Positions 1 to 55,576 of a stretch of 55,576 bases of DNA are shown here, one piece after another. The DNA is from Hyphomicrobiales bacterium (lineage in GTDB: Bacteria; Pseudomonadota; Alphaproteobacteria; Rhizobiales; Aestuariivirgaceae): assembly GCA_016185245.1 (NCBI GenBank), contig JACPNZ010000034.1, positions 1-55,576 on the forward strand. The letters run 5' to 3'. Position 1 is the first letter of the stretch; every line of letters starts with the position of its first letter. The notes beneath the pieces were generated by a model, which saw only the letters and a list, made by a program, of their open reading frames with translations, did no database searches and was not told where the DNA came from. Position numbers and translations under genes: made by a program.

Positions 1-128
1 ACAAGATCGAGAATTACTTCTGCCGGATCAAGGACTGGCGACGCATCGCCACCCGCTACGATAAGCTCGCCCGCAACTTCCTCGCTGCCAATCTTATGGT
101 CGGAGCACTCTATTGGGCAAAACTGTGA
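1..128 (+). mobile_element. 3' end of an IS5-family transposase (partial, cut by window edge)
   Basis: Frame 3-128 reads KIENYFCRIKDWRRIATRYD and continues to ...[12 protein letters not shown] and a TGA stop at 126-128. This is the C-terminal signature of IS5-family DDE transposases: the catalytic-helix (R/K)IEN-F-R-KDWRRIATRYD block followed by a short hydrophobic tail. Only about 41 residues are inside the window, so the rest of the element lies to the left. The element reads towards the phage tail gene that begins straight after it. Family assignment rests on this motif alone. Confidence 0.82.
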
Positions 129-2398
129 GTCCAGACCCTAGTGCGCGCAAGGGCTGGCGCCTGTGGGTCGAGGACGAGCAAGTGCTGCTCGTCTACACCG
201 GCACAATCTGGCACGACATCACCGCCATCGACACGTTGCAGAACATGGCGCTGCTCGGGGTCAACGCCACCGCCGACACCACCAACCGCCTGTCGGTCAA
301 GTCGACCGCCGTGCTGCTCGACAATGCCGGCAGCGGTATGCAGGTGAAGATCAACAAGAATGCCGCCGCCGACACGGCTTCGCTGCTCTACCAGACCAAC
401 TATTCCGGCCGGGCCGAAATGGGGCTGGCGGGCGACGACGATTTCCGCATCAAGGTGAGCGCCAACGGCTCGACCTGGCTCGACGCCATCCAGATCGATC
501 GGACGACCGGCGCTGTCAGTCTGCCCAACACGTCCTCGCCCGGTCTGAGCGATGGCGACAAGGGCGACATCACCGTGTCGGGCGGTGGAGCCGTGTGGTC
601 GATCGACAACTTCGCGGTCGACCCGGACAATCTCGCCCAAAGCCAGCTCGGCTTCTTCACCAATTCCGGCCCGACCCCGCGCATCTGGCGGCTCCGGGAT
701 CGGGTGTTCGTCGGCGCCGCCACCGGCAACAACGGCGACACCGGACCCAATACCGGAACCGATTGGCTGACGGTTCAATATGCCCCGTGGCTGATGGGCA
801 ATTCGCAGTTCGCGGTGCAATCGACCGAGGGCCGCATCGCGGTCCTGGGCGCGGCGCGGGCTTCCGACGGCGGCGGCGATGCCATCGGCGTGGCCGGCGT
901 GGGCGAGAACGACGGCACCGGCACCCCGGCCTGGGGCCTCTATTCCGATGTGCGGCGGGGGCCGAACGCCGCCGCCACCTTCGGTCTCGAACTCGCGGTC
1001 AAGAACCAGGGCAGCAATGTCACCGGCGACAGCTACAGCCTGACCGGCGGCGCCATCGGTCTTCATATCGTGGCCGGCGGCGATGCCGCCTATGGCGGGG
1101 CGCCGACCAATCCTTCGACCGCCGCCATCGACGTCGCCCATGGCACCGGCTCGGCGTTCGGCACCTGGAACCTGGGGATAAGGTTCGCCAGCAATGCTCT
1201 GACCACGGATGGTTCCGGCAATGCCGTCGCCCTGTCGATGGGCCAGAAACATGCGCTGCATTGGATGCAAGGATCGGGCGTCATCGGCTCGCAGATCAGG
1301 AGCGATACCACCACCGCCGGCCAGGGCCAGTCGCTGCTCTTCGGCAACAATGTGCTGACGCTGAAGGGCTCGGGCGAAGCAACGACCATCGCCACCTTCA
1401 CCAACCAGGCCAGCGCCGTCAACTATCTCGACCTCAAGAACGGCCTGGCCGCCGGCACCGAGCCCATTCTCTCGGCGCAAGGGACGGACACCGACATCTC
1501 GATCAGGCTGGCGCCCAAGGGGGCCGGCTCGGTCAAGATCATCTCCGGCACCACCAACATGTTCGCCGTCGAATATGTGGCGAGTGCTGTCAACTACATT
1601 TCGGCCAGGCCGTCGGCCACCGGCCAGCCGGTCAAGTTCTTCGCCTTCGGCAGCGACACCGACATCGATTTCCAGATCAACCCCAAGGGCGCCGGCGTCG
1701 TTACCACGGCGGCGCTGATCAAGGCCGGGGCGGCGACCGCGGCGCGGGCCAGCTTCAACGCCGCCCACGGCAGCGCCCCCACCACGCCGGTCAACGGCGA
1801 TCTGTGGACCACCACGGCCGGCTTCTTCGCCCGCATCAATGGCGCGACCGCCAGCCTCGCCGGGGTCAACTCGGGCGACCAGACGATCGCCTTGACCGGC
1901 GATGTCACCGGCTCGGGCACCGGCTCCTTCGCCGCGACGATCGCCAACAACGCGGTGACCAACGCCAAGCTGGCGGACGTGGCCACCGCCACCTTCAAGG
2001 GCCGCGCCACGGCGGGGACCGGCGATCCGGAAGACCTCACCGGCACACAAGCCACCGCCCTCCTCGACACCTTCACCTCGACGCTGAAAGGTCTTGCGCC
2101 CAGCTCGGGCGGCGGCACGACGAATTTCCTCCGCGCCGACGGCACCTGGGCTGCTCCTGGCGGCGGCGGCGTCAGCGACGGCGACAAGGGCGACATCACG
2201 GTCTCCGGCGGCGGTGCCACCTGGACCATCGACGCCAATGTCGTGAGCAACGCCAAGGCCGCCCAGATGCCGGCCAATACGCTCAAGGGCAACAATACCG
2301 CCGCCACCGCCAATTCGCTCGATCTCACCGTCAATCAGGTCCGCACCCTTCTGAACATCTGGGGCCAGCACCTGGCCACCCCGCTCATTCTGGTTTGA
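113..2398 (+). CDS. Phage tail/fibre protein, DUF2793-like, 5'-truncated by the IS
   Basis: The frame is open from a TTG at 113, but the first residues come from IS DNA. Recognisable phage sequence starts near residue 11 with [20 protein letters not shown], which is the middle of a DUF2793 domain: a GWRxxVED core, then a W-hydrophobic end near residue 38. The usual N-terminal half of that domain is missing. The remaining ~720 residues are Gly/Ala/Thr/Asn-rich, typical of tail-fibre shafts. A 21-residue [14 protein letters not shown] module occurs twice (nucleotides 545-607 and 2171-2233), with collagen-like and AAATLAN-type linkers between. The native start is lost, so expression is uncertain. 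The small prophage structural genes downstream support a virion-surface role. Confidence 0.7.
127..139. repeat. Putative right terminal inverted repeat of the IS element
   Basis: The 13 bases gagtccagaccct directly follow the transposase stop and end at a TAG trinucleotide, the kind of short TA/TNA/CTAG target favoured by IS5-family elements. The left end is outside the window, so the inverted partner and the target duplication cannot be seen. The boundary is inferred from where tail-gene homology appears to begin. Confidence 0.4.
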
Positions 2399-2410
2399 GG
2401 AGAACGACCC

Positions 2411-2827
2411 ATGCCCGCCAACAACAATCCGATCTTCACCGCCACCCCCGATGTGCAATGGGCCACCGCCGCGCTCACCGCCGCCAACACCGCCAAGGAC
2501 GGCACCGGCACGGTTGCCACCGTGTTCACGGCGGATGCCACCAATGGCGGCTATGTGGCGAAGCTCGTTGCCCGCGCCATCGGCACCAATGTGGCGACCG
2601 TCCTGCGCCTCTTCATCAACAACGGCGCGACCAATGCCACGGCGGGAAACAACATTCTCTTCGCCGAAATGACGCTCCCCGCCACCACGCTCTCGGAAGT
2701 GGCGGCCCAGCCGCCCTATGAACTGCCGCTCAATCTGGCGCTGCCCGCCGGCTACAAGTTGAACTGCACCATCGGCACCGCGGTGGCGGCGGGCTATATG
2801 CTATCGGTCGTCGGGGGCAAATACTGA
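2411..2827 (+). CDS. Conserved phage structural protein, function unknown
   Basis: A 138-residue protein, MPANNNPIFTATPDVQW..., rich in Ala, Thr and Asn, with alternating beta-type hydrophobics and a short C-terminal YMLSVVGGKY strand. It starts 12 bases after the tail-fibre stop behind a gaggagaac ribosome-binding site, and its TGA overlaps the ATG of the next gene by one base, so the two are translationally coupled. I recognise the pattern from prophage tail regions but know no assigned activity. A small tail or baseplate-associated beta-sandwich is an inference from context. Confidence 0.65.
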   Translation: MPANNNPIFTATPDVQWATAALTAANTAKDGTGTVATVFTADATNGGYVAKLVARAIGTNVATVLRLFINNGATNATAGNNILFAEMTLPATTLSEVAAQPPYELPLNLALPAGYKLNCTIGTAVAAGYMLSVVGGKY

Positions 2828-3690
2828 TGTTCGACTGGAGCCACATCCCCGGCATCTATGGCGCCGCCGACCTGCAGGTGTTCTATGCCCTGGGCACCGC
2901 CGACTATCAGGTCTGGCGCAAGCCGCGCGGGAAAGCCCACGCCAATATCGTCCTGATCGGCGGCGGCGGCGGCGGCTCGGGCGCCATCTCAAGGCTTGCC
3001 ATTCCGCTGATGTTTCTGCCCGATCTCCTGTATGTGCAGCCCTGGCCCGGCGCCGCCGGCGGGGCGGCGGGAGCGGCCGGATCGTCGGGCGGGGTCTCCA
3101 TCGTGGCGATGCGGCCGACCAACACCGCTCAGGATAAACTGCTTCAGTCGGGCGCGGCGGCGGCGGGCGGCGGCGGCGCCGGTACGGGCGCAGCCGGCGG
3201 CGCCGGCGGGACCGCCTCGACCATCGGTTCGTCGTCGGGCGGGCCCTTCCAGGGCATGGGCGAATGGGTTTCCCAGCAGGGCCAGGCCGGCGGCGCCGGC
3301 GGCGCCCAGACGGGGGCGGCCGGCACCAACGTCACCTGGGGCAATGCCGGGATCGTCGTCGCCGGCGGCGCCGGCGGTGGCGGGGTTGGAACCGCCAACA
3401 CCGATTTCGCCGGCGGCGCCATCACCGGCGCCGGCTGGTTTCCGACCATCGCCGGAGGCGCCGCGGCGGCCGGCGCCGGCCAGGCCGGGGTCGAGTTCTA
3501 CATCAACCAGCTGGTCGGCGCTCTTGCCTCATCGGGCGGCGCGGGCGGCGGCACGGCGGGCGCCGCTGGCACTGCGGGGGCCGGCGGCCGTGGCGGCTTC
3601 GGCTCGGGCGGTGGCGGCGGTGGCGGTGGCGTTACCGGCGGCGCCGGCGGGGCCGGCGGCGGCGGGTTGTGCGCTATCGTTTCATGGTGA
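2827..3690 (+). CDS. Glycine-rich phage tail protein
   Basis: This 287-residue protein has a non-repetitive N-terminal 45 residues (MFDWSHIPGIYGAADLQVFY..., with W and Y residues). From about residue 46 it becomes Gly/Ala-rich (GGAGG, GGGGG, AAGAAG runs) to the end, as in phage fibre tip proteins that fold as polyglycine-II bundles. A short non-glycine island near residues 220-235 contains VEFYINQLVG. It is coupled to both neighbours (TGATG at the start, ATGGTGA at the end). Glycine-rich tips are a known phage adhesin class; receptor binding here is an inference. Confidence 0.65.
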   Translation: MFDWSHIPGIYGAADLQVFYALGTADYQVWRKPRGKAHANIVLIGGGGGGSGAISRLAIPLMFLPDLLYVQPWPGAAGGAAGAAGSSGGVSIVAMRPTNTAQDKLLQSGAAAAGGGGAGTGAAGGAGGTASTIGSSSGGPFQGMGEWVSQQGQAGGAGGAQTGAAGTNVTWGNAGIVVAGGAGGGGVGTANTDFAGGAITGAGWFPTIAGGAAAAGAGQAGVEFYINQLVGALASSGGAGGGTAGAAGTAGAGGRGGFGSGGGGGGGGVTGGAGGAGGGGLCAIVSW

Positions 3691-3911
3691 GCGGCATGTC
3701 GATTGACCGTGATGTCGGCGCCCTCGAGGCGCGCATGGAAATGGTCGAAAGCGAAATCCACGTGATCCGCACCGACGTGCGCGAGATCCGCGATGCCCTA
3801 GTGACGGCCCGGGGCGGCTGGAAGATGCTGACGCTGGTAATCGGGCTCTCGGTTTCGCTGGGCGCCATCATCGGCAAGCTGCTGCCGATCTTTCTCTATC
3901 CCAAACCCTGA
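3684..3911 (+). CDS. Small coiled-coil/membrane protein, XhlA-like prophage protein
   Basis: A 75-residue protein whose N-terminal half is a heptad-rich helix (ALEARMEMVESEIHVIRTDV...), followed by one transmembrane segment (MLTLVIGLSVSLGAIIGKLL) and a short tail. That layout resembles XhlA-type lysis accessory proteins, which pair a coiled coil with one C-terminal membrane helix. Possible starts are ATG 3684, GTG 3687 and ATG 3696. The first overlaps the glycine-rich gene's stop and was chosen because neighbouring genes overlap the same way. A membrane role in prophage lysis fits the two small membrane genes that follow. Confidence 0.55.
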   Translation: MVSGMSIDRDVGALEARMEMVESEIHVIRTDVREIRDALVTARGGWKMLTLVIGLSVSLGAIIGKLLPIFLYPKP

Positions 3912-3988
3912 ACGGCCGGCCGCCAAGGCCAGCGTCAGTTGCAGTACCGCGCCCGGCGGCTCCGGGCTCAGAACCTCAAGGGTGAATC

Positions 3989-4162
3989 ATGCTTTCAGGA
4001 TACAAGACCTATATTCTCGCCGGGCTAACCGTGATCGGCGCCGCCGCCAATTATCTTGTCGGCGACGCCGACCTCAACACCACAGTGCAGCTTGTCATCA
4101 CGGCCCTCATGGGCGCCTTCGTCCGCCACGCCGTGGCGGCGGGCCCGACCGTGGCCAAGTGA
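3989..4162 (+). CDS. 57-residue holin-like membrane protein
   Basis: Frame MLSGYKTYILAGLTVIGAAA... to ...AAGPTVAK, 57 residues. It has two hydrophobic segments (about residues 7-25 and 33-52) separated by a short polar VGDADLN turn, which is the size and shape of small alphaproteobacterial phage holins. An AAGGGTG ribosome-binding site lies just upstream. Its TGA overlaps the ATG of the next gene (TGATG), so it is a real coupled gene rather than chance. Holin function is inferred from topology and position at the end of the prophage module. Confidence 0.6.
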   Translation: MLSGYKTYILAGLTVIGAAANYLVGDADLNTTVQLVITALMGAFVRHAVAAGPTVAK

Positions 4163-4401
4163 TGGCGTGGCTGGCGGCAATCGCCGGCTTCCTGGTGGTC
4201 TGCGCGGGGGCGGGGGCCTTCCTCGCCTTCCGCAGCCCCGGCTTCTATGCCGGGCTGGCGATGATCGTGGCCCGGGCCTTCCTGCCCCAGCTGGCCCGGG
4301 CCCTGGCGCCCCGCGACCTGACCGAGGAAGAGCGCGAGCGCATCCGCCAGGGTCAGGACATTGCCACCAAGGCCCATGGCCATGGTGGCGAAAGCCATTG
4401 A
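4162..4401 (+). CDS. Small membrane-anchored prophage protein, function unknown
   Basis: A 79-residue protein, MAWLAAIAGFLVVCAGAGAF..., with one or two N-terminal membrane segments, then a charged tail with TEEERERIRQGQD and a His-rich end (KAHGHGGESH). The start overlaps the preceding holin-like gene by one base. Such proteins often follow holins in lysis cassettes (spanin- or antiholin-like roles), but no diagnostic motif is present. It is the last gene of the prophage module; the next gene belongs to a host regulatory unit. Confidence 0.55.
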   Translation: MAWLAAIAGFLVVCAGAGAFLAFRSPGFYAGLAMIVARAFLPQLARALAPRDLTEEERERIRQGQDIATKAHGHGGESH

Positions 4402-4454
4402 AAATGGCTGGTTTTCCATCAATATAGGCCAATCGGCTCGATCTCGCGCCAGCT

Positions 4455-4470
4455 TGTGACGGATATCACA
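4455..4470. promoter_or_regulatory. CRP-like palindrome
   Basis: TGTGA-CGGATA-TCACA is a perfect five-base inverted repeat with a six-base spacer, identical to the CRP/Vfr half-site consensus. It lies 61 bases before the PepSY gene start and just upstream of a direct repeat of OmpR-family type. Alphaproteobacterial CRP-like regulators often prefer related but different sites, so the protein that binds is not known. Confidence 0.5.
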
Positions 4471-4474
4471 AAAA

Positions 4475-4491
4475 CGTTCATCCCCGGTTCA
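4475..4491 (+). promoter_or_regulatory. PhoP-box-like direct repeat
   Basis: CGTTCA-TCCCC-GGTTCA is two hexamers in direct orientation with a five-base spacer and 11-base period, the geometry of OmpR/PhoP-family operators. It sits 40 bases before the PepSY gene, which precedes an OmpR-type regulator, so autoregulation is the natural inference. Confidence 0.5.
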
Positions 4492-4530
4492 GCTAGGGGG
4501 GACTAGAAGGGCAGCCAGAAAGGTTTGTCC

Positions 4531-4839
4531 ATGCGCAGGTTGCTGATCATTGCCGCCGCTCTGTTCACCATCTCGTCGGCGAGCGGAACGGCGTCGGCGC
4601 AGACCAAGCCGATGATCTACCTGCCTCCGGTGACACTGCAGAAGATTCAGCAGCCGCGGCTGCCGATCATCAATTTCATCCCGCCCTCGGTGGCTCTGAG
4701 CCGGGCCATGACGATAGCGCCCCAGGCCACGGCATTGGGAGTAAAACTCAAGGGGCCCCTCTATATCGTCAAGCTGAAACAGGGTAATCAGGTGCTGCAG
4801 GTGCATGTCGACGCCGCCACCGGGGCGCTGTTGCCATAG
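4531..4839 (+). CDS. PepSY-domain exported protein
   Basis: A 102-residue protein: an N-terminal signal peptide (MRRLLIIAAALFTISSASGTASA, cleavage after AQ-like residues), then a PepSY-type fold. The second half, ALSRAMTIAPQATALGVKLK followed by GPLYIVKLKQG and VHVDAATGALL, is the helix-strand-strand signature ending in the usual D-x-x-T-G motif. An AGAAAGG ribosome-binding site at 4517-4523 supports ATG 4531 over the TTG two codons upstream. It lies 35 bases before a PhoP-like regulator and a PhoQ-like kinase. Periplasmic PepSY proteins often accompany such pairs and may tune kinase or protease activity. Confidence 0.75.
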   Translation: MRRLLIIAAALFTISSASGTASAQTKPMIYLPPVTLQKIQQPRLPIINFIPPSVALSRAMTIAPQATALGVKLKGPLYIVKLKQGNQVLQVHVDAATGALLP

Positions 4840-4874
4840 CCGGCGCCAGTCATCCTGAACCAGGGTCTCACGGC

Positions 4875-5546
4875 ATGCGATTGCTTGTGGTCGAAGACGA
4901 TCCCGATCTGAACCGGCAGCTGGTCCAGGCCCTGCGGGACGCCGGCTATGTGGTCGACAAGGCGACCGACGGCGAAGAGGGCCACTTTCTCGGCGACACC
5001 GAACCCTATGACGGGGTGATCCTCGATCTCGGCCTGCCGGTGCTCGACGGCGTCAGCGTGCTGGAGAAATGGCGCCGCGCCGGGCGCAAGATGCCGGTGC
5101 TGATACTGACGGCGCGCGACCGCTGGAGCGACAAGGTGGCGGGCTTCGATGCCGGCGCCGACGACTATGTCGCCAAGCCCTTCCACATGGAAGAGGTTCT
5201 CGCCCGGGTGCGCGCCCTTTTGCGGCGTAGCGCCGGCCATGCCACCAGCGAGCTCACCTGCGGCCCCCTGGCGCTCGACACCAAGAGCGCGCGGGTGACC
5301 GTCGACGGCACCGCGGTCAAGCTCACCTCGCTCGAATTCCGCCTGCTCTCCTATCTCATGCACCACAAGGGCAAGGTGGTGTCGCGCACCGAACTGGTAG
5401 AGCATCTTTACGACCAGGACTTCGACCGCGATTCCAACACCATCGAAGTGTTCGTCGGCCGCCTGCGCAAGAAACTCGGAGTGGACGTGCTGCACACCAT
5501 CCGCGGCATGGGCTATTGTATCTCCGAGCCGGAAAATGCGGGCTAA
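4875..5546 (+). CDS. OmpR/PhoP-type response regulator
   Basis: A 223-residue regulator with a receiver domain at 1-115 and a winged-helix DNA-binding domain at about 128-220. The acidic pocket (EDD at 7-9), phospho-acceptor D51, T79 and K101 are all present, and the C-terminal domain has the recognition-helix region DRDSNTIEVFVGRLRKKL. It overlaps the downstream kinase by 11 bases. The likely target is the direct repeat upstream of the PepSY gene. Sequence flavour is closest to PhoP/FeuP-type regulators; the inducing signal cannot be read from sequence. Confidence 0.88.
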   Translation: MRLLVVEDDPDLNRQLVQALRDAGYVVDKATDGEEGHFLGDTEPYDGVILDLGLPVLDGVSVLEKWRRAGRKMPVLILTARDRWSDKVAGFDAGADDYVAKPFHMEEVLARVRALLRRSAGHATSELTCGPLALDTKSARVTVDGTAVKLTSLEFRLLSYLMHHKGKVVSRTELVEHLYDQDFDRDSNTIEVFVGRLRKKLGVDVLHTIRGMGYCISEPENAG

Positions 5547-6915
5547 TTCGCTTTCCCTTCGGCTGGTTCTGTCTTCGGCAATCGTCAGCATCGTGCTGCT
5601 GGTCGCCGCCGCGTTCCTGCTGGCTGGCCTGTTTTCCACAGCGCTTGAGCGGAATTTCGACGCCCGCCTGCGCGCCGTCCTCGACGGCCTCCTGGCCAAT
5701 GTCGATGTCGGCAGCGATGGCTCTCCGGTGCTTTCCCAGCAACTCGCCGACACCCGTTTCAGCCTGCCGCAATCGGGCTGGTACTGGCAGGTCGAGCCCC
5801 CGCCCAACTCGAAACTGAAGGACCTCGCCTCCGAGTCGCTGCTCGAACAGCGGCTGAAGCCCGAGCCCTCGCTGCTCGCCAGCCGCGACAAGAACGGCAT
5901 CGCCACCTTCTACATGTGGGATTCCAGGCAGACCAAGCTCCGGGTCATCGAGCAGGATTTCAAGTTGGCCGGCAGCAGCACCCGGTTCTCTTTCCTGGTG
6001 GCCGGAAATTTCGACGAGCTGCGCGACGAGGTGCAGGCCTTCCGCCACACGCTGTTCACCGTGCTGGCGCTCTTGGGAGCCGGGCTGCTCGCCGCCACCA
6101 TGCTGCAGGTGACCTTTGGCCTGCGGCCGCTTAAGCTCATGCAGCAGCGCCTTTCCGCCATCCGCGAAGGCAAGTCCGACCGCATGGAGGGCGTCTATCC
6201 GTCGGAAATCCAGCCGATCGCCGAAGAGCTTAACCTGCTCATCCAGTCCAACACCGAGATCATCAACCGGGCCCGGACCCAGGTGGGCAATCTCGCCCAC
6301 GCGCTCAAGACCCCGCTCAGCGTCCTCACCAACGAGGCCACCATCCACCACAGCCCGCTGGCCGACAAGGTGACCGAGCAGACCCAGGTGATGCGCGACC
6401 AGGTGAGCCTCTATCTCGACCGGGCGCGGCGCGCCGCCAGGGCCCAGGGCCTCGGTGCCGTGACCGAGGTCAAGCCGGTGCTCGAAGCGCTCGCCCGCAC
6501 GCTCCAACGCATCAACCAGGACCGCGGCATTACGATTGCCGTCGTCTGCGATGACGGGCTGAAGTTCCGCGGCGAGAAGCAGGATCTCGAGGAGATGGCC
6601 GGCAATCTCATGGACAATGCCTGCAAATGGTCGAAGGCCCACGTCGAGGTGGTGGCCGAGACGGTCAAGGGCCAGGCCGCCGCCGCCCGCCCGTGGCTCG
6701 ACGTGCGCGTCGACGACGACGGCCCGGGCCTTCCCGCCGACAAGCGCGCCGAAGCCCTGAAGCGCGGCCGAAGGATCGACGAGTCGAAGCCCGGCTCCGG
6801 CCTCGGCCTCAATATCGTCGCCGAAACCGCCGGCATGTACGGCGGCAAGATCGAACTGGCCGACGCGGAACTGGGTGGCTTGCGGGTACTGCTCAGGCTG
6901 CCGGCGGCGGGGTGA
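5536..6915 (+). CDS. PhoQ-like sensor histidine kinase
   Basis: A 459-residue membrane kinase. The first membrane helix is about residues 10-33, followed by a periplasmic domain to about 170 and a second helix at 172-192. A HAMP-like linker follows, then the H-box GNLAHALKTPLSVL with H255, the N-box DNACKW, and G-boxes VDDDGPGLP and GSGLGLNIV. The HALKTPL version of the H-box is typical of PhoQ-type kinases. Its first codons overlap the regulator gene, so the two are co-translated. It probably phosphorylates the regulator at D51 in response to an envelope signal. Confidence 0.87.
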   Translation: MRANSLSLRLVLSSAIVSIVLLVAAAFLLAGLFSTALERNFDARLRAVLDGLLANVDVGSDGSPVLSQQLADTRFSLPQSGWYWQVEPPPNSKLKDLASESLLEQRLKPEPSLLASRDKNGIATFYMWDSRQTKLRVIEQDFKLAGSSTRFSFLVAGNFDELRDEVQAFRHTLFTVLALLGAGLLAATMLQVTFGLRPLKLMQQRLSAIREGKSDRMEGVYPSEIQPIAEELNLLIQSNTEIINRARTQVGNLAHALKTPLSVLTNEATIHHSPLADKVTEQTQVMRDQVSLYLDRARRAARAQGLGAVTEVKPVLEALARTLQRINQDRGITIAVVCDDGLKFRGEKQDLEEMAGNLMDNACKWSKAHVEVVAETVKGQAAAARPWLDVRVDDDGPGLPADKRAEALKRGRRIDESKPGSGLGLNIVAETAGMYGGKIELADAELGGLRVLLRLPAAG

Positions 6916-6921
6916 GGGGCG

Positions 6922-7419
6922 CTACTTCCTGCAATACTTCGTCACCGGCTCTTGCAGTTTTGGGCGCAGGCGGTCGGAGAGGTCGACCATCTTGCCGATG
7001 AACTTGCCGAGATCGCCGCGCGGGTTCACCTGCAGCTCCTCGATGGTGCAGGTCGAGGCCTGGACCGCGGCCGTGATGTCGAAGGTCTCGGTCAGATTGC
7101 CCTGAAGGTCCGAGCCCTCGGACGAGCTGCAGGTGAGTTCGATCGTCGCGGTGAGCGTCTGGACCGATTGACCGAGGCAGATGCGCAGCGCCTCGAGCCT
7201 GACATCGGCGGTCCGGTCCATGGCGATGTTGATCTTGATGCCAGCCACCTTGAGCTTGCGCTTGAAGCCCTTGCACAGATCCTGCTGGGCGACGAAGGCG
7301 GCGACCTCCGGGCCCTCAGGCAATTTCATTACATCGACACAGGCCTGTTGGGCACGGGCCCATCCACCCCACGCCAAGCCCATCAGCATGACCGGAACGG
7401 CGACCCGAAACTTGTCCAT
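6922..7419 (-). CDS. Secreted six-cysteine protein of unknown function
   Basis: A 165-residue protein with a signal peptide (MDKFRVAVPVMLMGLAWGGWARAQ) and six cysteines in the mature part (ACVDV, DLCKG, RICLG, LTCSS, STCTI, KYCRK), suggesting three disulfides in the periplasm. The ATG at 7419 is preferred because it places the signal peptide at the very N-terminus. It starts 8 bases after the GlxA-type regulator stop, so it is probably co-transcribed. It converges on the PhoQ-like gene with only 6 bases between stops. I do not recognise a family. Confidence 0.65.
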   Translation of the reverse strand: MDKFRVAVPVMLMGLAWGGWARAQQACVDVMKLPEGPEVAAFVAQQDLCKGFKRKLKVAGIKINIAMDRTADVRLEALRICLGQSVQTLTATIELTCSSSEGSDLQGNLTETFDITAAVQASTCTIEELQVNPRGDLGKFIGKMVDLSDRLRPKLQEPVTKYCRK

Positions 7420-7427
7420 GGCGAACC

Positions 7428-8477
7428 TCAACTTGCCGCCGCCTGAATGACCGGAATGCCGCGCTCGCGATAGGGGGTGCGACCATAGAAGGCGCGGTAG
7501 CACTTGGAGAAGTGCGACGGCGAGGAGAAGCCGCAGGCCAGCGCCACGTTAATGACCGACATGTCGGTCTGCAACAGCAGCGAGCGGGCCTTCTTGAGGC
7601 GGAGCTCGAGATAGTAGCGCTTGGGGCTCCTGTCGAGATAGCGCCGGAACAGGCGCTCGAGCTGGCGCGTCGACAGCCCGGCCTGCTTAGCGAGAATGCT
7701 GGGCGAGAGCGGTTCTTCGAGATTTTCCTCCATCTCCTCGATGATGCCGACGAGCTTCGGGTGCCTGGCCCCGATGCGGGCCGGCAGCGACATGCGCTGA
7801 TGCTCGCTGTGATGGCGGATCGGCGAATGCAGCACGGCCTCGGCAACCGCCGAGGCGAGATCCGGCCCGTGCTGGCTGGCGATCAGGGTGAGCATCATGT
7901 CGAGGGCCGTGGTGCCGCCGGCGCTGGTGAAGCGGTCGCGGTCGATCTCGAACAACCCGCCGGTTGCATCGATTTCGGGAAAGGCTTCGGAAAATCCCGG
8001 CAGGTTCTCCCAGTGGATGGTGCAGCGGTAGCCATCGAGTAGCCCGGCCTCGGCGAGCAGATGGGCCCCGGTGCACACCGCACCGATGTCGACGCCGCGG
8101 CGCGCTATCTTGCGGAGCCAGGCGGTCAGCCGCTTGTCGGAATGGCGTTGCACGTTGAGCCCGGCGCAGACGATGACGCTGGCGCCTTCGGGAACCGCCG
8201 AGAGATCGCCGTCGACCATGGCGAGAATGCCGTTCGAGGCGGCGACCGGCTTGCCGTCCGCCGAGTGCATGGTCCATTTGTAGAAGGTCTTTTCCGACAG
8301 CCGGTTGGCGATACGCAGCGGCTCGATCGCCGAGGTGACGGGCATCATGGTGAACTCCGGCACCATGACGAGGGCGAAGTGCTGGGGAAGCTGCTTGGGC
8401 TTGTCGCCGAACATGCGGGAGAACGAACCTCTGCCGGGTTTTTGGACCAGTTTGGCGGGTTTGTCCACCAGCGCCAT
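7428..8477 (-). CDS. GlxA/GbdR-family AraC regulator with DJ-1/PfpI-like domain
   Basis: About 349 residues. The N-terminal half is a DJ-1/PfpI-like ligand-binding domain (ALVMVPEFTMM...AIEPLRIANRL, and GAVCTGAHLLAEAGLLDGYR with the nucleophile-elbow cysteine). The C-terminal 100 residues hold two AraC helix-turn-helix motifs (LAKQAGLSTRQLERLFRRYL and VALACGFSSPSHFSKCYRAF). Pseudomonas GbdR, of this architecture, activates glycine betaine and sarcosine catabolism. Here the gene is divergent from a MetF-like reductase and near soxBDAG, so control of methyl-group catabolism is inferred. Start ATG 8477 gives a normal-length N-terminus; upstream in-frame starts exist. Confidence 0.8.
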   Translation of the reverse strand: MALVDKPAKLVQKPGRGSFSRMFGDKPKQLPQHFALVMVPEFTMMPVTSAIEPLRIANRLSEKTFYKWTMHSADGKPVAASNGILAMVDGDLSAVPEGASVIVCAGLNVQRHSDKRLTAWLRKIARRGVDIGAVCTGAHLLAEAGLLDGYRCTIHWENLPGFSEAFPEIDATGGLFEIDRDRFTSAGGTTALDMMLTLIASQHGPDLASAVAEAVLHSPIRHHSEHQRMSLPARIGARHPKLVGIIEEMEENLEEPLSPSILAKQAGLSTRQLERLFRRYLDRSPKRYYLELRLKKARSLLLQTDMSVINVALACGFSSPSHFSKCYRAFYGRTPYRERGIPVIQAAAS

Positions 8478-8549
8478 GGAGCAGGCCAAAAACGACAAGG
8501 CGGTCGCTTTCGTTATGGCCCTGTCGTAAACATCAGGGCGAAGGACCGG

Positions 8550-8586
8550 GGCTCCGGGCATGGTGTGGGCACCTATCCCCGGAGCC
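8550..8586. promoter_or_regulatory. Inverted repeat in the regulator-metF divergent region
   Basis: GGCTCCGGG (8550-8558) and CCCGGAGCC (8578-8586) are perfect nine-base inverted arms separated by 19 bases, ending 7 bases before the MetF-like start. It could be an operator for the divergent AraC-type regulator or a leader hairpin; its position over the ribosome-binding region allows either. Confidence 0.4.
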
Positions 8587-8593
8587 ACAGCCT

Positions 8594-9493
8594 GTGAACG
8601 CACCCTTCATGCAGAATATGACCGCCGCCGTCTCGACGCTCGACCCCGTTGCCGACTTTCTCAGGCATCTCTCCATCGAAATCACCGCCAGGCAGATCGA
8701 CAAGCTGCCCGTGCTGCACGACCGACTGCCGCCCGGCACCAGGGTGTTCATCGCGCTGATCGACCCGGCCGACGTGGCCGGCCAGCTTGCGGCAGCGAGA
8801 GCGCTGACCCAGGCGGGCTTCACCGCCGTTCCCCATGTTCCGGCGCGTTTCGTGCGCGACCTCGACGATCTCAAGTCGCGCATCGGCGCCTTGGTTCAAG
8901 ACGCCGGGGTAAGCGAAATGCTGGTGCTGGGCGGCGGCGCTCCCCAGCCCGTCGGCGCCTATGACGCGGCGATCCAGATTCTCGAAACCGGCGTGTTCGC
9001 GGCCAACGGGGTCACACGCATCGGCATCGCCGGCCATCCCGAGGGCAATTCCGATATTACCAAAGTTCACGGCGAGGCCATGCTGCTGACGGCATTGAAG
9101 CAGAAGCAGGCCTGGCTCAAATCCGCCGGCATCGACGGTTTCATCGCCACCCAGTTTCTCTTTGAAGCAGGCCCGGTGGCCGACTGGGCCAAGGCCCTGC
9201 GGGCCGATGGCATCGACCTTCCCATCCATGTCGGCGTGCCGGGACCGGCGACCATCAAGACGCTGGTCAAATATGCCGCCATGTGCGGGGTGGGCCAATC
9301 CGCCCGCTTCATCCGCAAGCAGGCGATGAACATCACCAGGCTGCTCACTGTCAACACCCCCGACGATTTCGTGGCCGGACTGGCGGAACTGCATTTCAAC
9401 CGGCCCGACCTGCGCATCGCCGGCGCGCATTTTTATCCTTTCGGCGGTTTCGACAAGCTGTTCGACTGGCTGTCGCCGAAGATGAGACTTTAG
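8594..9493 (+). CDS. MetF-like methylenetetrahydrofolate reductase paralogue
   Basis: A 299-residue single-domain protein of the MetF TIM-barrel family. Family features are the N-terminal SIEITARQ strand, a central LVLGGGAP segment, IGIAGHPEGN, and a FIATQFLFEAG strand, all conserved flavin/folate-site regions. The canonical enzyme reduces 5,10-methylene-THF to 5-methyl-THF using FAD. Sarcosine oxidase, encoded on the opposite strand nearby, makes 5,10-methylene-THF from sarcosine, so this enzyme would send that carbon to methionine. It begins at GTG 8594 (ATG 8609 is an alternative). It may be a specialised paralogue rather than the housekeeping metF. Confidence 0.75.
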   Translation: MNAPFMQNMTAAVSTLDPVADFLRHLSIEITARQIDKLPVLHDRLPPGTRVFIALIDPADVAGQLAAARALTQAGFTAVPHVPARFVRDLDDLKSRIGALVQDAGVSEMLVLGGGAPQPVGAYDAAIQILETGVFAANGVTRIGIAGHPEGNSDITKVHGEAMLLTALKQKQAWLKSAGIDGFIATQFLFEAGPVADWAKALRADGIDLPIHVGVPGPATIKTLVKYAAMCGVGQSARFIRKQAMNITRLLTVNTPDDFVAGLAELHFNRPDLRIAGAHFYPFGGFDKLFDWLSPKMRL

Positions 9494-9570
9494 CGACTGC
9501 GGCGTTAAGACGGATTGCAGCAACGGCCTGGTGGCAGCAATTTGCGCCGGACGTTCGGGGGAGTGGGTGT

Positions 9571-10968
9571 GTGATCGCCGACCAGTCCCGGTCAACGATC
9601 CGCAAAGGGTGTTCGCCGCAGTTGCCTCGTTCAGATCAACATTTCGCGAATTGCCTGCTGCTTCCGGTTGAAACCATTCACCGCGAACTCGATGGCAAGA
9701 TTCTGCTTTCATTGTTCGCCGCGGAAAGAGGATTTCGTACTTTTCTCGGCTTCAAGGGCAACATCGACGCGCCCGGCTTCCCGCCGTCATTTTACATATC
9801 CAAGAGCGTCCGCCGCGGCTCGACCCTGAGAATGATGAAAGGTTTCGGGCACCGGATTGCAGCTCTCGACGAGGAAGGCCTAGTCCGGTTTCGGGGACAG
9901 GGCTTCGCGCTCCGGCTCGATGCGGACGCCCTCAATTTGCCGGAGATTCTTGTCGCCTGGGGCCGCAGCAACGCCGATGACTGGCGGCGCCATGTTCACT
10001 ATCGCGGCACGCCCATTTGCGAGGCCGGCAATCCCAGAATCGATCTTCTGCGTGCCGAACTCCGGTCGTTTCATCAACCGGCGGCGCAACGCTTGCGGGA
10101 GCAGCACGGCCGCTTTGTGCTGTTCAATACGAACTTCGCCATCGTCAACCACTTTATCAAAGGCCATTCGCGTCTCAAGGCGGCAGAGGGTAGTTCGACC
10201 GAAGCCTTCTCGGCGGCAATGACCGGGATCGAGAATCATAAGCGGCAGCTGCTTGATCATTTCCGCGACGCAATTCCGAAACTAGCCGCCGCAGTGGCAC
10301 CCCACAAGATCATTGTCCGGCCGCATCCGTCGGAAGATCCGCGCTTTTGGCACGAAACGGCAAAGGGAATTGGCAACATAACGGTCACCGACACCGGGGA
10401 GGTGATTCCCTGGCTGCTGGCTGCCGCCTGTCTGTTGCACAATGGATGCACCACGGCCGTCGAATCGGCCGTCCTCGGAACACCGACCTTTGCCTACAGG
10501 CCCGTCCGCTCGCCCGACTACGATCTGGAACTTCCCAACGCCGTCAGCACAAACGTCGACGGCGAAACTGCGCTGATATCCTGCATCAAGGCTGTTGTTT
10601 ACGGCCGCGGGACATCCGCTGCGGCACCGGCGCAGAACCTCGACATTCTCAATGAGCACATTGCAAGTCTGGACGGAGCCTATTCTTGTGAACGCATATT
10701 GGACGCGCTGACGGAGCTGCGACGGCGCCCCCAACGGGCTTCGCAAACCGAATTTGTCTTGGCGGGTGCGCGATATGGCTGGCGCCGCCTCAAGAGTCTT
10801 ATCAGGCCCGTCAAGAGGCAGTATGATGCGCGCAAGTTTCCGGACATATCGGCGGATGTCGTGAACGAACGGATCGCGCGATTCAAAATTGCGCTCAATC
10901 GCTTTGAAGGCTGCAGCGCCAGACCGGCCGGTCACAATGTCTTTCTAATCGAAAAACAAACGCGATGA
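9571..10968 (+). CDS. Surface carbohydrate biosynthesis protein (TIGR04396-like)
   Basis: A 465-residue protein. The N-terminal LLLPVETIHRELDGKILLSL motif and C-terminal IVRPHPSEDPRFW, LLAAACLLHNGCTTAVESAV and GTPTFAYRPV motifs are the hallmark of bacterial surface-carbohydrate proteins related to CDP-glycerol/Kdo transferases, with a GT-B-like fold. GTG 9571 follows a GGGGGAG ribosome-binding site. It stands alone between the MetF-like gene and convergent soxG, with no other polysaccharide genes nearby. Base composition is visibly less GC-rich than its neighbours (many TTT, AAA and ATA codons), which suggests acquisition. The substrate is unknown. Confidence 0.7.
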   Translation: MIADQSRSTIRKGCSPQLPRSDQHFANCLLLPVETIHRELDGKILLSLFAAERGFRTFLGFKGNIDAPGFPPSFYISKSVRRGSTLRMMKGFGHRIAALDEEGLVRFRGQGFALRLDADALNLPEILVAWGRSNADDWRRHVHYRGTPICEAGNPRIDLLRAELRSFHQPAAQRLREQHGRFVLFNTNFAIVNHFIKGHSRLKAAEGSSTEAFSAAMTGIENHKRQLLDHFRDAIPKLAAAVAPHKIIVRPHPSEDPRFWHETAKGIGNITVTDTGEVIPWLLAAACLLHNGCTTAVESAVLGTPTFAYRPVRSPDYDLELPNAVSTNVDGETALISCIKAVVYGRGTSAAAPAQNLDILNEHIASLDGAYSCERILDALTELRRRPQRASQTEFVLAGARYGWRRLKSLIRPVKRQYDARKFPDISADVVNERIARFKIALNRFEGCSARPAGHNVFLIEKQTR

Positions 10969-10995
10969 CACCAGTCAGCTGCCGGTGTTGCTATG

Positions 10996-11598
10996 TTAAA
11001 CCGGTGCTGCCTGCCTGCCGAACAGCCTGATCTTGGCCGGTTCCCGCGCCGTCGCCAGCAGGAACTCCCAGGCATAGTCGGCATAGGAGCGGAAGACGTA
11101 GACGTCGAAGATGTTGTCATCGACGACGTGAAGGAGGGCGGCGATCTCGGCAAAGCGCATGCGGCGCACCGCCCCCGGCCCGTAGGAACCATCGATGAGA
11201 TCGAGCGAGGACCCCTTCATCAGGATTTCGCGCGAGCCTTCGCCCTCGAGGCGAATGACGGCGCGCATGTCGGAGACATCGACGGCGAGCGAGTGAATGC
11301 CGGCCAGCGCCGTCCTGAGAGCTGCGAGGAGTTCGGCGGTCCTTCCACCCGGGCAGAGGATCAGCCACTGGTCGATGGAGAGCCACAGCGCTTTGATATC
11401 GCCCCAGGATACGCTGGTGCGCGGCTGAGTAGGTAGCGCCGCGCCGAGCACGTCCTTCGCCGCCGCCATGAACGCGGCATCGCCCGCGCCCCCGCGCAAA
11501 TCGATCATGCCGCGGCCGGTCATTTCGCGAAGACCGATGGCAAGTCCCTGGGGTGCTGCCACATGGCTAAGCGGGCTTTCGACATGAAGCTCAGACAT
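10996..11598 (-). CDS. soxG: Sarcosine oxidase gamma subunit
   Basis: A 200-residue subunit of heterotetrameric sarcosine oxidase. It is the last gene of a minus-strand soxBDAG operon and overlaps the soxA stop by 8 bases. Family features are the N-terminal SPL motif, the WLSIDQWLILCP segment and the DVSDMRAVIRLEGEGSREIL region, which resembles the GcvT barrel end. In the tetramer it packs against alpha and has a structural role. Length and order match the family. The neighbouring carbohydrate gene converges on it with a 27-base gap and no obvious terminator. Confidence 0.9.
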   Translation of the reverse strand: MSELHVESPLSHVAAPQGLAIGLREMTGRGMIDLRGGAGDAAFMAAAKDVLGAALPTQPRTSVSWGDIKALWLSIDQWLILCPGGRTAELLAALRTALAGIHSLAVDVSDMRAVIRLEGEGSREILMKGSSLDLIDGSYGPGAVRRMRFAEIAALLHVVDDNIFDVYVFRSYADYAWEFLLATAREPAKIRLFGRQAAPV

Positions 11599-14500
11599 TC
11601 AGCTTCGCTCCTTCCTTGTCATAGAAGACCGGTTCGACGATCTTGGCACGGACCACCTTGCCTTCCAGCGGGAAGGAGAGGGTTTCGCCCATGCGGGCCC
11701 GGCCGTTCTGGATCAAGGCCATGGCGATGGAACGTCCGAGCGTCGGCGACATGTAGGTGGATGTCACCTGGCCGATCATCTCCATCGGCGGCTTGTCCTT
11801 GACTTCCTTCACCGCATAGGCGCCGTCGGGCAGCACCTCGTTCGGGTCTTCGGTCAGTAGGCCCACCAGCTGCTTGCGGTCCGTGCTCTTCAGATGCGGC
11901 TGCTGCAGCGAGCGCTTGCCGAGGAAGTCGGCCTTCTTCTTGGAGACGAGGCCATCGAGCCCCACGTCATAGGGTGTGGTGGTGCCGTCGGTCTCGTCGC
12001 CAACGACGATATAACCCTTCTCGGCGCGCAGCACATGCAGCGCCTCGGTGCCATAGGGCTCGAGGCCGAACTCGCGGCCCGCCTCGACGATCTCATCCCA
12101 CAAGCCACGCCCCAGATTGGCGGGAGTGGCCACCTCGTAGGAGAGTTCCCCCGAGAAGCTGATGCGATAGACGCGCACCGGATAGGGGCCAAGCCGGCCT
12201 TCGCGGAACGTCATATGCGGCAGGGCCTCATTCGAAAGCTCGAAGTCGGGCGCGAGTTTCGCCAGCACCTCGCGGGCCCGGGGGCCGGCGATGGCGAACT
12301 GCGACCATTGCTCGGTGACCGGAGTGACAAACACCCGGTAGTGGGGCCATTCGGTCTGCAGCCATTCCTCGAGCCAGGCGGCGATGCGGTCGGCCCCGCC
12401 CGAAGTCGTGTGCATGAGGAAATGGTCGTCGGCCAGACGCACGGTGACGCCGTCGTCGGTGAGGAAGCCGAGCTCGTTCAGCATCAGGCCGTAGCGGCAG
12501 CGCCCGACCTTGAGCGTCGAGAAGGTATTGGTATACATGCGGTCGAGGAACTCGGCGGCGTCGGGCCCCTTGATCTCGATCTTGCCCAGCGTCGAGGCAT
12601 CGAGCAGGCCCACCTTGTTCCGCACACAGAGGATTTCGCGATTGATCGCGGCATGCTTGTCCTCAGCCGTGCGCGGATAAGTATAGGCGCGGCGCCACTG
12701 GCCGACCGGCTCCACCACCGCACCCCGGTCCACATGCCATTGGTAGACGGCGGTGCGGCGGATCGGCAGAAATAGCTTCTTGGTCAGCGTGCCCGCAATC
12801 GCGCCAAAGGAAAAGGGCGTATAGGGTGGCCGGAAGGTGGTGACGCCGATTTCCGGGATCGTCTTGCCGGTGGCTTCCGCCAAGACGCCGAGGCCATTGA
12901 TATTCGACGTCTTGCCCTGGTCGGTCGCCATGCCGAAGGTCGTATAGCGCTTGGTATGCTCGACCGATTCGTAGCCCTCGCGTTGGGCCAGTTCCAGGTC
13001 GGCGGCGGTGACATCGTTCTGGAAATCGATGAAGTGCTTGTTGCCTTCGTTGTACTTGCCGGTGGCGGGGGCGAACCACAAAGCTTCGAGCCGCTTCTGC
13101 TTCGGCTGTTCGGCTATTGGCGCAACGCGGCCGGATGGCTTGCCGGCGGCTTTCTCGCCTGCCGCATGGGCCTCGGCGAGCATGTTGGACAGTTCGAAAG
13201 TACCGTTGGCCGCACCCACGGCGGCAATGGCATCGGCGTGCCGGTCGGGGCGGAAGGCCTGCAGCGCATCGTCGAAGCGGATCTTGCCGCCATTGTGGCA
13301 CCACAGGTGCAGGGCCGGATTCCAGCCGCCCGACATGGCGATGAAATCGCACTCGACCTTGCGCTCAGAAATGACCCGGCCCTGGCCCCTCCGGTAGGCA
13401 GCGACCTTCACGTCGCCGATGCCGAGGCCACCGAGGCTCGTATGCACCGCGGAAATGATCGAACTCGTGGCAATATCGATGCCGGCGGCGCGCGCGGCAT
13501 TGGGCAGTTCGCCCTCGGCGCGGGCCCGCGAGTCGACGACGCGGATGCCGACGCCTGCCATGTGCAAGGTGAGTGCGGTCAGATAGGCGTCGTCATTGTT
13601 GGTGAACACCACGCCCTGGGCGCCAGGCGCCACCCCGTAGCGCTCGACCATGGCGCGGGCGGCAGAAGCGAGCATCACGCCTGGCCGGTCGTTGTTGGCG
13701 AAAGCGATGGGCCGCTCGATGGCGCCGCTTGCCAGGATCACGTAGGCAGCCCGCACCTTCCACAACCGGTGGCGCGGCGTTCCCGCGGCCAGGAGGGCTG
13801 GGTCATGGTCGGCAACGCGCTCGAACAGCATGAGATGATTGTGGTGCCAGTGCCCGACCACGGTGGTGCGCGAAAGCACATGCACATTCTCGGCCTCGGC
13901 GAGGGCTTGGGTCTTCTCTTTCACCCATTCGGTCTGCGGCCTGCCGTCGATCGTGCCGCCGGCGATGTCGGCAAGGCCGCCGAAAAGCGGATTTTCATCG
14001 GCGATGATGACGCGCGCGCCCGCTGCGGTGGCGGCTTCCGCTGCGGCGAGCCCGGCAACGCCGGCCCCCACCACCAGCACGTCGCAATGCACGTGGATTT
14101 GCTCGTAGGTATCGGGATCGCGGCCGACCGGCGCCTTGCCGAGACCGGCGGCACGGCGGATGAAGGGCTCGTAGACATGCTTCCAGAAGCGCTTCGGCCA
14201 CATGAAGGTCTTGTAGTAGAAGCCGCTGGGGAAAAGCCGCGAGAACTTGTTGTTGATGGCGCTCACGTCGAAATCGAGCGACGGCCAGCGGTTCTGGCTC
14301 ACCGCCGTGAGGCCGTCGTAGAGCTCGACCTGGGTCGCCCGCAGATTGGGCTCGTGCCGGGCGCCGTCGCCAACGCCGACGAGGGCATTCATTTCCTCCG
14401 AACCGAGGCCCACCACGCCGCGTGGCCGGTGATACTTGAAGCTGCGTCCCAAAACGCGCTGGCCGGTGGCCATCACGGCCGCGGCCACCGTATCTCCGGC

Positions 14501-14599
14501 GAAACCTGTGAGATGCTTGCCGTCGAAGGTGAAACTCACTTTGCGGGCGCGGTCGATACGGCTGCCGCCGTGAGCCAGGCGATAGGGCTTGTTGCTCAT
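11591..14599 (-). CDS. soxA: Sarcosine oxidase alpha subunit
   Basis: A 1002-residue alpha subunit of the cytoplasmic tetrameric enzyme. It begins with a ferredoxin-like N-terminal domain (about residues 10-105), then an FAD/NAD-binding Rossmann segment (VLVVGAGVAGLAAAEAA, around residue 170) and an ending GcvT-like folate-binding domain (about 600-1000). The complex oxidises sarcosine to glycine and H2O2, passing the methyl carbon to THF as 5,10-methylene-THF. Start ATG 14599 gives the normal family length. It overlaps soxD by 4 bases, so translation is coupled. Confidence 0.93.
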   Translation of the reverse strand: MSNKPYRLAHGGSRIDRARKVSFTFDGKHLTGFAGDTVAAAVMATGQRVLGRSFKYHRPRGVVGLGSEEMNALVGVGDGARHEPNLRATQVELYDGLTAVSQNRWPSLDFDVSAINNKFSRLFPSGFYYKTFMWPKRFWKHVYEPFIRRAAGLGKAPVGRDPDTYEQIHVHCDVLVVGAGVAGLAAAEAATAAGARVIIADENPLFGGLADIAGGTIDGRPQTEWVKEKTQALAEAENVHVLSRTTVVGHWHHNHLMLFERVADHDPALLAAGTPRHRLWKVRAAYVILASGAIERPIAFANNDRPGVMLASAARAMVERYGVAPGAQGVVFTNNDDAYLTALTLHMAGVGIRVVDSRARAEGELPNAARAAGIDIATSSIISAVHTSLGGLGIGDVKVAAYRRGQGRVISERKVECDFIAMSGGWNPALHLWCHNGGKIRFDDALQAFRPDRHADAIAAVGAANGTFELSNMLAEAHAAGEKAAGKPSGRVAPIAEQPKQKRLEALWFAPATGKYNEGNKHFIDFQNDVTAADLELAQREGYESVEHTKRYTTFGMATDQGKTSNINGLGVLAEATGKTIPEIGVTTFRPPYTPFSFGAIAGTLTKKLFLPIRRTAVYQWHVDRGAVVEPVGQWRRAYTYPRTAEDKHAAINREILCVRNKVGLLDASTLGKIEIKGPDAAEFLDRMYTNTFSTLKVGRCRYGLMLNELGFLTDDGVTVRLADDHFLMHTTSGGADRIAAWLEEWLQTEWPHYRVFVTPVTEQWSQFAIAGPRAREVLAKLAPDFELSNEALPHMTFREGRLGPYPVRVYRISFSGELSYEVATPANLGRGLWDEIVEAGREFGLEPYGTEALHVLRAEKGYIVVGDETDGTTTPYDVGLDGLVSKKKADFLGKRSLQQPHLKSTDRKQLVGLLTEDPNEVLPDGAYAVKEVKDKPPMEMIGQVTSTYMSPTLGRSIAMALIQNGRARMGETLSFPLEGKVVRAKIVEPVFYDKEGAKLNV

Positions 14600-14949
14600 G
14601 GCTTGGTCCCTGCCGCGAGTCTTTGGCGGAAATACTCCGCCCATGGACCGTTGGCCTGCTCCATCAGTTCGCGTGGCGGCAGTTCGGCGATGCCATAGAA
14701 CGCCTTGAACTCGAGGGTCAGCGTGTCGCGCGCCGCGTGAAACCACTTGCCGCAGCCGCGGTCGCAGCGCCAGCGCTCGAAATGCAGGCCCTTGGGATTG
14801 TGGCGGATGAACAGATAGTCGCGCTGCTCCGCGTCGCTGATGTTGGCCGGATCATGGCTGGCGGGGCGGCGCACATGGGCCTGGCCGCCGGCATGGAAAT
14901 CGGTTTCGTCGCCTTCCGCACCGCACACCGGGCATTTCACCACAAGCAT
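14596..14949 (-). CDS. soxD: Sarcosine oxidase delta subunit
   Basis: A 117-residue protein with a zinc-site pattern: C6 and C9 (VKCPVCG), and C62 and C66 (RCDRGCGKWF), with nearby histidines H50 and H56. Corynebacterial SoxD binds zinc through equivalent cysteines and one histidine. It has the family TDFHAGGQAHVRRP and YLFIRHNPKG motifs. Start ATG 14949 leaves 11 bases after the soxB stop; the end overlaps soxA by 4 bases. It is a structural subunit. Confidence 0.92.
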   Translation of the reverse strand: MLVVKCPVCGAEGDETDFHAGGQAHVRRPASHDPANISDAEQRDYLFIRHNPKGLHFERWRCDRGCGKWFHAARDTLTLEFKAFYGIAELPPRELMEQANGPWAEYFRQRLAAGTKP

Positions 14950-14960
14950 GTCGCGTCCTC

Positions 14961-16214
14961 CTAGTGCGCCACCGCGGCGGCGACGCTTTCGTCGATGAGG
15001 CGCCCCTCGGCAAAGCGGTTGAGGCCGAAGGGCTCGGCGATCGGGTGCGGCCGGTCGTTGGCGATGGTATCGGCGAACACGAAGCCCGAGCCGGGGATCG
15101 ACTTGAAACCGCCCGTGCCCCAGCCGCAATTGACATAGAGGCCGTCGATGTCGGTCTTGCCGATGATCGGCGAACGGTCGCCGGTCATGTCGACGATGCC
15201 GCCCCACATGCGCAACATCCGAAGCCGTGAAATGATCGGAAAAGTCTCGACCAGCGCCGTGATGGTGTGCTCGAGCGCCGGGAAGGAACCGCGCTGCGAA
15301 TAATTGTTGTAGGAGTCGGTGCCGCCGCCGATCACCAGCTCACCCTTGTCGGACTGGCTGATGTAGCCGTGCACCGTATTGGCCATCACCACGCAGTCAA
15401 TGACCGGCTTGATCGGCTCCGACACCAGCGCCTGCAGGCACTGGCTCTCGATCGGCATGCGCTGGCCCGCCATGTCCATGATGGTCGAGACATGGCCGGC
15501 GGTGACCACGCCGATCTTCCTGGTGCGGATGGTCCCCCTGGTGGTTTCGAGTCCGGTGACGCGGTTGCCGTCGCGCTGGATACCGATCACTTCGCAGTTC
15601 TGGATGATGTCGACGCCCAGGCCGTCGGCACCGCGGGCATAGCCCCAGGCGACCGCGTCGTGGCGGCCGGTGCCGCCGCGCGGCTGGTAATAGGCGCCGA
15701 GGATCGGATAGCGGCAGTTGGAATCGTCGTTGATGATCGGCACGATCTCCTTCACCTCGGCGGGGGTGATCATGCGACAATCGAGGCCGGCCAGCCGGTT
15801 GGCGTGGGCGGTGCGCTTGAAGGCGCGGAACTCATGCTCGGTCTGGCATAGCATGACGACGCCGCGCGGGCTGAACATCACGTTGAAATTGAGTTCCTGG
15901 GAGAGGTTTTCGTAGAGGGAGCGGGCAAGCTCGTAGATGGCGATCGAGGCATCCTGTAGGTAGTTGGAACGGATGATGGTGGTATTGCGTCCGGTATTGC
16001 CACCGCCGAGCCAGCCCTTCTCGACCACCGCTATGTTGGTCATCTGGTGGTTCTTGGCGAGATAGTAGGCGGTGGCGAGCCCATGGCCGCCGGCCCCTAC
16101 GATCACCGCATCGTATTCCGGCTTGGGATTGGGCGACCGCCAGGCCCGTTCCCAGTCCTTGTGGTAGTTCATGGCGTTGCGCGCGAGCGAGAAGACGGAA
16201 TAGCGCGGTTTCAT
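14961..16214 (-). CDS. soxB: Sarcosine oxidase beta subunit
   Basis: A 417-residue flavoprotein carrying the sarcosine oxidation site. The dinucleotide-binding motif is VIVGAGGHGLATAYYLA (about residues 37-53), and the GRNTTIIRSNYL loop follows. H185 in GTGRHDAVAWG matches the histidine that carries covalent FMN in characterised tetrameric enzymes; this equivalence is from memory of the family. First gene of soxBDAG. The 156-base region upstream, shared with divergent ccmI, must contain its promoter; no clear operator was seen. Confidence 0.92.
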   Translation of the reverse strand: MKPRYSVFSLARNAMNYHKDWERAWRSPNPKPEYDAVIVGAGGHGLATAYYLAKNHQMTNIAVVEKGWLGGGNTGRNTTIIRSNYLQDASIAIYELARSLYENLSQELNFNVMFSPRGVVMLCQTEHEFRAFKRTAHANRLAGLDCRMITPAEVKEIVPIINDDSNCRYPILGAYYQPRGGTGRHDAVAWGYARGADGLGVDIIQNCEVIGIQRDGNRVTGLETTRGTIRTRKIGVVTAGHVSTIMDMAGQRMPIESQCLQALVSEPIKPVIDCVVMANTVHGYISQSDKGELVIGGGTDSYNNYSQRGSFPALEHTITALVETFPIISRLRMLRMWGGIVDMTGDRSPIIGKTDIDGLYVNCGWGTGGFKSIPGSGFVFADTIANDRPHPIAEPFGLNRFAEGRLIDESVAAAVAH

Positions 16215-16370
16215 GGATCGGGTCCCTCGGGCTGCGGCTATCTAACAAATGGGGGGAGTGCCGACCAAGGGATTTCCGACGCCCCAATGCTGCCATGCGA
16301 CAATGCGACCCGAAATGAATTGCCCGGATGAATTGCATTCCTGCCGGGTAAGGGAATATCTCATACCGCG

Positions 16371-17468
16371 ATGACGATCTGGGTGATCTTTGCCTTTCTG
16401 ACGGCGACCGTGATGGCCGGTCTGCTGCTGCCGGTACTGCGGCGCCGGGAAGGGCCGGCGGCGGCACGTGCCGACTACGATCTGGCGGTGTTTCGCGATC
16501 AGCTTGCCGAACTGGAGCGTGACGCAGCCCGCGGCGCCATAGCGCCCGCCGAAGCGCAAGCCGCCGGCAACGAGATTGCCCGCCGGCTGATCGCAGCCTC
16601 GGCTCCGGCGGCCGCCACTCCTTCTCGCCGCGCCGCCCCTATTGTCGCGCTCGCCGGGGCGCTGCTCATTCCTGTGATTGCGTTGCCGCTTTACCTGAGC
16701 CGGGGAAGGCCGGCCCTTCCCGACGTGCCGTACGCCGAAAGGCTGGCTAATGCCGTCGCCAATCGGGATTTCGACGCGCTCGTCGCCAAAGTCGAAGCCC
16801 ATCTTGTCAAACAGCCCGACGACATCGCCGGCTGGAAGGTGCTGGCGCCCGCCTATCGCCAGGCCCAGCGCTGGGATGACGCGGCCCGTGCCTTCAAACG
16901 GATTATCGAGTTGAGCCGGCCGGATGCCGGAACCTTCTCGGACTATGGCGAGATGCTGGTTTTCGCCAATCAGGGCATGGTGGCAGCCGAGGCGGCCAAG
17001 GCCTTCGCCGATGCTCTGAAGATCGAGCCAAAGCTTCCCACAGCTCGATTTTTCGCAGCCGTGGCGCTGAAGCAGGAAGGCAAGACCTAGGAGGCGCGCG
17101 CCGCGCTTGCCGCCTTTCTCGCCGAGACGCCGGCCGGTGCTCCCTGGCGGGCCATGCTCGAAGCGGAGCTGAAGGACCTCGATTCCAGGCCCCCGCCCTT
17201 GAGCCAGGATCAACTTTCGGCCGGCGCCAACATGAGCGCCGCCGACCGTGACAAGACGGTCCGTTCGATGGTCGACGGGCTCGAAGCGAAACTCAGGGCC
17301 AACGGCGACGATCTCGAAGGCTGGCAACGCCTGATCCGGGCCCGTATGGTGCTTAACGAAATGGACAAGACGATGGAGGCACTCGCCACGGCGCGCGCCC
17401 AGTTCAAGGATAGGCCCGCCGCCCTTGCCACTCTCGACGGTCTGGCCAAAGACATCGGTATGCCGTAG
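16371..17468 (+). pseudogene. ccmI: ccmI (cycH) interrupted by an in-frame amber stop
   Basis: Codons 1-239 encode the CcmI N-terminus: two membrane helices (residues 4-22 and about 90-107), a conserved ADYDLAVFRDQLAELERD motif, then TPR repeats. TAG at 17088-17090 ends the frame, but the same frame continues without other stops (EARAALAAFLAETPAGAPWR...) through the last TPRs to 17468, for a total of 365 residues, normal for CcmI. CAG to TAG would be one transition. CcmI presents apocytochrome c to the CcmFH ligase. The N-terminal part alone, or a restart at ATG 17154, might keep partial function. A sequencing error is the main alternative. Confidence 0.82.
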
Positions 17469-17477
17469 CTGACGCCC

Positions 17478-17921
17478 ATGACCCGTAGACAGAAGCGCAT
17501 TGCGGTAATCCTTGGCGAACTGGCGGTGCTCGGCATCGCCTTGGGGCTGGTGCTCTATGCGCTGCGCGATTCGATCGTGTTCTTCTACACCCCGAGCGAA
17601 ATGGCCGAGAAGAATGTGGCGCCGGGCCAGCGCCTGCGCGTAGGTGGTTTGGTCGAAAAGGGAAGCTGGAAGAAGGGCGAGGGGACGGTGAGTAGCTTCG
17701 TCGTTACCGATACGATAAAGTCCGTCACCGTGACCTACAACGGCCAGTTGCCCGATCTCTTCCGCGAAGGCCAGGGCGCGGTGGTGGAGGGCGTGCTCGA
17801 CGCCAGCGGCACCTTCGTCGCCGACACGGTGCTCGCCAAGCACGACGAGAAATACATGCCCAAGGATCTCGCCGATAAGCTCAAGGAGAAGGGCGTGTGG
17901 AAGGATGGGCAGGGGTCATGA
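17478..17921 (+). CDS. ccmE: Cytochrome c haem chaperone CcmE
   Basis: A 147-residue protein with one N-terminal anchor (residues 9-29) and a periplasmic beta-barrel. H122 in [11 protein letters not shown] is the conserved covalent haem ligand, with Y126 beside it. CcmE receives haem at CcmC and gives it to the CcmF/CcmH ligase. It starts 9 bases after the ccmI end and overlaps ccmF (ATGA). The gene appears intact, so the amber stop in ccmI has not been followed by visible decay here. Confidence 0.95.
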
Positions 17922-19897
17922 TTGCCGAACTGGGCCATTTCGCCCTCATCCTGGCGCTCGGCGTGGCGCTCTTCCAGTTCGTCGTGCCGCTGGTCGGCGC
18001 CCAGCGCGGCGATCCTGCGCTGATGCGGGCCGCGATCCCGGCAGCGCTGATCCAATTCCTTCTGATTGCCGCCGCCTTCGCCGCCCTGATGCACGCCTAC
18101 GTGATTTCCGATTTCTCGGTTCAGAACGTGTTCGAGAATTCCCATTCCGAGAAGCCGCTGATCTACAAGATCTCGGGCGTGTGGTCGAATCACGAGGGTT
18201 CCCTCATACTCTGGGTTCTAATCCTCGCCCTGTTCGGCGCTGCCGTTGCCGTTTTCGGCAATAACCTGCCGCTGGAACTCAAGGCCCGCGTGCTAGCGGT
18301 GCAGGGTTCGATCGGTGTTGCCTTCCTGGCCTTCTCGGTTTTCACCTCCGATCCCTTCACCAGGCTCGACCCGCCGCCGATCGAGGGCAATGGCCTCAAT
18401 CCGCTCCTCCAGGATCCGGCGCTGGCCTTCCACCCGCCGTTTCTCTATGCGGGCTATGTCGGACTGTCGATCGCCTTCGCCTTCGCGGTGGCGGCCTTGA
18501 TCGACGGCAAGGTCGATGCCGCCTGGGCCCGCTGGGTGAGGCCGTGGACGCTGGCCGCCTGGATATTCCTGACCATCGGCGTCGCCATGGGCTCATGGTG
18601 GGCCTATTACACCTTGGGCTGGGGCGGCTTCTGGTTCTGGGATCCGGTCGAGAACTCGAGCTTCATGCCGTGGCTGGTGGCGACCGCGCTGCTGCATTCG
18701 GCCATTGTCGTCGAGAAGCGCAATGCGCTGAAGATCTGGACGGTGTTTCTCTCGATCCTGGCGTTTTCCCTTTCGCTCCTCGGCACCTTCCTCGTACGTT
18801 CGGGCGTACTGACGTCGGTCCACGCTTTTGCCGTCAGCCCCTTGCGCGGTATTTTCGTGCTCGGCATCCTCGGCGTGTTCATCGGCGGCTCGCTCGCTCT
18901 CTTCGCCTGGCGCGCACCCGGCCTGAAGGCCGGCGGCCTGTTCGCGCCGGTAAGCCGGGAAGGCGGCCTCGTCGCCAACAACCTGCTCTTGTGCGTGGCG
19001 GCCCTGACCGTATTTATCGGCACGCTCTACCCGCTGGCGCTGCAAATCCTGACCGAGGACAAGATTTCGGTAGGACCACCCTACTTCAATATCACCTTCG
19101 GTCCGATCGTCCTGGCGCTGCTCATCCTGGTGCCCATCGGTCCCTTCCTGGCGTGGAAGCGCGGCGATCTCGGATTGAGCCTGCGGCGGCTGTGGCTCGG
19201 CCTGGCGGCGGCGGCGGCGGTGGCGCTGATCGTCCTCGTTATCGATGTCCGCGGCCCCTGGCTCGCCCCGGTGGGATTGGCGCTCGGCGCCTGGCTGATC
19301 GTTGGTGCAGCCCTGGAACTCGCCCAGAAGATCGGCCTGTTCCGGGTGCCGCTCGGTACCAGCCTGTCCCGGCTGGCCGGACTTCCCGGCGCCTCCTTCG
19401 GCATGGCGCTGGCCCATGGTGGATTGGGCATCGTGGTCGTCGGCATCATCGCCATGTCGCTATGGAAAGTGGAGGTGATCGCCGCCATGAAGCCCGGCGA
19501 GACGCGGCAGGTCGGAGCCTACACCGTAACCTTCCAGGGCGAAGCGCCATTGACCGGGGCCAACTACACCGGGCGGGCTGGAAGCTTTCTCGTCACCCGC
19601 GGCGGCGAGACCGTTGTGACGCTCGTCTCGGAGAAACGCGAATACCGGCCCAGCCGCAGGACCATTACCCAGGTCGGCCTGAATCAAACGCTCGCCGGCG
19701 ATCTTTACGTGGTCATGGGGGATTCCACCGCCGATGGCGGCCGGGCAATCCGCATGTATTTCAATCCGCTGGTCAACTTCATCTGGCTTGGGGCGTTTTC
19801 GATGTTCCTGGGCGGCGCCTTTTCGCTCGCCGACCGGCGGTTCCGGGTTGGTGCTCCACGCCGCGCCCCGGCCCTTGGGACGGTGCCAGCCGAATGA
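17918..19897 (+). CDS. ccmF: Cytochrome c haem lyase CcmF
   Basis: A 659-residue polytopic protein with about 15 hydrophobic segments. The tryptophan-rich haem-handling loop ([20 protein letters not shown]) is at about residues 227-248, followed by conserved SFMPWL. It forms the ligase that joins haem to the CxxCH of c-type cytochromes in the periplasm. Start ATG 17918 overlaps the ccmE stop; its TGA overlaps the ccmH ATG. Length matches the family. Confidence 0.95.
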
Positions 19898-20334
19898 AGC
19901 GCCTTGCCATGGTCTTATGTTTTCTCATGGCGGGACCGGCATTCGCGGTCCAGCCCGACGAAATCCTCAAGGACCCGGCGCTCGAGGCCCGCGCCAGGGC
20001 GCTTTCGGCCGAGCTGCGCTGTCTTGTCTGCCAGAACCAGTCGATCGACGATTCGGAGGCACCGCTTGCCCGCGATCTCCGGCTCCTGATCCGCGAGCAT
20101 TTGGTGAAGGGCGAGTCGGATGCCCAAGTGATGGACTTCGTGGTCGAACGCTATGGCGATTTCGTGTTGTTGAAACCCCGCTTCACCGAGCGGACCTGGA
20201 TATTGTGGCTGACACCCTTCGCAGTACTGCTGCTCGGCGCCATCGGCCTTTTCCGCCGCCGGCCACTTGCCAGCGAGGCCGAGCGGCCGCTCTCCGAGGC
20301 GGAAAAATCAGACCTCGAAAAAGCCCTTAAATAG
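19894..20334 (+). CDS. ccmH: Cytochrome c maturation thiol protein CcmH (CycL)
   Basis: A 146-residue protein: signal peptide ([18 protein letters not shown]), then the redox-active LRCLVCQNQSIDDS motif with C43 and C46, and a C-terminal membrane anchor (about 103-122). It keeps apocytochrome cysteines reduced for haem attachment. Only the N-terminal domain type is present, as in other alphaproteobacteria that keep CcmI separate. The thioredoxin partner CcmG and the CcmABCD transporter are not encoded here. Confidence 0.94.
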   Translation: MKRLAMVLCFLMAGPAFAVQPDEILKDPALEARARALSAELRCLVCQNQSIDDSEAPLARDLRLLIREHLVKGESDAQVMDFVVERYGDFVLLKPRFTERTWILWLTPFAVLLLGAIGLFRRRPLASEAERPLSEAEKSDLEKALK

Positions 20335-20343
20335 CCGTCCTAC

Positions 20344-20381
20344 CTTACGAAAGTTTCACGCCACCGAAAGGTGGTCGTAAG
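20344..20381. promoter_or_regulatory. Nested hairpin between ccmH and degP
   Basis: Outer arms CTTACGA (20344-20350) and TCGTAAG (20375-20381) enclose CCACC-GAAA-GGTGG (20361-20374), a five-pair stem capped by a GNRA tetraloop. No U-run follows, so it is not a standard intrinsic terminator. It may stabilise the ccm mRNA end, or be an operator for the envelope protease gene 59 bases downstream. Confidence 0.5.
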
Positions 20382-20439
20382 CCGTGGGCCGCTATATCTA
20401 AGCCCAGGTCCAATAATAACAACACGGAGGTCGTTCCCC

Positions 20440-21918
20440 ATGTCCACTCTCTATTCGAAGGCCAGTCCGCGCATGCTGAGCTTACTCGCGGCCGGACTGC
20501 TTGCCGCGACGGCGCTGACCGGTATTGCGGTTTCGCTGCCCGTGACACCGGTCCATGCCTCAACCCATGCAGCCATCGATCCGAGCCGCGGTTTTGCCGA
20601 CCTCGTCGACCAGGTGATGCCGGCAGTGATTAGCGTTCAAGTGAAGTTTGCCAATGTCGCCGCGACCGGAACCGACGGTAGCGCCCAGCCGATGCCCGAT
20701 TTGCCGCCGGACAGCCCGTTCCGCGACTTCTTCAAGCAATTCCCGCAGTTCCGCAACGGTCAGCCGTTCGAGGCACCGCAGCCGCACGGCACGGCCTTGG
20801 GCTCCGGCTTCATCATCTCGGCCGACGGCTATGCCGTTACCAACAACCATGTGGTCCAGAATGCCGAGGAGGTGACGGTCAAGACCAAGGACGGCACCGA
20901 GTACCAAGCCAAGGTCATCGGCACCGATCCCAAGACCGACCTGGCGCTGCTCAAGATCAAGTCCGATAAGACCTTCAGCTTCGTGAAATTCTCCAACAAG
21001 GAGCCGCGCGTCGGCGACTGGGTGGTAGCAGTCGGCAATCCTTTCGGCCTTGGTGGTACGGTGACCACCGGCATCATTTCGGCCCGCGGCCGCGACATCG
21101 GCGCCGGCCCCTATGACGACTTCCTGCAGATCGACGCCTCGATCAACAAGGGCAACTCGGGCGGTCCGTCATTCAATCTGGAGGGCGACGTAATTGGCGT
21201 GAATTCGGCGATCTATTCGCCGTCGGGCGGGTCGGTCGGCATTGGCTTCGCCATTCCGGCCTCGACCGCCGAGACCGTTATCGAGAGCCTCAAGAGCAGC
21301 GGCCGTGTCACCCGCGGCTGGCTGGGGGTGCAGATACAGCCGGTAACATCGGACATCGCCGGTAGCCTGGGCCTCGCCTCCAACCAGGGCGCCATCGTTG
21401 CCGATGTCACCGAAGGTTCCCCGGCCCTGGTTGCCGGCCTGAAGACCGGCGACACGATTCTCAAGATCGACGGCAAGAATGTTGCGGATGCCCGCGATCT
21501 CGCACGCAAGGTAGCCGAAATCAAGCCCGGTGCCTCGGTGCCGGTGACCATCGTTCGCGGCGGCAAGACCATGGATGTGACCGTCAAGATCGGCACCATG
21601 CCGGCCGAACCCAAGGTGGCGAGCGCCGGCGGCCAGGAAACTCCGAGTGCCGACAACAGTCTCGCCGGCCTGGGCATCCGAATCGCTCCCGCCCAGGATG
21701 GCGCCGGCGTCACGGTGACGGGTGTCGATCCCAACGGCCCGGCGTCGGACAGCGGCCTCAAGGAAGGCGACATCATCCTTGAGGTGGCGGGCAAGGAGGT
21801 ACATGCGCCCTCCGACGTCCGCGATGCACTCAAGACCGCCGGAAACAATCGCGTTCTGATGCTCGTCCGTTCCGGCGATACACAACGCTTCCTGACCCTG
21901 CCGATCGGCAAGGGTTAA
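20440..21918 (+). CDS. degP: DegP/HtrA-type periplasmic serine protease
   Basis: A 492-residue Do-type protease with a signal sequence (about residues 1-40), catalytic triad H137 (TNNHVV), D167 (KTDLAL) and S240 (GNSGGPSF), then two PDZ domains (about 280-375 and 400-485). ATG 20440 follows a CGGAGG ribosome-binding site 9 bases away. DegP degrades or holds misfolded envelope proteins. It separates the cytochrome c maturation genes from a two-component pair that may respond to the same envelope state. Confidence 0.92.
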   Translation: MSTLYSKASPRMLSLLAAGLLAATALTGIAVSLPVTPVHASTHAAIDPSRGFADLVDQVMPAVISVQVKFANVAATGTDGSAQPMPDLPPDSPFRDFFKQFPQFRNGQPFEAPQPHGTALGSGFIISADGYAVTNNHVVQNAEEVTVKTKDGTEYQAKVIGTDPKTDLALLKIKSDKTFSFVKFSNKEPRVGDWVVAVGNPFGLGGTVTTGIISARGRDIGAGPYDDFLQIDASINKGNSGGPSFNLEGDVIGVNSAIYSPSGGSVGIGFAIPASTAETVIESLKSSGRVTRGWLGVQIQPVTSDIAGSLGLASNQGAIVADVTEGSPALVAGLKTGDTILKIDGKNVADARDLARKVAEIKPGASVPVTIVRGGKTMDVTVKIGTMPAEPKVASAGGQETPSADNSLAGLGIRIAPAQDGAGVTVTGVDPNGPASDSGLKEGDIILEVAGKEVHAPSDVRDALKTAGNNRVLMLVRSGDTQRFLTLPIGKG

Positions 21919-21974
21919 GGCGATTAGAATGGGGCAAGCGGCACCCCCCGCTCGCAAGCCGCCTGCCCTTCTCG

Positions 21975-22036
21975 GCGCGGAGACCGGCTGCTCATCTGGT
22001 TCCATGAGCAATTACCGGTCTCCGCGCTCCTCTTTT
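21975..22036 (+). terminator. Strong hairpin with U-rich tail after degP
   Basis: Thirteen perfect outer pairs (GCGCGGAGACCGG at 21975-21987 with CCGGTCTCCGCGC at 22015-22027) and seven inner pairs (TGCTCAT/ATGAGCA) enclose loop CTGGTTCC. TCCTCTTTT follows directly. This is an intrinsic terminator for degP. The next gene's AGGAGTGA ribosome-binding site starts right after the tail, so read-through could feed the two-component genes. Confidence 0.8.
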
Positions 22037-22051
22037 CAGGAGTGACGGATC

Positions 22052-22786
22052 ATGCAAGCTATGGCACAGGAAGAGACCACCGAAACCAAACCGGAAACGA
22101 CTCGTCGTTCCATGCGCATTCTTGTCATCGAAGACGACCGCGAGGCTGCGTCCTGGCTGATCCGCGGACTGGCCGAAAGCGGCCATGTGGCCGATCATGC
22201 CGCCGACGGCGAGGAGGGGCTTAACCTGGCGATGGAGGGTGTGCACGACGTTCTGATCGTCGATCGCATGCTGCCGAAGCTCGACGGCCTGTCGATCGTC
22301 CGGTCGCTGCGCGAAGCCGGCATCAAGACCCCAGCGCTGATCCTCAGCGCCCTCGGCGACGTCGACGAGCGGGTCAAGGGACTGCGCGCCGGCGGCGACG
22401 ACTATCTCGGCAAGCCCTATGCGTTCGCCGAGCTTCTGGCCCGCGTCGAAGGCCTCGGCCGCCGCAAGGCCGACCAGCCCCAGGAAACCAGGCTGCGGGC
22501 CGCCGATCTCGAGATCGATCTCCTGACTCGCAACGTGACGCGACTCGGCCGGCCGATCGTGCTACAGCCGCGCGAATTCAAGCTGCTCGAATATCTGGTG
22601 CGCAATGCCGGCCACATCGTTACCCGCACCATGTTATTGGAAAACGTTTGGGACTATCATTTCGACCCCCAGACCAATGTCATTGACGTGCACATCTCCA
22701 GGCTTCGCTCGAAGATCGATAAGGGATTCGAGGAGCCTATCCTGCAGACGGTGCGCGGCGCCGGATACATGATACGTGCAACTTAA
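22052..22786 (+). CDS. OmpR-family response regulator
   Basis: A 244-residue regulator: a short polar N-terminal extension, a receiver domain at 21-137 (EDD 27-29, phospho-acceptor D71, S99, K121) and a winged-helix domain at about 145-240 with NVIDVHISRLRSKI. ATG 22052 has a good ribosome-binding site (AGGAGTGA); an internal ATG at 22112 would remove the extension. It overlaps its kinase gene by 11 bases. The nearest well-known types are CopR/CusR-like or ActR-like envelope and metal regulators. Position behind degP suggests stress control, which is inference. Confidence 0.88.
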   Translation: MQAMAQEETTETKPETTRRSMRILVIEDDREAASWLIRGLAESGHVADHAADGEEGLNLAMEGVHDVLIVDRMLPKLDGLSIVRSLREAGIKTPALILSALGDVDERVKGLRAGGDDYLGKPYAFAELLARVEGLGRRKADQPQETRLRAADLEIDLLTRNVTRLGRPIVLQPREFKLLEYLVRNAGHIVTRTMLLENVWDYHFDPQTNVIDVHISRLRSKIDKGFEEPILQTVRGAGYMIRAT

Positions 22787-24164
22787 CTACAAGATCCTCC
22801 AGACTTCGACCTTTCGCCTGTCGGCGCTCTATCTCCTGCTCTTCGCCATCTCGGTGGCAGCCCTTCTCGGCTACATCTATCTGAACACCACAGTTCTGCT
22901 CGAACGCCAGACCGACGACACCATTCGAGCGGAAGTGCAGGGGCTGGCCGACCAATATCGGCTGCGCGGCCTCGCCGGCATCATCGAAACCATACAACGC
23001 CGCAGCCGCGAAGACACCGGTTCCATCTACCTGCTGGCCGATCCCAACAACAAGGCGGTCGCCGGCAACCTCGATACTCTTCCCAACCAGGCCACCACCG
23101 ATAGCGAATGGATCGAATTCGCCCTCGACGTCAAACACGGCGGCCTGGTCGAACAGCATGAGGCTCGCGCCTTCCATGCCGACCTCACGGGCAACTATGA
23201 ATTGGTCGTCGGCCGCGACGTCGAGCCGCTTCGCCAGTTTGCCGGCATCATCCGCGGCACGGTGTACTGGGCCCTCGGCATCGCCCTGGTGCTTGGCCTC
23301 GGTGGCGGCCTGCTGATGAGCCGCAACTTCCTACGCCGGGTCGATGCCATAACCGAGGCCAGCCGTTCGATCATGGACGGTAACATGGCGGGCCGCATGC
23401 CGGTCTCGGGCTCCGGCGACGAACTCGACCGCCTTGCCCTAGCGCTCAATGCCATGCTCGAGCAGATCGAAAGGCTGATGGCGGGCATGAAAGAGGTATC
23501 AAGCAACGTCGCCCACGATCTCAAGACGCCGCTGACCCGAATTAAGGCGAATGTTGAATCGGCGCTTCGCTCGGGAAACGACGAAGAATACCGAGAAGCC
23601 CTGGAAAAGACCGTCGAAGAGTCCGATCGCCTGCTTCAGACGTTCAATGCGCTGCTGTCGATCACCCGGGCCGAATCGGGCCAGTCACGTTCCGGCCTCG
23701 AACCATTGGATGCCCGCGCCATCCTCGACGATGTGGCCGAACTTTATGAGCCGATGGCCGAGGAGTTGGGTGGTGGGCTGGTCGTCGAAGCCGACGGCGA
23801 ATTGCCGGTCATGGCCGACCGGCAGCTGCTGGCGCAGGCGCTCAACAACCTCATCGACAACGCCCTCAAGTATGGCGCCAAGGAGGGCGAGGCGCCGCAG
23901 ATCACGGTTTCCGGGCGGGTCGACGGCGACAAGGTCGTCATTGCGGTAGGCGATCGCGGTGACGGTATCTCCGAACAGGACCGCGAGCACGTGGTCGAAC
24001 GCTTCGTGCGACTCGATTCGAGCCGGTCGCGGCCCGGCAACGGCCTGGGCCTGAGCCTTGTCTCCGGCGTGATGAAATTGCACGGCGGCAGCCTGCAACT
24101 GGGCGACAATCACCCGGGACTCCTCGCCAAGCTGGTGCTTCCGCTGCATCGCGCGGCAAGCTAG
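22776..24164 (+). CDS. Sensor histidine kinase partner
   Basis: A 462-residue kinase with membrane helices at about 17-37 and 162-182, a roughly 120-residue periplasmic sensor, a HAMP domain, the H-box SNVAHDLKTPLTRI (H247), N-box LIDNALKYG, and G-boxes VGDRGDGI and GNGLGLSLV. GTG 22776 lies inside the regulator's last codons, so the pair is co-translated. Layout is that of CusS/QseC-type kinases. It is followed by glnE after 9 bases. Confidence 0.87.
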   Translation: MQLNYKILQTSTFRLSALYLLLFAISVAALLGYIYLNTTVLLERQTDDTIRAEVQGLADQYRLRGLAGIIETIQRRSREDTGSIYLLADPNNKAVAGNLDTLPNQATTDSEWIEFALDVKHGGLVEQHEARAFHADLTGNYELVVGRDVEPLRQFAGIIRGTVYWALGIALVLGLGGGLLMSRNFLRRVDAITEASRSIMDGNMAGRMPVSGSGDELDRLALALNAMLEQIERLMAGMKEVSSNVAHDLKTPLTRIKANVESALRSGNDEEYREALEKTVEESDRLLQTFNALLSITRAESGQSRSGLEPLDARAILDDVAELYEPMAEELGGGLVVEADGELPVMADRQLLAQALNNLIDNALKYGAKEGEAPQITVSGRVDGDKVVIAVGDRGDGISEQDREHVVERFVRLDSSRSRPGNGLGLSLVSGVMKLHGGSLQLGDNHPGLLAKLVLPLHRAAS

Positions 24165-24173
24165 AACGGCGCC

Positions 24174-27062
24174 ATGCCGGGCCCTGACAACGGGGGGAGG
24201 CTAGTACCTCCACCCCCCACCGACAGCGCGACCATTGCACGTTTCTGGGAGGGGGCGGGCTTTCGGCTGGCCGACCGGCAGCTTGCCGATGTCATTGTCA
24301 CGGGCTCGCCCTTTCTCCGCCACCTGATGCAGCGCGAGCCGCAGTTCGCGGCGCACGCCTTCACCACCGCGCCCGGAACCCTGTTCGAGACCGTGCTTGC
24401 CGAGGCGGCCGCCGCCGCTATGGCACGGGATCAGGTGGAATTGATGCGGGCGCTGCGAATCGCCAAGGCCAGAGCGGCGCTTGTCGTCGCCGTCGCCGAC
24501 ATTGGCGGCGCCTGGGAGGTGGAAACGGTGATCGCCGCCCTCACTCGCTTCGCCGATACCTGCCTTACCGCCGCTGTCGACTGGTTGCTGCGCGAGGCGG
24601 CCCGCGCCGGCAAGGCGACCCTCCTCGATGAAACCGCACCGTCCCGGGGATGCGGTTACACGGTGCTGGCCATGGGCAAGCACGGGGCCTTCGAACTCAA
24701 CTATTCGAGCGATATCGACCTCATCGTCCTCTACGAGCGGGACCGCAATGTGCTGGCCGCCGATGTCGAACCGGCAGTCTATTTCGTGCGCCTGACCAAG
24801 CGGCTGGTTGGCCTTCTGCAGGATATCACCGCCGACGGCTACGTGTTCCGCGTCGATCTCAGACTGAGGCCCGATCCGCGCGCCACCCAGGTTGCCATCT
24901 CGCTCGAAGCCGCCGCCATCTACTACGAGAATATGGGTCAGAACTGGGAGCGGGCGGCGATGATCAAGGCGCGGCCCGCCGCCGGCGATTTGGCGCTTGG
25001 CGCCGAATTCCTCGATCGCCTCAGGCCCTATATCTGGCGCCGGCATCTCGACTTTGCGGCGATCGCCGATGTCCAGTCGCTGAAGCGCCAGATCCATGCC
25101 GTGAAGGGCCACGGCGAGATCGCCATCTTCGGCCACAACCTCAAGCTCGGCCGTGGCGGCATCCGCGAGATCGAGTTCTTCGTCCAGACCCAGCAGCTGA
25201 TTGCCGGCGGCCGCAATGCCGCACTGCGCGGCCGCGGCACCCTGGCGATGCTCGATGCTCTTGCCGGGGCGGATTGGATCTCGTCCGCCGCCGCCGCCGA
25301 ATTGAAAGATGCCTACCGATTCCTGCGCAAGATCGAGCATCGCATACAGATGGTGAACGACGAGCAGACCCATGTGCTGCCGGAGGAGGGTGTCGAATTC
25401 GAGCGCCTGGCGCGGTTTTCGGGTTTCGCCGGCGGCAAGGAGTTTGCCGCGAAACTGCGGGCGACTTTCGAATGCGTGCAGGGCCACTACGCGGCATTGT
25501 TCGAAGATGCCTCGCAGCTAGCCGGCGAAGCCGGAAGCCTGGTTTTCACCGGCGGCGAGGACGATCCCGAGACCATCGAGACCTTGTCGCGCATGGGATT
25601 CCATTCGGCCAGCGAAGTTTCGGCGACAATCCGCGGCTGGCACTTCGGCCGCTATGCCGCCACCCGGAGCAGCCGCGCCAAGGAACTGCTGACCGAGCTG
25701 ATGCCGGCCCTCCTCGCCGCACTTGCCCGCAGCGGCGACGCCGATCAGGCCTTCCTCGCCTTCGACCGGTTTTTGGGCGGGCTGCCGGCCGGGGTGCAGC
25801 TGTTCTCGCTCCTTAAGGCCAATCCCAATCTGCTGGATCTTCTGGCGAACGTCCTTGGCACGGCCCCCCGGCTGGCAGAGGAGCTGAGCCGGCGGCCCAA
25901 GGTCCTCGACGCGGTCCTCGACCACGGCTTCTTCGGGCCGCTGCCGACGCGGGCGCAGATACAAGCGGGCCTTTCCGCCATCATACCGGAACCGCTTGCC
26001 CTCGAAGAAGTGATCGACCGGGCTCGCATTTTCGGCAAGGAACAATCCTTCCGCATCGGCGTACGCGTCTTGTCGGATACCGTGGGGGCCACCGCCGCCG
26101 GCCAGGCCTATTCCAATCTGGCGGAGCTGCTGCTCGGGCGTCTGCATGCGGCGGTGACCGAGGAGGCGTTGCACCGCTACGGCGACGTCCCGGGCGGGCG
26201 CAGCGCCGTCATCGCCATGGGCAAGCTCGGCGGCGAGGAAATGACCGCGGGCTCCGACCTCGATCTGATCGTCGTCTATGACGCCGGCCCAGGAGCTGAA
26301 ATGTCGACGGGTTCGAGGCCCTTGAGCGTCAATCAATACTACGCGCGGCTCACCCAGCGCCTGATTGCTTCGATTACCTCGCCCACCGCCGAGGGCGTAC
26401 TCTACGACGTCGACATGCGGCTCAGGCCCTCGGGCAGCAAGGGCCCGGTGGCGACCAGCCTGGCCTCGTTCCACGCCTATCATCGGGAATCGGCCTGGAC
26501 CTGGGAGAAGTTGGCGCTGACCCGGGCGCGGGCCGTTTGCGGCGATGCGAGCCTCTGCGCCGAACTCACCCGCAAAATCGCCGCCGCCCTGTGCCAGCCG
26601 CAGGATCGCCAGACGACCCTCGCCGACGTCCTCGACATGCGGCGGCTGATGCTGAAGGAGCAAGGACAGGCCGGCGTCTGGGACATCAAGCGGACCCGCG
26701 GCGGACTGGTCGAGGTCGAGTTCCTCGCCCAGACCCTGCAATTGCTCAACGCCTCGCATGACGCGGCGGTGCTCGACACCAACACCTTGCAGGCGATTGC
26801 CGGGCTGATGGCGGCGGGTGCCCTAGATGCTGCGGACGGCGAGATACTGCGCCAGGCCGGGACCCTCTACCAGCGGCTGACCCAGGTGCTGCGGCTGTGC
26901 GTCAGTGGCCTGTACTCACCTTCGGCGGCGCCGGCAGGCCTCAACCGCATGGTAGCGAGTGCCGCCGGCTGTCCCGACATTGCAACGACCGAGGCGCTAC
27001 TGGCCGACACCCAAGCGAAAGTGGCCGACATCTTCGACCGGCTCTTCGGGGTCGTGGCTTGA
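24174..27062 (+). CDS. glnE: Bifunctional glutamine synthetase adenylyltransferase/removase
   Basis: A 962-residue GlnE with two nucleotidyltransferase halves. The N-terminal metal motif is SDIDLIVLY with D180 and D182; the C-terminal motif is GSDLDLIVVYD with D695 and D697. Each half is followed by its helical domain. The family adenylylates and de-adenylylates glutamine synthetase in response to PII state. Length is normal. Its position next to the degP/two-component genes repeats a gene order I know from rhizobia and probably reflects ancestry rather than joint function. Confidence 0.95.
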   Translation: MPGPDNGGRLVPPPPTDSATIARFWEGAGFRLADRQLADVIVTGSPFLRHLMQREPQFAAHAFTTAPGTLFETVLAEAAAAAMARDQVELMRALRIAKARAALVVAVADIGGAWEVETVIAALTRFADTCLTAAVDWLLREAARAGKATLLDETAPSRGCGYTVLAMGKHGAFELNYSSDIDLIVLYERDRNVLAADVEPAVYFVRLTKRLVGLLQDITADGYVFRVDLRLRPDPRATQVAISLEAAAIYYENMGQNWERAAMIKARPAAGDLALGAEFLDRLRPYIWRRHLDFAAIADVQSLKRQIHAVKGHGEIAIFGHNLKLGRGGIREIEFFVQTQQLIAGGRNAALRGRGTLAMLDALAGADWISSAAAAELKDAYRFLRKIEHRIQMVNDEQTHVLPEEGVEFERLARFSGFAGGKEFAAKLRATFECVQGHYAALFEDASQLAGEAGSLVFTGGEDDPETIETLSRMGFHSASEVSATIRGWHFGRYAATRSSRAKELLTELMPALLAALARSGDADQAFLAFDRFLGGLPAGVQLFSLLKANPNLLDLLANVLGTAPRLAEELSRRPKVLDAVLDHGFFGPLPTRAQIQAGLSAIIPEPLALEEVIDRARIFGKEQSFRIGVRVLSDTVGATAAGQAYSNLAELLLGRLHAAVTEEALHRYGDVPGGRSAVIAMGKLGGEEMTAGSDLDLIVVYDAGPGAEMSTGSRPLSVNQYYARLTQRLIASITSPTAEGVLYDVDMRLRPSGSKGPVATSLASFHAYHRESAWTWEKLALTRARAVCGDASLCAELTRKIAAALCQPQDRQTTLADVLDMRRLMLKEQGQAGVWDIKRTRGGLVEVEFLAQTLQLLNASHDAAVLDTNTLQAIAGLMAAGALDAADGEILRQAGTLYQRLTQVLRLCVSGLYSPSAAPAGLNRMVASAAGCPDIATTEALLADTQAKVADIFDRLFGVVA

Positions 27063-27124
27063 GACCCAGCGACGGATTCACCTCCCGTTCTCCGTCCAGG
27101 GTTTGCAACAATGGAGGATACCCC

Positions 27125-27574
27125 ATGAAACGTGCTCTGTTCGCCGTCTCGGCCCTGGCTGGCATGACCCTGCTCGGGGCGGAGGCCCTGGCGCTCGAAC
27201 CCTATCTGCCGCGCACCCCACGCGTCTTCGAGCGGATCGACGCCGATGGCAACGGCAAGATCACTCTGGCGGAAATCAAGCCCAAAGCCGAAACCGGACT
27301 GATGAAGCTCGATACCGACGGCAACGGCGAGGTCTCGGGTGCCGAGATCGACGCCTATCTGCAGAAAGCGATCGAGCAGCGGCGAGCCCGCCTGCTTGCC
27401 GCCATGGATACCGACAAGAGCGGCTCGATCACCAAGGTGGAACTCGACAAGTTCATCGACGCCATGTTCAATGGCGCCGATGCCAATGGCGACGGCGGCG
27501 TGACGCTCCAGGAGGCCCGTGACTTCAAGGTGGTCCAATGGCGCAAGCGCTTCCTCGGACAGGCAGCAAACTGA
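27125..27574 (+). CDS. Exported four-EF-hand calcium-binding protein
   Basis: A 149-residue protein with a signal peptide (about 1-24) and four EF-hand loops: DADGNGKITLAE, DTDGNGEVSGAE, DTDKSGSITKVE and DANGDGGVTLQE. Each starts with D and ends with an acidic residue at position 12, so all four should bind calcium. A GGAGGATA ribosome-binding site precedes ATG 27125. It lies 21 bases before an ECF sigma gene, and may act as a periplasmic metal or calcium reporter for that unit. Confidence 0.85.
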   Translation: MKRALFAVSALAGMTLLGAEALALEPYLPRTPRVFERIDADGNGKITLAEIKPKAETGLMKLDTDGNGEVSGAEIDAYLQKAIEQRRARLLAAMDTDKSGSITKVELDKFIDAMFNGADANGDGGVTLQEARDFKVVQWRKRFLGQAAN

Positions 27575-27595
27575 CAGGCGGAAAGCATTGCCACA

Positions 27596-28210
27596 GTGGC
27601 GGGGCAGGCGGGCAGCACGGAGGTTCCGGCCGCGGATTTTCGGTCCGCGGACGATGCCGTTCTCCTGTCTGCCGCGGCCCGGGGCGATGCCGGCGCTCTT
27701 GTCGAACTGGCGCGGCGTCATTATCAGCCGGTCTATCGCCTGGCTTGGCGGCTGACCGGCGGCCATGCCGACAGCGAGGATATCGCCCAGGAGGCCTTCC
27801 TCAAGCTGTGGCAGAACCCGCAGCAGGTGCGCGATGCCGGGGCGCTGAAGGGCTGGCTGATGCGGGTGGCGTCGAACGCGGTGATCGACCGGGCCCGCCG
27901 CCGGCCCCTTGCCGACATTGGCGAGGTTCCCGAGGTGGCAGATGGCCGCGAGCGGCCGGACGAGACGCTCGATCGGACGGAGGCAGCTGGCGAAATCGAC
28001 CGGCGGATTGCTGCCTTGCCGGAGCGCCAGAAGCTGGCACTGACTCTGGTCCATTTCGAGGACTTGACGAATATCGAGGCGGCGGTCGTGATGGAGGTCA
28101 GCATCGAGGCGGTTGAATCGCTCCTGGCCCGGGCCCGGCGCAGTCTGCGCCAGAGCCTGTCGGCGGACTGGCAGGACTTGTTGGAGGGGCTCAATGCGCG
28201 AGGCGCATGA
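27596..28210 (+). CDS. ECF-type RNA polymerase sigma factor
   Basis: A 204-residue sigma factor with region 2 (RRHYQPVYRLAWRLTGGHAD, SEDIAQEAFLKLW, GWLMRVASNAVIDRARRR) and region 4 (LPERQKLALTLVHFEDLTNI, then IEAVESLLARARRSLRQSL). It begins at GTG 27596. The gene behind it encodes a membrane protein of possible anti-sigma type, and the next a periplasmic metal-sensor-like protein, recalling the CnrH/CnrY/CnrX arrangement. The target promoters are unknown. Confidence 0.87.
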   Translation: MAGQAGSTEVPAADFRSADDAVLLSAAARGDAGALVELARRHYQPVYRLAWRLTGGHADSEDIAQEAFLKLWQNPQQVRDAGALKGWLMRVASNAVIDRARRRPLADIGEVPEVADGRERPDETLDRTEAAGEIDRRIAALPERQKLALTLVHFEDLTNIEAAVVMEVSIEAVESLLARARRSLRQSLSADWQDLLEGLNARGA

Positions 28211-28219
28211 GGACGTGAC

Positions 28220-28681
28220 ATGGATGCAGTGAAGAGGAAACGCCTGGAAGAAGTGCTGACGAGCTACGGTGCCGACCCGGCGCGCTGGCCAGCCGCCGAC
28301 CGCGCCGAGCTTTCGGGCGAACTTGGCGTGGCGGGCGAGGCGCTTGCCGAGGCGGCGGCAACCGACCGGCTGCTGCAGTTTGCTTCCCGCCCCGATGCGG
28401 CGAGCGGATTTGAAGCGCGTCTCATGGCGCGCCTTGCCCGAACCGCACAAGTCACCACCTTACCACCGCTGCGGCCCAGGCCGGCGGCGGCGAGGATGAA
28501 GATCGGCTGGGCGGTGTTGCCGCTCGCAGCTTCGCTGGCGCTCGGCATCTATCTGGGGGCCAGAGGCGTGATCGATTCCCTTCTGCCCGCTGCCGTCACC
28601 AATTCGGTCGCTGCCGTCGATGACGATGACCTGACAGGTGTGACGAATGTGACCGACTATTCGGAGGAGCATGTCTCATGA
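28220..28681 (+). CDS. Putative anti-sigma membrane protein
   Basis: A 153-residue protein: a helical cytoplasmic N-terminus of about 80 residues, one membrane helix (about 93-113) and a short acidic periplasmic tail (AVDDDDLTG). That topology, with a sigma-adjacent gene and a 4-base overlap (ATGA) with the metal-sensor gene, fits anti-sigma factors. It lacks a recognisable zinc HxxxCxxC motif. Its role is inferred from topology and order. Confidence 0.6.
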   Translation: MDAVKRKRLEEVLTSYGADPARWPAADRAELSGELGVAGEALAEAAATDRLLQFASRPDAASGFEARLMARLARTAQVTTLPPLRPRPAAARMKIGWAVLPLAASLALGIYLGARGVIDSLLPAAVTNSVAAVDDDDLTGVTNVTDYSEEHVS

Positions 28682-29190
28682 GCGAGACCGTATCGCCTGC
28701 GGAATCGAGCGGAAAGAAGCCGCCTTCCGGCCGCCGCTGGTCGTGGTGGAACCTGCTGCTGGTCGTCTCGCTGGCGCTCAATCTTCTAGTCGCTGGTGCC
28801 GCCGTCGCCCGCTTCTATTTTCCGCCGTCGCCCGAGAGGATGGCGAGCCTCAGCTATCTGCAGCTCATTCCGCGGCGCTTCATGCTCGACGTCGACAGGC
28901 AGCGGCGGGAGACGCTTCTGGCGCTGCTGCGCGACTATCGCGACCGCTTCCGGGCTGGGCAGCAGTCCTCTCGTGCCGCAGCCGCAAGCCTGGCCGACGC
29001 CCTCGAGGCCCAGCCCTACGATGAAACGAAGGTCCGCGCCGTGGTCGATGGCTTCGTCAGGAACGGCACCGATCTCCTGGCGCTTGGCTCGCAGGCGGCG
29101 ATGGAGTTCATTGCCAAACTCACGCCCGAGGAACGCGCCGATCTCGCGCGGCGCATCCGCGAACGGGCCGGCCCCGCCGGCCGCAAATGA
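28678..29190 (+). CDS. Periplasmic metal-sensor-like protein (CnrX/Metal_resist family)
   Basis: A 170-residue protein with an N-terminal membrane anchor (about 25-46) and a four-helix periplasmic domain, rich in R, E, A and L, of the CpxP/CnrX/ZraP kind (about 60-165, including the RRETLLALLRDYRDRFRAG and TPEERADLARRI helices). In CnrX-type systems such a protein binds metal and releases the sigma factor from its anti-sigma partner. It overlaps the preceding gene and ends before the convergent kinase gene. No clear His/Met metal cluster is visible, so the ligand is uncertain. Confidence 0.7.
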   Translation: MSETVSPAESSGKKPPSGRRWSWWNLLLVVSLALNLLVAGAAVARFYFPPSPERMASLSYLQLIPRRFMLDVDRQRRETLLALLRDYRDRFRAGQQSSRAAAASLADALEAQPYDETKVRAVVDGFVRNGTDLLALGSQAAMEFIAKLTPEERADLARRIRERAGPAGRK

Positions 29191-29192
29191 GA

Positions 29193-31508
29193 TCAGGCGG
29201 CCGCTGCCGCTCCGGCCAGCGGCAGGAGGACGGTCACTGCGGTGCCCGCGCCGACCGTGCTTTGAATCTGCAAGCTGCCGCCATGCAGCTCCACCAGCGA
29301 TTTCGAGATGGCGAGGCCGAGGCCCGATCCGCCCTTGCTCTTGGTCAACTGGTTCTCGACCTGCTCGAAGGGTCGGCCGAGCTTTTCGATATCGCGGGCC
29401 GGGATGCCGATGCCGGTGTCGGCGATACCGATCGCCACGAAACCGTCCTCGGCGGCCGCCGTGATTTTTACCCGGCCACCCTCCGGCGTGAACTTCACCG
29501 CGTTCGACAGGAGATTGATGAAAACCTGCTTCACGGCGCGGCGGTCGGCGGCCACCGCCAGCAAGGTGGGAATCTCGAGTTCGATCACAACATTGCTGTC
29601 GATGGCGCGTGGCGAAACCAGGCGCAGCACTTCGTCGAACACCGCGCCCACGTCGATATCCTCGATCTCCAGCGGCATGCGGCCCGCCTCGATCTTCGAC
29701 ATGTCGAGAATGTCGTTGATGACGTCGAGCAGGAACTGGCCGCTCCGGTGAATGTCGCGGGAATATTCGACATATTTGGCCGATCCGATGGGCCCGAACA
29801 TCTGGCCCTGCATCACCTCGCTGAAGCCGATGATGGCATTGAGGGGAGTGCGCAGTTCGTGGCTCATGTTGGCGAGGAATTCCGACTTGGAGCGATTGGC
29901 CGCCTCGGCCCTGGTTTTTTCGCGGGCATACTTGTCGGCGAGGTCGGCCAGCCGCTGCGCCTGCTGATCGGCCAGCAGCCGCTCCTTCTGCAGGTCGCGC
30001 ACCGTCATCATCAATTCGCGCTCGGAGAGGAGCAGGCGCTCCTCCTGCTTCTTGAGCGCGGTGATGTCGGTGCCGACCGACACAAATCCGCCGTCCTTGG
30101 TGCGGCGCTCGTTGATCTGTAGCCAGCGCCGGTCGCCCAACTGCACCTCGAAGGACTTGCCGTCGGACTTTTCGCCCGTGGCGAGGCTCACCCTCTGGCG
30201 CACCGCCGGCTCCTTGGCGGCACGGGTTACGTCCTCATATGGCGTTCCGGGCACACAGGCCGAGGCCGGCAGCGAATGGAATTGTTGATACTTGGAATTG
30301 CACAGCACCATGCGGTTGTCAGCGTTCCACAGCACAAAGGCTTCGGAAATGTTTTCGATCGCGTCCTTGAGACGGAGTTCGGCTTCCATGTTGAGGCGGT
30401 CGGTGATCTTCTGCTGGCTGATGTCGAAGACGATGCCGATGAGGTGCTGCTGATCGCCGGTTTCGCCGGCGGCAAGGGCGGCGCGCGCCCTGAGCCAGAC
30501 CCAGTGGCCATCCTCATGGCGCATGCGGAACTCGCGGTCGAAAACCGAAAGTTCGCCGCGCAGCAGGCTCTCCACCACCTGCTCGAGCTGGGCGTCGTCG
30601 GGATGGAGCCGGCCGGCGACCTCGCCGAAATTGAGGAAGTCGCCCTTGACCGGCATCCCCAGGATCTCGAACATCGACTTCGACCAGAAGATAACGCCCT
30701 TCGCCACGTCCCAGTCCCACATGCCGCACTGGCCGCGATCCAATGCCTTGTCGAGGCGCTGGGTGGCGGCGGCGAGCACCGCGTCAGCCTCCGCCGCCTT
30801 TGCCGCCTGCCAGTGGAAGGCGCCGCCCAGCATCATAAGGACCAGCATGGTAACGACGAACAGCGTTGCCAGCCTGGCCACGCTGTCCCGCCACCCGGCC
30901 AGGATGTCGGGTTTGGTCTGCATGACGATGAGGCTGCCGGGATAGGGTGCGAGGTCGAGCATCGCCACATAGGCCTTTTCGCCATTCGCCAGTATCAGCG
31001 GCGAGAGGCTGTCGTCACCGATCTCCGTTTCGGTGACGAAACGAGGCGATAGAAGTCCCGTCAAGGACCTGCCGGTCAAATTGGCAGACGGTGGCTGGCT
31101 GGCCACGATTGTTCCGGTAGCGTTGGCGACGGCGAAGATTCGCGCCTCGACCAGAGCATCGGGCGGCATCGCATTTTGCAGCAGCCCAGCCGTCATCGGC
31201 GGAGCCGTGTTGCCGGCTGCCTGGGCTTTCATATAGGTGATGCGGATGGTTTGCGCCACGATACGCGCGTGCAGTGAGGTAATGCGGTTTTGGCTGCCGA
31301 GGTGGGAGGCGCGGCTCTGCATGAGCTGCAGCAACAGGGAAGCGCCAAGCGACAGCAGGAAAGCGGCAATGAGAGCGGTGATCAGCAGCCGCAGGGATTT
31401 TTCCGAGATGGTGATGCGAAGGCGGCGCGGCAGCGGTGCGGGAAGCCGAAGCAATCTTTCCCTGAAAAACAGTTCCCCGATGTGCGTCTTACCCACGACA
31501 ATCCCCAT
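29193..31508 (-). CDS. PAS-domain sensor histidine kinase, PleC/DivJ-like
   Basis: About 771 residues from ATG 31508 (GTG 31559 is an alternative). Order: membrane helix (about 35-60), a roughly 200-residue periplasmic sensor, a second helix (about 250-270), two PAS domains (about 300-520), the H-box ANMSHELRTPLNAIIGFSE with H550, N-box FINLLSNAVKFTP, and G-boxes ADTGIGIP and GGSGLGLAIS. The stretch MFGPIGSAKYVEYSRDIHRS is characteristic of PleC/DivJ-like kinases that steer DivK and CtrA in alphaproteobacteria. No receiver domain is fused. It is a single gene with no adjacent regulator. Confidence 0.85.
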   Translation of the reverse strand: MGIVVGKTHIGELFFRERLLRLPAPLPRRLRITISEKSLRLLITALIAAFLLSLGASLLLQLMQSRASHLGSQNRITSLHARIVAQTIRITYMKAQAAGNTAPPMTAGLLQNAMPPDALVEARIFAVANATGTIVASQPPSANLTGRSLTGLLSPRFVTETEIGDDSLSPLILANGEKAYVAMLDLAPYPGSLIVMQTKPDILAGWRDSVARLATLFVVTMLVLMMLGGAFHWQAAKAAEADAVLAAATQRLDKALDRGQCGMWDWDVAKGVIFWSKSMFEILGMPVKGDFLNFGEVAGRLHPDDAQLEQVVESLLRGELSVFDREFRMRHEDGHWVWLRARAALAAGETGDQQHLIGIVFDISQQKITDRLNMEAELRLKDAIENISEAFVLWNADNRMVLCNSKYQQFHSLPASACVPGTPYEDVTRAAKEPAVRQRVSLATGEKSDGKSFEVQLGDRRWLQINERRTKDGGFVSVGTDITALKKQEERLLLSERELMMTVRDLQKERLLADQQAQRLADLADKYAREKTRAEAANRSKSEFLANMSHELRTPLNAIIGFSEVMQGQMFGPIGSAKYVEYSRDIHRSGQFLLDVINDILDMSKIEAGRMPLEIEDIDVGAVFDEVLRLVSPRAIDSNVVIELEIPTLLAVAADRRAVKQVFINLLSNAVKFTPEGGRVKITAAAEDGFVAIGIADTGIGIPARDIEKLGRPFEQVENQLTKSKGGSGLGLAISKSLVELHGGSLQIQSTVGAGTAVTVLLPLAGAAAAA

Positions 31509-31559
31509 CTCCCTACCCGCGACCGGCGGGCCAAGAGAAACCCCACATGACCGAGACAC

Positions 31560-31962
31560 GCTGACCCGAATCAGGGGCTATTGATTCGCAAGTGGAACGG
31601 TTTGTCCAGTCGATTTGCGCGGGCGGCGGCCGGCAATGAGATTCCTATGAAAGGAAGGCGCCCGCCCACGGTTTCTGGTGCTGTGGAAGCAGCGATGCCG
31701 AGCCGGGGCCGCTGACGAAATTGCCGCTTGAACCGCTGTCCTACTTGATCAACCGCACCGACTTGGCGCCGGTTTGCTCCAGCTCGGGCAGCCGATGACG
31801 ATGTGGATGTCATTGTAGTCGCGGTCGGTCCAATGACCTGCCACTGAAGATTTCCTCCGAAAGGATTTGAGCAAAACTCGGCCGGACTTGAATCGCGAAT
31901 TGGCAAATTATCAACACCGATTGCGCCCGGATCCGGGCCGGGACACTACCGGTCTCCGCGGC
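31560..31962. other. Gene-free gap with possible coding remnant
   Basis: No convincing gene was seen in about 400 bases between the kinase and pepN. On the minus strand a GGAGGA-preceded GTG near 31833 opens a short frame (VAGHWTDRDYNDIHIVIGCP) that breaks, while another frame continues to ...ELEQTGAKSVRLIK and a stop. This looks like a short gene end with one frameshift. No family was recognised. Confidence 0.4.
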
Positions 31963-34605
31963 TCAAGCTCGGACGATGCGCGAGACGATCTCGAAGCAGT
32001 CGGGCGAGAGATTGCTTACCGCGAGGATGCGCCGCAGTTGGGCCTCGGCCGCCTGGCGCCGCACATCATCGAGGATCCGGCAGCTGCGAAAGCCGGTCGC
32101 CACCCTGGCCGCGACCTGGGGATTGATCCGGTCAAGCGCAATGGCCGCGTCGGCCACGACGCGATAACCCTCGCCATCGGCGGCGTTGAAGCCCGACATG
32201 TTGCCGGAGGTGAACCCGCCGATCAGGGCATAGACGCGGTTGGGCGTTTCGAGCGTGAAGTCGGGGTGCTGCATCAGGCGTTCGATGCGTGAGGCTGCCG
32301 ACCGGTCGACCGCCTGGGCTTGCAGCATGAACCATTTGTCGACCAGCAGATGATCGGCTGCGTGGCGCGCATGAAAGGCATCGAGAGCAGCCTCGCGCTC
32401 GGCCGAGGGAATCTGGTTAAGGGCGGCAAGCGCCCCGATTTCGGCGGTCATATTGCGATTGGCTGCGATTTCGGCCCTGGCCATGGCGATGCCATGGGCC
32501 GGATCGCCGAGAATCATGAGTTGCAGCGCGGCGTAGCGCAGGGCGCGACGGGCCGTATCGGGTGGCGCCGGCCGATAGTCTCCGGTTTCGACCGTCTCCT
32601 CCCATACGCGCCCAAGAACCGGTTGCAGCCTGATCGCCAGGGCCCGGCGCACGCCGTCGCGGGCCGCCAGAACGGCGTCGGTATCAACATTTGTTCCGAT
32701 GGCCGCGGCGATTTCCGCTTCGGTCGGAAGCCCGAGCATCAGGGCCTTGAAGGCACTGTCGAGTTTCCCGTCGGCGAGAAGGAGTTCGAGGGCCGCGGCA
32801 TAGGCCTCGAGATCGGCCGCCGGGACGGTCCCGCCGAGCGAGGCCAGCACCAGTTCGCGGCCGCGCACCTGGCCCGCCTCCCAGCGGTTGAAGCTGTCGC
32901 GGTCGTGGCCCATGAGGAACAACTGGTCGGCGGCGGAAGCGTTGACAGTAAGATGTACCGGCGCGGAAAAGCCCCTGTTGAGGGAGACGACAGGCGCACG
33001 GGTCACGTTGCGAAAGCGGAACGTCTGTTGCGCTTCGGTCAATTCGATGATCGGGGTGTTGAGAAACCCGATGCCCTCGAGGTCGAGCGGCATATCCTCG
33101 CCATCGGGTCCAACCAGGCCAAGGGCAAGCGGAATGTGCAGTGGCTTCTTGTCCGGCTGGCCGGGGGTAGCGGGAGTGTTCTGTTCGAGCTTGAGATCGA
33201 ATGTCTGTTGCCGCGCATCATATTTTCCCTCGGCCACGAGCTGCGGCGTGCCCGCCTGTTCATACCAGGCGAAGAACTGGCCGAGGTCACGGCCCGAAGC
33301 ATCGGCCATGCAGCCTACGAAGTCCTCGACGGTTGCCGCCCGACCGTCATGGCGGGAAAAGTAGAGATCCATCGCCTTGCGGAAGGCAGCCTCGCCGATG
33401 AGCGTCTTCATCATGCGGCAGATTTCCGCCCCCTTCTCGTAGACGGTCGGGGTGTAGAAGTTGTTGATCTCGATGTAGGAGGCTGGCCGAACCGGATGGG
33501 CCAAGGGGCCGCCGTCTTCCGGGAATTGCCGGGCCCGGAGCGTCTTTACATCGGCGATGCACTTCACCGCCCGTGAGCGCAGGTCAGCGGTGAATTCCTG
33601 GTCGCGAAATACCGTCAGGCCTTCCTTGAGGCAGAGCTGGAACCAGTCGCGGCAGGTGATGCGGTTGCCGGTCCAGTTGTGGAAGTATTCATGCGCGATA
33701 ATCGCCTCGATGTTGACGAAGTCGCTGTCGGTGGCGGTGCCGGGGAGGGCGAGGATGTATTTGTCGTTGAAGATGTTGAGGCCTTTGTTCTCCATGGCAC
33801 CCATGTTGAAGTTGGAGACGGCAACGATGTTGAAGACATCGAGATCGTACTCGCGGCCGAATACCGTCTCGTCCCAGCCCATGGAAGCCTTGAGCGACTG
33901 CATCGCCCAGGCGCAGCGATCTTCCTTGCCCTTCTCGACATAGATGCCGAGTTCGACGCTGCGACCCGACAAGGTGGTGAAACTGTCCTTCACCCCGGCG
34001 AGGTCTCCCGCCACCAGGGCGAAGAGATAGCTGGGCTTGGGAAAGGGATCGTCCCACACCGCGAAGTGGCGCCCGGTGCCGGGGACACTGCCCGAGGCGA
34101 TGCGATTGCCGTTGGAGAGCAGAACCGGCATCTCGGTTTCCGGCGCTTCGATGCGAACCTGGAACCGCGCCATGACGTCGGGCCGGTCACAGAAGTAGGT
34201 GATGCGGCGGAATCCTTCGGCTTCGCATTGGCTGCAATACATGCCGTTCGACATGTAGAGGCCGGAGAGTGCCGTATTGGAACGCGGGTTGCAGTGGGTG
34301 ACGATTTCCAGCGTGAAGGGGCGTTGCGGAACTCTGGCGATGGTCAGTGTCGTTTCGCCGACCGAATAGGCAGAAGGCTCCAGCGCCCGGCCATCGAGGG
34401 CGAGGTGCCGCAGCATGATCTTCTCGCCATCAAGAACGAGAGGCGCTTCGGCCTCGGTACTCGCCGGGTTGGATCGGAGCGATAACTTGGCGGCGACCTC
34501 GGTTGCGTCGGGGTCGAGCCGGAAGCTGAGTTCGATCCGGTCGATGAGATAGGGAACCGGCCGGTAATCCTTGAGGTAGGTGGACTGCGGTTTCAGGTCT
34601 TGCAT
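31963..34605 (-). CDS. pepN: Aminopeptidase N (M1 family)
   Basis: An 880-residue cytoplasmic M1 zinc aminopeptidase. The exopeptidase GAMEN motif is at 269-273 and the zinc site HEYFHNWTGNRITCRDWF at 305-322 (H305, E306, H309, with E328 as third ligand). Length matches E. coli PepN closely, and ATG 34605 was chosen for that reason. It removes N-terminal residues from peptides. Divergent from a GreA/B-like gene across an 90-base region. Confidence 0.95.
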   Translation of the reverse strand: MQDLKPQSTYLKDYRPVPYLIDRIELSFRLDPDATEVAAKLSLRSNPASTEAEAPLVLDGEKIMLRHLALDGRALEPSAYSVGETTLTIARVPQRPFTLEIVTHCNPRSNTALSGLYMSNGMYCSQCEAEGFRRITYFCDRPDVMARFQVRIEAPETEMPVLLSNGNRIASGSVPGTGRHFAVWDDPFPKPSYLFALVAGDLAGVKDSFTTLSGRSVELGIYVEKGKEDRCAWAMQSLKASMGWDETVFGREYDLDVFNIVAVSNFNMGAMENKGLNIFNDKYILALPGTATDSDFVNIEAIIAHEYFHNWTGNRITCRDWFQLCLKEGLTVFRDQEFTADLRSRAVKCIADVKTLRARQFPEDGGPLAHPVRPASYIEINNFYTPTVYEKGAEICRMMKTLIGEAAFRKAMDLYFSRHDGRAATVEDFVGCMADASGRDLGQFFAWYEQAGTPQLVAEGKYDARQQTFDLKLEQNTPATPGQPDKKPLHIPLALGLVGPDGEDMPLDLEGIGFLNTPIIELTEAQQTFRFRNVTRAPVVSLNRGFSAPVHLTVNASAADQLFLMGHDRDSFNRWEAGQVRGRELVLASLGGTVPAADLEAYAAALELLLADGKLDSAFKALMLGLPTEAEIAAAIGTNVDTDAVLAARDGVRRALAIRLQPVLGRVWEETVETGDYRPAPPDTARRALRYAALQLMILGDPAHGIAMARAEIAANRNMTAEIGALAALNQIPSAEREAALDAFHARHAADHLLVDKWFMLQAQAVDRSAASRIERLMQHPDFTLETPNRVYALIGGFTSGNMSGFNAADGEGYRVVADAAIALDRINPQVAARVATGFRSCRILDDVRRQAAEAQLRRILAVSNLSPDCFEIVSRIVRA

Positions 34606-34695
34606 GAGGCGCTGTCGCTTGATCCTTTTGGCGCTGCTTAGCGCAACCGGCAACAAAGTGCTAAACCTTTGCGTGCTGGGCAAGATGGAGACGCA

Positions 34696-35175
34696 ATGAG
34701 CCGTGCCTTTATCAAGGAGCAGGATGAGGTTCCGGAAGAGCTGACCACGCGTCCGGTCAGCCCCAATCCCAATTTCGTCACGGCGCGCGGGATGCGGCTG
34801 ATCGACGAAACGCTCGACGGTCTGCGGAAGAGTCTCGCCGCGGCCCAACACGATGGCGACCGGGCAGCCGTGGCACGGGTCTCGCGCGACCTGCGCTACT
34901 GGCTGCAGCGCCGGACCTCGGCCCAGCTGGTCGAGCCGCCGCCGGGACCGAAAGCGGTGGCCTTCGCGACCCGCGTGACCATCGAACGCGATGATGGCCG
35001 CAAGCTGCGCTTTGCCATCGTCGGCGAGGACGAGGCCGATCCGGCCCAGGGGCGCATTGCCTATGCCTCGCCCATGGCGCGGGCCCTGCTCGGCAAGGCA
35101 GTGGGAGAGTTTGCCGAGGCGCCCGGCGGCGAGGTTGAAATCATTGCCCTAGAAGCGGTCGACCCGGAAGGCTGA
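34696..35175 (+). CDS. GreA/GreB-family transcript elongation factor homologue
   Basis: A 159-residue protein: an N-terminal helical hairpin (about 30-75, LDGLRKSLAAAQHDGDRAAV) and a C-terminal FKBP-like domain (about 90-155, RVTIERDDGRKLRFAIVGED, SPMARALLGKAVGE). Gre factors stimulate RNA cleavage in backtracked polymerase. The opening MSRAFIKEQDEVPEEL resembles GreB-type openings. Its 3' end overlaps the convergent D-amino-acid dehydrogenase gene by 27 bases, so both stops lie within the other gene. Confidence 0.8.
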   Translation: MSRAFIKEQDEVPEELTTRPVSPNPNFVTARGMRLIDETLDGLRKSLAAAQHDGDRAAVARVSRDLRYWLQRRTSAQLVEPPPGPKAVAFATRVTIERDDGRKLRFAIVGEDEADPAQGRIAYASPMARALLGKAVGEFAEAPGGEVEIIALEAVDPEG

Positions 35176-36399
35176 AAGATCGATGTTGCTCTTGGCGCCG
35201 GTCATCAGTTCGCCGAGGAGACGGCCGGTCGTCGGTCCCCATGTCAGCCCCATATGGCTGTGGCCGAAGCCATACCAGACGTTAGAGACGTATTTCGACG
35301 GGCCGATAACGGGGAGCGAATCGGGCGTACCGGGCCGCCGCCCCATCCATCGTGTGGTGGCCGAGTCGGGTTCGCGCAAGCCCGGTAAAATCCGTTTGAA
35401 ATTCTTCCACAGGGCATCGGCGCGGGCGTAATTCGGTTCGGCGTCAAGGCCGGCGAACTCGTCGCTGCCGGCAAGACGCAGTCCCATCTTCATGGGTGTT
35501 GCCGCCGCCGGGGTGCGGGCATAGGTGATCGAGCGTGAGAGCGAGACGCCGGAATTGGGCAGCACCATGTGATAACCCCGCTCGGCTTCGAGCAGCACCC
35601 GGTCGCCGAGCCGCCGGGCAAGAAGATGCGAGTAGGCCCCGGCGCAGACGACCAGCCGGTCGAGCGAGTGCAGTGCGCCGGACTTCAGGCGCAGCTGCGT
35701 CGCCCTGCCATCCGCGGTCACGATTTCCGAGACATCATCGGCGAGAATGGTCCCGCCATTGCGGGTGACGTCGGCGGCGATCGATTTCACCACCCGCTCC
35801 GGGTCACTCACAAAGTACCAGCCGCCATGGAAGGCGCCGCAATGGACGCCGGGCGAGACGGCCGGCTCGATCTCGCGCACTTCGCCGGCCGAAAGGCGCT
35901 TCGTGTCGTAGCCATAGAGCTTCTTGATCGCCCGCTCGCCCGCTTCGGCGGCGAACTGTTTCTCGTTGTCAAAGAGGCGCAGCGTGTCCTGATAGACCAT
36001 CAGGTCGTGGGCGTTGGCGGACTTGAGCAGCGTTTCGAAATCGGCGACAACCCGCAGGCCCAGACTGGCCCGTGCCGCGGTGATTGCCTTGACCCTGTCG
36101 GGCATGGCGTTACGTCCCGCTGCCAGAAACCAAGGCAGTGCCTTGGGGAGATAGGACCAGCGGATGGTAAGGGGTCCGAGCGGGTCCATGAGCCAGCCCG
36201 GAATCTTGAGCAGGATGCGCGGGTGGACCGTCGGCACGACTTCGGCGAAGGCAATGCCGCCGGCGTTGCCGAAGGAACAGCCCTCGCCCGGCGGCACCCG
36301 ATCGATCACCGTCACGGCAAACCCCGCCCGCTGCAGGAAGGCGGCCGTCGAAATGCCGACAATGCCGGCGCCGATGATGGTGGCGTGGGGGGAAGTCAT
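35149..36399 (-). CDS. D-amino acid dehydrogenase/FAD-dependent oxidase (DadA family)
   Basis: A 416-residue FAD enzyme of the DAO fold: dinucleotide site ATIIGAGIVGISTAAFLQ (residues 5-22), the SFGNAGGI loop, and a C-terminal GFGHSHMGLTWGPTTGRLLGELM. It oxidises D-amino acids or related N-alkyl amino acids to imines or keto acids. Start ATG 36399 overlaps the LysR gene by 4 bases, so the two form an operon. Closeness to the HpaB/RidA island suggests it may supply or process an imine intermediate there; that is an inference. Confidence 0.85.
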   Translation of the reverse strand: MTSPHATIIGAGIVGISTAAFLQRAGFAVTVIDRVPPGEGCSFGNAGGIAFAEVVPTVHPRILLKIPGWLMDPLGPLTIRWSYLPKALPWFLAAGRNAMPDRVKAITAARASLGLRVVADFETLLKSANAHDLMVYQDTLRLFDNEKQFAAEAGERAIKKLYGYDTKRLSAGEVREIEPAVSPGVHCGAFHGGWYFVSDPERVVKSIAADVTRNGGTILADDVSEIVTADGRATQLRLKSGALHSLDRLVVCAGAYSHLLARRLGDRVLLEAERGYHMVLPNSGVSLSRSITYARTPAAATPMKMGLRLAGSDEFAGLDAEPNYARADALWKNFKRILPGLREPDSATTRWMGRRPGTPDSLPVIGPSKYVSNVWYGFGHSHMGLTWGPTTGRLLGELMTGAKSNIDLSAFRVDRF

Positions 36400-37310
36400 G
36401 ACCTGCCCTTGAGCTTTTCGAAATGGCGCACGCAATAGTCCTCGAAGACGATGGCGAGACGTGTCTTGCGCATCTGCCTGAGGCTTGCAAGGACGATCAC
36501 GCCGTCTTCCGTCTCATCGGCGATGTCGCGGATGGCGAGCGCTTCGCCGTCATAGGCATGGTCGCCATGGGGACGGGTAATCAGGATCGAATAACCCAGA
36601 CCCTGGCCGACGAGGCCGCGCACCACTTCCAGCGACGGCGAGGAGAAGGCGATCTCGGGTGTCACACCTGCTGCTGCCAGGACCCGGAGGAAATAGGTGC
36701 GGCTCGGCATCACATCGAGCAGCACCAGGGGCTCGCCCGCCAATTCGCCGAGCGCGATCTTGCGCCGCTTGCAAAGGGGATGGTGGGCGGGGAGTAAGAT
36801 ATGAGGGGAAAAATGGGCCAGCGATACGGCGTCGAGGTCGGCCGGAAGATCGACGCTGTAGAGGAGGGCGAGGTCATGGCGGCCATTGCGCAACCCGTCG
36901 AACAGATGTTCCTGGGTGCCCTCCTCGAAGCGGAATTTCACATTGGGATACTGGGCGCGGAAGCCGGCGATGATCTGCGGCGCGAAGGCGGGCGCCAGCG
37001 TCATGAAGCTGCCGATGGCGAGCGTACCTTCGATTGCCGTTCCCGCCGCGTCGGTCTCACGCTGCAGGTCCTGGGCCAGGGCGACGAGATTGCGGGCTTC
37101 CGCCAGGAAGCGGACACCCTGCGGCGCGGCGGTGACGCCCTGGGCGTGGTGGCGGATGAAGAGCTGCAGGCCGACTTGTTCTTCCAGCTTGGCGATCGCC
37201 GCCGAAACCGACGGCTGGGCGACGCCGAAGGCCGCCGCGGCGCGGGCAACCGAGCCCCGTTCCTGCACGGCAAGGGCATATTCGAGCTGGCGGAGAGTGT
37301 AGCGGAGCAT
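36396..37310 (-). CDS. LysR-family transcriptional regulator
   Basis: A 304-residue LysR protein: N-terminal helix-turn-helix (about 2-60, LRQLEYALAVQERGSVARAA and FGVAQPSVSAAIAKLEEQ) and a periplasmic-binding-like effector domain (about 88-290). It is divergent from the flavin reductase gene and overlaps the DadA-type gene. An AT-rich intergenic region holds an ATA-N11-TAT LysR-type box, so it probably controls the catabolic island and itself. Confidence 0.88.
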   Translation of the reverse strand: MLRYTLRQLEYALAVQERGSVARAAAAFGVAQPSVSAAIAKLEEQVGLQLFIRHHAQGVTAAPQGVRFLAEARNLVALAQDLQRETDAAGTAIEGTLAIGSFMTLAPAFAPQIIAGFRAQYPNVKFRFEEGTQEHLFDGLRNGRHDLALLYSVDLPADLDAVSLAHFSPHILLPAHHPLCKRRKIALGELAGEPLVLLDVMPSRTYFLRVLAAAGVTPEIAFSSPSLEVVRGLVGQGLGYSILITRPHGDHAYDGEALAIRDIADETEDGVIVLASLRQMRKTRLAIVFEDYCVRHFEKLKGRS

Positions 37311-37321
37311 AGAATAATCCA

Positions 37322-37338
37322 ATACAAAACCGCAATAT
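37322..37338. promoter_or_regulatory. LysR-type box (ATA-N11-TAT)
   Basis: ATA (37322-37324) and TAT (37336-37338) flank 11 bases, the T-N11-A geometry of LysR recognition sites, between the divergent lysR and flavin reductase starts. The region is markedly more AT-rich than its surroundings. Confidence 0.5.
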
Positions 37339-37405
37339 AATCTATTTTTCCTAAACTCGGTCAACTGACATGTTGCGACCACTGCTGGACACGAGGGAAC
37401 GTGCC

Positions 37406-37912
37406 ATGGAAGGGATCGTCAGGCCGGGCGAATCGGCCGAAAACTTCATTGCTGCCATGGGCTTGGCTGCAACCGGTGTGTCGGTCATAACAACCGAGGG
37501 CGAGGCTGGCCGCCTTGGCCGCACGGTCAGCGCCATATCTTCGGTCTCGGCCGATCCACCCCTCATTCTGGCCTGCGTCAATCGCAAGAGCCCGGCGGTC
37601 GCCGCCCCCGACGCCAACGGCGTCTTCGCCGTGAACCTGCTATCGGCGCATAATCAGCCCTACGCCGAAACCTTCTCGGGCAAGCCGCGCGAAGGCACGC
37701 CCTTCGACTTCGCCAACCATGATTGGGAGACGGGCAGGACCGGCCTTCCCATTGTCACCGATGCCACCGCCGTGTTCGAATGCACCCTCGAGGCCAGCTA
37801 CGACGCCGGTTCGCATCGCATCTTCATCGGCCGCGTGCTGGCCGCCCACAGGGGCTCGGCTGAGCGGCTGGTCTATTGCAGTCGCGCTTTCCGGCGCATC
37901 ACCAACCACTGA
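37406..37912 (+). CDS. Flavin reductase component (HpaC-like)
   Basis: A 168-residue flavin reductase of the HpaC/RutF fold: the FIAAMGLAATGVSVITTEGE start, TVSAISSVSADPPLILACVN, an NLLSAHNQPYAETFSGK loop and the SHRIFIGRVLAA end. It supplies reduced flavin to a partner oxygenase, here the HpaB-like hydroxylase 10 bases downstream. ATG 37406 has a GAGGG ribosome-binding site; ATG 37370 is an alternative. Confidence 0.85.
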   Translation: MEGIVRPGESAENFIAAMGLAATGVSVITTEGEAGRLGRTVSAISSVSADPPLILACVNRKSPAVAAPDANGVFAVNLLSAHNQPYAETFSGKPREGTPFDFANHDWETGRTGLPIVTDATAVFECTLEASYDAGSHRIFIGRVLAAHRGSAERLVYCSRAFRRITNH

Positions 37913-37922
37913 GGAGACGTCC

Positions 37923-39389
37923 ATGATCAGAACCGGCGAGCAATACCGCGAGTCAATCCGCGATGGCCGCGAAGTCTATGTCAACGGCGAGCGAGTGAAG
38001 GATGTGACCCGGCATCCGCAATTCAAACCCCTGGTCGACATCCGTGCCCGCGTCTACGACATGCAGCACGAGGCCGCGACTCGCGACGCCATGACCTACG
38101 AGGAGCATGGCGAGCGCTTCGCCATCGGACTCAAACTGCCCCATGAACAAAGGGACTGGACCGACAAACGCAAGGCCGTCGACCTGGTGATGAACGACAT
38201 CGGCGGGGTCGTCACCCGCGTCGGCGACGAAACCATCGGCGAGATGTGGTCCCTGTGGGACGGCAAGGACATTCTCAACGAGATCGACCCGCGCTTTGCC
38301 CGTAACATCGAGCGCCACATCCACGAGGCGATCAAGCACGATCCCTTCCATGTCTCGGCCAACACCGACCCCAAGGGCGACCGCTCCAAACGGCCCCAGG
38401 ACCAGGACCCCGACATGCTGGTCCATGTGGTGAAGGAAACCGACGCCGGCATCGTCATTCGCGGCGCCAAATACGAAACCGCGGCGGCCTATGCCAACCA
38501 GGCCTTCCTCAAGCCGACCATCGCCAACTGGGGCGATGCCAAACTCTCCGAATATGCCCTGGGCTGCATCGTTCGAATGAATGCGCCGGGTGTGAAGCAC
38601 ATCTGCCGCACCGGCTTCACCGGCCGCGCGCCGGAACGCGATTATCCCCTCTCCAACAAGTTCGACGAGGTCGATACCATCGTCATCCTCGACGATGTGC
38701 TGATCCCCTGGGAGGATGTGCTGTTCTATCAGCACACCAGGGCGGCAGCCTTCATCCGCCAGACGCTCCACCGCTATTCGGCCTTTCCCTTCGTGCAGCG
38801 CACCCTCTCCTATGCCGACCTTCTTATCGGCGCCGCTTTGTGGAACGTCCGGCAGACCGGCCTCGACAAACAGCAGGCAGTGCAGGAAAAGCTTGCCGAT
38901 CTGGTCATCTGGCGCGAGGGCATCAACGCCCACCTGACTGCCTCGATTGCCGCCGGCGAGAAGAGCCCCAACGGACTGCTCATGCCGAACCAGTCGCTGC
39001 TGATGACCGGGCGCTGCCATGCCCTCAACAATCTGCCGAAGATGATGCACATCGCCCGCGAGCTGTGCGGCGGACAGATTTGCGTCACCCCCGATGCGGC
39101 AGTGTTCGAGCATCCCGACACCGCCAAGTGGATGGACAAATACTACACCATCGACGACGAGTGGCAGGCGGACGACCGGCGCAAGCTCCTGGCGCTAGCC
39201 CGCGATCTCCTGAACTCCGATTACGCCGGCCACCGGCTGACTTTCCAGCTCTTCGCCCAGTCGCCGCCCTTCGCCCAGTCGGCCGCCGTCTATCGCTGCT
39301 TCGACTGGGACTCGACCTTGCGTTTCGCCCAGAAGGCGGGTGGAATGTCGGACCGCATCTGGGGCGTCAAGAAGCAGGCTGCCGAATAA
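37923..39389 (+). CDS. HpaB-like flavin-dependent hydroxylase
   Basis: A 488-residue oxygenase of the 4-hydroxyphenylacetate 3-hydroxylase large-component family. Family marks include the N-terminal TGEQYRESIRDGREVYVNGE, IVIRGAKYETAAAYANQAFL, the PWEDVLFYQHT region and the IARELCGGQICVTPDAAVFE end. The adjacent flavin reductase provides FADH2. The family hydroxylates phenols and also oxidises N-heterocycles, so the true substrate is open. Its TAA overlaps an ATG that begins a relic of ridA, so hpaB and ridA were originally coupled. Confidence 0.88.
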   Translation: MIRTGEQYRESIRDGREVYVNGERVKDVTRHPQFKPLVDIRARVYDMQHEAATRDAMTYEEHGERFAIGLKLPHEQRDWTDKRKAVDLVMNDIGGVVTRVGDETIGEMWSLWDGKDILNEIDPRFARNIERHIHEAIKHDPFHVSANTDPKGDRSKRPQDQDPDMLVHVVKETDAGIVIRGAKYETAAAYANQAFLKPTIANWGDAKLSEYALGCIVRMNAPGVKHICRTGFTGRAPERDYPLSNKFDEVDTIVILDDVLIPWEDVLFYQHTRAAAFIRQTLHRYSAFPFVQRTLSYADLLIGAALWNVRQTGLDKQQAVQEKLADLVIWREGINAHLTASIAAGEKSPNGLLMPNQSLLMTGRCHALNNLPKMMHIARELCGGQICVTPDAAVFEHPDTAKWMDKYYTIDDEWQADDRRKLLALARDLLNSDYAGHRLTFQLFAQSPPFAQSAAVYRCFDWDSTLRFAQKAGGMSDRIWGVKKQAAE

Positions 39390-39415
39390 TGACTGCACAC
39401 CAGCGTATCCGTTAG
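39389..39415 (+). other. Relic of the ridA start (8 codons plus stop)
   Basis: ATG at 39389 overlaps the HpaB-like TAA and encodes MTAHQRIR before TAG. The intact ridA at 40753 begins MTAHKRIR; 21 of 24 bases match. This is an orphan duplicate of the ridA 5' end on the other side of the FMO gene. Confidence 0.8.
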
Positions 39416-39446
39416 AGCCCCAAATACCCCAGAGGAAGATCTGCAT

Positions 39447-40721
39447 ATGCCGGTTGAGAAGATTGAAGTACTCGTCGTGGGCGGCGGCCAAGCCGGTCTG
39501 GCGATGAGCGACCATTTGGGCAAGAGCGGTGTGCCTCACCTCGTCCTTGAGCGGAATCGAATTGCCGAACGCTGGCGCTCGGGACGCTGGGATTCGCTGG
39601 TTGCCAACGGTCCAGCCTGGCATGACCGCTATGCGGGCCTGGAGTTCCCCGGTTACAATTCTAACGAATTCGTCCCCAAGGAAAAGATCGCGGACGCTTT
39701 CGTGGCCTTTGCCGAAAAAATAGGGGCTCCCATCCGCTGCGGCGTCGAGGTGAAGTCGGTGCGAAAGAATGCCGGCCGGTCCGGTTTCCGCGTCGAAACT
39801 TCGCAAGGCCTGATCGAAGCCAACTATGTGGTTGCCGCCACCGGGCCGTTTCAGCACCCCATTATCCCGGCGGTTGTTCCCGAAACCGCGGGGATCATGC
39901 AGATTCATTCCAGTAGCTATCGCAATCCGGCGCAATTGCCGGAGGGAGCGGTGCTGGTGGTCGGGGCTGGGTCTTCGGGGGTGCAGATCGCCGATGAGCT
40001 TCTGCAGGCGGGCAGGCCTGTCTATCTCTCGGTTGGACCGCATGACCGCCCGCCGCGCAGGTATCGCGGGCGTGACTTCTGCTGGTGGCTGGGAGTTCTG
40101 GGCAAATGGGATGCTGCGGCGCCAGCGGAAGGAAAGGAACATGTCACGATTGCGGTGAGCGGAGCCGATGGCGGCCTGACGGTCGACTTCCGGAAGCTCG
40201 CCGGACGGGGAATGATGCTGGTTGGCAGGACGGAACGGTTCAAGGACGGCGTGATGTACTTTGCGCCGGATCTTGCGCGCAATATCGAGCAGGGGGACGC
40301 AAACTATTTGTCGGTGTTGAATGAGGCCGACGCATTCATTGCTCGCAATGGCCTCGACCTGCCGGCAGAACCCGAGGCCCACCTGATCGGGCCGGCCCCG
40401 CAGTGCATGACCAATCCCGTTCTCGAATTGGACCTGGCGCAGGCCGGAATAAGTTCGATCATCTGGGCCACCGGCTTTTCCGTCGACTACAGCTGGCTAC
40501 AGGTTGATACATTCGACGCAAGAGGCAGGCCGAAGCACCAGCGGGGCGTTTCAATCGAGCCCGGGATCTATTTTCTCGGCTTGCCCTGGCTGTCGCGAAG
40601 GGGATCATCCTTCATATGGGGAGTCTGGCACGACGCCAAATATCTGGCGGACCATATTGCCACGCAACGCGGCTATATGGCGTACACAGCACCCAACCAG
40701 CCCATGCGAGCAGCCAGATAA
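39447..40721 (+). CDS. Flavin-containing monooxygenase-like FAD/NAD(P) protein (CzcO/FMO type)
   Basis: A 424-residue flavoprotein with two dinucleotide sites, VLVVGGGQAGLAMSDHLG (residues 8-25) and VLVVGAGSSGVQIADELL, plus the conserved ATG-F motif (IIWATGFSVDYSWL). It resembles YdeN/CzcO-type or FMO enzymes that oxidise N- or S-containing substrates. A GAGGAAG ribosome-binding site precedes ATG 39447. Codons are less GC-rich (AATTCTAACGAATTC) than neighbours. It lies between a relic ridA start and the intact ridA, which indicates insertion. Confidence 0.82.
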   Translation: MPVEKIEVLVVGGGQAGLAMSDHLGKSGVPHLVLERNRIAERWRSGRWDSLVANGPAWHDRYAGLEFPGYNSNEFVPKEKIADAFVAFAEKIGAPIRCGVEVKSVRKNAGRSGFRVETSQGLIEANYVVAATGPFQHPIIPAVVPETAGIMQIHSSSYRNPAQLPEGAVLVVGAGSSGVQIADELLQAGRPVYLSVGPHDRPPRRYRGRDFCWWLGVLGKWDAAAPAEGKEHVTIAVSGADGGLTVDFRKLAGRGMMLVGRTERFKDGVMYFAPDLARNIEQGDANYLSVLNEADAFIARNGLDLPAEPEAHLIGPAPQCMTNPVLELDLAQAGISSIIWATGFSVDYSWLQVDTFDARGRPKHQRGVSIEPGIYFLGLPWLSRRGSSFIWGVWHDAKYLADHIATQRGYMAYTAPNQPMRAAR

Positions 40722-40752
40722 CCAGCCTCAACTTCGAAGGACCTAACAGAAA

Positions 40753-41169
40753 ATGACCGCACACAAGCGCATCCGTCCGTTCAACACCAAGGACACCTAT
40801 CCCGAGCAGAAACTCGACAACGATCTCTGCCAGGGCGTGGTGGCCAGGGGCGCCATGGTGTTCCTGCGCGGCCAGGTCGCCCAGGATCTCGACAGCCGCG
40901 AGTCGCTCCATGTCGGCGACGCCGCCGCCCAGACCGCCAAGACCATGGCCAACATCAAGATGCTGATGGAGGAATCCGGCGGGCATATGGATCACATCTG
41001 CCGGATCGTCGTCTATTTGACCGACATCCGCTACCGCCAGGACGTCTATCGCGAGATGGGCAAGTGGCTGAAGGGGGTGTTCCCGTGCTCGACCGGGCTG
41101 GTCATCACCGCCCTTGCGCGGCCCGAATGGATCGTCGAAATTGAGGTGACCGCCGTCATTCCCGATTGA
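40753..41169 (+). CDS. RidA-family imine/enamine deaminase-like protein
   Basis: A 138-residue RidA/YjgF family protein. It has the FLRGQVAQDLD, GGHMDHICRIVVYLTDIRY and TALARPEWIVEIEVTAVI segments, the last with the arginine-plus-acidic pair expected near the ligand site. RidA proteins hydrolyse enamine or imine intermediates, and RutC does so in pyrimidine breakdown after a flavin oxygenase. The same order (reductase, oxygenase, RidA) occurs here. It is 9 bases before the Rieske gene. Confidence 0.85.
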   Translation: MTAHKRIRPFNTKDTYPEQKLDNDLCQGVVARGAMVFLRGQVAQDLDSRESLHVGDAAAQTAKTMANIKMLMEESGGHMDHICRIVVYLTDIRYRQDVYREMGKWLKGVFPCSTGLVITALARPEWIVEIEVTAVIPD

Positions 41170-41178
41170 GGCAAGCCC

Positions 41179-42360
41179 ATGATCCTGAGTGCCCATGCCG
41201 AGGAAATCCTGAAAGGCCTGCACCAGGTCGCCGGGTCGGCCCTGGATGAGGCGTTCACCGTACCGCCGGCGATCTATGGCGATCCGGAAATCGCCCAGCT
41301 TGAAACCGAGCGCATCTTCAGGACCGAATGGCTGTGCCCCGGGCTTGCTGCCGATATTCCAAACCCCGGCGACTACATCACTTGGGAAATTGCCGGCCAG
41401 CCGATCTATGTGATCCGGGGGCAGGACGGGGCGATCCACTCCTACGCCAATGTTTGCCTGCACCGCATGATGACGCTTCTCCGGGATCGCGGCAACTGCA
41501 AGCGCATCATCTGTCCCTATCACGGCTGGACCTATGACACCGAGGGCAAGGTGATCGGCGCCGGCCACATGGGGGGCCGCGATCCGGAATTCGACAAGAA
41601 GGGCTATCGCCTGCCGCAAATCCGAACCGAGATCTGGCAGGGCTGGATCTATGTGACGCTGAACGCCAAGGCGCCCCCGGTTGCTTTGCTTCTGGCCGAG
41701 CTTGAGCCCGAGGTGGGGCGCTACCGGCTCGACAGATATGTGTCCGTCGCCCTGCAGGACCATCTGTGGAACACCAATTGGAAGCTCCTGACCGAGAATT
41801 TCATGGAGGGCTATCACCTGCCGGTGGCTCACCGCGAGACGGTCGGCGCCTGGATGCCGGTCGATTCCGTCAAGTTCCCGGAGAAGGTCTATGAAGCCTT
41901 CACCTGGCAAACCTTCGAGAAGGACGAAACGGCGAAATATGGCCGCGCGCATCCCGACAACAAGCACCTCGAGGGCAAGTGGCGCTACACCACAGTGATG
42001 CCGACGGTATTCCCCACCCACATGTACGTTCTGGCACCGGACCACATGTGGTACCTGTCGCTCAGACCCAAGGACGTCGATCACGTGCATGTGCGTTTCG
42101 GTCTGGCGGTGGCACCCGAAGCCTATGAGGGCCTGGGCGACAAGCGCCAAGAGTGGCTTGAAGCAACGCTCAAATTTTTCGACAAGGTCAATGCCGAGGA
42201 CAAGTTTGTCGTCGAGGGCATCCATCGCGGGTCCAATTCGCCGTTGGCAAGGCCGGGCCCCTTCAGCTGGCTCGAGCGCGAAATTCACGACTTTGCCCGC
42301 TATCTCGACCGGCGCCTCAATAGCGAAGCGAAGGCCGAAGCCAGGATTGCCGCCGAATGA
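41179..42360 (+). CDS. Rieske non-haem iron oxygenase, large subunit
   Basis: A 393-residue oxygenase. The Rieske cluster ligands are C93 and H95 (VCLHRM) and C112 and H115 (CPYHGW). The mononuclear iron site is the NWKLLTENFMEGYHLPVAH stretch, with H213 and H218. Sequence style is that of aromatic-ring or N-methyl-type hydroxylases such as choline or stachydrine monooxygenases, with no fused reductase. No ferredoxin or reductase partner gene is nearby. It overlaps the DUF1028 gene by 4 bases. Confidence 0.87.
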   Translation: MILSAHAEEILKGLHQVAGSALDEAFTVPPAIYGDPEIAQLETERIFRTEWLCPGLAADIPNPGDYITWEIAGQPIYVIRGQDGAIHSYANVCLHRMMTLLRDRGNCKRIICPYHGWTYDTEGKVIGAGHMGGRDPEFDKKGYRLPQIRTEIWQGWIYVTLNAKAPPVALLLAELEPEVGRYRLDRYVSVALQDHLWNTNWKLLTENFMEGYHLPVAHRETVGAWMPVDSVKFPEKVYEAFTWQTFEKDETAKYGRAHPDNKHLEGKWRYTTVMPTVFPTHMYVLAPDHMWYLSLRPKDVDHVHVRFGLAVAPEAYEGLGDKRQEWLEATLKFFDKVNAEDKFVVEGIHRGSNSPLARPGPFSWLEREIHDFARYLDRRLNSEAKAEARIAAE

Positions 42361-43034
42361 CATTCTCCATCGCTGGGCGCTGTGCCAGGTCGGGCGCATT
42401 CGGCGTTGCAATCACCACGTCGTCGATTGCCGTCGGTGCCCGCTGCCCGCATGCCCGCGCCGGCGTGGGAGCGGTCTCGACGCAGAACGTGACCGATCCG
42501 AACCTGGGGCCGATGCTGCTTGATCTGATGGCCCAGGGATCGAGCGCAAGGGATGCAATAGATTCGGTCACCCGGGATCGGCCATTCATCGATTACCGCC
42601 AACTCACGGCGGTGGATCGCAGCGGCAATTCGGCGAGCTGGTCCGGATCGCAAATTCTCGGCACCCACGGCGTATCGGAACAGCGCGACTGTGTGGCGGC
42701 CGGAAATCTCCTCAAGTCGGCGGCACTTCCCAAGGCAATGACCGACACCTTCGCCGCCAATGCCGATCGGCATCTGGCCGAGCGCCTATTGCGGTCGCTT
42801 GAAGCAGGTCTCGCCTCGGGCGGCGAGGAGGGGCCGGTGCATTCGGCTGCTCTCATCGTCCACCACGAGCAGGCCTTTCCACTGGTCAATCTCCGGGTCG
42901 ACTGGGACGATGACGATCCGATTCGCGTGTTGCGCAAGCTATGGGAAGACTACCGGCCCCAGATGGGCGCCTATCTGCAGCGCGCCATCGACCCCACCAA
43001 GGCGCCGAGTTACGGCGTGCCGGGCGATCCTTAA
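42357..43034 (+). CDS. DUF1028 protein, Ntn-hydrolase-like
   Basis: A 225-residue DUF1028 protein. The MTFSIAGRCARSGAFGVAI start, GARCPHARAGVGAVSTQN, and GNLLKSAALPKAMTDTF segments are typical. The family is related to Ntn hydrolases and often sits beside amidohydrolases, but its reaction is not established. Its stop overlaps the convergent M20 peptidase stop by 4 bases. Confidence 0.83.
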   Translation: MTFSIAGRCARSGAFGVAITTSSIAVGARCPHARAGVGAVSTQNVTDPNLGPMLLDLMAQGSSARDAIDSVTRDRPFIDYRQLTAVDRSGNSASWSGSQILGTHGVSEQRDCVAAGNLLKSAALPKAMTDTFAANADRHLAERLLRSLEAGLASGGEEGPVHSAALIVHHEQAFPLVNLRVDWDDDDPIRVLRKLWEDYRPQMGAYLQRAIDPTKAPSYGVPGDP

Positions 43035-44197
43035 CTCGACAGCTTCTCCACCAGCCGCTCCAGCATGCGGTCACAGGCCGCCATCTGCGCGACACTCACA
43101 TATTCGTCGGGCTTGTGGGCGACCGCGATGTTGCCGGGACCGCACACGACTGCAGGGATTCCCAGCACCTTCTGGAACAGTCCGCCCTCGGTGCCGAAGG
43201 TGATCTTGCCGGTGGAATTGCCGCCGGTCAGCGAATGCACGAACTTCACCGCCTCGCCGTCGACCGGCGTGTTCATCGCCGGATAGCTCTGCAGCTCGGC
43301 AAAGTTGAAGCGCGCCTCGGCATAGACGGCGCGATAAGTCGCCGCCACTCGCTCGGCCGCCGCCTTGATTTTCACGACAATGCCGTTGGCATTGTCTTCC
43401 GGCAGATAGCGGATCTCGAAATCGAAGGTGCAGCGGTTAGGAACGATATTCATCACCTCGCCGCCCTGAACCTTGCCGACATGCAGCGTGGTGTAGGCAA
43501 CTTCATAGTCGCCGTCGCGCGCGCCGGTCTCGGTGATCTGCTTCTGGATGACGCGGATTTCGCCGATCAGATCGGCGGCCATATAGATGGCATTGACGCC
43601 AATAGGGGCAAGGCTCGAATGGGCCTCGAGCCCATGGGCCGTGACCCGGAAGCCGAGCTTGCCTTTGTGAGCGGTCACCGCCTGCATCAGCGTCGGTTCG
43701 CCGACAATGCACAGCCTCGGCCGCACCGGTGCGTCCTTGAGAAGATCGAGCAGCCGGCACACGCCGACACAGCCGATCTCCTCGTCATAGGAGAAGGCGA
43801 AGTTGATCGGCGTGTGTAGGGACGCCCTGACCGCCCGGGGGGCCATGGCGAGACAGCAGGCAATGAAGCCCTTCATGTCGGCGCTGCCGCGGCCATAAAG
43901 ATTGCCGTCGCGCCGGTCGAGTTTGAAGGGATCGGAGCTCCAGGCCTGACCGTCCACGGGCACAACGTCCGTGTGTCCGGAAAGCACGATGCCGGGGCGG
44001 TCGGCGGGGCCGATGGTGGCCCACAGATTGGCCTTGCGGCCATCTTCACTGTGCACCAAGGTTGTGGGAATTTCCAATCCCGTCAAGACGTTGCGGACAT
44101 AATCGATGAGGTCCAGGTTGCCGTCCCGGCTAACCGTCGGGAAGGCGACGAGATCGCCCAGAAGATCGATCGAATTCCGCATGGGGCTGAATGTCAC
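43031..44197 (-). CDS. M20 acetylornithine deacetylase-like amidohydrolase
   Basis: A 388-residue zinc hydrolase of the ArgE family, including the catalytic GHTDVVPVDGQ (H75), GSADMKGFIACCL (D107) and DEEIGCVG (E139/E140) motifs, and a dimerisation domain at about 170-290. It cleaves N-acyl amino acids. Convergent to the oxygenase genes and 30 bases from a FixK-type box. Start GTG 44197; ATG 44182 is possible. The substrate may be an N-acylated intermediate of the island, which is inference. Confidence 0.85.
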   Translation of the reverse strand: MTFSPMRNSIDLLGDLVAFPTVSRDGNLDLIDYVRNVLTGLEIPTTLVHSEDGRKANLWATIGPADRPGIVLSGHTDVVPVDGQAWSSDPFKLDRRDGNLYGRGSADMKGFIACCLAMAPRAVRASLHTPINFAFSYDEEIGCVGVCRLLDLLKDAPVRPRLCIVGEPTLMQAVTAHKGKLGFRVTAHGLEAHSSLAPIGVNAIYMAADLIGEIRVIQKQITETGARDGDYEVAYTTLHVGKVQGGEVMNIVPNRCTFDFEIRYLPEDNANGIVVKIKAAAERVAATYRAVYAEARFNFAELQSYPAMNTPVDGEAVKFVHSLTGGNSTGKITFGTEGGLFQKVLGIPAVVCGPGNIAVAHKPDEYVSVAQMAACDRMLERLVEKLSS

Positions 44198-44227
44198 GGC
44201 CTCGGCGGAATGTCAAAGCGGGTCGAC

Positions 44228-44241
44228 TTGACTCAGATCAA
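44228..44241. promoter_or_regulatory. FNR/FixK-type box (TTGA-N6-TCAA)
   Basis: TTGA-CTCAGA-TCAA matches the FNR/FixK core, in the TTGAC-N4-ATCAA form. It lies 30 bases upstream of the minus-strand M20 gene and 271 bases before the PuuE-like gene. The same half-sites recur at 45643. Confidence 0.55.
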
Positions 44242-44275
44242 GGGAACTCTCTTCCGCGGTCCCTAAGCATAGCAA

Positions 44276-44299
44276 GCACGGTTGCTCTAGCGACCGTGC
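44276..44299. promoter_or_regulatory. Hairpin in the argE-puuE-type divergent region
   Basis: GCACGGTTGCT (44276-44286) and AGCGACCGTGC (44289-44299) pair over 11 positions with one G-U, 34 bases from the FixK-type box. It may be an operator or leader hairpin. The remaining part of this 315-base region, up to 44512, shows nothing further. Confidence 0.4.
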
Positions 44300-44512
44300 G
44301 GGCGGGTGAGGGACTTGAGAAAGCCAGCTGTCGCTTCGTTCCCCCCTTTCCTTGGACCTCCCCGCTCACAGCCCTGACTGCCCGCTCCGCCGATCCGATG
44401 AGGGGGGTGGGTATCATTCCACAGGCTGGCATGGTTGACGGCGGGGACTTTCGTTGATGGCCGCGCGGGGTAAGATGCCGAGGTCTCATTCAATCCTTGG
44501 CGGATCCGCAAC

Positions 44513-45427
44513 ATGACCAGTCCCGGTGCTCCCTACCCACGCGACATGAAGGGCTACGGCCGCGCCATTCCCGATCCGAAATGGCCGGGCGGCGCCCACG
44601 TAGCGGTGCAGTTCGTTCTCAACTACGAGGAGGGTGGCGAAAACAACATTCTCCACGGCGACGCCGCGTCGGAAGCTTTTCTCTCTGAAATCGTCGGAGC
44701 CCAGGCCTGGCCGGGCCAGCGCCACTGGAACATGGAATCGATCTACGAATATGGCGCCCGGGCCGGCTTCTGGCGCCTGTGGCGGATGTTCACCGAGCGC
44801 CGGATCATGCTCACGATATACGGTGTTGCGACCGCCATGATGCGCTCGCCCGACCAGGTTACGGCCATGCGCGAGGCCGGATGGGAGATCGCCAGCCACG
44901 GCCTCAAATGGGTCGAACACAAGGACATGCCGGAAGATGTGGAACGCCAGGCGATCCGCGAGGCGATCCGCATCCACACCGAGACGACCGGCGAGCGGCC
45001 GCTCGGCTGGTACACCGGACGCTGTTCGATGAACACCACGAGACTGGTGATGGAGGAGGGGGGCTTCCTCTATTCCTCCGACGATTATTCCGACGATCTG
45101 CCCTATTGGCTGGCGAAGCCGGGCGGCGGCCGCCACCTGATCATCCCCTATACCCTCGATACCAATGACATGCGCTTTGCCACGCCGCAGGGCTTTAACA
45201 GCGGCGAGCAGTTCTACCAGTATCTCAAGGACAGCTTTGACTGCCTCTATGAGGAGGGAAGGCGGGGCGCGCCCAAGATGTTGTCGGTGGGGCTGCACTG
45301 TCGCCTGGTAGGCCGGCCCGGCCGCGCCGTAGCACTCGCCCGCTTCCTCGATTACGTCGCCTCCCACGACCGGGTCTGGATGCCCCGCCGTATCGACATC
45401 GCCCGCCACTGGCACACGACCTTCTGA
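44513..45427 (+). CDS. PuuE-like polysaccharide deacetylase/allantoinase-family protein
   Basis: A 304-residue protein with a NodB-like deacetylase fold: HVAVQFVLNYEEGGENNILH, YGVATAMM, WEIASHGLKWVEHKDM and the late GLHCRLVGRPGR. This arrangement is typical of the PuuE allantoinase subfamily, which opens cyclic ureides without the usual metallo-hydrolase fold. No other purine genes are nearby. Ring opening of a hydantoin-like or lactam intermediate is an inference from the cluster. Confidence 0.83.
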   Translation: MTSPGAPYPRDMKGYGRAIPDPKWPGGAHVAVQFVLNYEEGGENNILHGDAASEAFLSEIVGAQAWPGQRHWNMESIYEYGARAGFWRLWRMFTERRIMLTIYGVATAMMRSPDQVTAMREAGWEIASHGLKWVEHKDMPEDVERQAIREAIRIHTETTGERPLGWYTGRCSMNTTRLVMEEGGFLYSSDDYSDDLPYWLAKPGGGRHLIIPYTLDTNDMRFATPQGFNSGEQFYQYLKDSFDCLYEEGRRGAPKMLSVGLHCRLVGRPGRAVALARFLDYVASHDRVWMPRRIDIARHWHTTF

Positions 45428-45904
45428 CCACCCATCGAGACGCGAACTCTCGTCAGCTTGTCCTCCCGGTTCTAATTTTTCGCTTCATCTACGGTGTGGC
45501 TGTCGTGTCCAGTGGAGCGAGTCCTCCGCATCGGGATTTCGGCCTCCTTCAGTCGCCGGTGTTCGCAGCCATTGCGATGGCGCTTGGCTCGGCAAGCTTC
45601 GTCGGCACTGGGCGGCAGTTAGGAGGCGGTACAATTCGAGAATTGACCCCGATCAATGATTTTCGGCGGCAAGGATGCGATGAAATTTACGAAAGCATGA
45701 GTAAAGCATGAGTCATGTTCAGCTGTTTCGCCACTTACCGTGCTTCGCTCATGCGCGGCGTCGCCGAGTCGGCCGGCGGCCATCTGGCATTCTGGCGCGG
45801 GGCTCATCATGGCAGCTGCAGCTATGGTGTGGAATGCGACGAACCAGCTCCGTCTCTCGGAGCCAAGCTCCCATCATCCGGCAATGGAGGTTGAATTGGC
45901 GACA
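45428..45904. other. Intergenic region with FixK-type box and weak small frames
   Basis: It contains the box at 45643-45656. The 59-codon frame 45715-45894 (MFSCFATYRASLMRG..., with SCSYGVEC) ends at the next gene's ribosome-binding site, but has no good ribosome-binding site of its own. No supported gene. Confidence 0.45.
45643..45656. promoter_or_regulatory. FNR/FixK-type box (TTGA-N6-TCAA)
   Basis: TTGA-CCCCGA-TCAA has the same TTGAC-N4-ATCAA half-sites as the box at 44228. It is the best candidate operator for the DUF5676/DUF411 micro-operon starting about 250 bases downstream. Confidence 0.6.
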
Positions 45905-46153
45905 ATGAAACTTAGTCTCATGGCGTTCGGGTGGGCTCTGTCGGGCACGCTTGTCGTACTGTTCGTGCTTTGTGCGCTTGCCGCCTTGGTGTTCCCGGAA
46001 TGGCAGCTCGCCCATGGCTGGCTCTCGCTGTTTTCGGCGGCACCGACAGGCAGCATCCGCAATCTTGTTGACGGGATCGTTTTCAGCGTGATCTTCGGCT
46101 GGATCACGGCGGCAGTCCTGGTAACCATTTACAATCGCCTCATCGAGAAGTGA
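45905..46153 (+). CDS. DUF5676-like two-helix membrane protein
   Basis: An 82-residue protein with hydrophobic segments at about 7-32 and 56-77, separated by a polar HGWLSLFSAAPTGSIRNLVDG loop; the pattern matches DUF5676. A GGAGG at 45886-45890 could favour TTG 45896, three codons upstream, in place of ATG 45905. It is 3 bases before the DUF411 gene. These families often share copper or metal-response operons, so a metal role is inferred. Confidence 0.7.
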   Translation: MKLSLMAFGWALSGTLVVLFVLCALAALVFPEWQLAHGWLSLFSAAPTGSIRNLVDGIVFSVIFGWITAAVLVTIYNRLIEK

Positions 46154-46156
46154 GCC

Positions 46157-46612
46157 ATGAACCGTCGCGCTATCTTCGTTGCTTTCCTTGCGGCAACCTC
46201 GATTTTCGCTACCTCCCGAGGCGGTAGGGCAGCTGCATTCCCCAAGGTTGCCGTCTACCGCAATCCCGGCTGCAGTTGCTGTGAAGGCTGGGTGAAGCAC
46301 ATGTCCTCGGCCGGCTTCGAGGTTTCGATTGCGGATGACCCCAATCTTGACGCCCGCCGCGAGAGCTTAAAGATTCCGGCCGAACTCGCCAGCTGTCACA
46401 TCGCACTTGCGGAAGGTTATGCCTTCGAGGGCCATGTTCCCCCTGCCGACATCGTAAGGTTCCTCAATGAGCGGCCATCGGACGCCATCGGTCTCGTGGT
46501 TCCCGGAATGCCGGCGGGATCGCCGGGCATGGGCCCGGAAGGAAGTGGCGGTCCTTACGACGTGTTGATGCTCAAGGCGAATGCCGCACTTGCCGTCTAT
46601 GCCAGCCACTGA
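46157..46612 (+). CDS. DUF411 metal-binding protein
   Basis: A 151-residue exported protein: signal peptide (about 1-26), then VYRNPGCSCCEGWVKHM with the CxCC metal motif, LASCHIALAEGYAFEGHVP and GLVVPGMPAGSPGMG. The pattern is that of DUF411 proteins, which occur in copper and silver resistance operons. It shares an operon with the preceding membrane gene and the 36-residue peptide. The cysteine and methionine-rich mature part fits periplasmic copper binding, which is an inference. Confidence 0.82.
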   Translation: MNRRAIFVAFLAATSIFATSRGGRAAAFPKVAVYRNPGCSCCEGWVKHMSSAGFEVSIADDPNLDARRESLKIPAELASCHIALAEGYAFEGHVPPADIVRFLNERPSDAIGLVVPGMPAGSPGMGPEGSGGPYDVLMLKANAALAVYASH

Positions 46613-46626
46613 TCGGAGGATACATC

Positions 46627-46737
46627 ATGATGCAAGGATTTGGCGGCATGGGGTGGGGCTTGGGACTGGGGAGCCTGCTTGTTCTCGTCCTGCTCGTTCT
46701 CGGGGTGGCAGCTCTCGTCAAATACCTCAAGAGCTGA
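46627..46737 (+). CDS. 36-residue membrane micropeptide
   Basis: MMQGFGGMGWGLGLGSLLVL then VLLVLGVAALVKYLKS: one membrane helix with a Gly/Met-rich N-terminus and a Lys end. A GGAGG site at 46616-46620 sits 6 bases before ATG 46627, and the gene is 14 bases after the DUF411 stop. Similar small membrane peptides occur beside copper proteins. It looks translated, but its function is unknown. Confidence 0.7.
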   Translation: MMQGFGGMGWGLGLGSLLVLVLLVLGVAALVKYLKS

Positions 46738-46836
46738 GAGTTCCTTAAGCCTCTGGCCTCGGCTCGAGTAACCCTGGTCCGCAGCGGGCAAGATAGCTGG
46801 CGAAGTCTGCGGGCGTGCGGCAGTCAGGGAGTTGCC

Positions 46837-46936
46837 GGCCTCGCCGTTCATCGGTCCCTCAAGCACAAATGATGCTACCAGCCCACCGGCGCAGCCTGCA
46901 GGCGGCTGCAGCGGTATCCCAATGGTCCCACAGGCT
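46837..46936 (-). mobile_element. Frameshifted IS630-family transposase remnant
   Basis: On the minus strand one frame reads HWDTAAAACRLRRWAG (compare HWKTTTFVAGLR of IS630) and the shifted frame continues GLVASFVLEGPMNGEA, matching the conserved FVLDGPMNGE region. Only about 33 residues survive with one frameshift. Nothing else of the element is recognisable. Confidence 0.55.
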
Positions 46937-47395
46937 CTTGCAAACGAGCGCGGCCGACGTCCTCTGCCATCGACCGACAGCTTGACTCGACCAGCGCTTA
47001 CGATTGCGTGCGCCGTCGAATTGGGCGGACCGACTTGATTGACCGATGCTGGCATGGCCGCTCCGCCGGCCAATAGCGTGGGGCGGCGGCGGGAAGATCG
47101 TCGACATCTGGGCTTAGGCCATTTCGGTACCGGTCGAGAACGGCGCCAAGCTGGCCATGGCCGACTGGGAACAAAACCGCGCCGGCCAGGAAAATACTAT
47201 GAAGTTGATGGCGAGTGAGGTACTGCCCCCTCCTCAACCGATAGGAATCCAGAATCGGACACCGCTGCCGCTTTCTCGGCGTCAAGTCAGCCATGACGAA
47301 GGTGTGGCGGTGTAGCGATATGGCTGTCATGAAGAAGAAGGGTGCATGGGTCGGGGGAGGGACAGTACCGTACCGCCTGGGCGCCGATCCGATGG

Positions 47396-47470
47396 TTAGT
47401 TTGAGGTTAATGACCAGTGGCTCCGTTAACCTTAATTAACAACAGTCCATCGCAGTTAAACATTAGTTCA
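47396..47470. promoter_or_regulatory. CtrA-like TTAA motifs upstream of the giant adhesin
   Basis: TTAG-N7-TTAA (47396-47410) and TTAA-N7-TTCA (47456-47470) flank a TTAACCTTAATTAAC cluster (47426-47440). The consensus for CtrA is TTAA-N7-TTAA. They lie 290-365 bases before the RTX gene. Binding is not shown. Confidence 0.4.
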
Positions 47471-47760
47471 GATATTGCCCGATGGCGGTGAATCGACATT
47501 GATTTTTTGCTCGCCACGCGTATAAGTTGTTTTGAATTGTAACAGTATGTGGCGTGTCGCGTTCCGGTTGACATGGTAGTATTCTCGCGTTGTCAAAGCT
47601 TGGATTTTGGGCGGTCAAATCAGGCCAAGCCCGATACAGTCGCTAGGCCAGCCAAGAACCCATTCACCATTAGTCACGGCACATCGCTGTCCGGCGGCCG
47701 TCTGGCCCGGCTGTTGCTTGATCGTTGCAATCTTGCGTCATTCCGAATGAGGAGCTTCCC

Positions 47761-50700
47761 ATGGCAACCGTAACCCCAACTTCAGGCGTCGAGACCTATG
47801 CAGGTACGGGTGCAGCAGGCGATACATCAAGCGGTGCCGACACCATCAATGCCGCCAGCAACACCGCCAATGTCGGCGACGTCTGGAACGGTGGCACTGG
47901 CACTGACACCATAGTTCTGAGCACCGCTGCCGGCACGACGCTCGACCTGTCGGTGATGACGGTGACCAGCATCGAAGCGATGACCGGCACCGGCAATGCC
48001 GACACGGTCACCATGACCGCCACGCAACTCACGGGGTTTACCTCCGGCGTCAACCTCGGCGGTGGCACGGATACTCTCAACATCGTGGCGAGCGGCAACA
48101 TCTCGGCAAGCACGATTCCCACTCTTACCAGCGTCGAAGTCGGAAATCTCATTGGCACAACCGGAGATGACACAATCACTCTCACTGGTGGTCAACTCGA
48201 TACCATCATCATCGGCACCGGCACCATCAATCTCGGCAATGGCACCGGCGACACCATCAATCTCACCTCGACCTCGGCCGACCTCAACACTCTCGGCGCG
48301 ACCAATGCTTCCATCCAGGGCGTCGAAGCGATTTCATTCGCCACGGCTGGCTCGGGTATCGCGATCAACCTGAGCGGCCAGTCGGAAGCTTTCGCCATCA
48401 CCGGCAGCGGCAGCACCGACACCATTGAAGGCGGCACCGGTGCCGACACCATCAGCGCCGGCGGCGGCAACGACACGATCAACATCGCCAACGGCGAGTT
48501 TGTCGCGGGCGAATCGATCGACGGAGGTACGGGGACCGACAACATCGTCCTGACGACGAGTGGGGCGACCGTCGATTTCTCGGCCGGAACCGTGACCGGC
48601 GTCGAAACTCTCACCGGCAGCGGCAGCGCCGACACCGTCACCATGACCGCCACCCAGTGGTCCGGTTTCACCACCATCGACCTCGGCGGCGGCACCGACA
48701 ACCTGAACGTGGTGGCAAGCGGCAACATTTCGGCCCTGACAACGCCAACCCTCTCCAGCGTCAACAACAGCAGCCTGACCGGTACGACGGGCACCGATAC
48801 CGTCACCCTTACCGGCGCCCAGCTCGATGCCATCATCGCCGGCTCTGGCACCATCAATCTCGGCACCGGCACCGGCGACACCATCAATCTCACCTCGACC
48901 TCGGCCGACCTCAACACTCTCGGCGCGACCAATGCTTCCATCCAGGGCGTCGAAGCGATTTCATTCGCCACGTCTGGCTCGGGTGTTTCGATCAATCTGA
49001 GCGGCCAGACGGAAGCTTTTACCATCACCGGCAGCGGCAGCGCCGACACTATCGAAGGCGGTACCGGTGCCGACACCATCAGCGCCGGCGGCGGCACCGA
49101 CACGATCAACATCGCCAACGGCGAGTTTGTCGCGGGCGAATCGATCGACGGCGGCGCGGGGACCGATAGCATCGTCCTCACGGATAGTCCGGCGACGGTC
49201 GATTTCTCTGTTGGAACCGTTACAGGCGTCGAGACTCTCGCCGGTAGTGGCGGCGCCGACACCGTCACCATGACCGCCACTCAATGGGCCGGTTTCACCA
49301 CCATCGATCTCGGCGGCGGCATCGACAACCTGAACGTGGTGGCAAGCGGCAACATTTCGGCCCTGACAACGCCAACCCTCTCCAGCGTCAACAACAGCAG
49401 CCTGACCGGCACATCGGGCACCGACACGGTGACCCTGACCGGCGCCCAGCTCGACGCCATCATCGCCGGCACCGGCACCATTAATCTCGGTAACGGCACC
49501 GGCGACACCATCAATCTCACCTCGACCTCGGCCGACCTCAACACTCTCGGCGCCACCGATGCCTCCATTCAGGGCGTCGAGGCGATCTCCGCATCGGGAG
49601 CGGCAGCCGGCGTAACCATCACCCTTACCAATCAGACCGAAGGCTTTACCATTACCGGCAGCGCCAATGCCGATACTCTGACCGGCGGTTCCGGCGCCGA
49701 CACGTTTGTGCTCGCCAACGGCGATTTTGCCGCGGGCGAGTCGATCACCGGCAATGGCGGAACCGATATCGTCTCGGTTACCGGTACAGCCAATTTCTCC
49801 GCCGGAACTCTGGCGTCGGTTGAAACCCTGAACGGCTCGACGGGCGACGAAACGGTGACAATGACCGCGGCCCAGTTCGCCAACCTGACGTCGATCGACC
49901 TCGGCGGCGGCACCGACAGCGTTACTGTGACGGCATCCGGCACCCAGGACATGAGTGCTGCGGCTTCCCTGACGGTTTCCAATACCGAATCGTTGACCCT
50001 GCAGGGCTCGGCCGGCGCCGACACCGTCACTCTGACGGCGGCTCAGTGGGCGGCGTTCAACTCGATCGACCTGGCGGGCGGCATCGACACGCTCAACGTG
50101 GTGGCCAGCGGCAACATCTCGGCGCTGGCAACGCCGACGGTTTCCAATGTCGAGACCGGCAACCTCACCGGAACTGGCGGCACCGACACGGTGACACTCT
50201 CGGGCGCCCAGCTCGACGCCATCATTATCGGGTCCGGTACCATCAATCTCGGCGGCGGCACCGACACGATCAATCTCACATCGACCTCCGCCGACCTCAA
50301 CACACTCGGCGCCACCGATGCCTCGATTCAGGGCGTCGAGGCGATTTCCGCATCGGGAGCGGCAGCCGGCGTAACCATCACGCTTTCCAATCAGACCGAA
50401 AGCTTCACCATCACCGGCAGCGCCAATGCCGACACCCTGACCGGCGGCAGCGGTGCCGATACGATCACCGGCGGCGCCGGTGCCGATACCATCAGCGCCG
50501 GCAGCGGCAACGACACCATCAACATCGCCAATGGCGATTTCGCCGCAGGCGAATCGATCGACGGCGGCGCCAATACCACAGTTGACAGCATCGTACTGAC
50601 GACGAGCGGGGCGACCGTCGATTTCTCGGTCGGAACCGTCACCGGCGTCGAAACACTCACCGGTAGCGGTAGCGCCGACACCGTCACCATGACCGCTACT

Positions 50701-53700
50701 CAATGGGCCGGTTTTACCACCATCGACCTCGGCAGCGGCACCGACAACCTGAATGTGGTGGCCAGCGGCAACATTGCAGCCCTCGGTACGCCGACGCTAA
50801 CTAGCGTCAATAACAGCAGCCTGACCGGCACATCGGGCACCGACACGGTGACCCTGACCGGCGGCCAGCTCGACGCCATCATCGCCGGCACCGGCACCAT
50901 CAATCTCGGCGCCGGCACCGGCGACACCATCAATCTCACCTCGACCTCGGCCGACCTCAATACCCTTGGCGCCACCGATGCCTCCATTCAGGGCGTCGAG
51001 GCGATCTCCGCATCGGGAGCGGCAGCCGGCGTAACCATCACCCTTACCAATCAGACCGAAGGCTTCACCATCACTGGCAGCGCCCAGGCCGATACCATTA
51101 CCGGCAGCAGCGGAACCGATACCATTACCGGTGGCGCCGGCGCCGATACGCTCTCGGGCGGCAACGGGGCCGACACCTTCATTGTCAACAACGGTGATTT
51201 CACCGGTGCGGAATCGATCGACGGCGGCGCGGCCACCGACATCCTGTCGATCGCCGGGACCAACAATTTCTCTACCGGCACACTCACCAACCTCGAAACC
51301 CTGAACGGTTCGGCCGGTGACGACACCGCAACCTTTACCGGAACCCAGTTCAACCAGTTCACCGCCGTCGACCTCGGCAGCGGCACCGATACGATCAATC
51401 TCACCTCCACTTCGACCGGCCTCAACGGCCTCAGCGACGCTAACCTGACCGGCGTGGAGAACATCTCCGCCGCCACCGCGGTGGCGGCCGTCACCATCAA
51501 TCTCGCCAATCAGGCCGAAGGCTTCATCATTACCGGCAGCGCCCAAGCCGATACCCTGACCGGCGGCTCCGGCAACGACACCTTCGTCGTCGCCAGCGGC
51601 GCCTTCACTGGCGCCGAATCGATCACCGGCGGCGGCGGCACCGATACCGTGTCGGTGACCGGCACGGCCAATTTCACCACCGGTACGCTGGCCTCCGTCG
51701 AGAACCTGACCGGCTCGGGCGGCGCCGATACGGTAACCATGACCGCGGCGCAGTTTGCCGGCTTCTCCTCGATCGATCTCGACGGTGGCACGGACAGTTT
51801 GACTGTCACCGTTTCCGGTACCCAGGACCTGAGCTCCGCCAGCTCGCCCACCGTCGCCAACGTCGAATCGTCGATTCTGCAGGGCTCGGCGGGCGTCGAC
51901 ACGGTTACGCTGACCGGTGCGCAGGCTTCGGCCTTCACCCGGATCGACCTCGGCGCCAGCAGCGATACGCTGGTTCTCAAGTCCACCTCGACCGGGCTCA
52001 ACGCCCTTTCCGACGCCAACCTGCTCAATGTCGAGACGATCTCCGCCGCCGGCGCGGCGGCGGGCGTCACCATCAGCCTTGCCAACCAGAGCGAGAACTT
52101 TACCGTTATCGGCAGCTCGCACAATGACACGCTCACCGGTGGGGGCGGCGCCGACACGATCACCGGCGGCGCCGGTGCCGACACGCTCGATGGCGGCGGC
52201 GGAGCCGACACCTTCAATCTCGCCGCCGGCGATTTCGCCGCGGGCGAATCGATCACCGGTGGTGCGGGCAGCGATGCCATCGTGCTGCAGGGAGCCGGCA
52301 CCTATGACTTCACCGCTGGGACTCTGTCCGGTGTCGAGACCCTGGCCGGATCGAGCGGCGCTGACGTGGCAACCATGACCGCTGCGCAGTTCACCGGCTT
52401 CACCGCCATCGATCTTGGCGGTGCTAGCGACAGCCTGACCGTGACCGTCTCCGGCGCCCAGGACCTGAGTGCGGCAACCTTCCCGACCGTTTCCAACACC
52501 GAGTCCATCGTCCTGCAGGGTTCGGCTGGAGCCGATACGATAACCCTCAGTGGTGTCGAAGCCGACCTCTTCAGCAAGATCGACCTCGACGGCGACGCCG
52601 ACACGCTGGTGCTGACTTCCACCTCCACCGGACTCAACGCCCTCTCCGACGCCAATCTGGTCAATGTCGAGACAATCTCCGCCGCCGGCGCGGCGGCGAG
52701 CGTTACCATCGATCTGACCAATCAGAGCGAAGGCCTCACCATTATTGGCAGCGCCCATGCCGACACGCTGACCGGCGGTTCGGGCGCCGATACTTTCAAT
52801 CTCGCCACAGGTGATTTCGCCGCGGGCGAATCGATCGCCGGCGGCAGTGGCACCGACACCATTGCCCTGACTTCGGCCGGCGCTTCCTATGACCTTTCCG
52901 CCGGCACGGTGACGGGTGTCGAGAACATTCTCGGTGCCTCTGGCAATGAGACGTTGACGCTGACAGCGGCCCAATTCCTCTCCCTGTCGTCGATCGACAT
53001 GGGGGCTGGAAGCAATGACAGCCTGGTCATCAAGGTTGACGGCGCGCTCGATCTCAGTGTCGCAACCCTGCCCACACTCACTGGCGTTGAGTCGATCACT
53101 CTCCAGGGCGCCGGCGCCGACGATACGGTGACCCTGACCGGTGCCCAGGCATCGATCTTCAGTCTGATCGAACTGGACGGCGGCAGCGACACGCTCAATC
53201 TGCTGTCGACCTCCACCGGCCTCAATGCCCTGGGTGACGGCAATCTTACCGGGGTCGAGGCGATTTCCGCGGCCGGAGCGGCGGCCGGAGTCACCATCAA
53301 TCTGGCCAATCAGTCGGAAGGCTTCGCTCTCACCGGCAGTGTGCATGATGACGTTCTTTCGGGCGGTGCGGGGACCGATTCCATCGACGGTGGCGCCGGC
53401 AACGACCTGATCACCAGCAACGACAACACCGGGCCCGACACCATCGACGGCGGCGCCGACACCGACACCCTGGTTCTGTCTCGCAACAGCTCGGGCATTG
53501 GCCTCACCGTCGACATCAGCGCCGGCGGCGGCGGCACCGACATTGGCGACGGGACGACCATTGCCAACATCGAGGTGCTGAACTTCCACGGCGGCTCGGG
53601 TATCGACACGGTGACCGGCGGCAGCCTCGCCGATACCCTCAATGGCGGGGTCGGCGCCGATGTCATCAACGGCGGCGATGGCAACGATACCATCATCAGC

Positions 53701-55576
53701 GCCGACGGCGAGGGGCCAGATGCCATCGACGGCGGCAATGACACCGACACTCTGACACTTTCCCGCGACAGCTCGATTCTCGACCTCACGGTCGACATCA
53801 GCGCCGGCGGCGGCAGTGCCGACATCGGCGACGGCACGACGATCGCCAACATCGAGATTCTTAACTTCACCGGCGGCTCCGGCAACGACACGGTTACCGG
53901 TGGCAGCCTCGCCGACGTCCTGCATGGCGGCGCCGGCAACGACACCCTGGATGGTGGTGCCGGAGTCGACACACTGGACGGTGGCGCCGGCGACGACACG
54001 ATTTACAGTCTTGACGGCCAGGGTCCGGACGCCATCGATGGAGGAATCGGAACCGACACCCTGAATCTGTCTCGCGACAGCTCGATTGCCGGCTTGACCG
54101 TTGACATTAGCGCCGGCGGCGGCGGCACCGGAATCGGCGACGGCACGACGATCGCCAACATCGAGATTCTTAACTTCACCGGCGGCTCCGGCAACGACAC
54201 AGTGACCGGTGGCGTCCTCGACGACAATCTGTCCGGTGGCGCCGGCAACGACACCCTTAACGGCGGCGATGGCGCCGATGTGCTCGACGGCGGTTTCGGC
54301 ACCGATACCCTCAACGGCGGAAACGGCGCCGACACCATCATCAGCTCCGACGGGCAGGGTCCAGATCTGATCGATGGCGGCGCCGGTAATGACAGCCTGT
54401 CGCTCCTGCGCAGCAGCGATGTGAGTGGTCTCACCGTCGACATCAGCGCCGGTGGCGGCGGCGCCGATATCGGCGACGGCACCACCATCTCGAGTGTCGA
54501 GCAGTTGGTTTTTGACGGCGGCTCGGGTGGTGACACGGTCACCGGCGGGGCCCTGGCCGACGTCATTGTCGGCAACGGCGGCAGCGACATTCTGAATGGC
54601 GGCGGCGGGGCCGACTTCATGCATGGCGGAGCCGGCAACGACACGATCTACAGTCTCGACGGCCAGGGTCCCGACGTGATCGACGGTGGCGACGATACCG
54701 ACACCCTGCACCTGGCGCGCGATTCCTCCGGCATCGATCTCATCGTCGACATTAGCGCCGGTGGCGGCGGCGCCGATATCGGCGACGGCACCAGCATCGC
54801 CAACGTCGAAATATTGGATTTCACCGGCGGTTCCGGCAACGACACGGTCACCGGCGGCGCTGGCAGCGATACGATCACCGGCGGCGGCGGCGGCGATACG
54901 ATGACCGGTGGCGCCGGTGCCGATACGCTCGATGGCGGCGCGGGCACCGACACGGCCACCTATGGCGGCGCCTGGAAGGACTACACCATCGCCGACAATG
55001 GCGACGGCTCGCTGACCGTTGCCGATAACCGGGTCGGGTCTCCCGATGGCACCGACACGGTGCGGAATATCGAGAACTTCCAGTTTTCCGACGGCACTTT
55101 TTCGGCAGCCTCCATTCTCAACGATGCCCCGACCGACATTGCGATTTCGGCAAGTGCCGTCAACGAAAACGCCATCAACGGCACGGTGGTGGGTACTCTT
55201 TCGGCAACCGACGCCGATGCGGCGCTGGGCGATACGGCGAGCTTCACCCTGATCGATAACGCCGGTGGCCGCTTCGTTATTTCCGGAACCGACATTGTGG
55301 TGGCCGACGGCACGCTCCTCGACCACGAGAGCAGTGTCTCGCACAACATCACCGTGCGCGTGACCGATGCCCATGGCGCGACCTACGACGAAGTCCTGAC
55401 CATTGATGTGACCGACGTCAACGACCTGGCCCCGGTGATCACCTCGGGCGGCACGGCGAGCGCCCCGGAGAACGTCGCCACCACCACCGCCGTCTATACC
55501 GCCACCGCCACCGATGCCGACCTGCTCGGCCCGGTCTCCTGGTCGCTGTCGGGCGGCGCCGACGATGCGCTGTTCG
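47761..55576 (+). CDS. Giant RTX/cadherin-repeat surface protein (3' end beyond window)
   Basis: ATG 47761, behind TGAGGAG six bases upstream, opens a frame that stays open to the window end: 2605 codons with no stop. It begins MATVTPTSGVETYAGTGAAG with no signal peptide, as in type I secreted proteins. Residues up to about 1800 are repeats of about 210 codons built from beta-rich Thr/Asp/Gly segments. From about 1860 to 2400 there are RTX nonapeptides (GGAGNDTLDGG, GGDGNDTI) in blocks joined by LTVDISAGGGG...GDGTTIANIEILNF. From about 2450 there are cadherin-like domains (LNDAPTDIAISASAVNEN, VTDVND). An adhesin or biofilm protein is inferred. The transporter and C-terminal secretion signal are not in the window. 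Confidence 0.88.
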   Translation, partial: MATVTPTSGVETYAGTGAAGDTSSGADTINAASNTANVGDVWNGGTGTDTIVLSTAAGTTLDLSVMTVTSIEAMTGTGNADTVTMTATQLTGFTSGVNLGGGTDTLNIVASGNISASTIPTLTSVEVGNLIGTTGDDTITLTGGQLDTIIIGTGTINLGNGTGDTINLTSTSADLNTLGATNASIQGVEAISFATAGSGIAINLSGQSEAFAITGSGSTDTIEGGTGADTISAGGGNDTINIANGEFVAGESIDGGTGTDNIVLTTSGATVDFSAGTVTGVETLTGSGSADTVTMTATQWSGFTTIDLGGGTDNLNVVASGNISALTTPTLSSVNNSSLTGTTGTDTVTLTGAQLDAIIAGSGTINLGTGTGDTINLTSTSADLNTLGATNASIQGVEAISFATSGSGVSINLSGQTEAFTITGSGSADTIEGGTGADTISAGGGTDTINIANGEFVAGESIDGGAGTDSIVLTDSPATVDFSVGTVTGVETLAGSGGADTVTMTATQWAGFTTIDLGGGIDNLNVVASGNISALTTPTLSSVNNSSLTGTSGTDTVTLTGAQLDAIIAGTGTINLGNGTGDTINLTSTSADLNTLGATDASIQGVEAISASGAAAGVTITLTNQTEGFTITGSANADTLTGGSGADTFVLANGDFAAGESITGNGGTDIVSVTGTANFSAGTLASVETLNGSTGDETVTMTAAQFANLTSIDLGGGTDSVTVTASGTQDMSAAASLTVSNTESLTLQGSAGADTVTLTAAQWAAFNSIDLAGGIDTLNVVASGNISALATPTVSNVETGNLTGTGGTDTVTLSGAQLDAIIIGSGTINLGGGTDTINLTSTSADLNTLGATDASIQGVEAISASGAAAGVTITLSNQTESFTITGSANADTLTGGSGADTITGGAGADTISAGSGNDTINIANGDFAAGESIDGGANTTVDSIVLTTSGATVDFSVGTVTGVETLTGSGSADTVTMTATQWAGFTTIDLGSGTDNLNVVASGNIAALGTPTLTSVNNSSLTGTSGTDTVTLTGGQLDAIIAGTGTINLGAGTGDTINLTSTSADLNTLGATDASIQGVEAISASGAAAGVTITLTNQTEGFTITGSAQADTITGSSGTDTITGGAGADTLSGGNGADTFIVNNGDFTGAESIDGGAATDILSIAGTNNFSTGTLTNLETLNGSAGDDTATFTGTQFNQFTAVDLGSGTDTINLTSTSTGLNGLSDANLTGVENISAATAVAAVTINLANQAEGFIITGSAQADTLTGGSGNDTFVVASGAFTGAESITGGGGTDTVSVTGTANFTTGTLASVENLTGSGGADTVTMTAAQFAGFSSIDLDGGTDSLTVTVSGTQDLSSASSPTVANVESSILQGSAGVDTVTLTGAQASAFTRIDLGASSDTLVLKSTSTGLNALSDANLLNVETISAAGAAAGVTISLANQSENFTVIGSSHNDTLTGGGGADTITGGAGADTLDGGGGADTFNLAAGDFAAGESITGGAGSDAIVLQGAGTYDFTAGTLSGVETLAGSSGADVATMTAAQFTGFTAIDLGGASDSLTVTVSGAQDLSAATFPTVSNTESIVLQGSAGADTITLSGVEADLFSKIDLDGDADTLVLTSTSTGLNALSDANLVNVETISAAGAAASVTIDLTNQSEGLTIIGSAHADTLTGGSGADTFNLATGDFAAGESIAGGSGTDTIALTSAGASYDLSAGTVTGVENILGASGNETLTLTAAQFLSLSSIDMGAGSNDSLVIKVDGALDLSVATLPTLTGVESITLQGAGADDTVTLTGAQASIFSLIELDGGSDTLNLLSTSTGLNALGDGNLTGVEAISAAGAAAGVTINLANQSEGFALTGSVHDDVLSGGAGTDSIDGGAGNDLITSNDNTGPDTIDGGADTDTLVLSRNSSGIGLTVDISAGGGGTDIGDGTTIANIEVLNFHGGSGIDTVTGGSLADTLNGGVGADVINGGDGNDTIISADGEGPDAIDGGNDTDTLTLSRDSSILDLTVDISAGGGSADIGDGTTIANIEILNFTGGSGNDTVTGGSLADVLHGGAGNDTLDGGAGVDTLDGGAGDDTIYSLDGQGPDAIDGGIGTDTLNLSRDSSIAGLTVDISAGGGGTGIGDGTTIANIEILNFTGGSGNDTVTGGVLDDNLSGGAGNDTLNGGDGADVLDGGFGTDTLNGGNGADTIISSDGQGPDLIDGGAGNDSLSLLRSSDVSGLTVDISAGGGGADIGDGTTISSVEQLVFDGGSGGDTVTGGALADVIVGNGGSDILNGGGGADFMHGGAGNDTIYSLDGQGPDVIDGGDDTDTLHLARDSSGIDLIVDISAGGGGADIGDGTSIANVEILDFTGGSGNDTVTGGAGSDTITGGGGGDTMTGGAGADTLDGGAGTDTATYGGAWKDYTIADNGDGSLTVADNRVGSPDGTDTVRNIENFQFSDGTFSAASILNDAPTDIAISASAVNENAINGTVVGTLSATDADAALGDTASFTLIDNAGGRFVISGTDIVVADGTLLDHESSVSHNITVRVTDAHGATYDEVLTIDVTDVNDLAPVITSGGTASAPENVATTTAVYTATATDADLLGPVSWSLSGGADDALF
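48001..50676 (+). repeat. Near-identical internal repeats of the RTX gene, about 210 codons each
   Basis: DTVTMTAT starts at 48001, 48631 and 49258 (periods 630 and 627 bases), and a matching DTVTMTATQWAGF recurs at 50677. Long stretches are almost base-for-base identical, such as those starting TINLTSTSADLNTLGATNAS. Recent amplification or gene conversion is likely. Copies from about 49846 on are shorter and more diverged. Confidence 0.85.

Follow-up and report, generated by a model that had tools for sequence, protein, structure and literature searches.

The question raised by this locus is how a single-gene flavin monooxygenase (FMO) came to lie between hpaB and ridA, and why what looks like the beginning of a second ridA stands at the hpaB stop codon. 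The window, i.e., the whole stretch of 55,576 nucleotides that was analyzed, makes up contig C32 in the 3.5-Mb genome G000, which belongs to the genus Aestuariivirga. The features of the locus are collected in Table 1.

Table 1. Features of the hpaB-FMO-ridA locus, with positions in the window.
Feature	Position	Strand	Basis
Flavin reductase (Flavin_Reduct; RutF/HpaC-like)	37370..37912	+	Pfam PF01613 4.1e-38; below NCBIfam cut-offs (RutF 115 vs 254.75 bits)
hpaB-like oxygenase of a two-component flavin monooxygenase	37923..39389	+	Pfam HpaB_N + HpaB
Relic, first eight codons of HpaB-type ridA (MTAHQRIR)	39389..39412	+	Match to 40753-40776
In-frame TAG closing the relic frame	39413..39415	+	Sequence
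Spacer ahead of FMO, with Shine-Dalgarno-like AGAGGA (by eye); no ridA similarity found	39416..39446	+	Sequence, shuffle alignment
Flavin monooxygenase (FMO), added gene, open, 424 aa	39447..40721	+	Near TIGR04046, under cut-off
FMO-ridA spacer, 31 bases	40722..40752	+	No informative likeness to relatives' spacers
Intact ridA, HpaB-type (MTAHKRIRPFNTK...)	40753..41169	+	Pfam PF01042 2.2e-15
Rieske-type oxygenase alpha subunit	41179..42360	+	Pfam; presence/absence varies among congeners
DUF1028 protein	42357..43034	+	Pfam PF06267 1.3e-65

The final A of the hpaB stop codon TAA (39387-39389) doubles as the A of an ATG, from which the sequence reads ATG ACT GCA CAC CAG CGT ATC CGT and then TAG (39413-39415), giving the peptide MTAHQRIR. 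The intact ridA begins at 40753 with ATG ACC GCA CAC AAG CGC ATC CGT CCG. Between 39389-39412 and 40753-40776, 21 of the 24 bases are identical, and the mismatches fall at bases 6, 13, and 18, two of them silent and one exchanging K and Q. When the window was scanned from end to end allowing up to 3 mismatches, these two sites alone were found, and the same scan gave 0 matches in 100 dinucleotide shuffles of the 55.6 kb; the pair was absent from the output of a repeat search with an exact seed of 7. The 34 bases between the relic and the FMO (TAG included) were aligned to ridA codons 9-38, and 596 of 1000 shuffles scored as high, so the relic is untraceable beyond codon 8. The origin of these 34 bases was also sought upstream of 11 other FMOs, where no convincing match was found (best P 0.055, in G008). 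The eight codons are best read as the truncated 5' end of an HpaB-type ridA. This agrees with the original prediction, which had described an eight-codon MTAHQRIR relic overlapping the hpaB stop by one base, and the open reading frames of the window confirm its further statement that the FMO is the only gene between the relic and ridA. Near the FMOs found outside the genus, none of 22 ridA starts reads MTAHxRIRPF, most of them reading MAHT or MVHT, so that both the relic and the intact ridA are HpaB-type.

In relatives, ridA most often follows hpaB directly. Named genomes contributed 80 hpaB loci, the best of 240 that were confirmed, and this set overlaps the genus set; of the 80, 57 have a ridA start within 300 bases past the hpaB stop, 4 have ridA at 300-1500 bases, 2 have an intervening FMO (G029 and G004), and 17 have none of these. 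A close ridA is present in 26 of the 37 genomes of the genus. It is preceded directly by hpaB, without FMO, at 14 of these 26 loci (that of G018 was read from the hpaB side, and the hpaB of G030 is more distant), by an FMO at 6 (G000, G004, G008, G016, G023, and G029), and by neither at the 6 others, among them G024, for which 260 bases are visible. In G034 and G021 we found the exact hpaB-TAATG-ridA arrangement without FMO, as the relic predicts; in the other FMO-less junctions of the genus, the distance to the ridA start, counted with the hpaB stop codon, is 6 to 45 bases. The two genes that flank the FMO in the window are adjacent without an insert in these relatives, and both the older hpaB-ridA junction and its TAATG overlap, which had been anticipated from the window alone, do exist in related genomes.

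The FMO gene had also been said to be less GC-rich in its codon use. At third codon positions this holds, as its GC3 of 0.700 is the lowest of 12 window genes compared (0.738-0.870 in the other 11) and its codon use is the most deviant of the 12, but its total GC of 0.611 is near that of hpaB, ridA, and the Rieske gene (0.609-0.626). The bounds first given for the FMO, 39416-40752, took in both spacers, and the gene proper occupies 39447-40721. Its product scored 367.4 bits against TIGR04046 (MSMEG_0569 family oxidoreductase), under the cut-off of 498.35, and the hpaB product scored 227.3 bits against HpaB-1/TIGR02309 (HpaB 4-hydroxyphenylacetate 3-monooxygenase), under the cut-off of 480.2. 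The dN/dS values of the FMO between G000 and three other carriers (0.166/1.51, 0.112/1.05, and 0.125/0.94) are about 0.1, which indicates that the FMO is maintained by selection.

The relic is not a scar shared with any of the other carriers whose joint can be read. In G004 the joint between hpaB and the FMO is TAATG, the FMO start itself overlapping the hpaB stop; in G023 it reads TAACCATG and in G029 TAAGCCGTG, and none of the three shows a relic. In G008, a genome that is 66% complete, a frameshifted FMO adjoins pepN, a search for hpaB found none, a possible 14-base hpaB tail lies ahead of the FMO (compared with three hpaB tails, P is 0.04, 0.06, and 0.28), and the FMO is separated from ridA by a small pair of genes resembling a toxin-antitoxin system. 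The joint of G016 falls beyond the contig ends, and that of G009 likewise coincides with a contig end. The relic is present in 1 of 5 readable joints, the G008 joint being weak evidence, and a second relic was sought in the four other carriers of that set and not seen. Relatives with the FMO and without the relic, which the original prediction had named as evidence against itself, were thus found in part (G004, G023, and G029, and weakly G008).

In a protein tree of 49 FMOs, the five in-locus FMOs form one clade (100/95), consistent with a single entry out of an Aestuariivirga lineage, within which G000 branches first (98/89), and they join the stand-alone FMOs of G030, G003, G032, and G011 in a clade supported at 99/97. 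This tree was built without five distant paralogues, the G016 and G028 fragments, one further G009 paralogue, and the order-level matches lacking a locus (30 loci for 46 genomes). The nearest kin of the added gene are the stand-alone FMOs of these four congeners, elsewhere in the genus. A 23-row tree made earlier, which did not count G008 as in-locus, required two changes for the locus label. The carriers are scattered in the rpoB tree, which covers 30 of the 37 genomes and lacks G008 and G016 among others, and four changes are needed there, and the hpaB and ridA trees require three changes each for the carrier state; gyrB was not used as a second species marker, as the only G000 match was below the cut-off. 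Synonymous distances of G000 to G029, G004, and G023, respectively, are 1.51, 1.05, and 0.94 for the FMO, 0.87, 1.05, and 0.97 for hpaB, and 0.66, 0.98, and 0.70 for rpoB. As the FMO distances are about those of hpaB and larger than those of rpoB, they speak for an old residence of the gene. A single old entry of the FMO, followed by losses or exchanges, would fit these trees and distances best. Recent transfer of the FMO among the sampled carriers was also considered and is not supported by the synonymous distances.

The relic had been taken for a duplication of the ridA start, and its three mismatches for a sign that the event is not very recent. Neither point follows from the comparison with congeners. 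Over 300 pairs of ridA starts from 25 congeners, with that of the window counted among them, the mean difference is 4.5 bases, 26% of the pairs being at 3 or fewer, and the relic is equidistant from the ridA start of G029 and from the window's own (3 differences each). With 3 differences against a mean of 4.5 between species' starts, duplication is not shown: recombination may have brought the relic and the ridA start together as two different alleles, in which case the mismatches date nothing. Two of the three differences lie in the 10 of 24 columns that are variable, which is as many as chance alone would put there (about 0.37, calculated by hand), so their position does not separate an allele from a copy. 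The difference at base 13 is absent from all 25 functional ridA starts. A neutral copy as old as the FMO divergence would be expected to show about 10 differences in 24 bases, and 3 are observed; under this model, which is a simple one applied to a relic chosen because it is recognizable, the probability of 3 or fewer differences is 0.0017 at t = 0.5 (about half the FMO distance) and 0.044 at t = 0.3. So the relic would be younger than the FMO divergence, or constrained, or else the two starts would be different alleles.

The ridA of G000 is 83-97% identical to its counterpart in 24 of the 25 other genomes of the genus with a match, and 65% identical to that of G019. It is most similar to the ridA of FMO-less species, namely G028 (97%) and G017 and G001 (96%), and its identity to the ridA of the carriers is 93% (G004), 92% (G023), and 91% (G029); together with the ridA tree, which gives it no firm place, these identities do not support a recent transfer from the sampled carriers. 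Because the nearest ridA genes belong to FMO-less species, the donor would lie outside the sampled genomes, and neither a donor nor a second relic is seen in any of these. Entry of the FMO with a ridA of its own from outside the genus was rejected, as those ridA genes are 58-79% identical and start differently; the 97% identity of the G000 ridA to that of an FMO-less congener also opposes such a source. In hpaB, the 5' part of the G000 gene is nearest to G017, G001, and G034 and the 3' part to G034 and G029, the hpaB tree grouping G000 otherwise (87/98, partial rows included); these affinities are only suggestive of a mosaic gene. G034, whose junction is the FMO-less TAATG, is thus among the nearest to G000 in the 3' part. 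The FMO-ridA spacer was compared with 12 spacers, and three gave P<0.05 (G005 0.035, G016 0.045, and G025 0.045). Its likeness to the spacer of the carrier G016 was dropped as evidence, being no better than that to two FMO-less genomes (0.035 and 0.045), where the matching stretches are hpaB-ridA spacers.

We hypothesize that an HpaB-type ridA formerly lay directly behind hpaB with the TAATG overlap, and that the FMO entered this junction once (judging by the tree), inside Aestuariivirga, where it would have been retained by selection. In the line leading to G000, the hpaB-side joint would have cut the resident ridA after codon 8, and the second joint would lie in or ahead of an intact ridA, likewise HpaB-type, which gives the order hpaB, ridA stub, FMO, and ridA. 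The likeliest route would be recombination with FMO-ridA DNA arriving from a related Aestuariivirga, in which the ridA side was joined by homology and the hpaB side without it. We infer the direction of change, the number of entries, and the recombination route from these comparisons, and we consider the reading as a whole, a resident ridA cut and an FMO brought in by one-sided recombination with DNA of a congener, to be reasonably probable.

If, instead, the FMO had been inserted at the ridA start with duplication of at least its first 24 bases, the relic and the start would be copies. One ridA allele would then suffice, both starts are indeed HpaB-type and alike at 21 of 24 bases, and G000, being basal in the in-locus clade, may keep an original scar that was lost once in the ancestor of the other carriers. 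Nevertheless, the repeats enclose a single gene and no transposase, the two ends are not linked by an inverted repeat (exact seed of 7), and a neutral copy of the age of the FMO split should by now have gathered about 10 differences instead of 3, so that we regard such a duplication as possible but rather unlikely. A transposon with target-site duplication was looked for in particular, and neither a transposase nor terminal inverted repeats were found (exact seed of 7). The better preservation of the relic than neutral decay would allow, if it is old, would also be explained by a function: restart at TAATG, eight codons, and a stop 31 bases before the FMO could couple the translation of the FMO to that of hpaB, and the FMO start of G004 does overlap the hpaB stop. 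But the relic is found in one genome only, the other carriers manage without it, and the FMO is preceded by its own AGAGGA site, which makes this coupling quite improbable.

Short overlaps between stop and start codons are frequent in operons, and the likeness might have arisen from chance or a common start context. This is practically refuted by the place of the match, exactly where ridA starts in G034 and G021, and the empty shuffles also speak against it. The stub and the ridA start form a direct repeat around the FMO, and it is conceivable, though very doubtful, that the FMO is optional in this operon, being gained and lost by recombination without transposon or integrase. If true, recombination between the repeats would excise the FMO cleanly and restore hpaB-TAATG-ridA as it stands in G034, and the stub would show where the gene comes in and leaves. 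The rpoB tree and the hpaB tree both place G034 as sister of G029, which carries the FMO.

Operons are known to gain genes in this way, and the locus is a clear but modest example. In homology-facilitated illegitimate recombination (HFIR), as described in PMC3240628, one joint is formed by homology and the other without, so that the incoming DNA ends up next to a truncated resident gene; such events are usually accompanied by a similarly sized deletion, with micro-homology, mostly of 3-10 bp, at the joint. The reading proposed for the window shares with them the one-sided homology and the cut resident gene; the deletion and the micro-homology are features of the described events. A HFIR-like mechanism has also been proposed for the displaced effector modules and orphan immunity genes of Vibrio cholerae (PMC5361080). 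There, as in the window, a new module was inserted and old remnants were retained alongside, but these are effector-immunity modules, and the window holds a metabolic operon with an eight-codon stub. Among the operon-like structures of haloarchaea, internal insertions account for 86 of 946 clear single changes in the one survey considered (PMC7760734), and are thus the rarer kind of operon change. A gene was gained within an existing operon in both cases; those insertions were inferred from gene content, whereas the joint in the window is marked by a sequence scar and can be read base by base. Moreover, the older junction is visible in congeners and the nearest kin of the added gene within the genus. 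Three results go beyond what had been read from the window: the in-locus FMOs form one clade whose nearest kin are congeneric, the relic is missing from the other carriers with a readable joint, and FMO and RidA are regular partners.

This partnership bears on the role of the added gene. A strong FMO match (E 1e-150 or better) is present in 46 of 397 genomes of the order. At the loci fetched outside the genus, ridA lies directly downstream of the FMO in 18 of 28, within about 220 bases, and DUF1028 comes next after ridA in 16 of those 18; hpaB was sought in the flanks of these 28 loci, up to 1.5 kb, and none was seen. The FMO is thus a habitual neighbor of ridA outside the genus and no stranger to RidA. 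Groups of FMO, RidA, and usually DUF1028 in other Hyphomicrobiales and on one Streptomyces and one Paracoccus plasmid have the same FMO type as the window (66-76% identity at the fetched loci). They differ in that no hpaB lies in the visible stretches and RidA starts with MAHT, MVHT, or similar, whereas the FMO of the window lies between hpaB and an HpaB-type ridA. Judging by these neighborhoods, the FMO probably serves the same RidA-DUF1028 pathway as an oxygenase, and gene order makes the HpaB-reductase pair and the FMO look like two oxygenases of a single such pathway. The original prediction had the FMO add a new oxidation step. Since the same FMO type regularly neighbors ridA elsewhere, it is equally likely to provide that pathway with an alternative oxygenase as to add a step. 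Literature listings on HpaB, RidA, and Rieske proteins, on pyrrole-2-carboxylate monooxygenases, and on DUF1028 with RidA gave no pathway. One operon here unites oxygenases of two kinds, the HpaB-reductase pair and the single-gene FMO, each found beside RidA elsewhere, which points to exchangeable oxygenases of one pathway. A Streptomyces plasmid carries FMO, RidA, DUF1028, and an M20 peptidase in the same gene order, and a Paracoccus plasmid has the same FMO-RidA-DUF1028 order. In Acetobacter, an aldehyde dehydrogenase lies between the FMO and RidA.

The group formed by the flavin monooxygenase (FMO), RidA and DUF1028 genes recurs in Hyphomicrobiales and on two plasmids from other groups (loci L248-L275, L277 and L278), and in some of these loci it is joined by an M20 peptidase or a LysR gene. 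Our literature search found no paper mentioning both DUF1028 and RidA. The presence of the Rieske oxygenase gene, located between ridA and DUF1028 in the window, varies among congeners, as does that of the FMO. It was missing behind ridA in the FMO carriers G004 and G029 and in the FMO-less genome G021.

At the ridA locus of G008, another carrier, a toxin-antitoxin-like pair separates a frameshifted FMO from ridA. Its frames are presumably RelE/HigB-like and Xre/HigA-like, and the pair is a second insertion at the same site. None of dadA, lysR, flavin reductase or hpaB was seen at this locus.

Two short hpaB pieces in differing frames were observed in the congener G031, and perhaps represent a decaying hpaB. 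Also, the window contains long, repetitive, Val/Pro-rich frames, which perhaps reflect wrong-frame reading of a repetitive surface protein gene.

Coordinates of the features described in the window and in congeners
Feature	Sequence	Position	Strand
Rieske oxygenase gene	window	41179-42360	
Toxin-antitoxin-like pair	G008, locus L127	6861-7499	
hpaB pieces	G031, contig C93	~11157-11498	
Repetitive frames	window	~47800-50700	both
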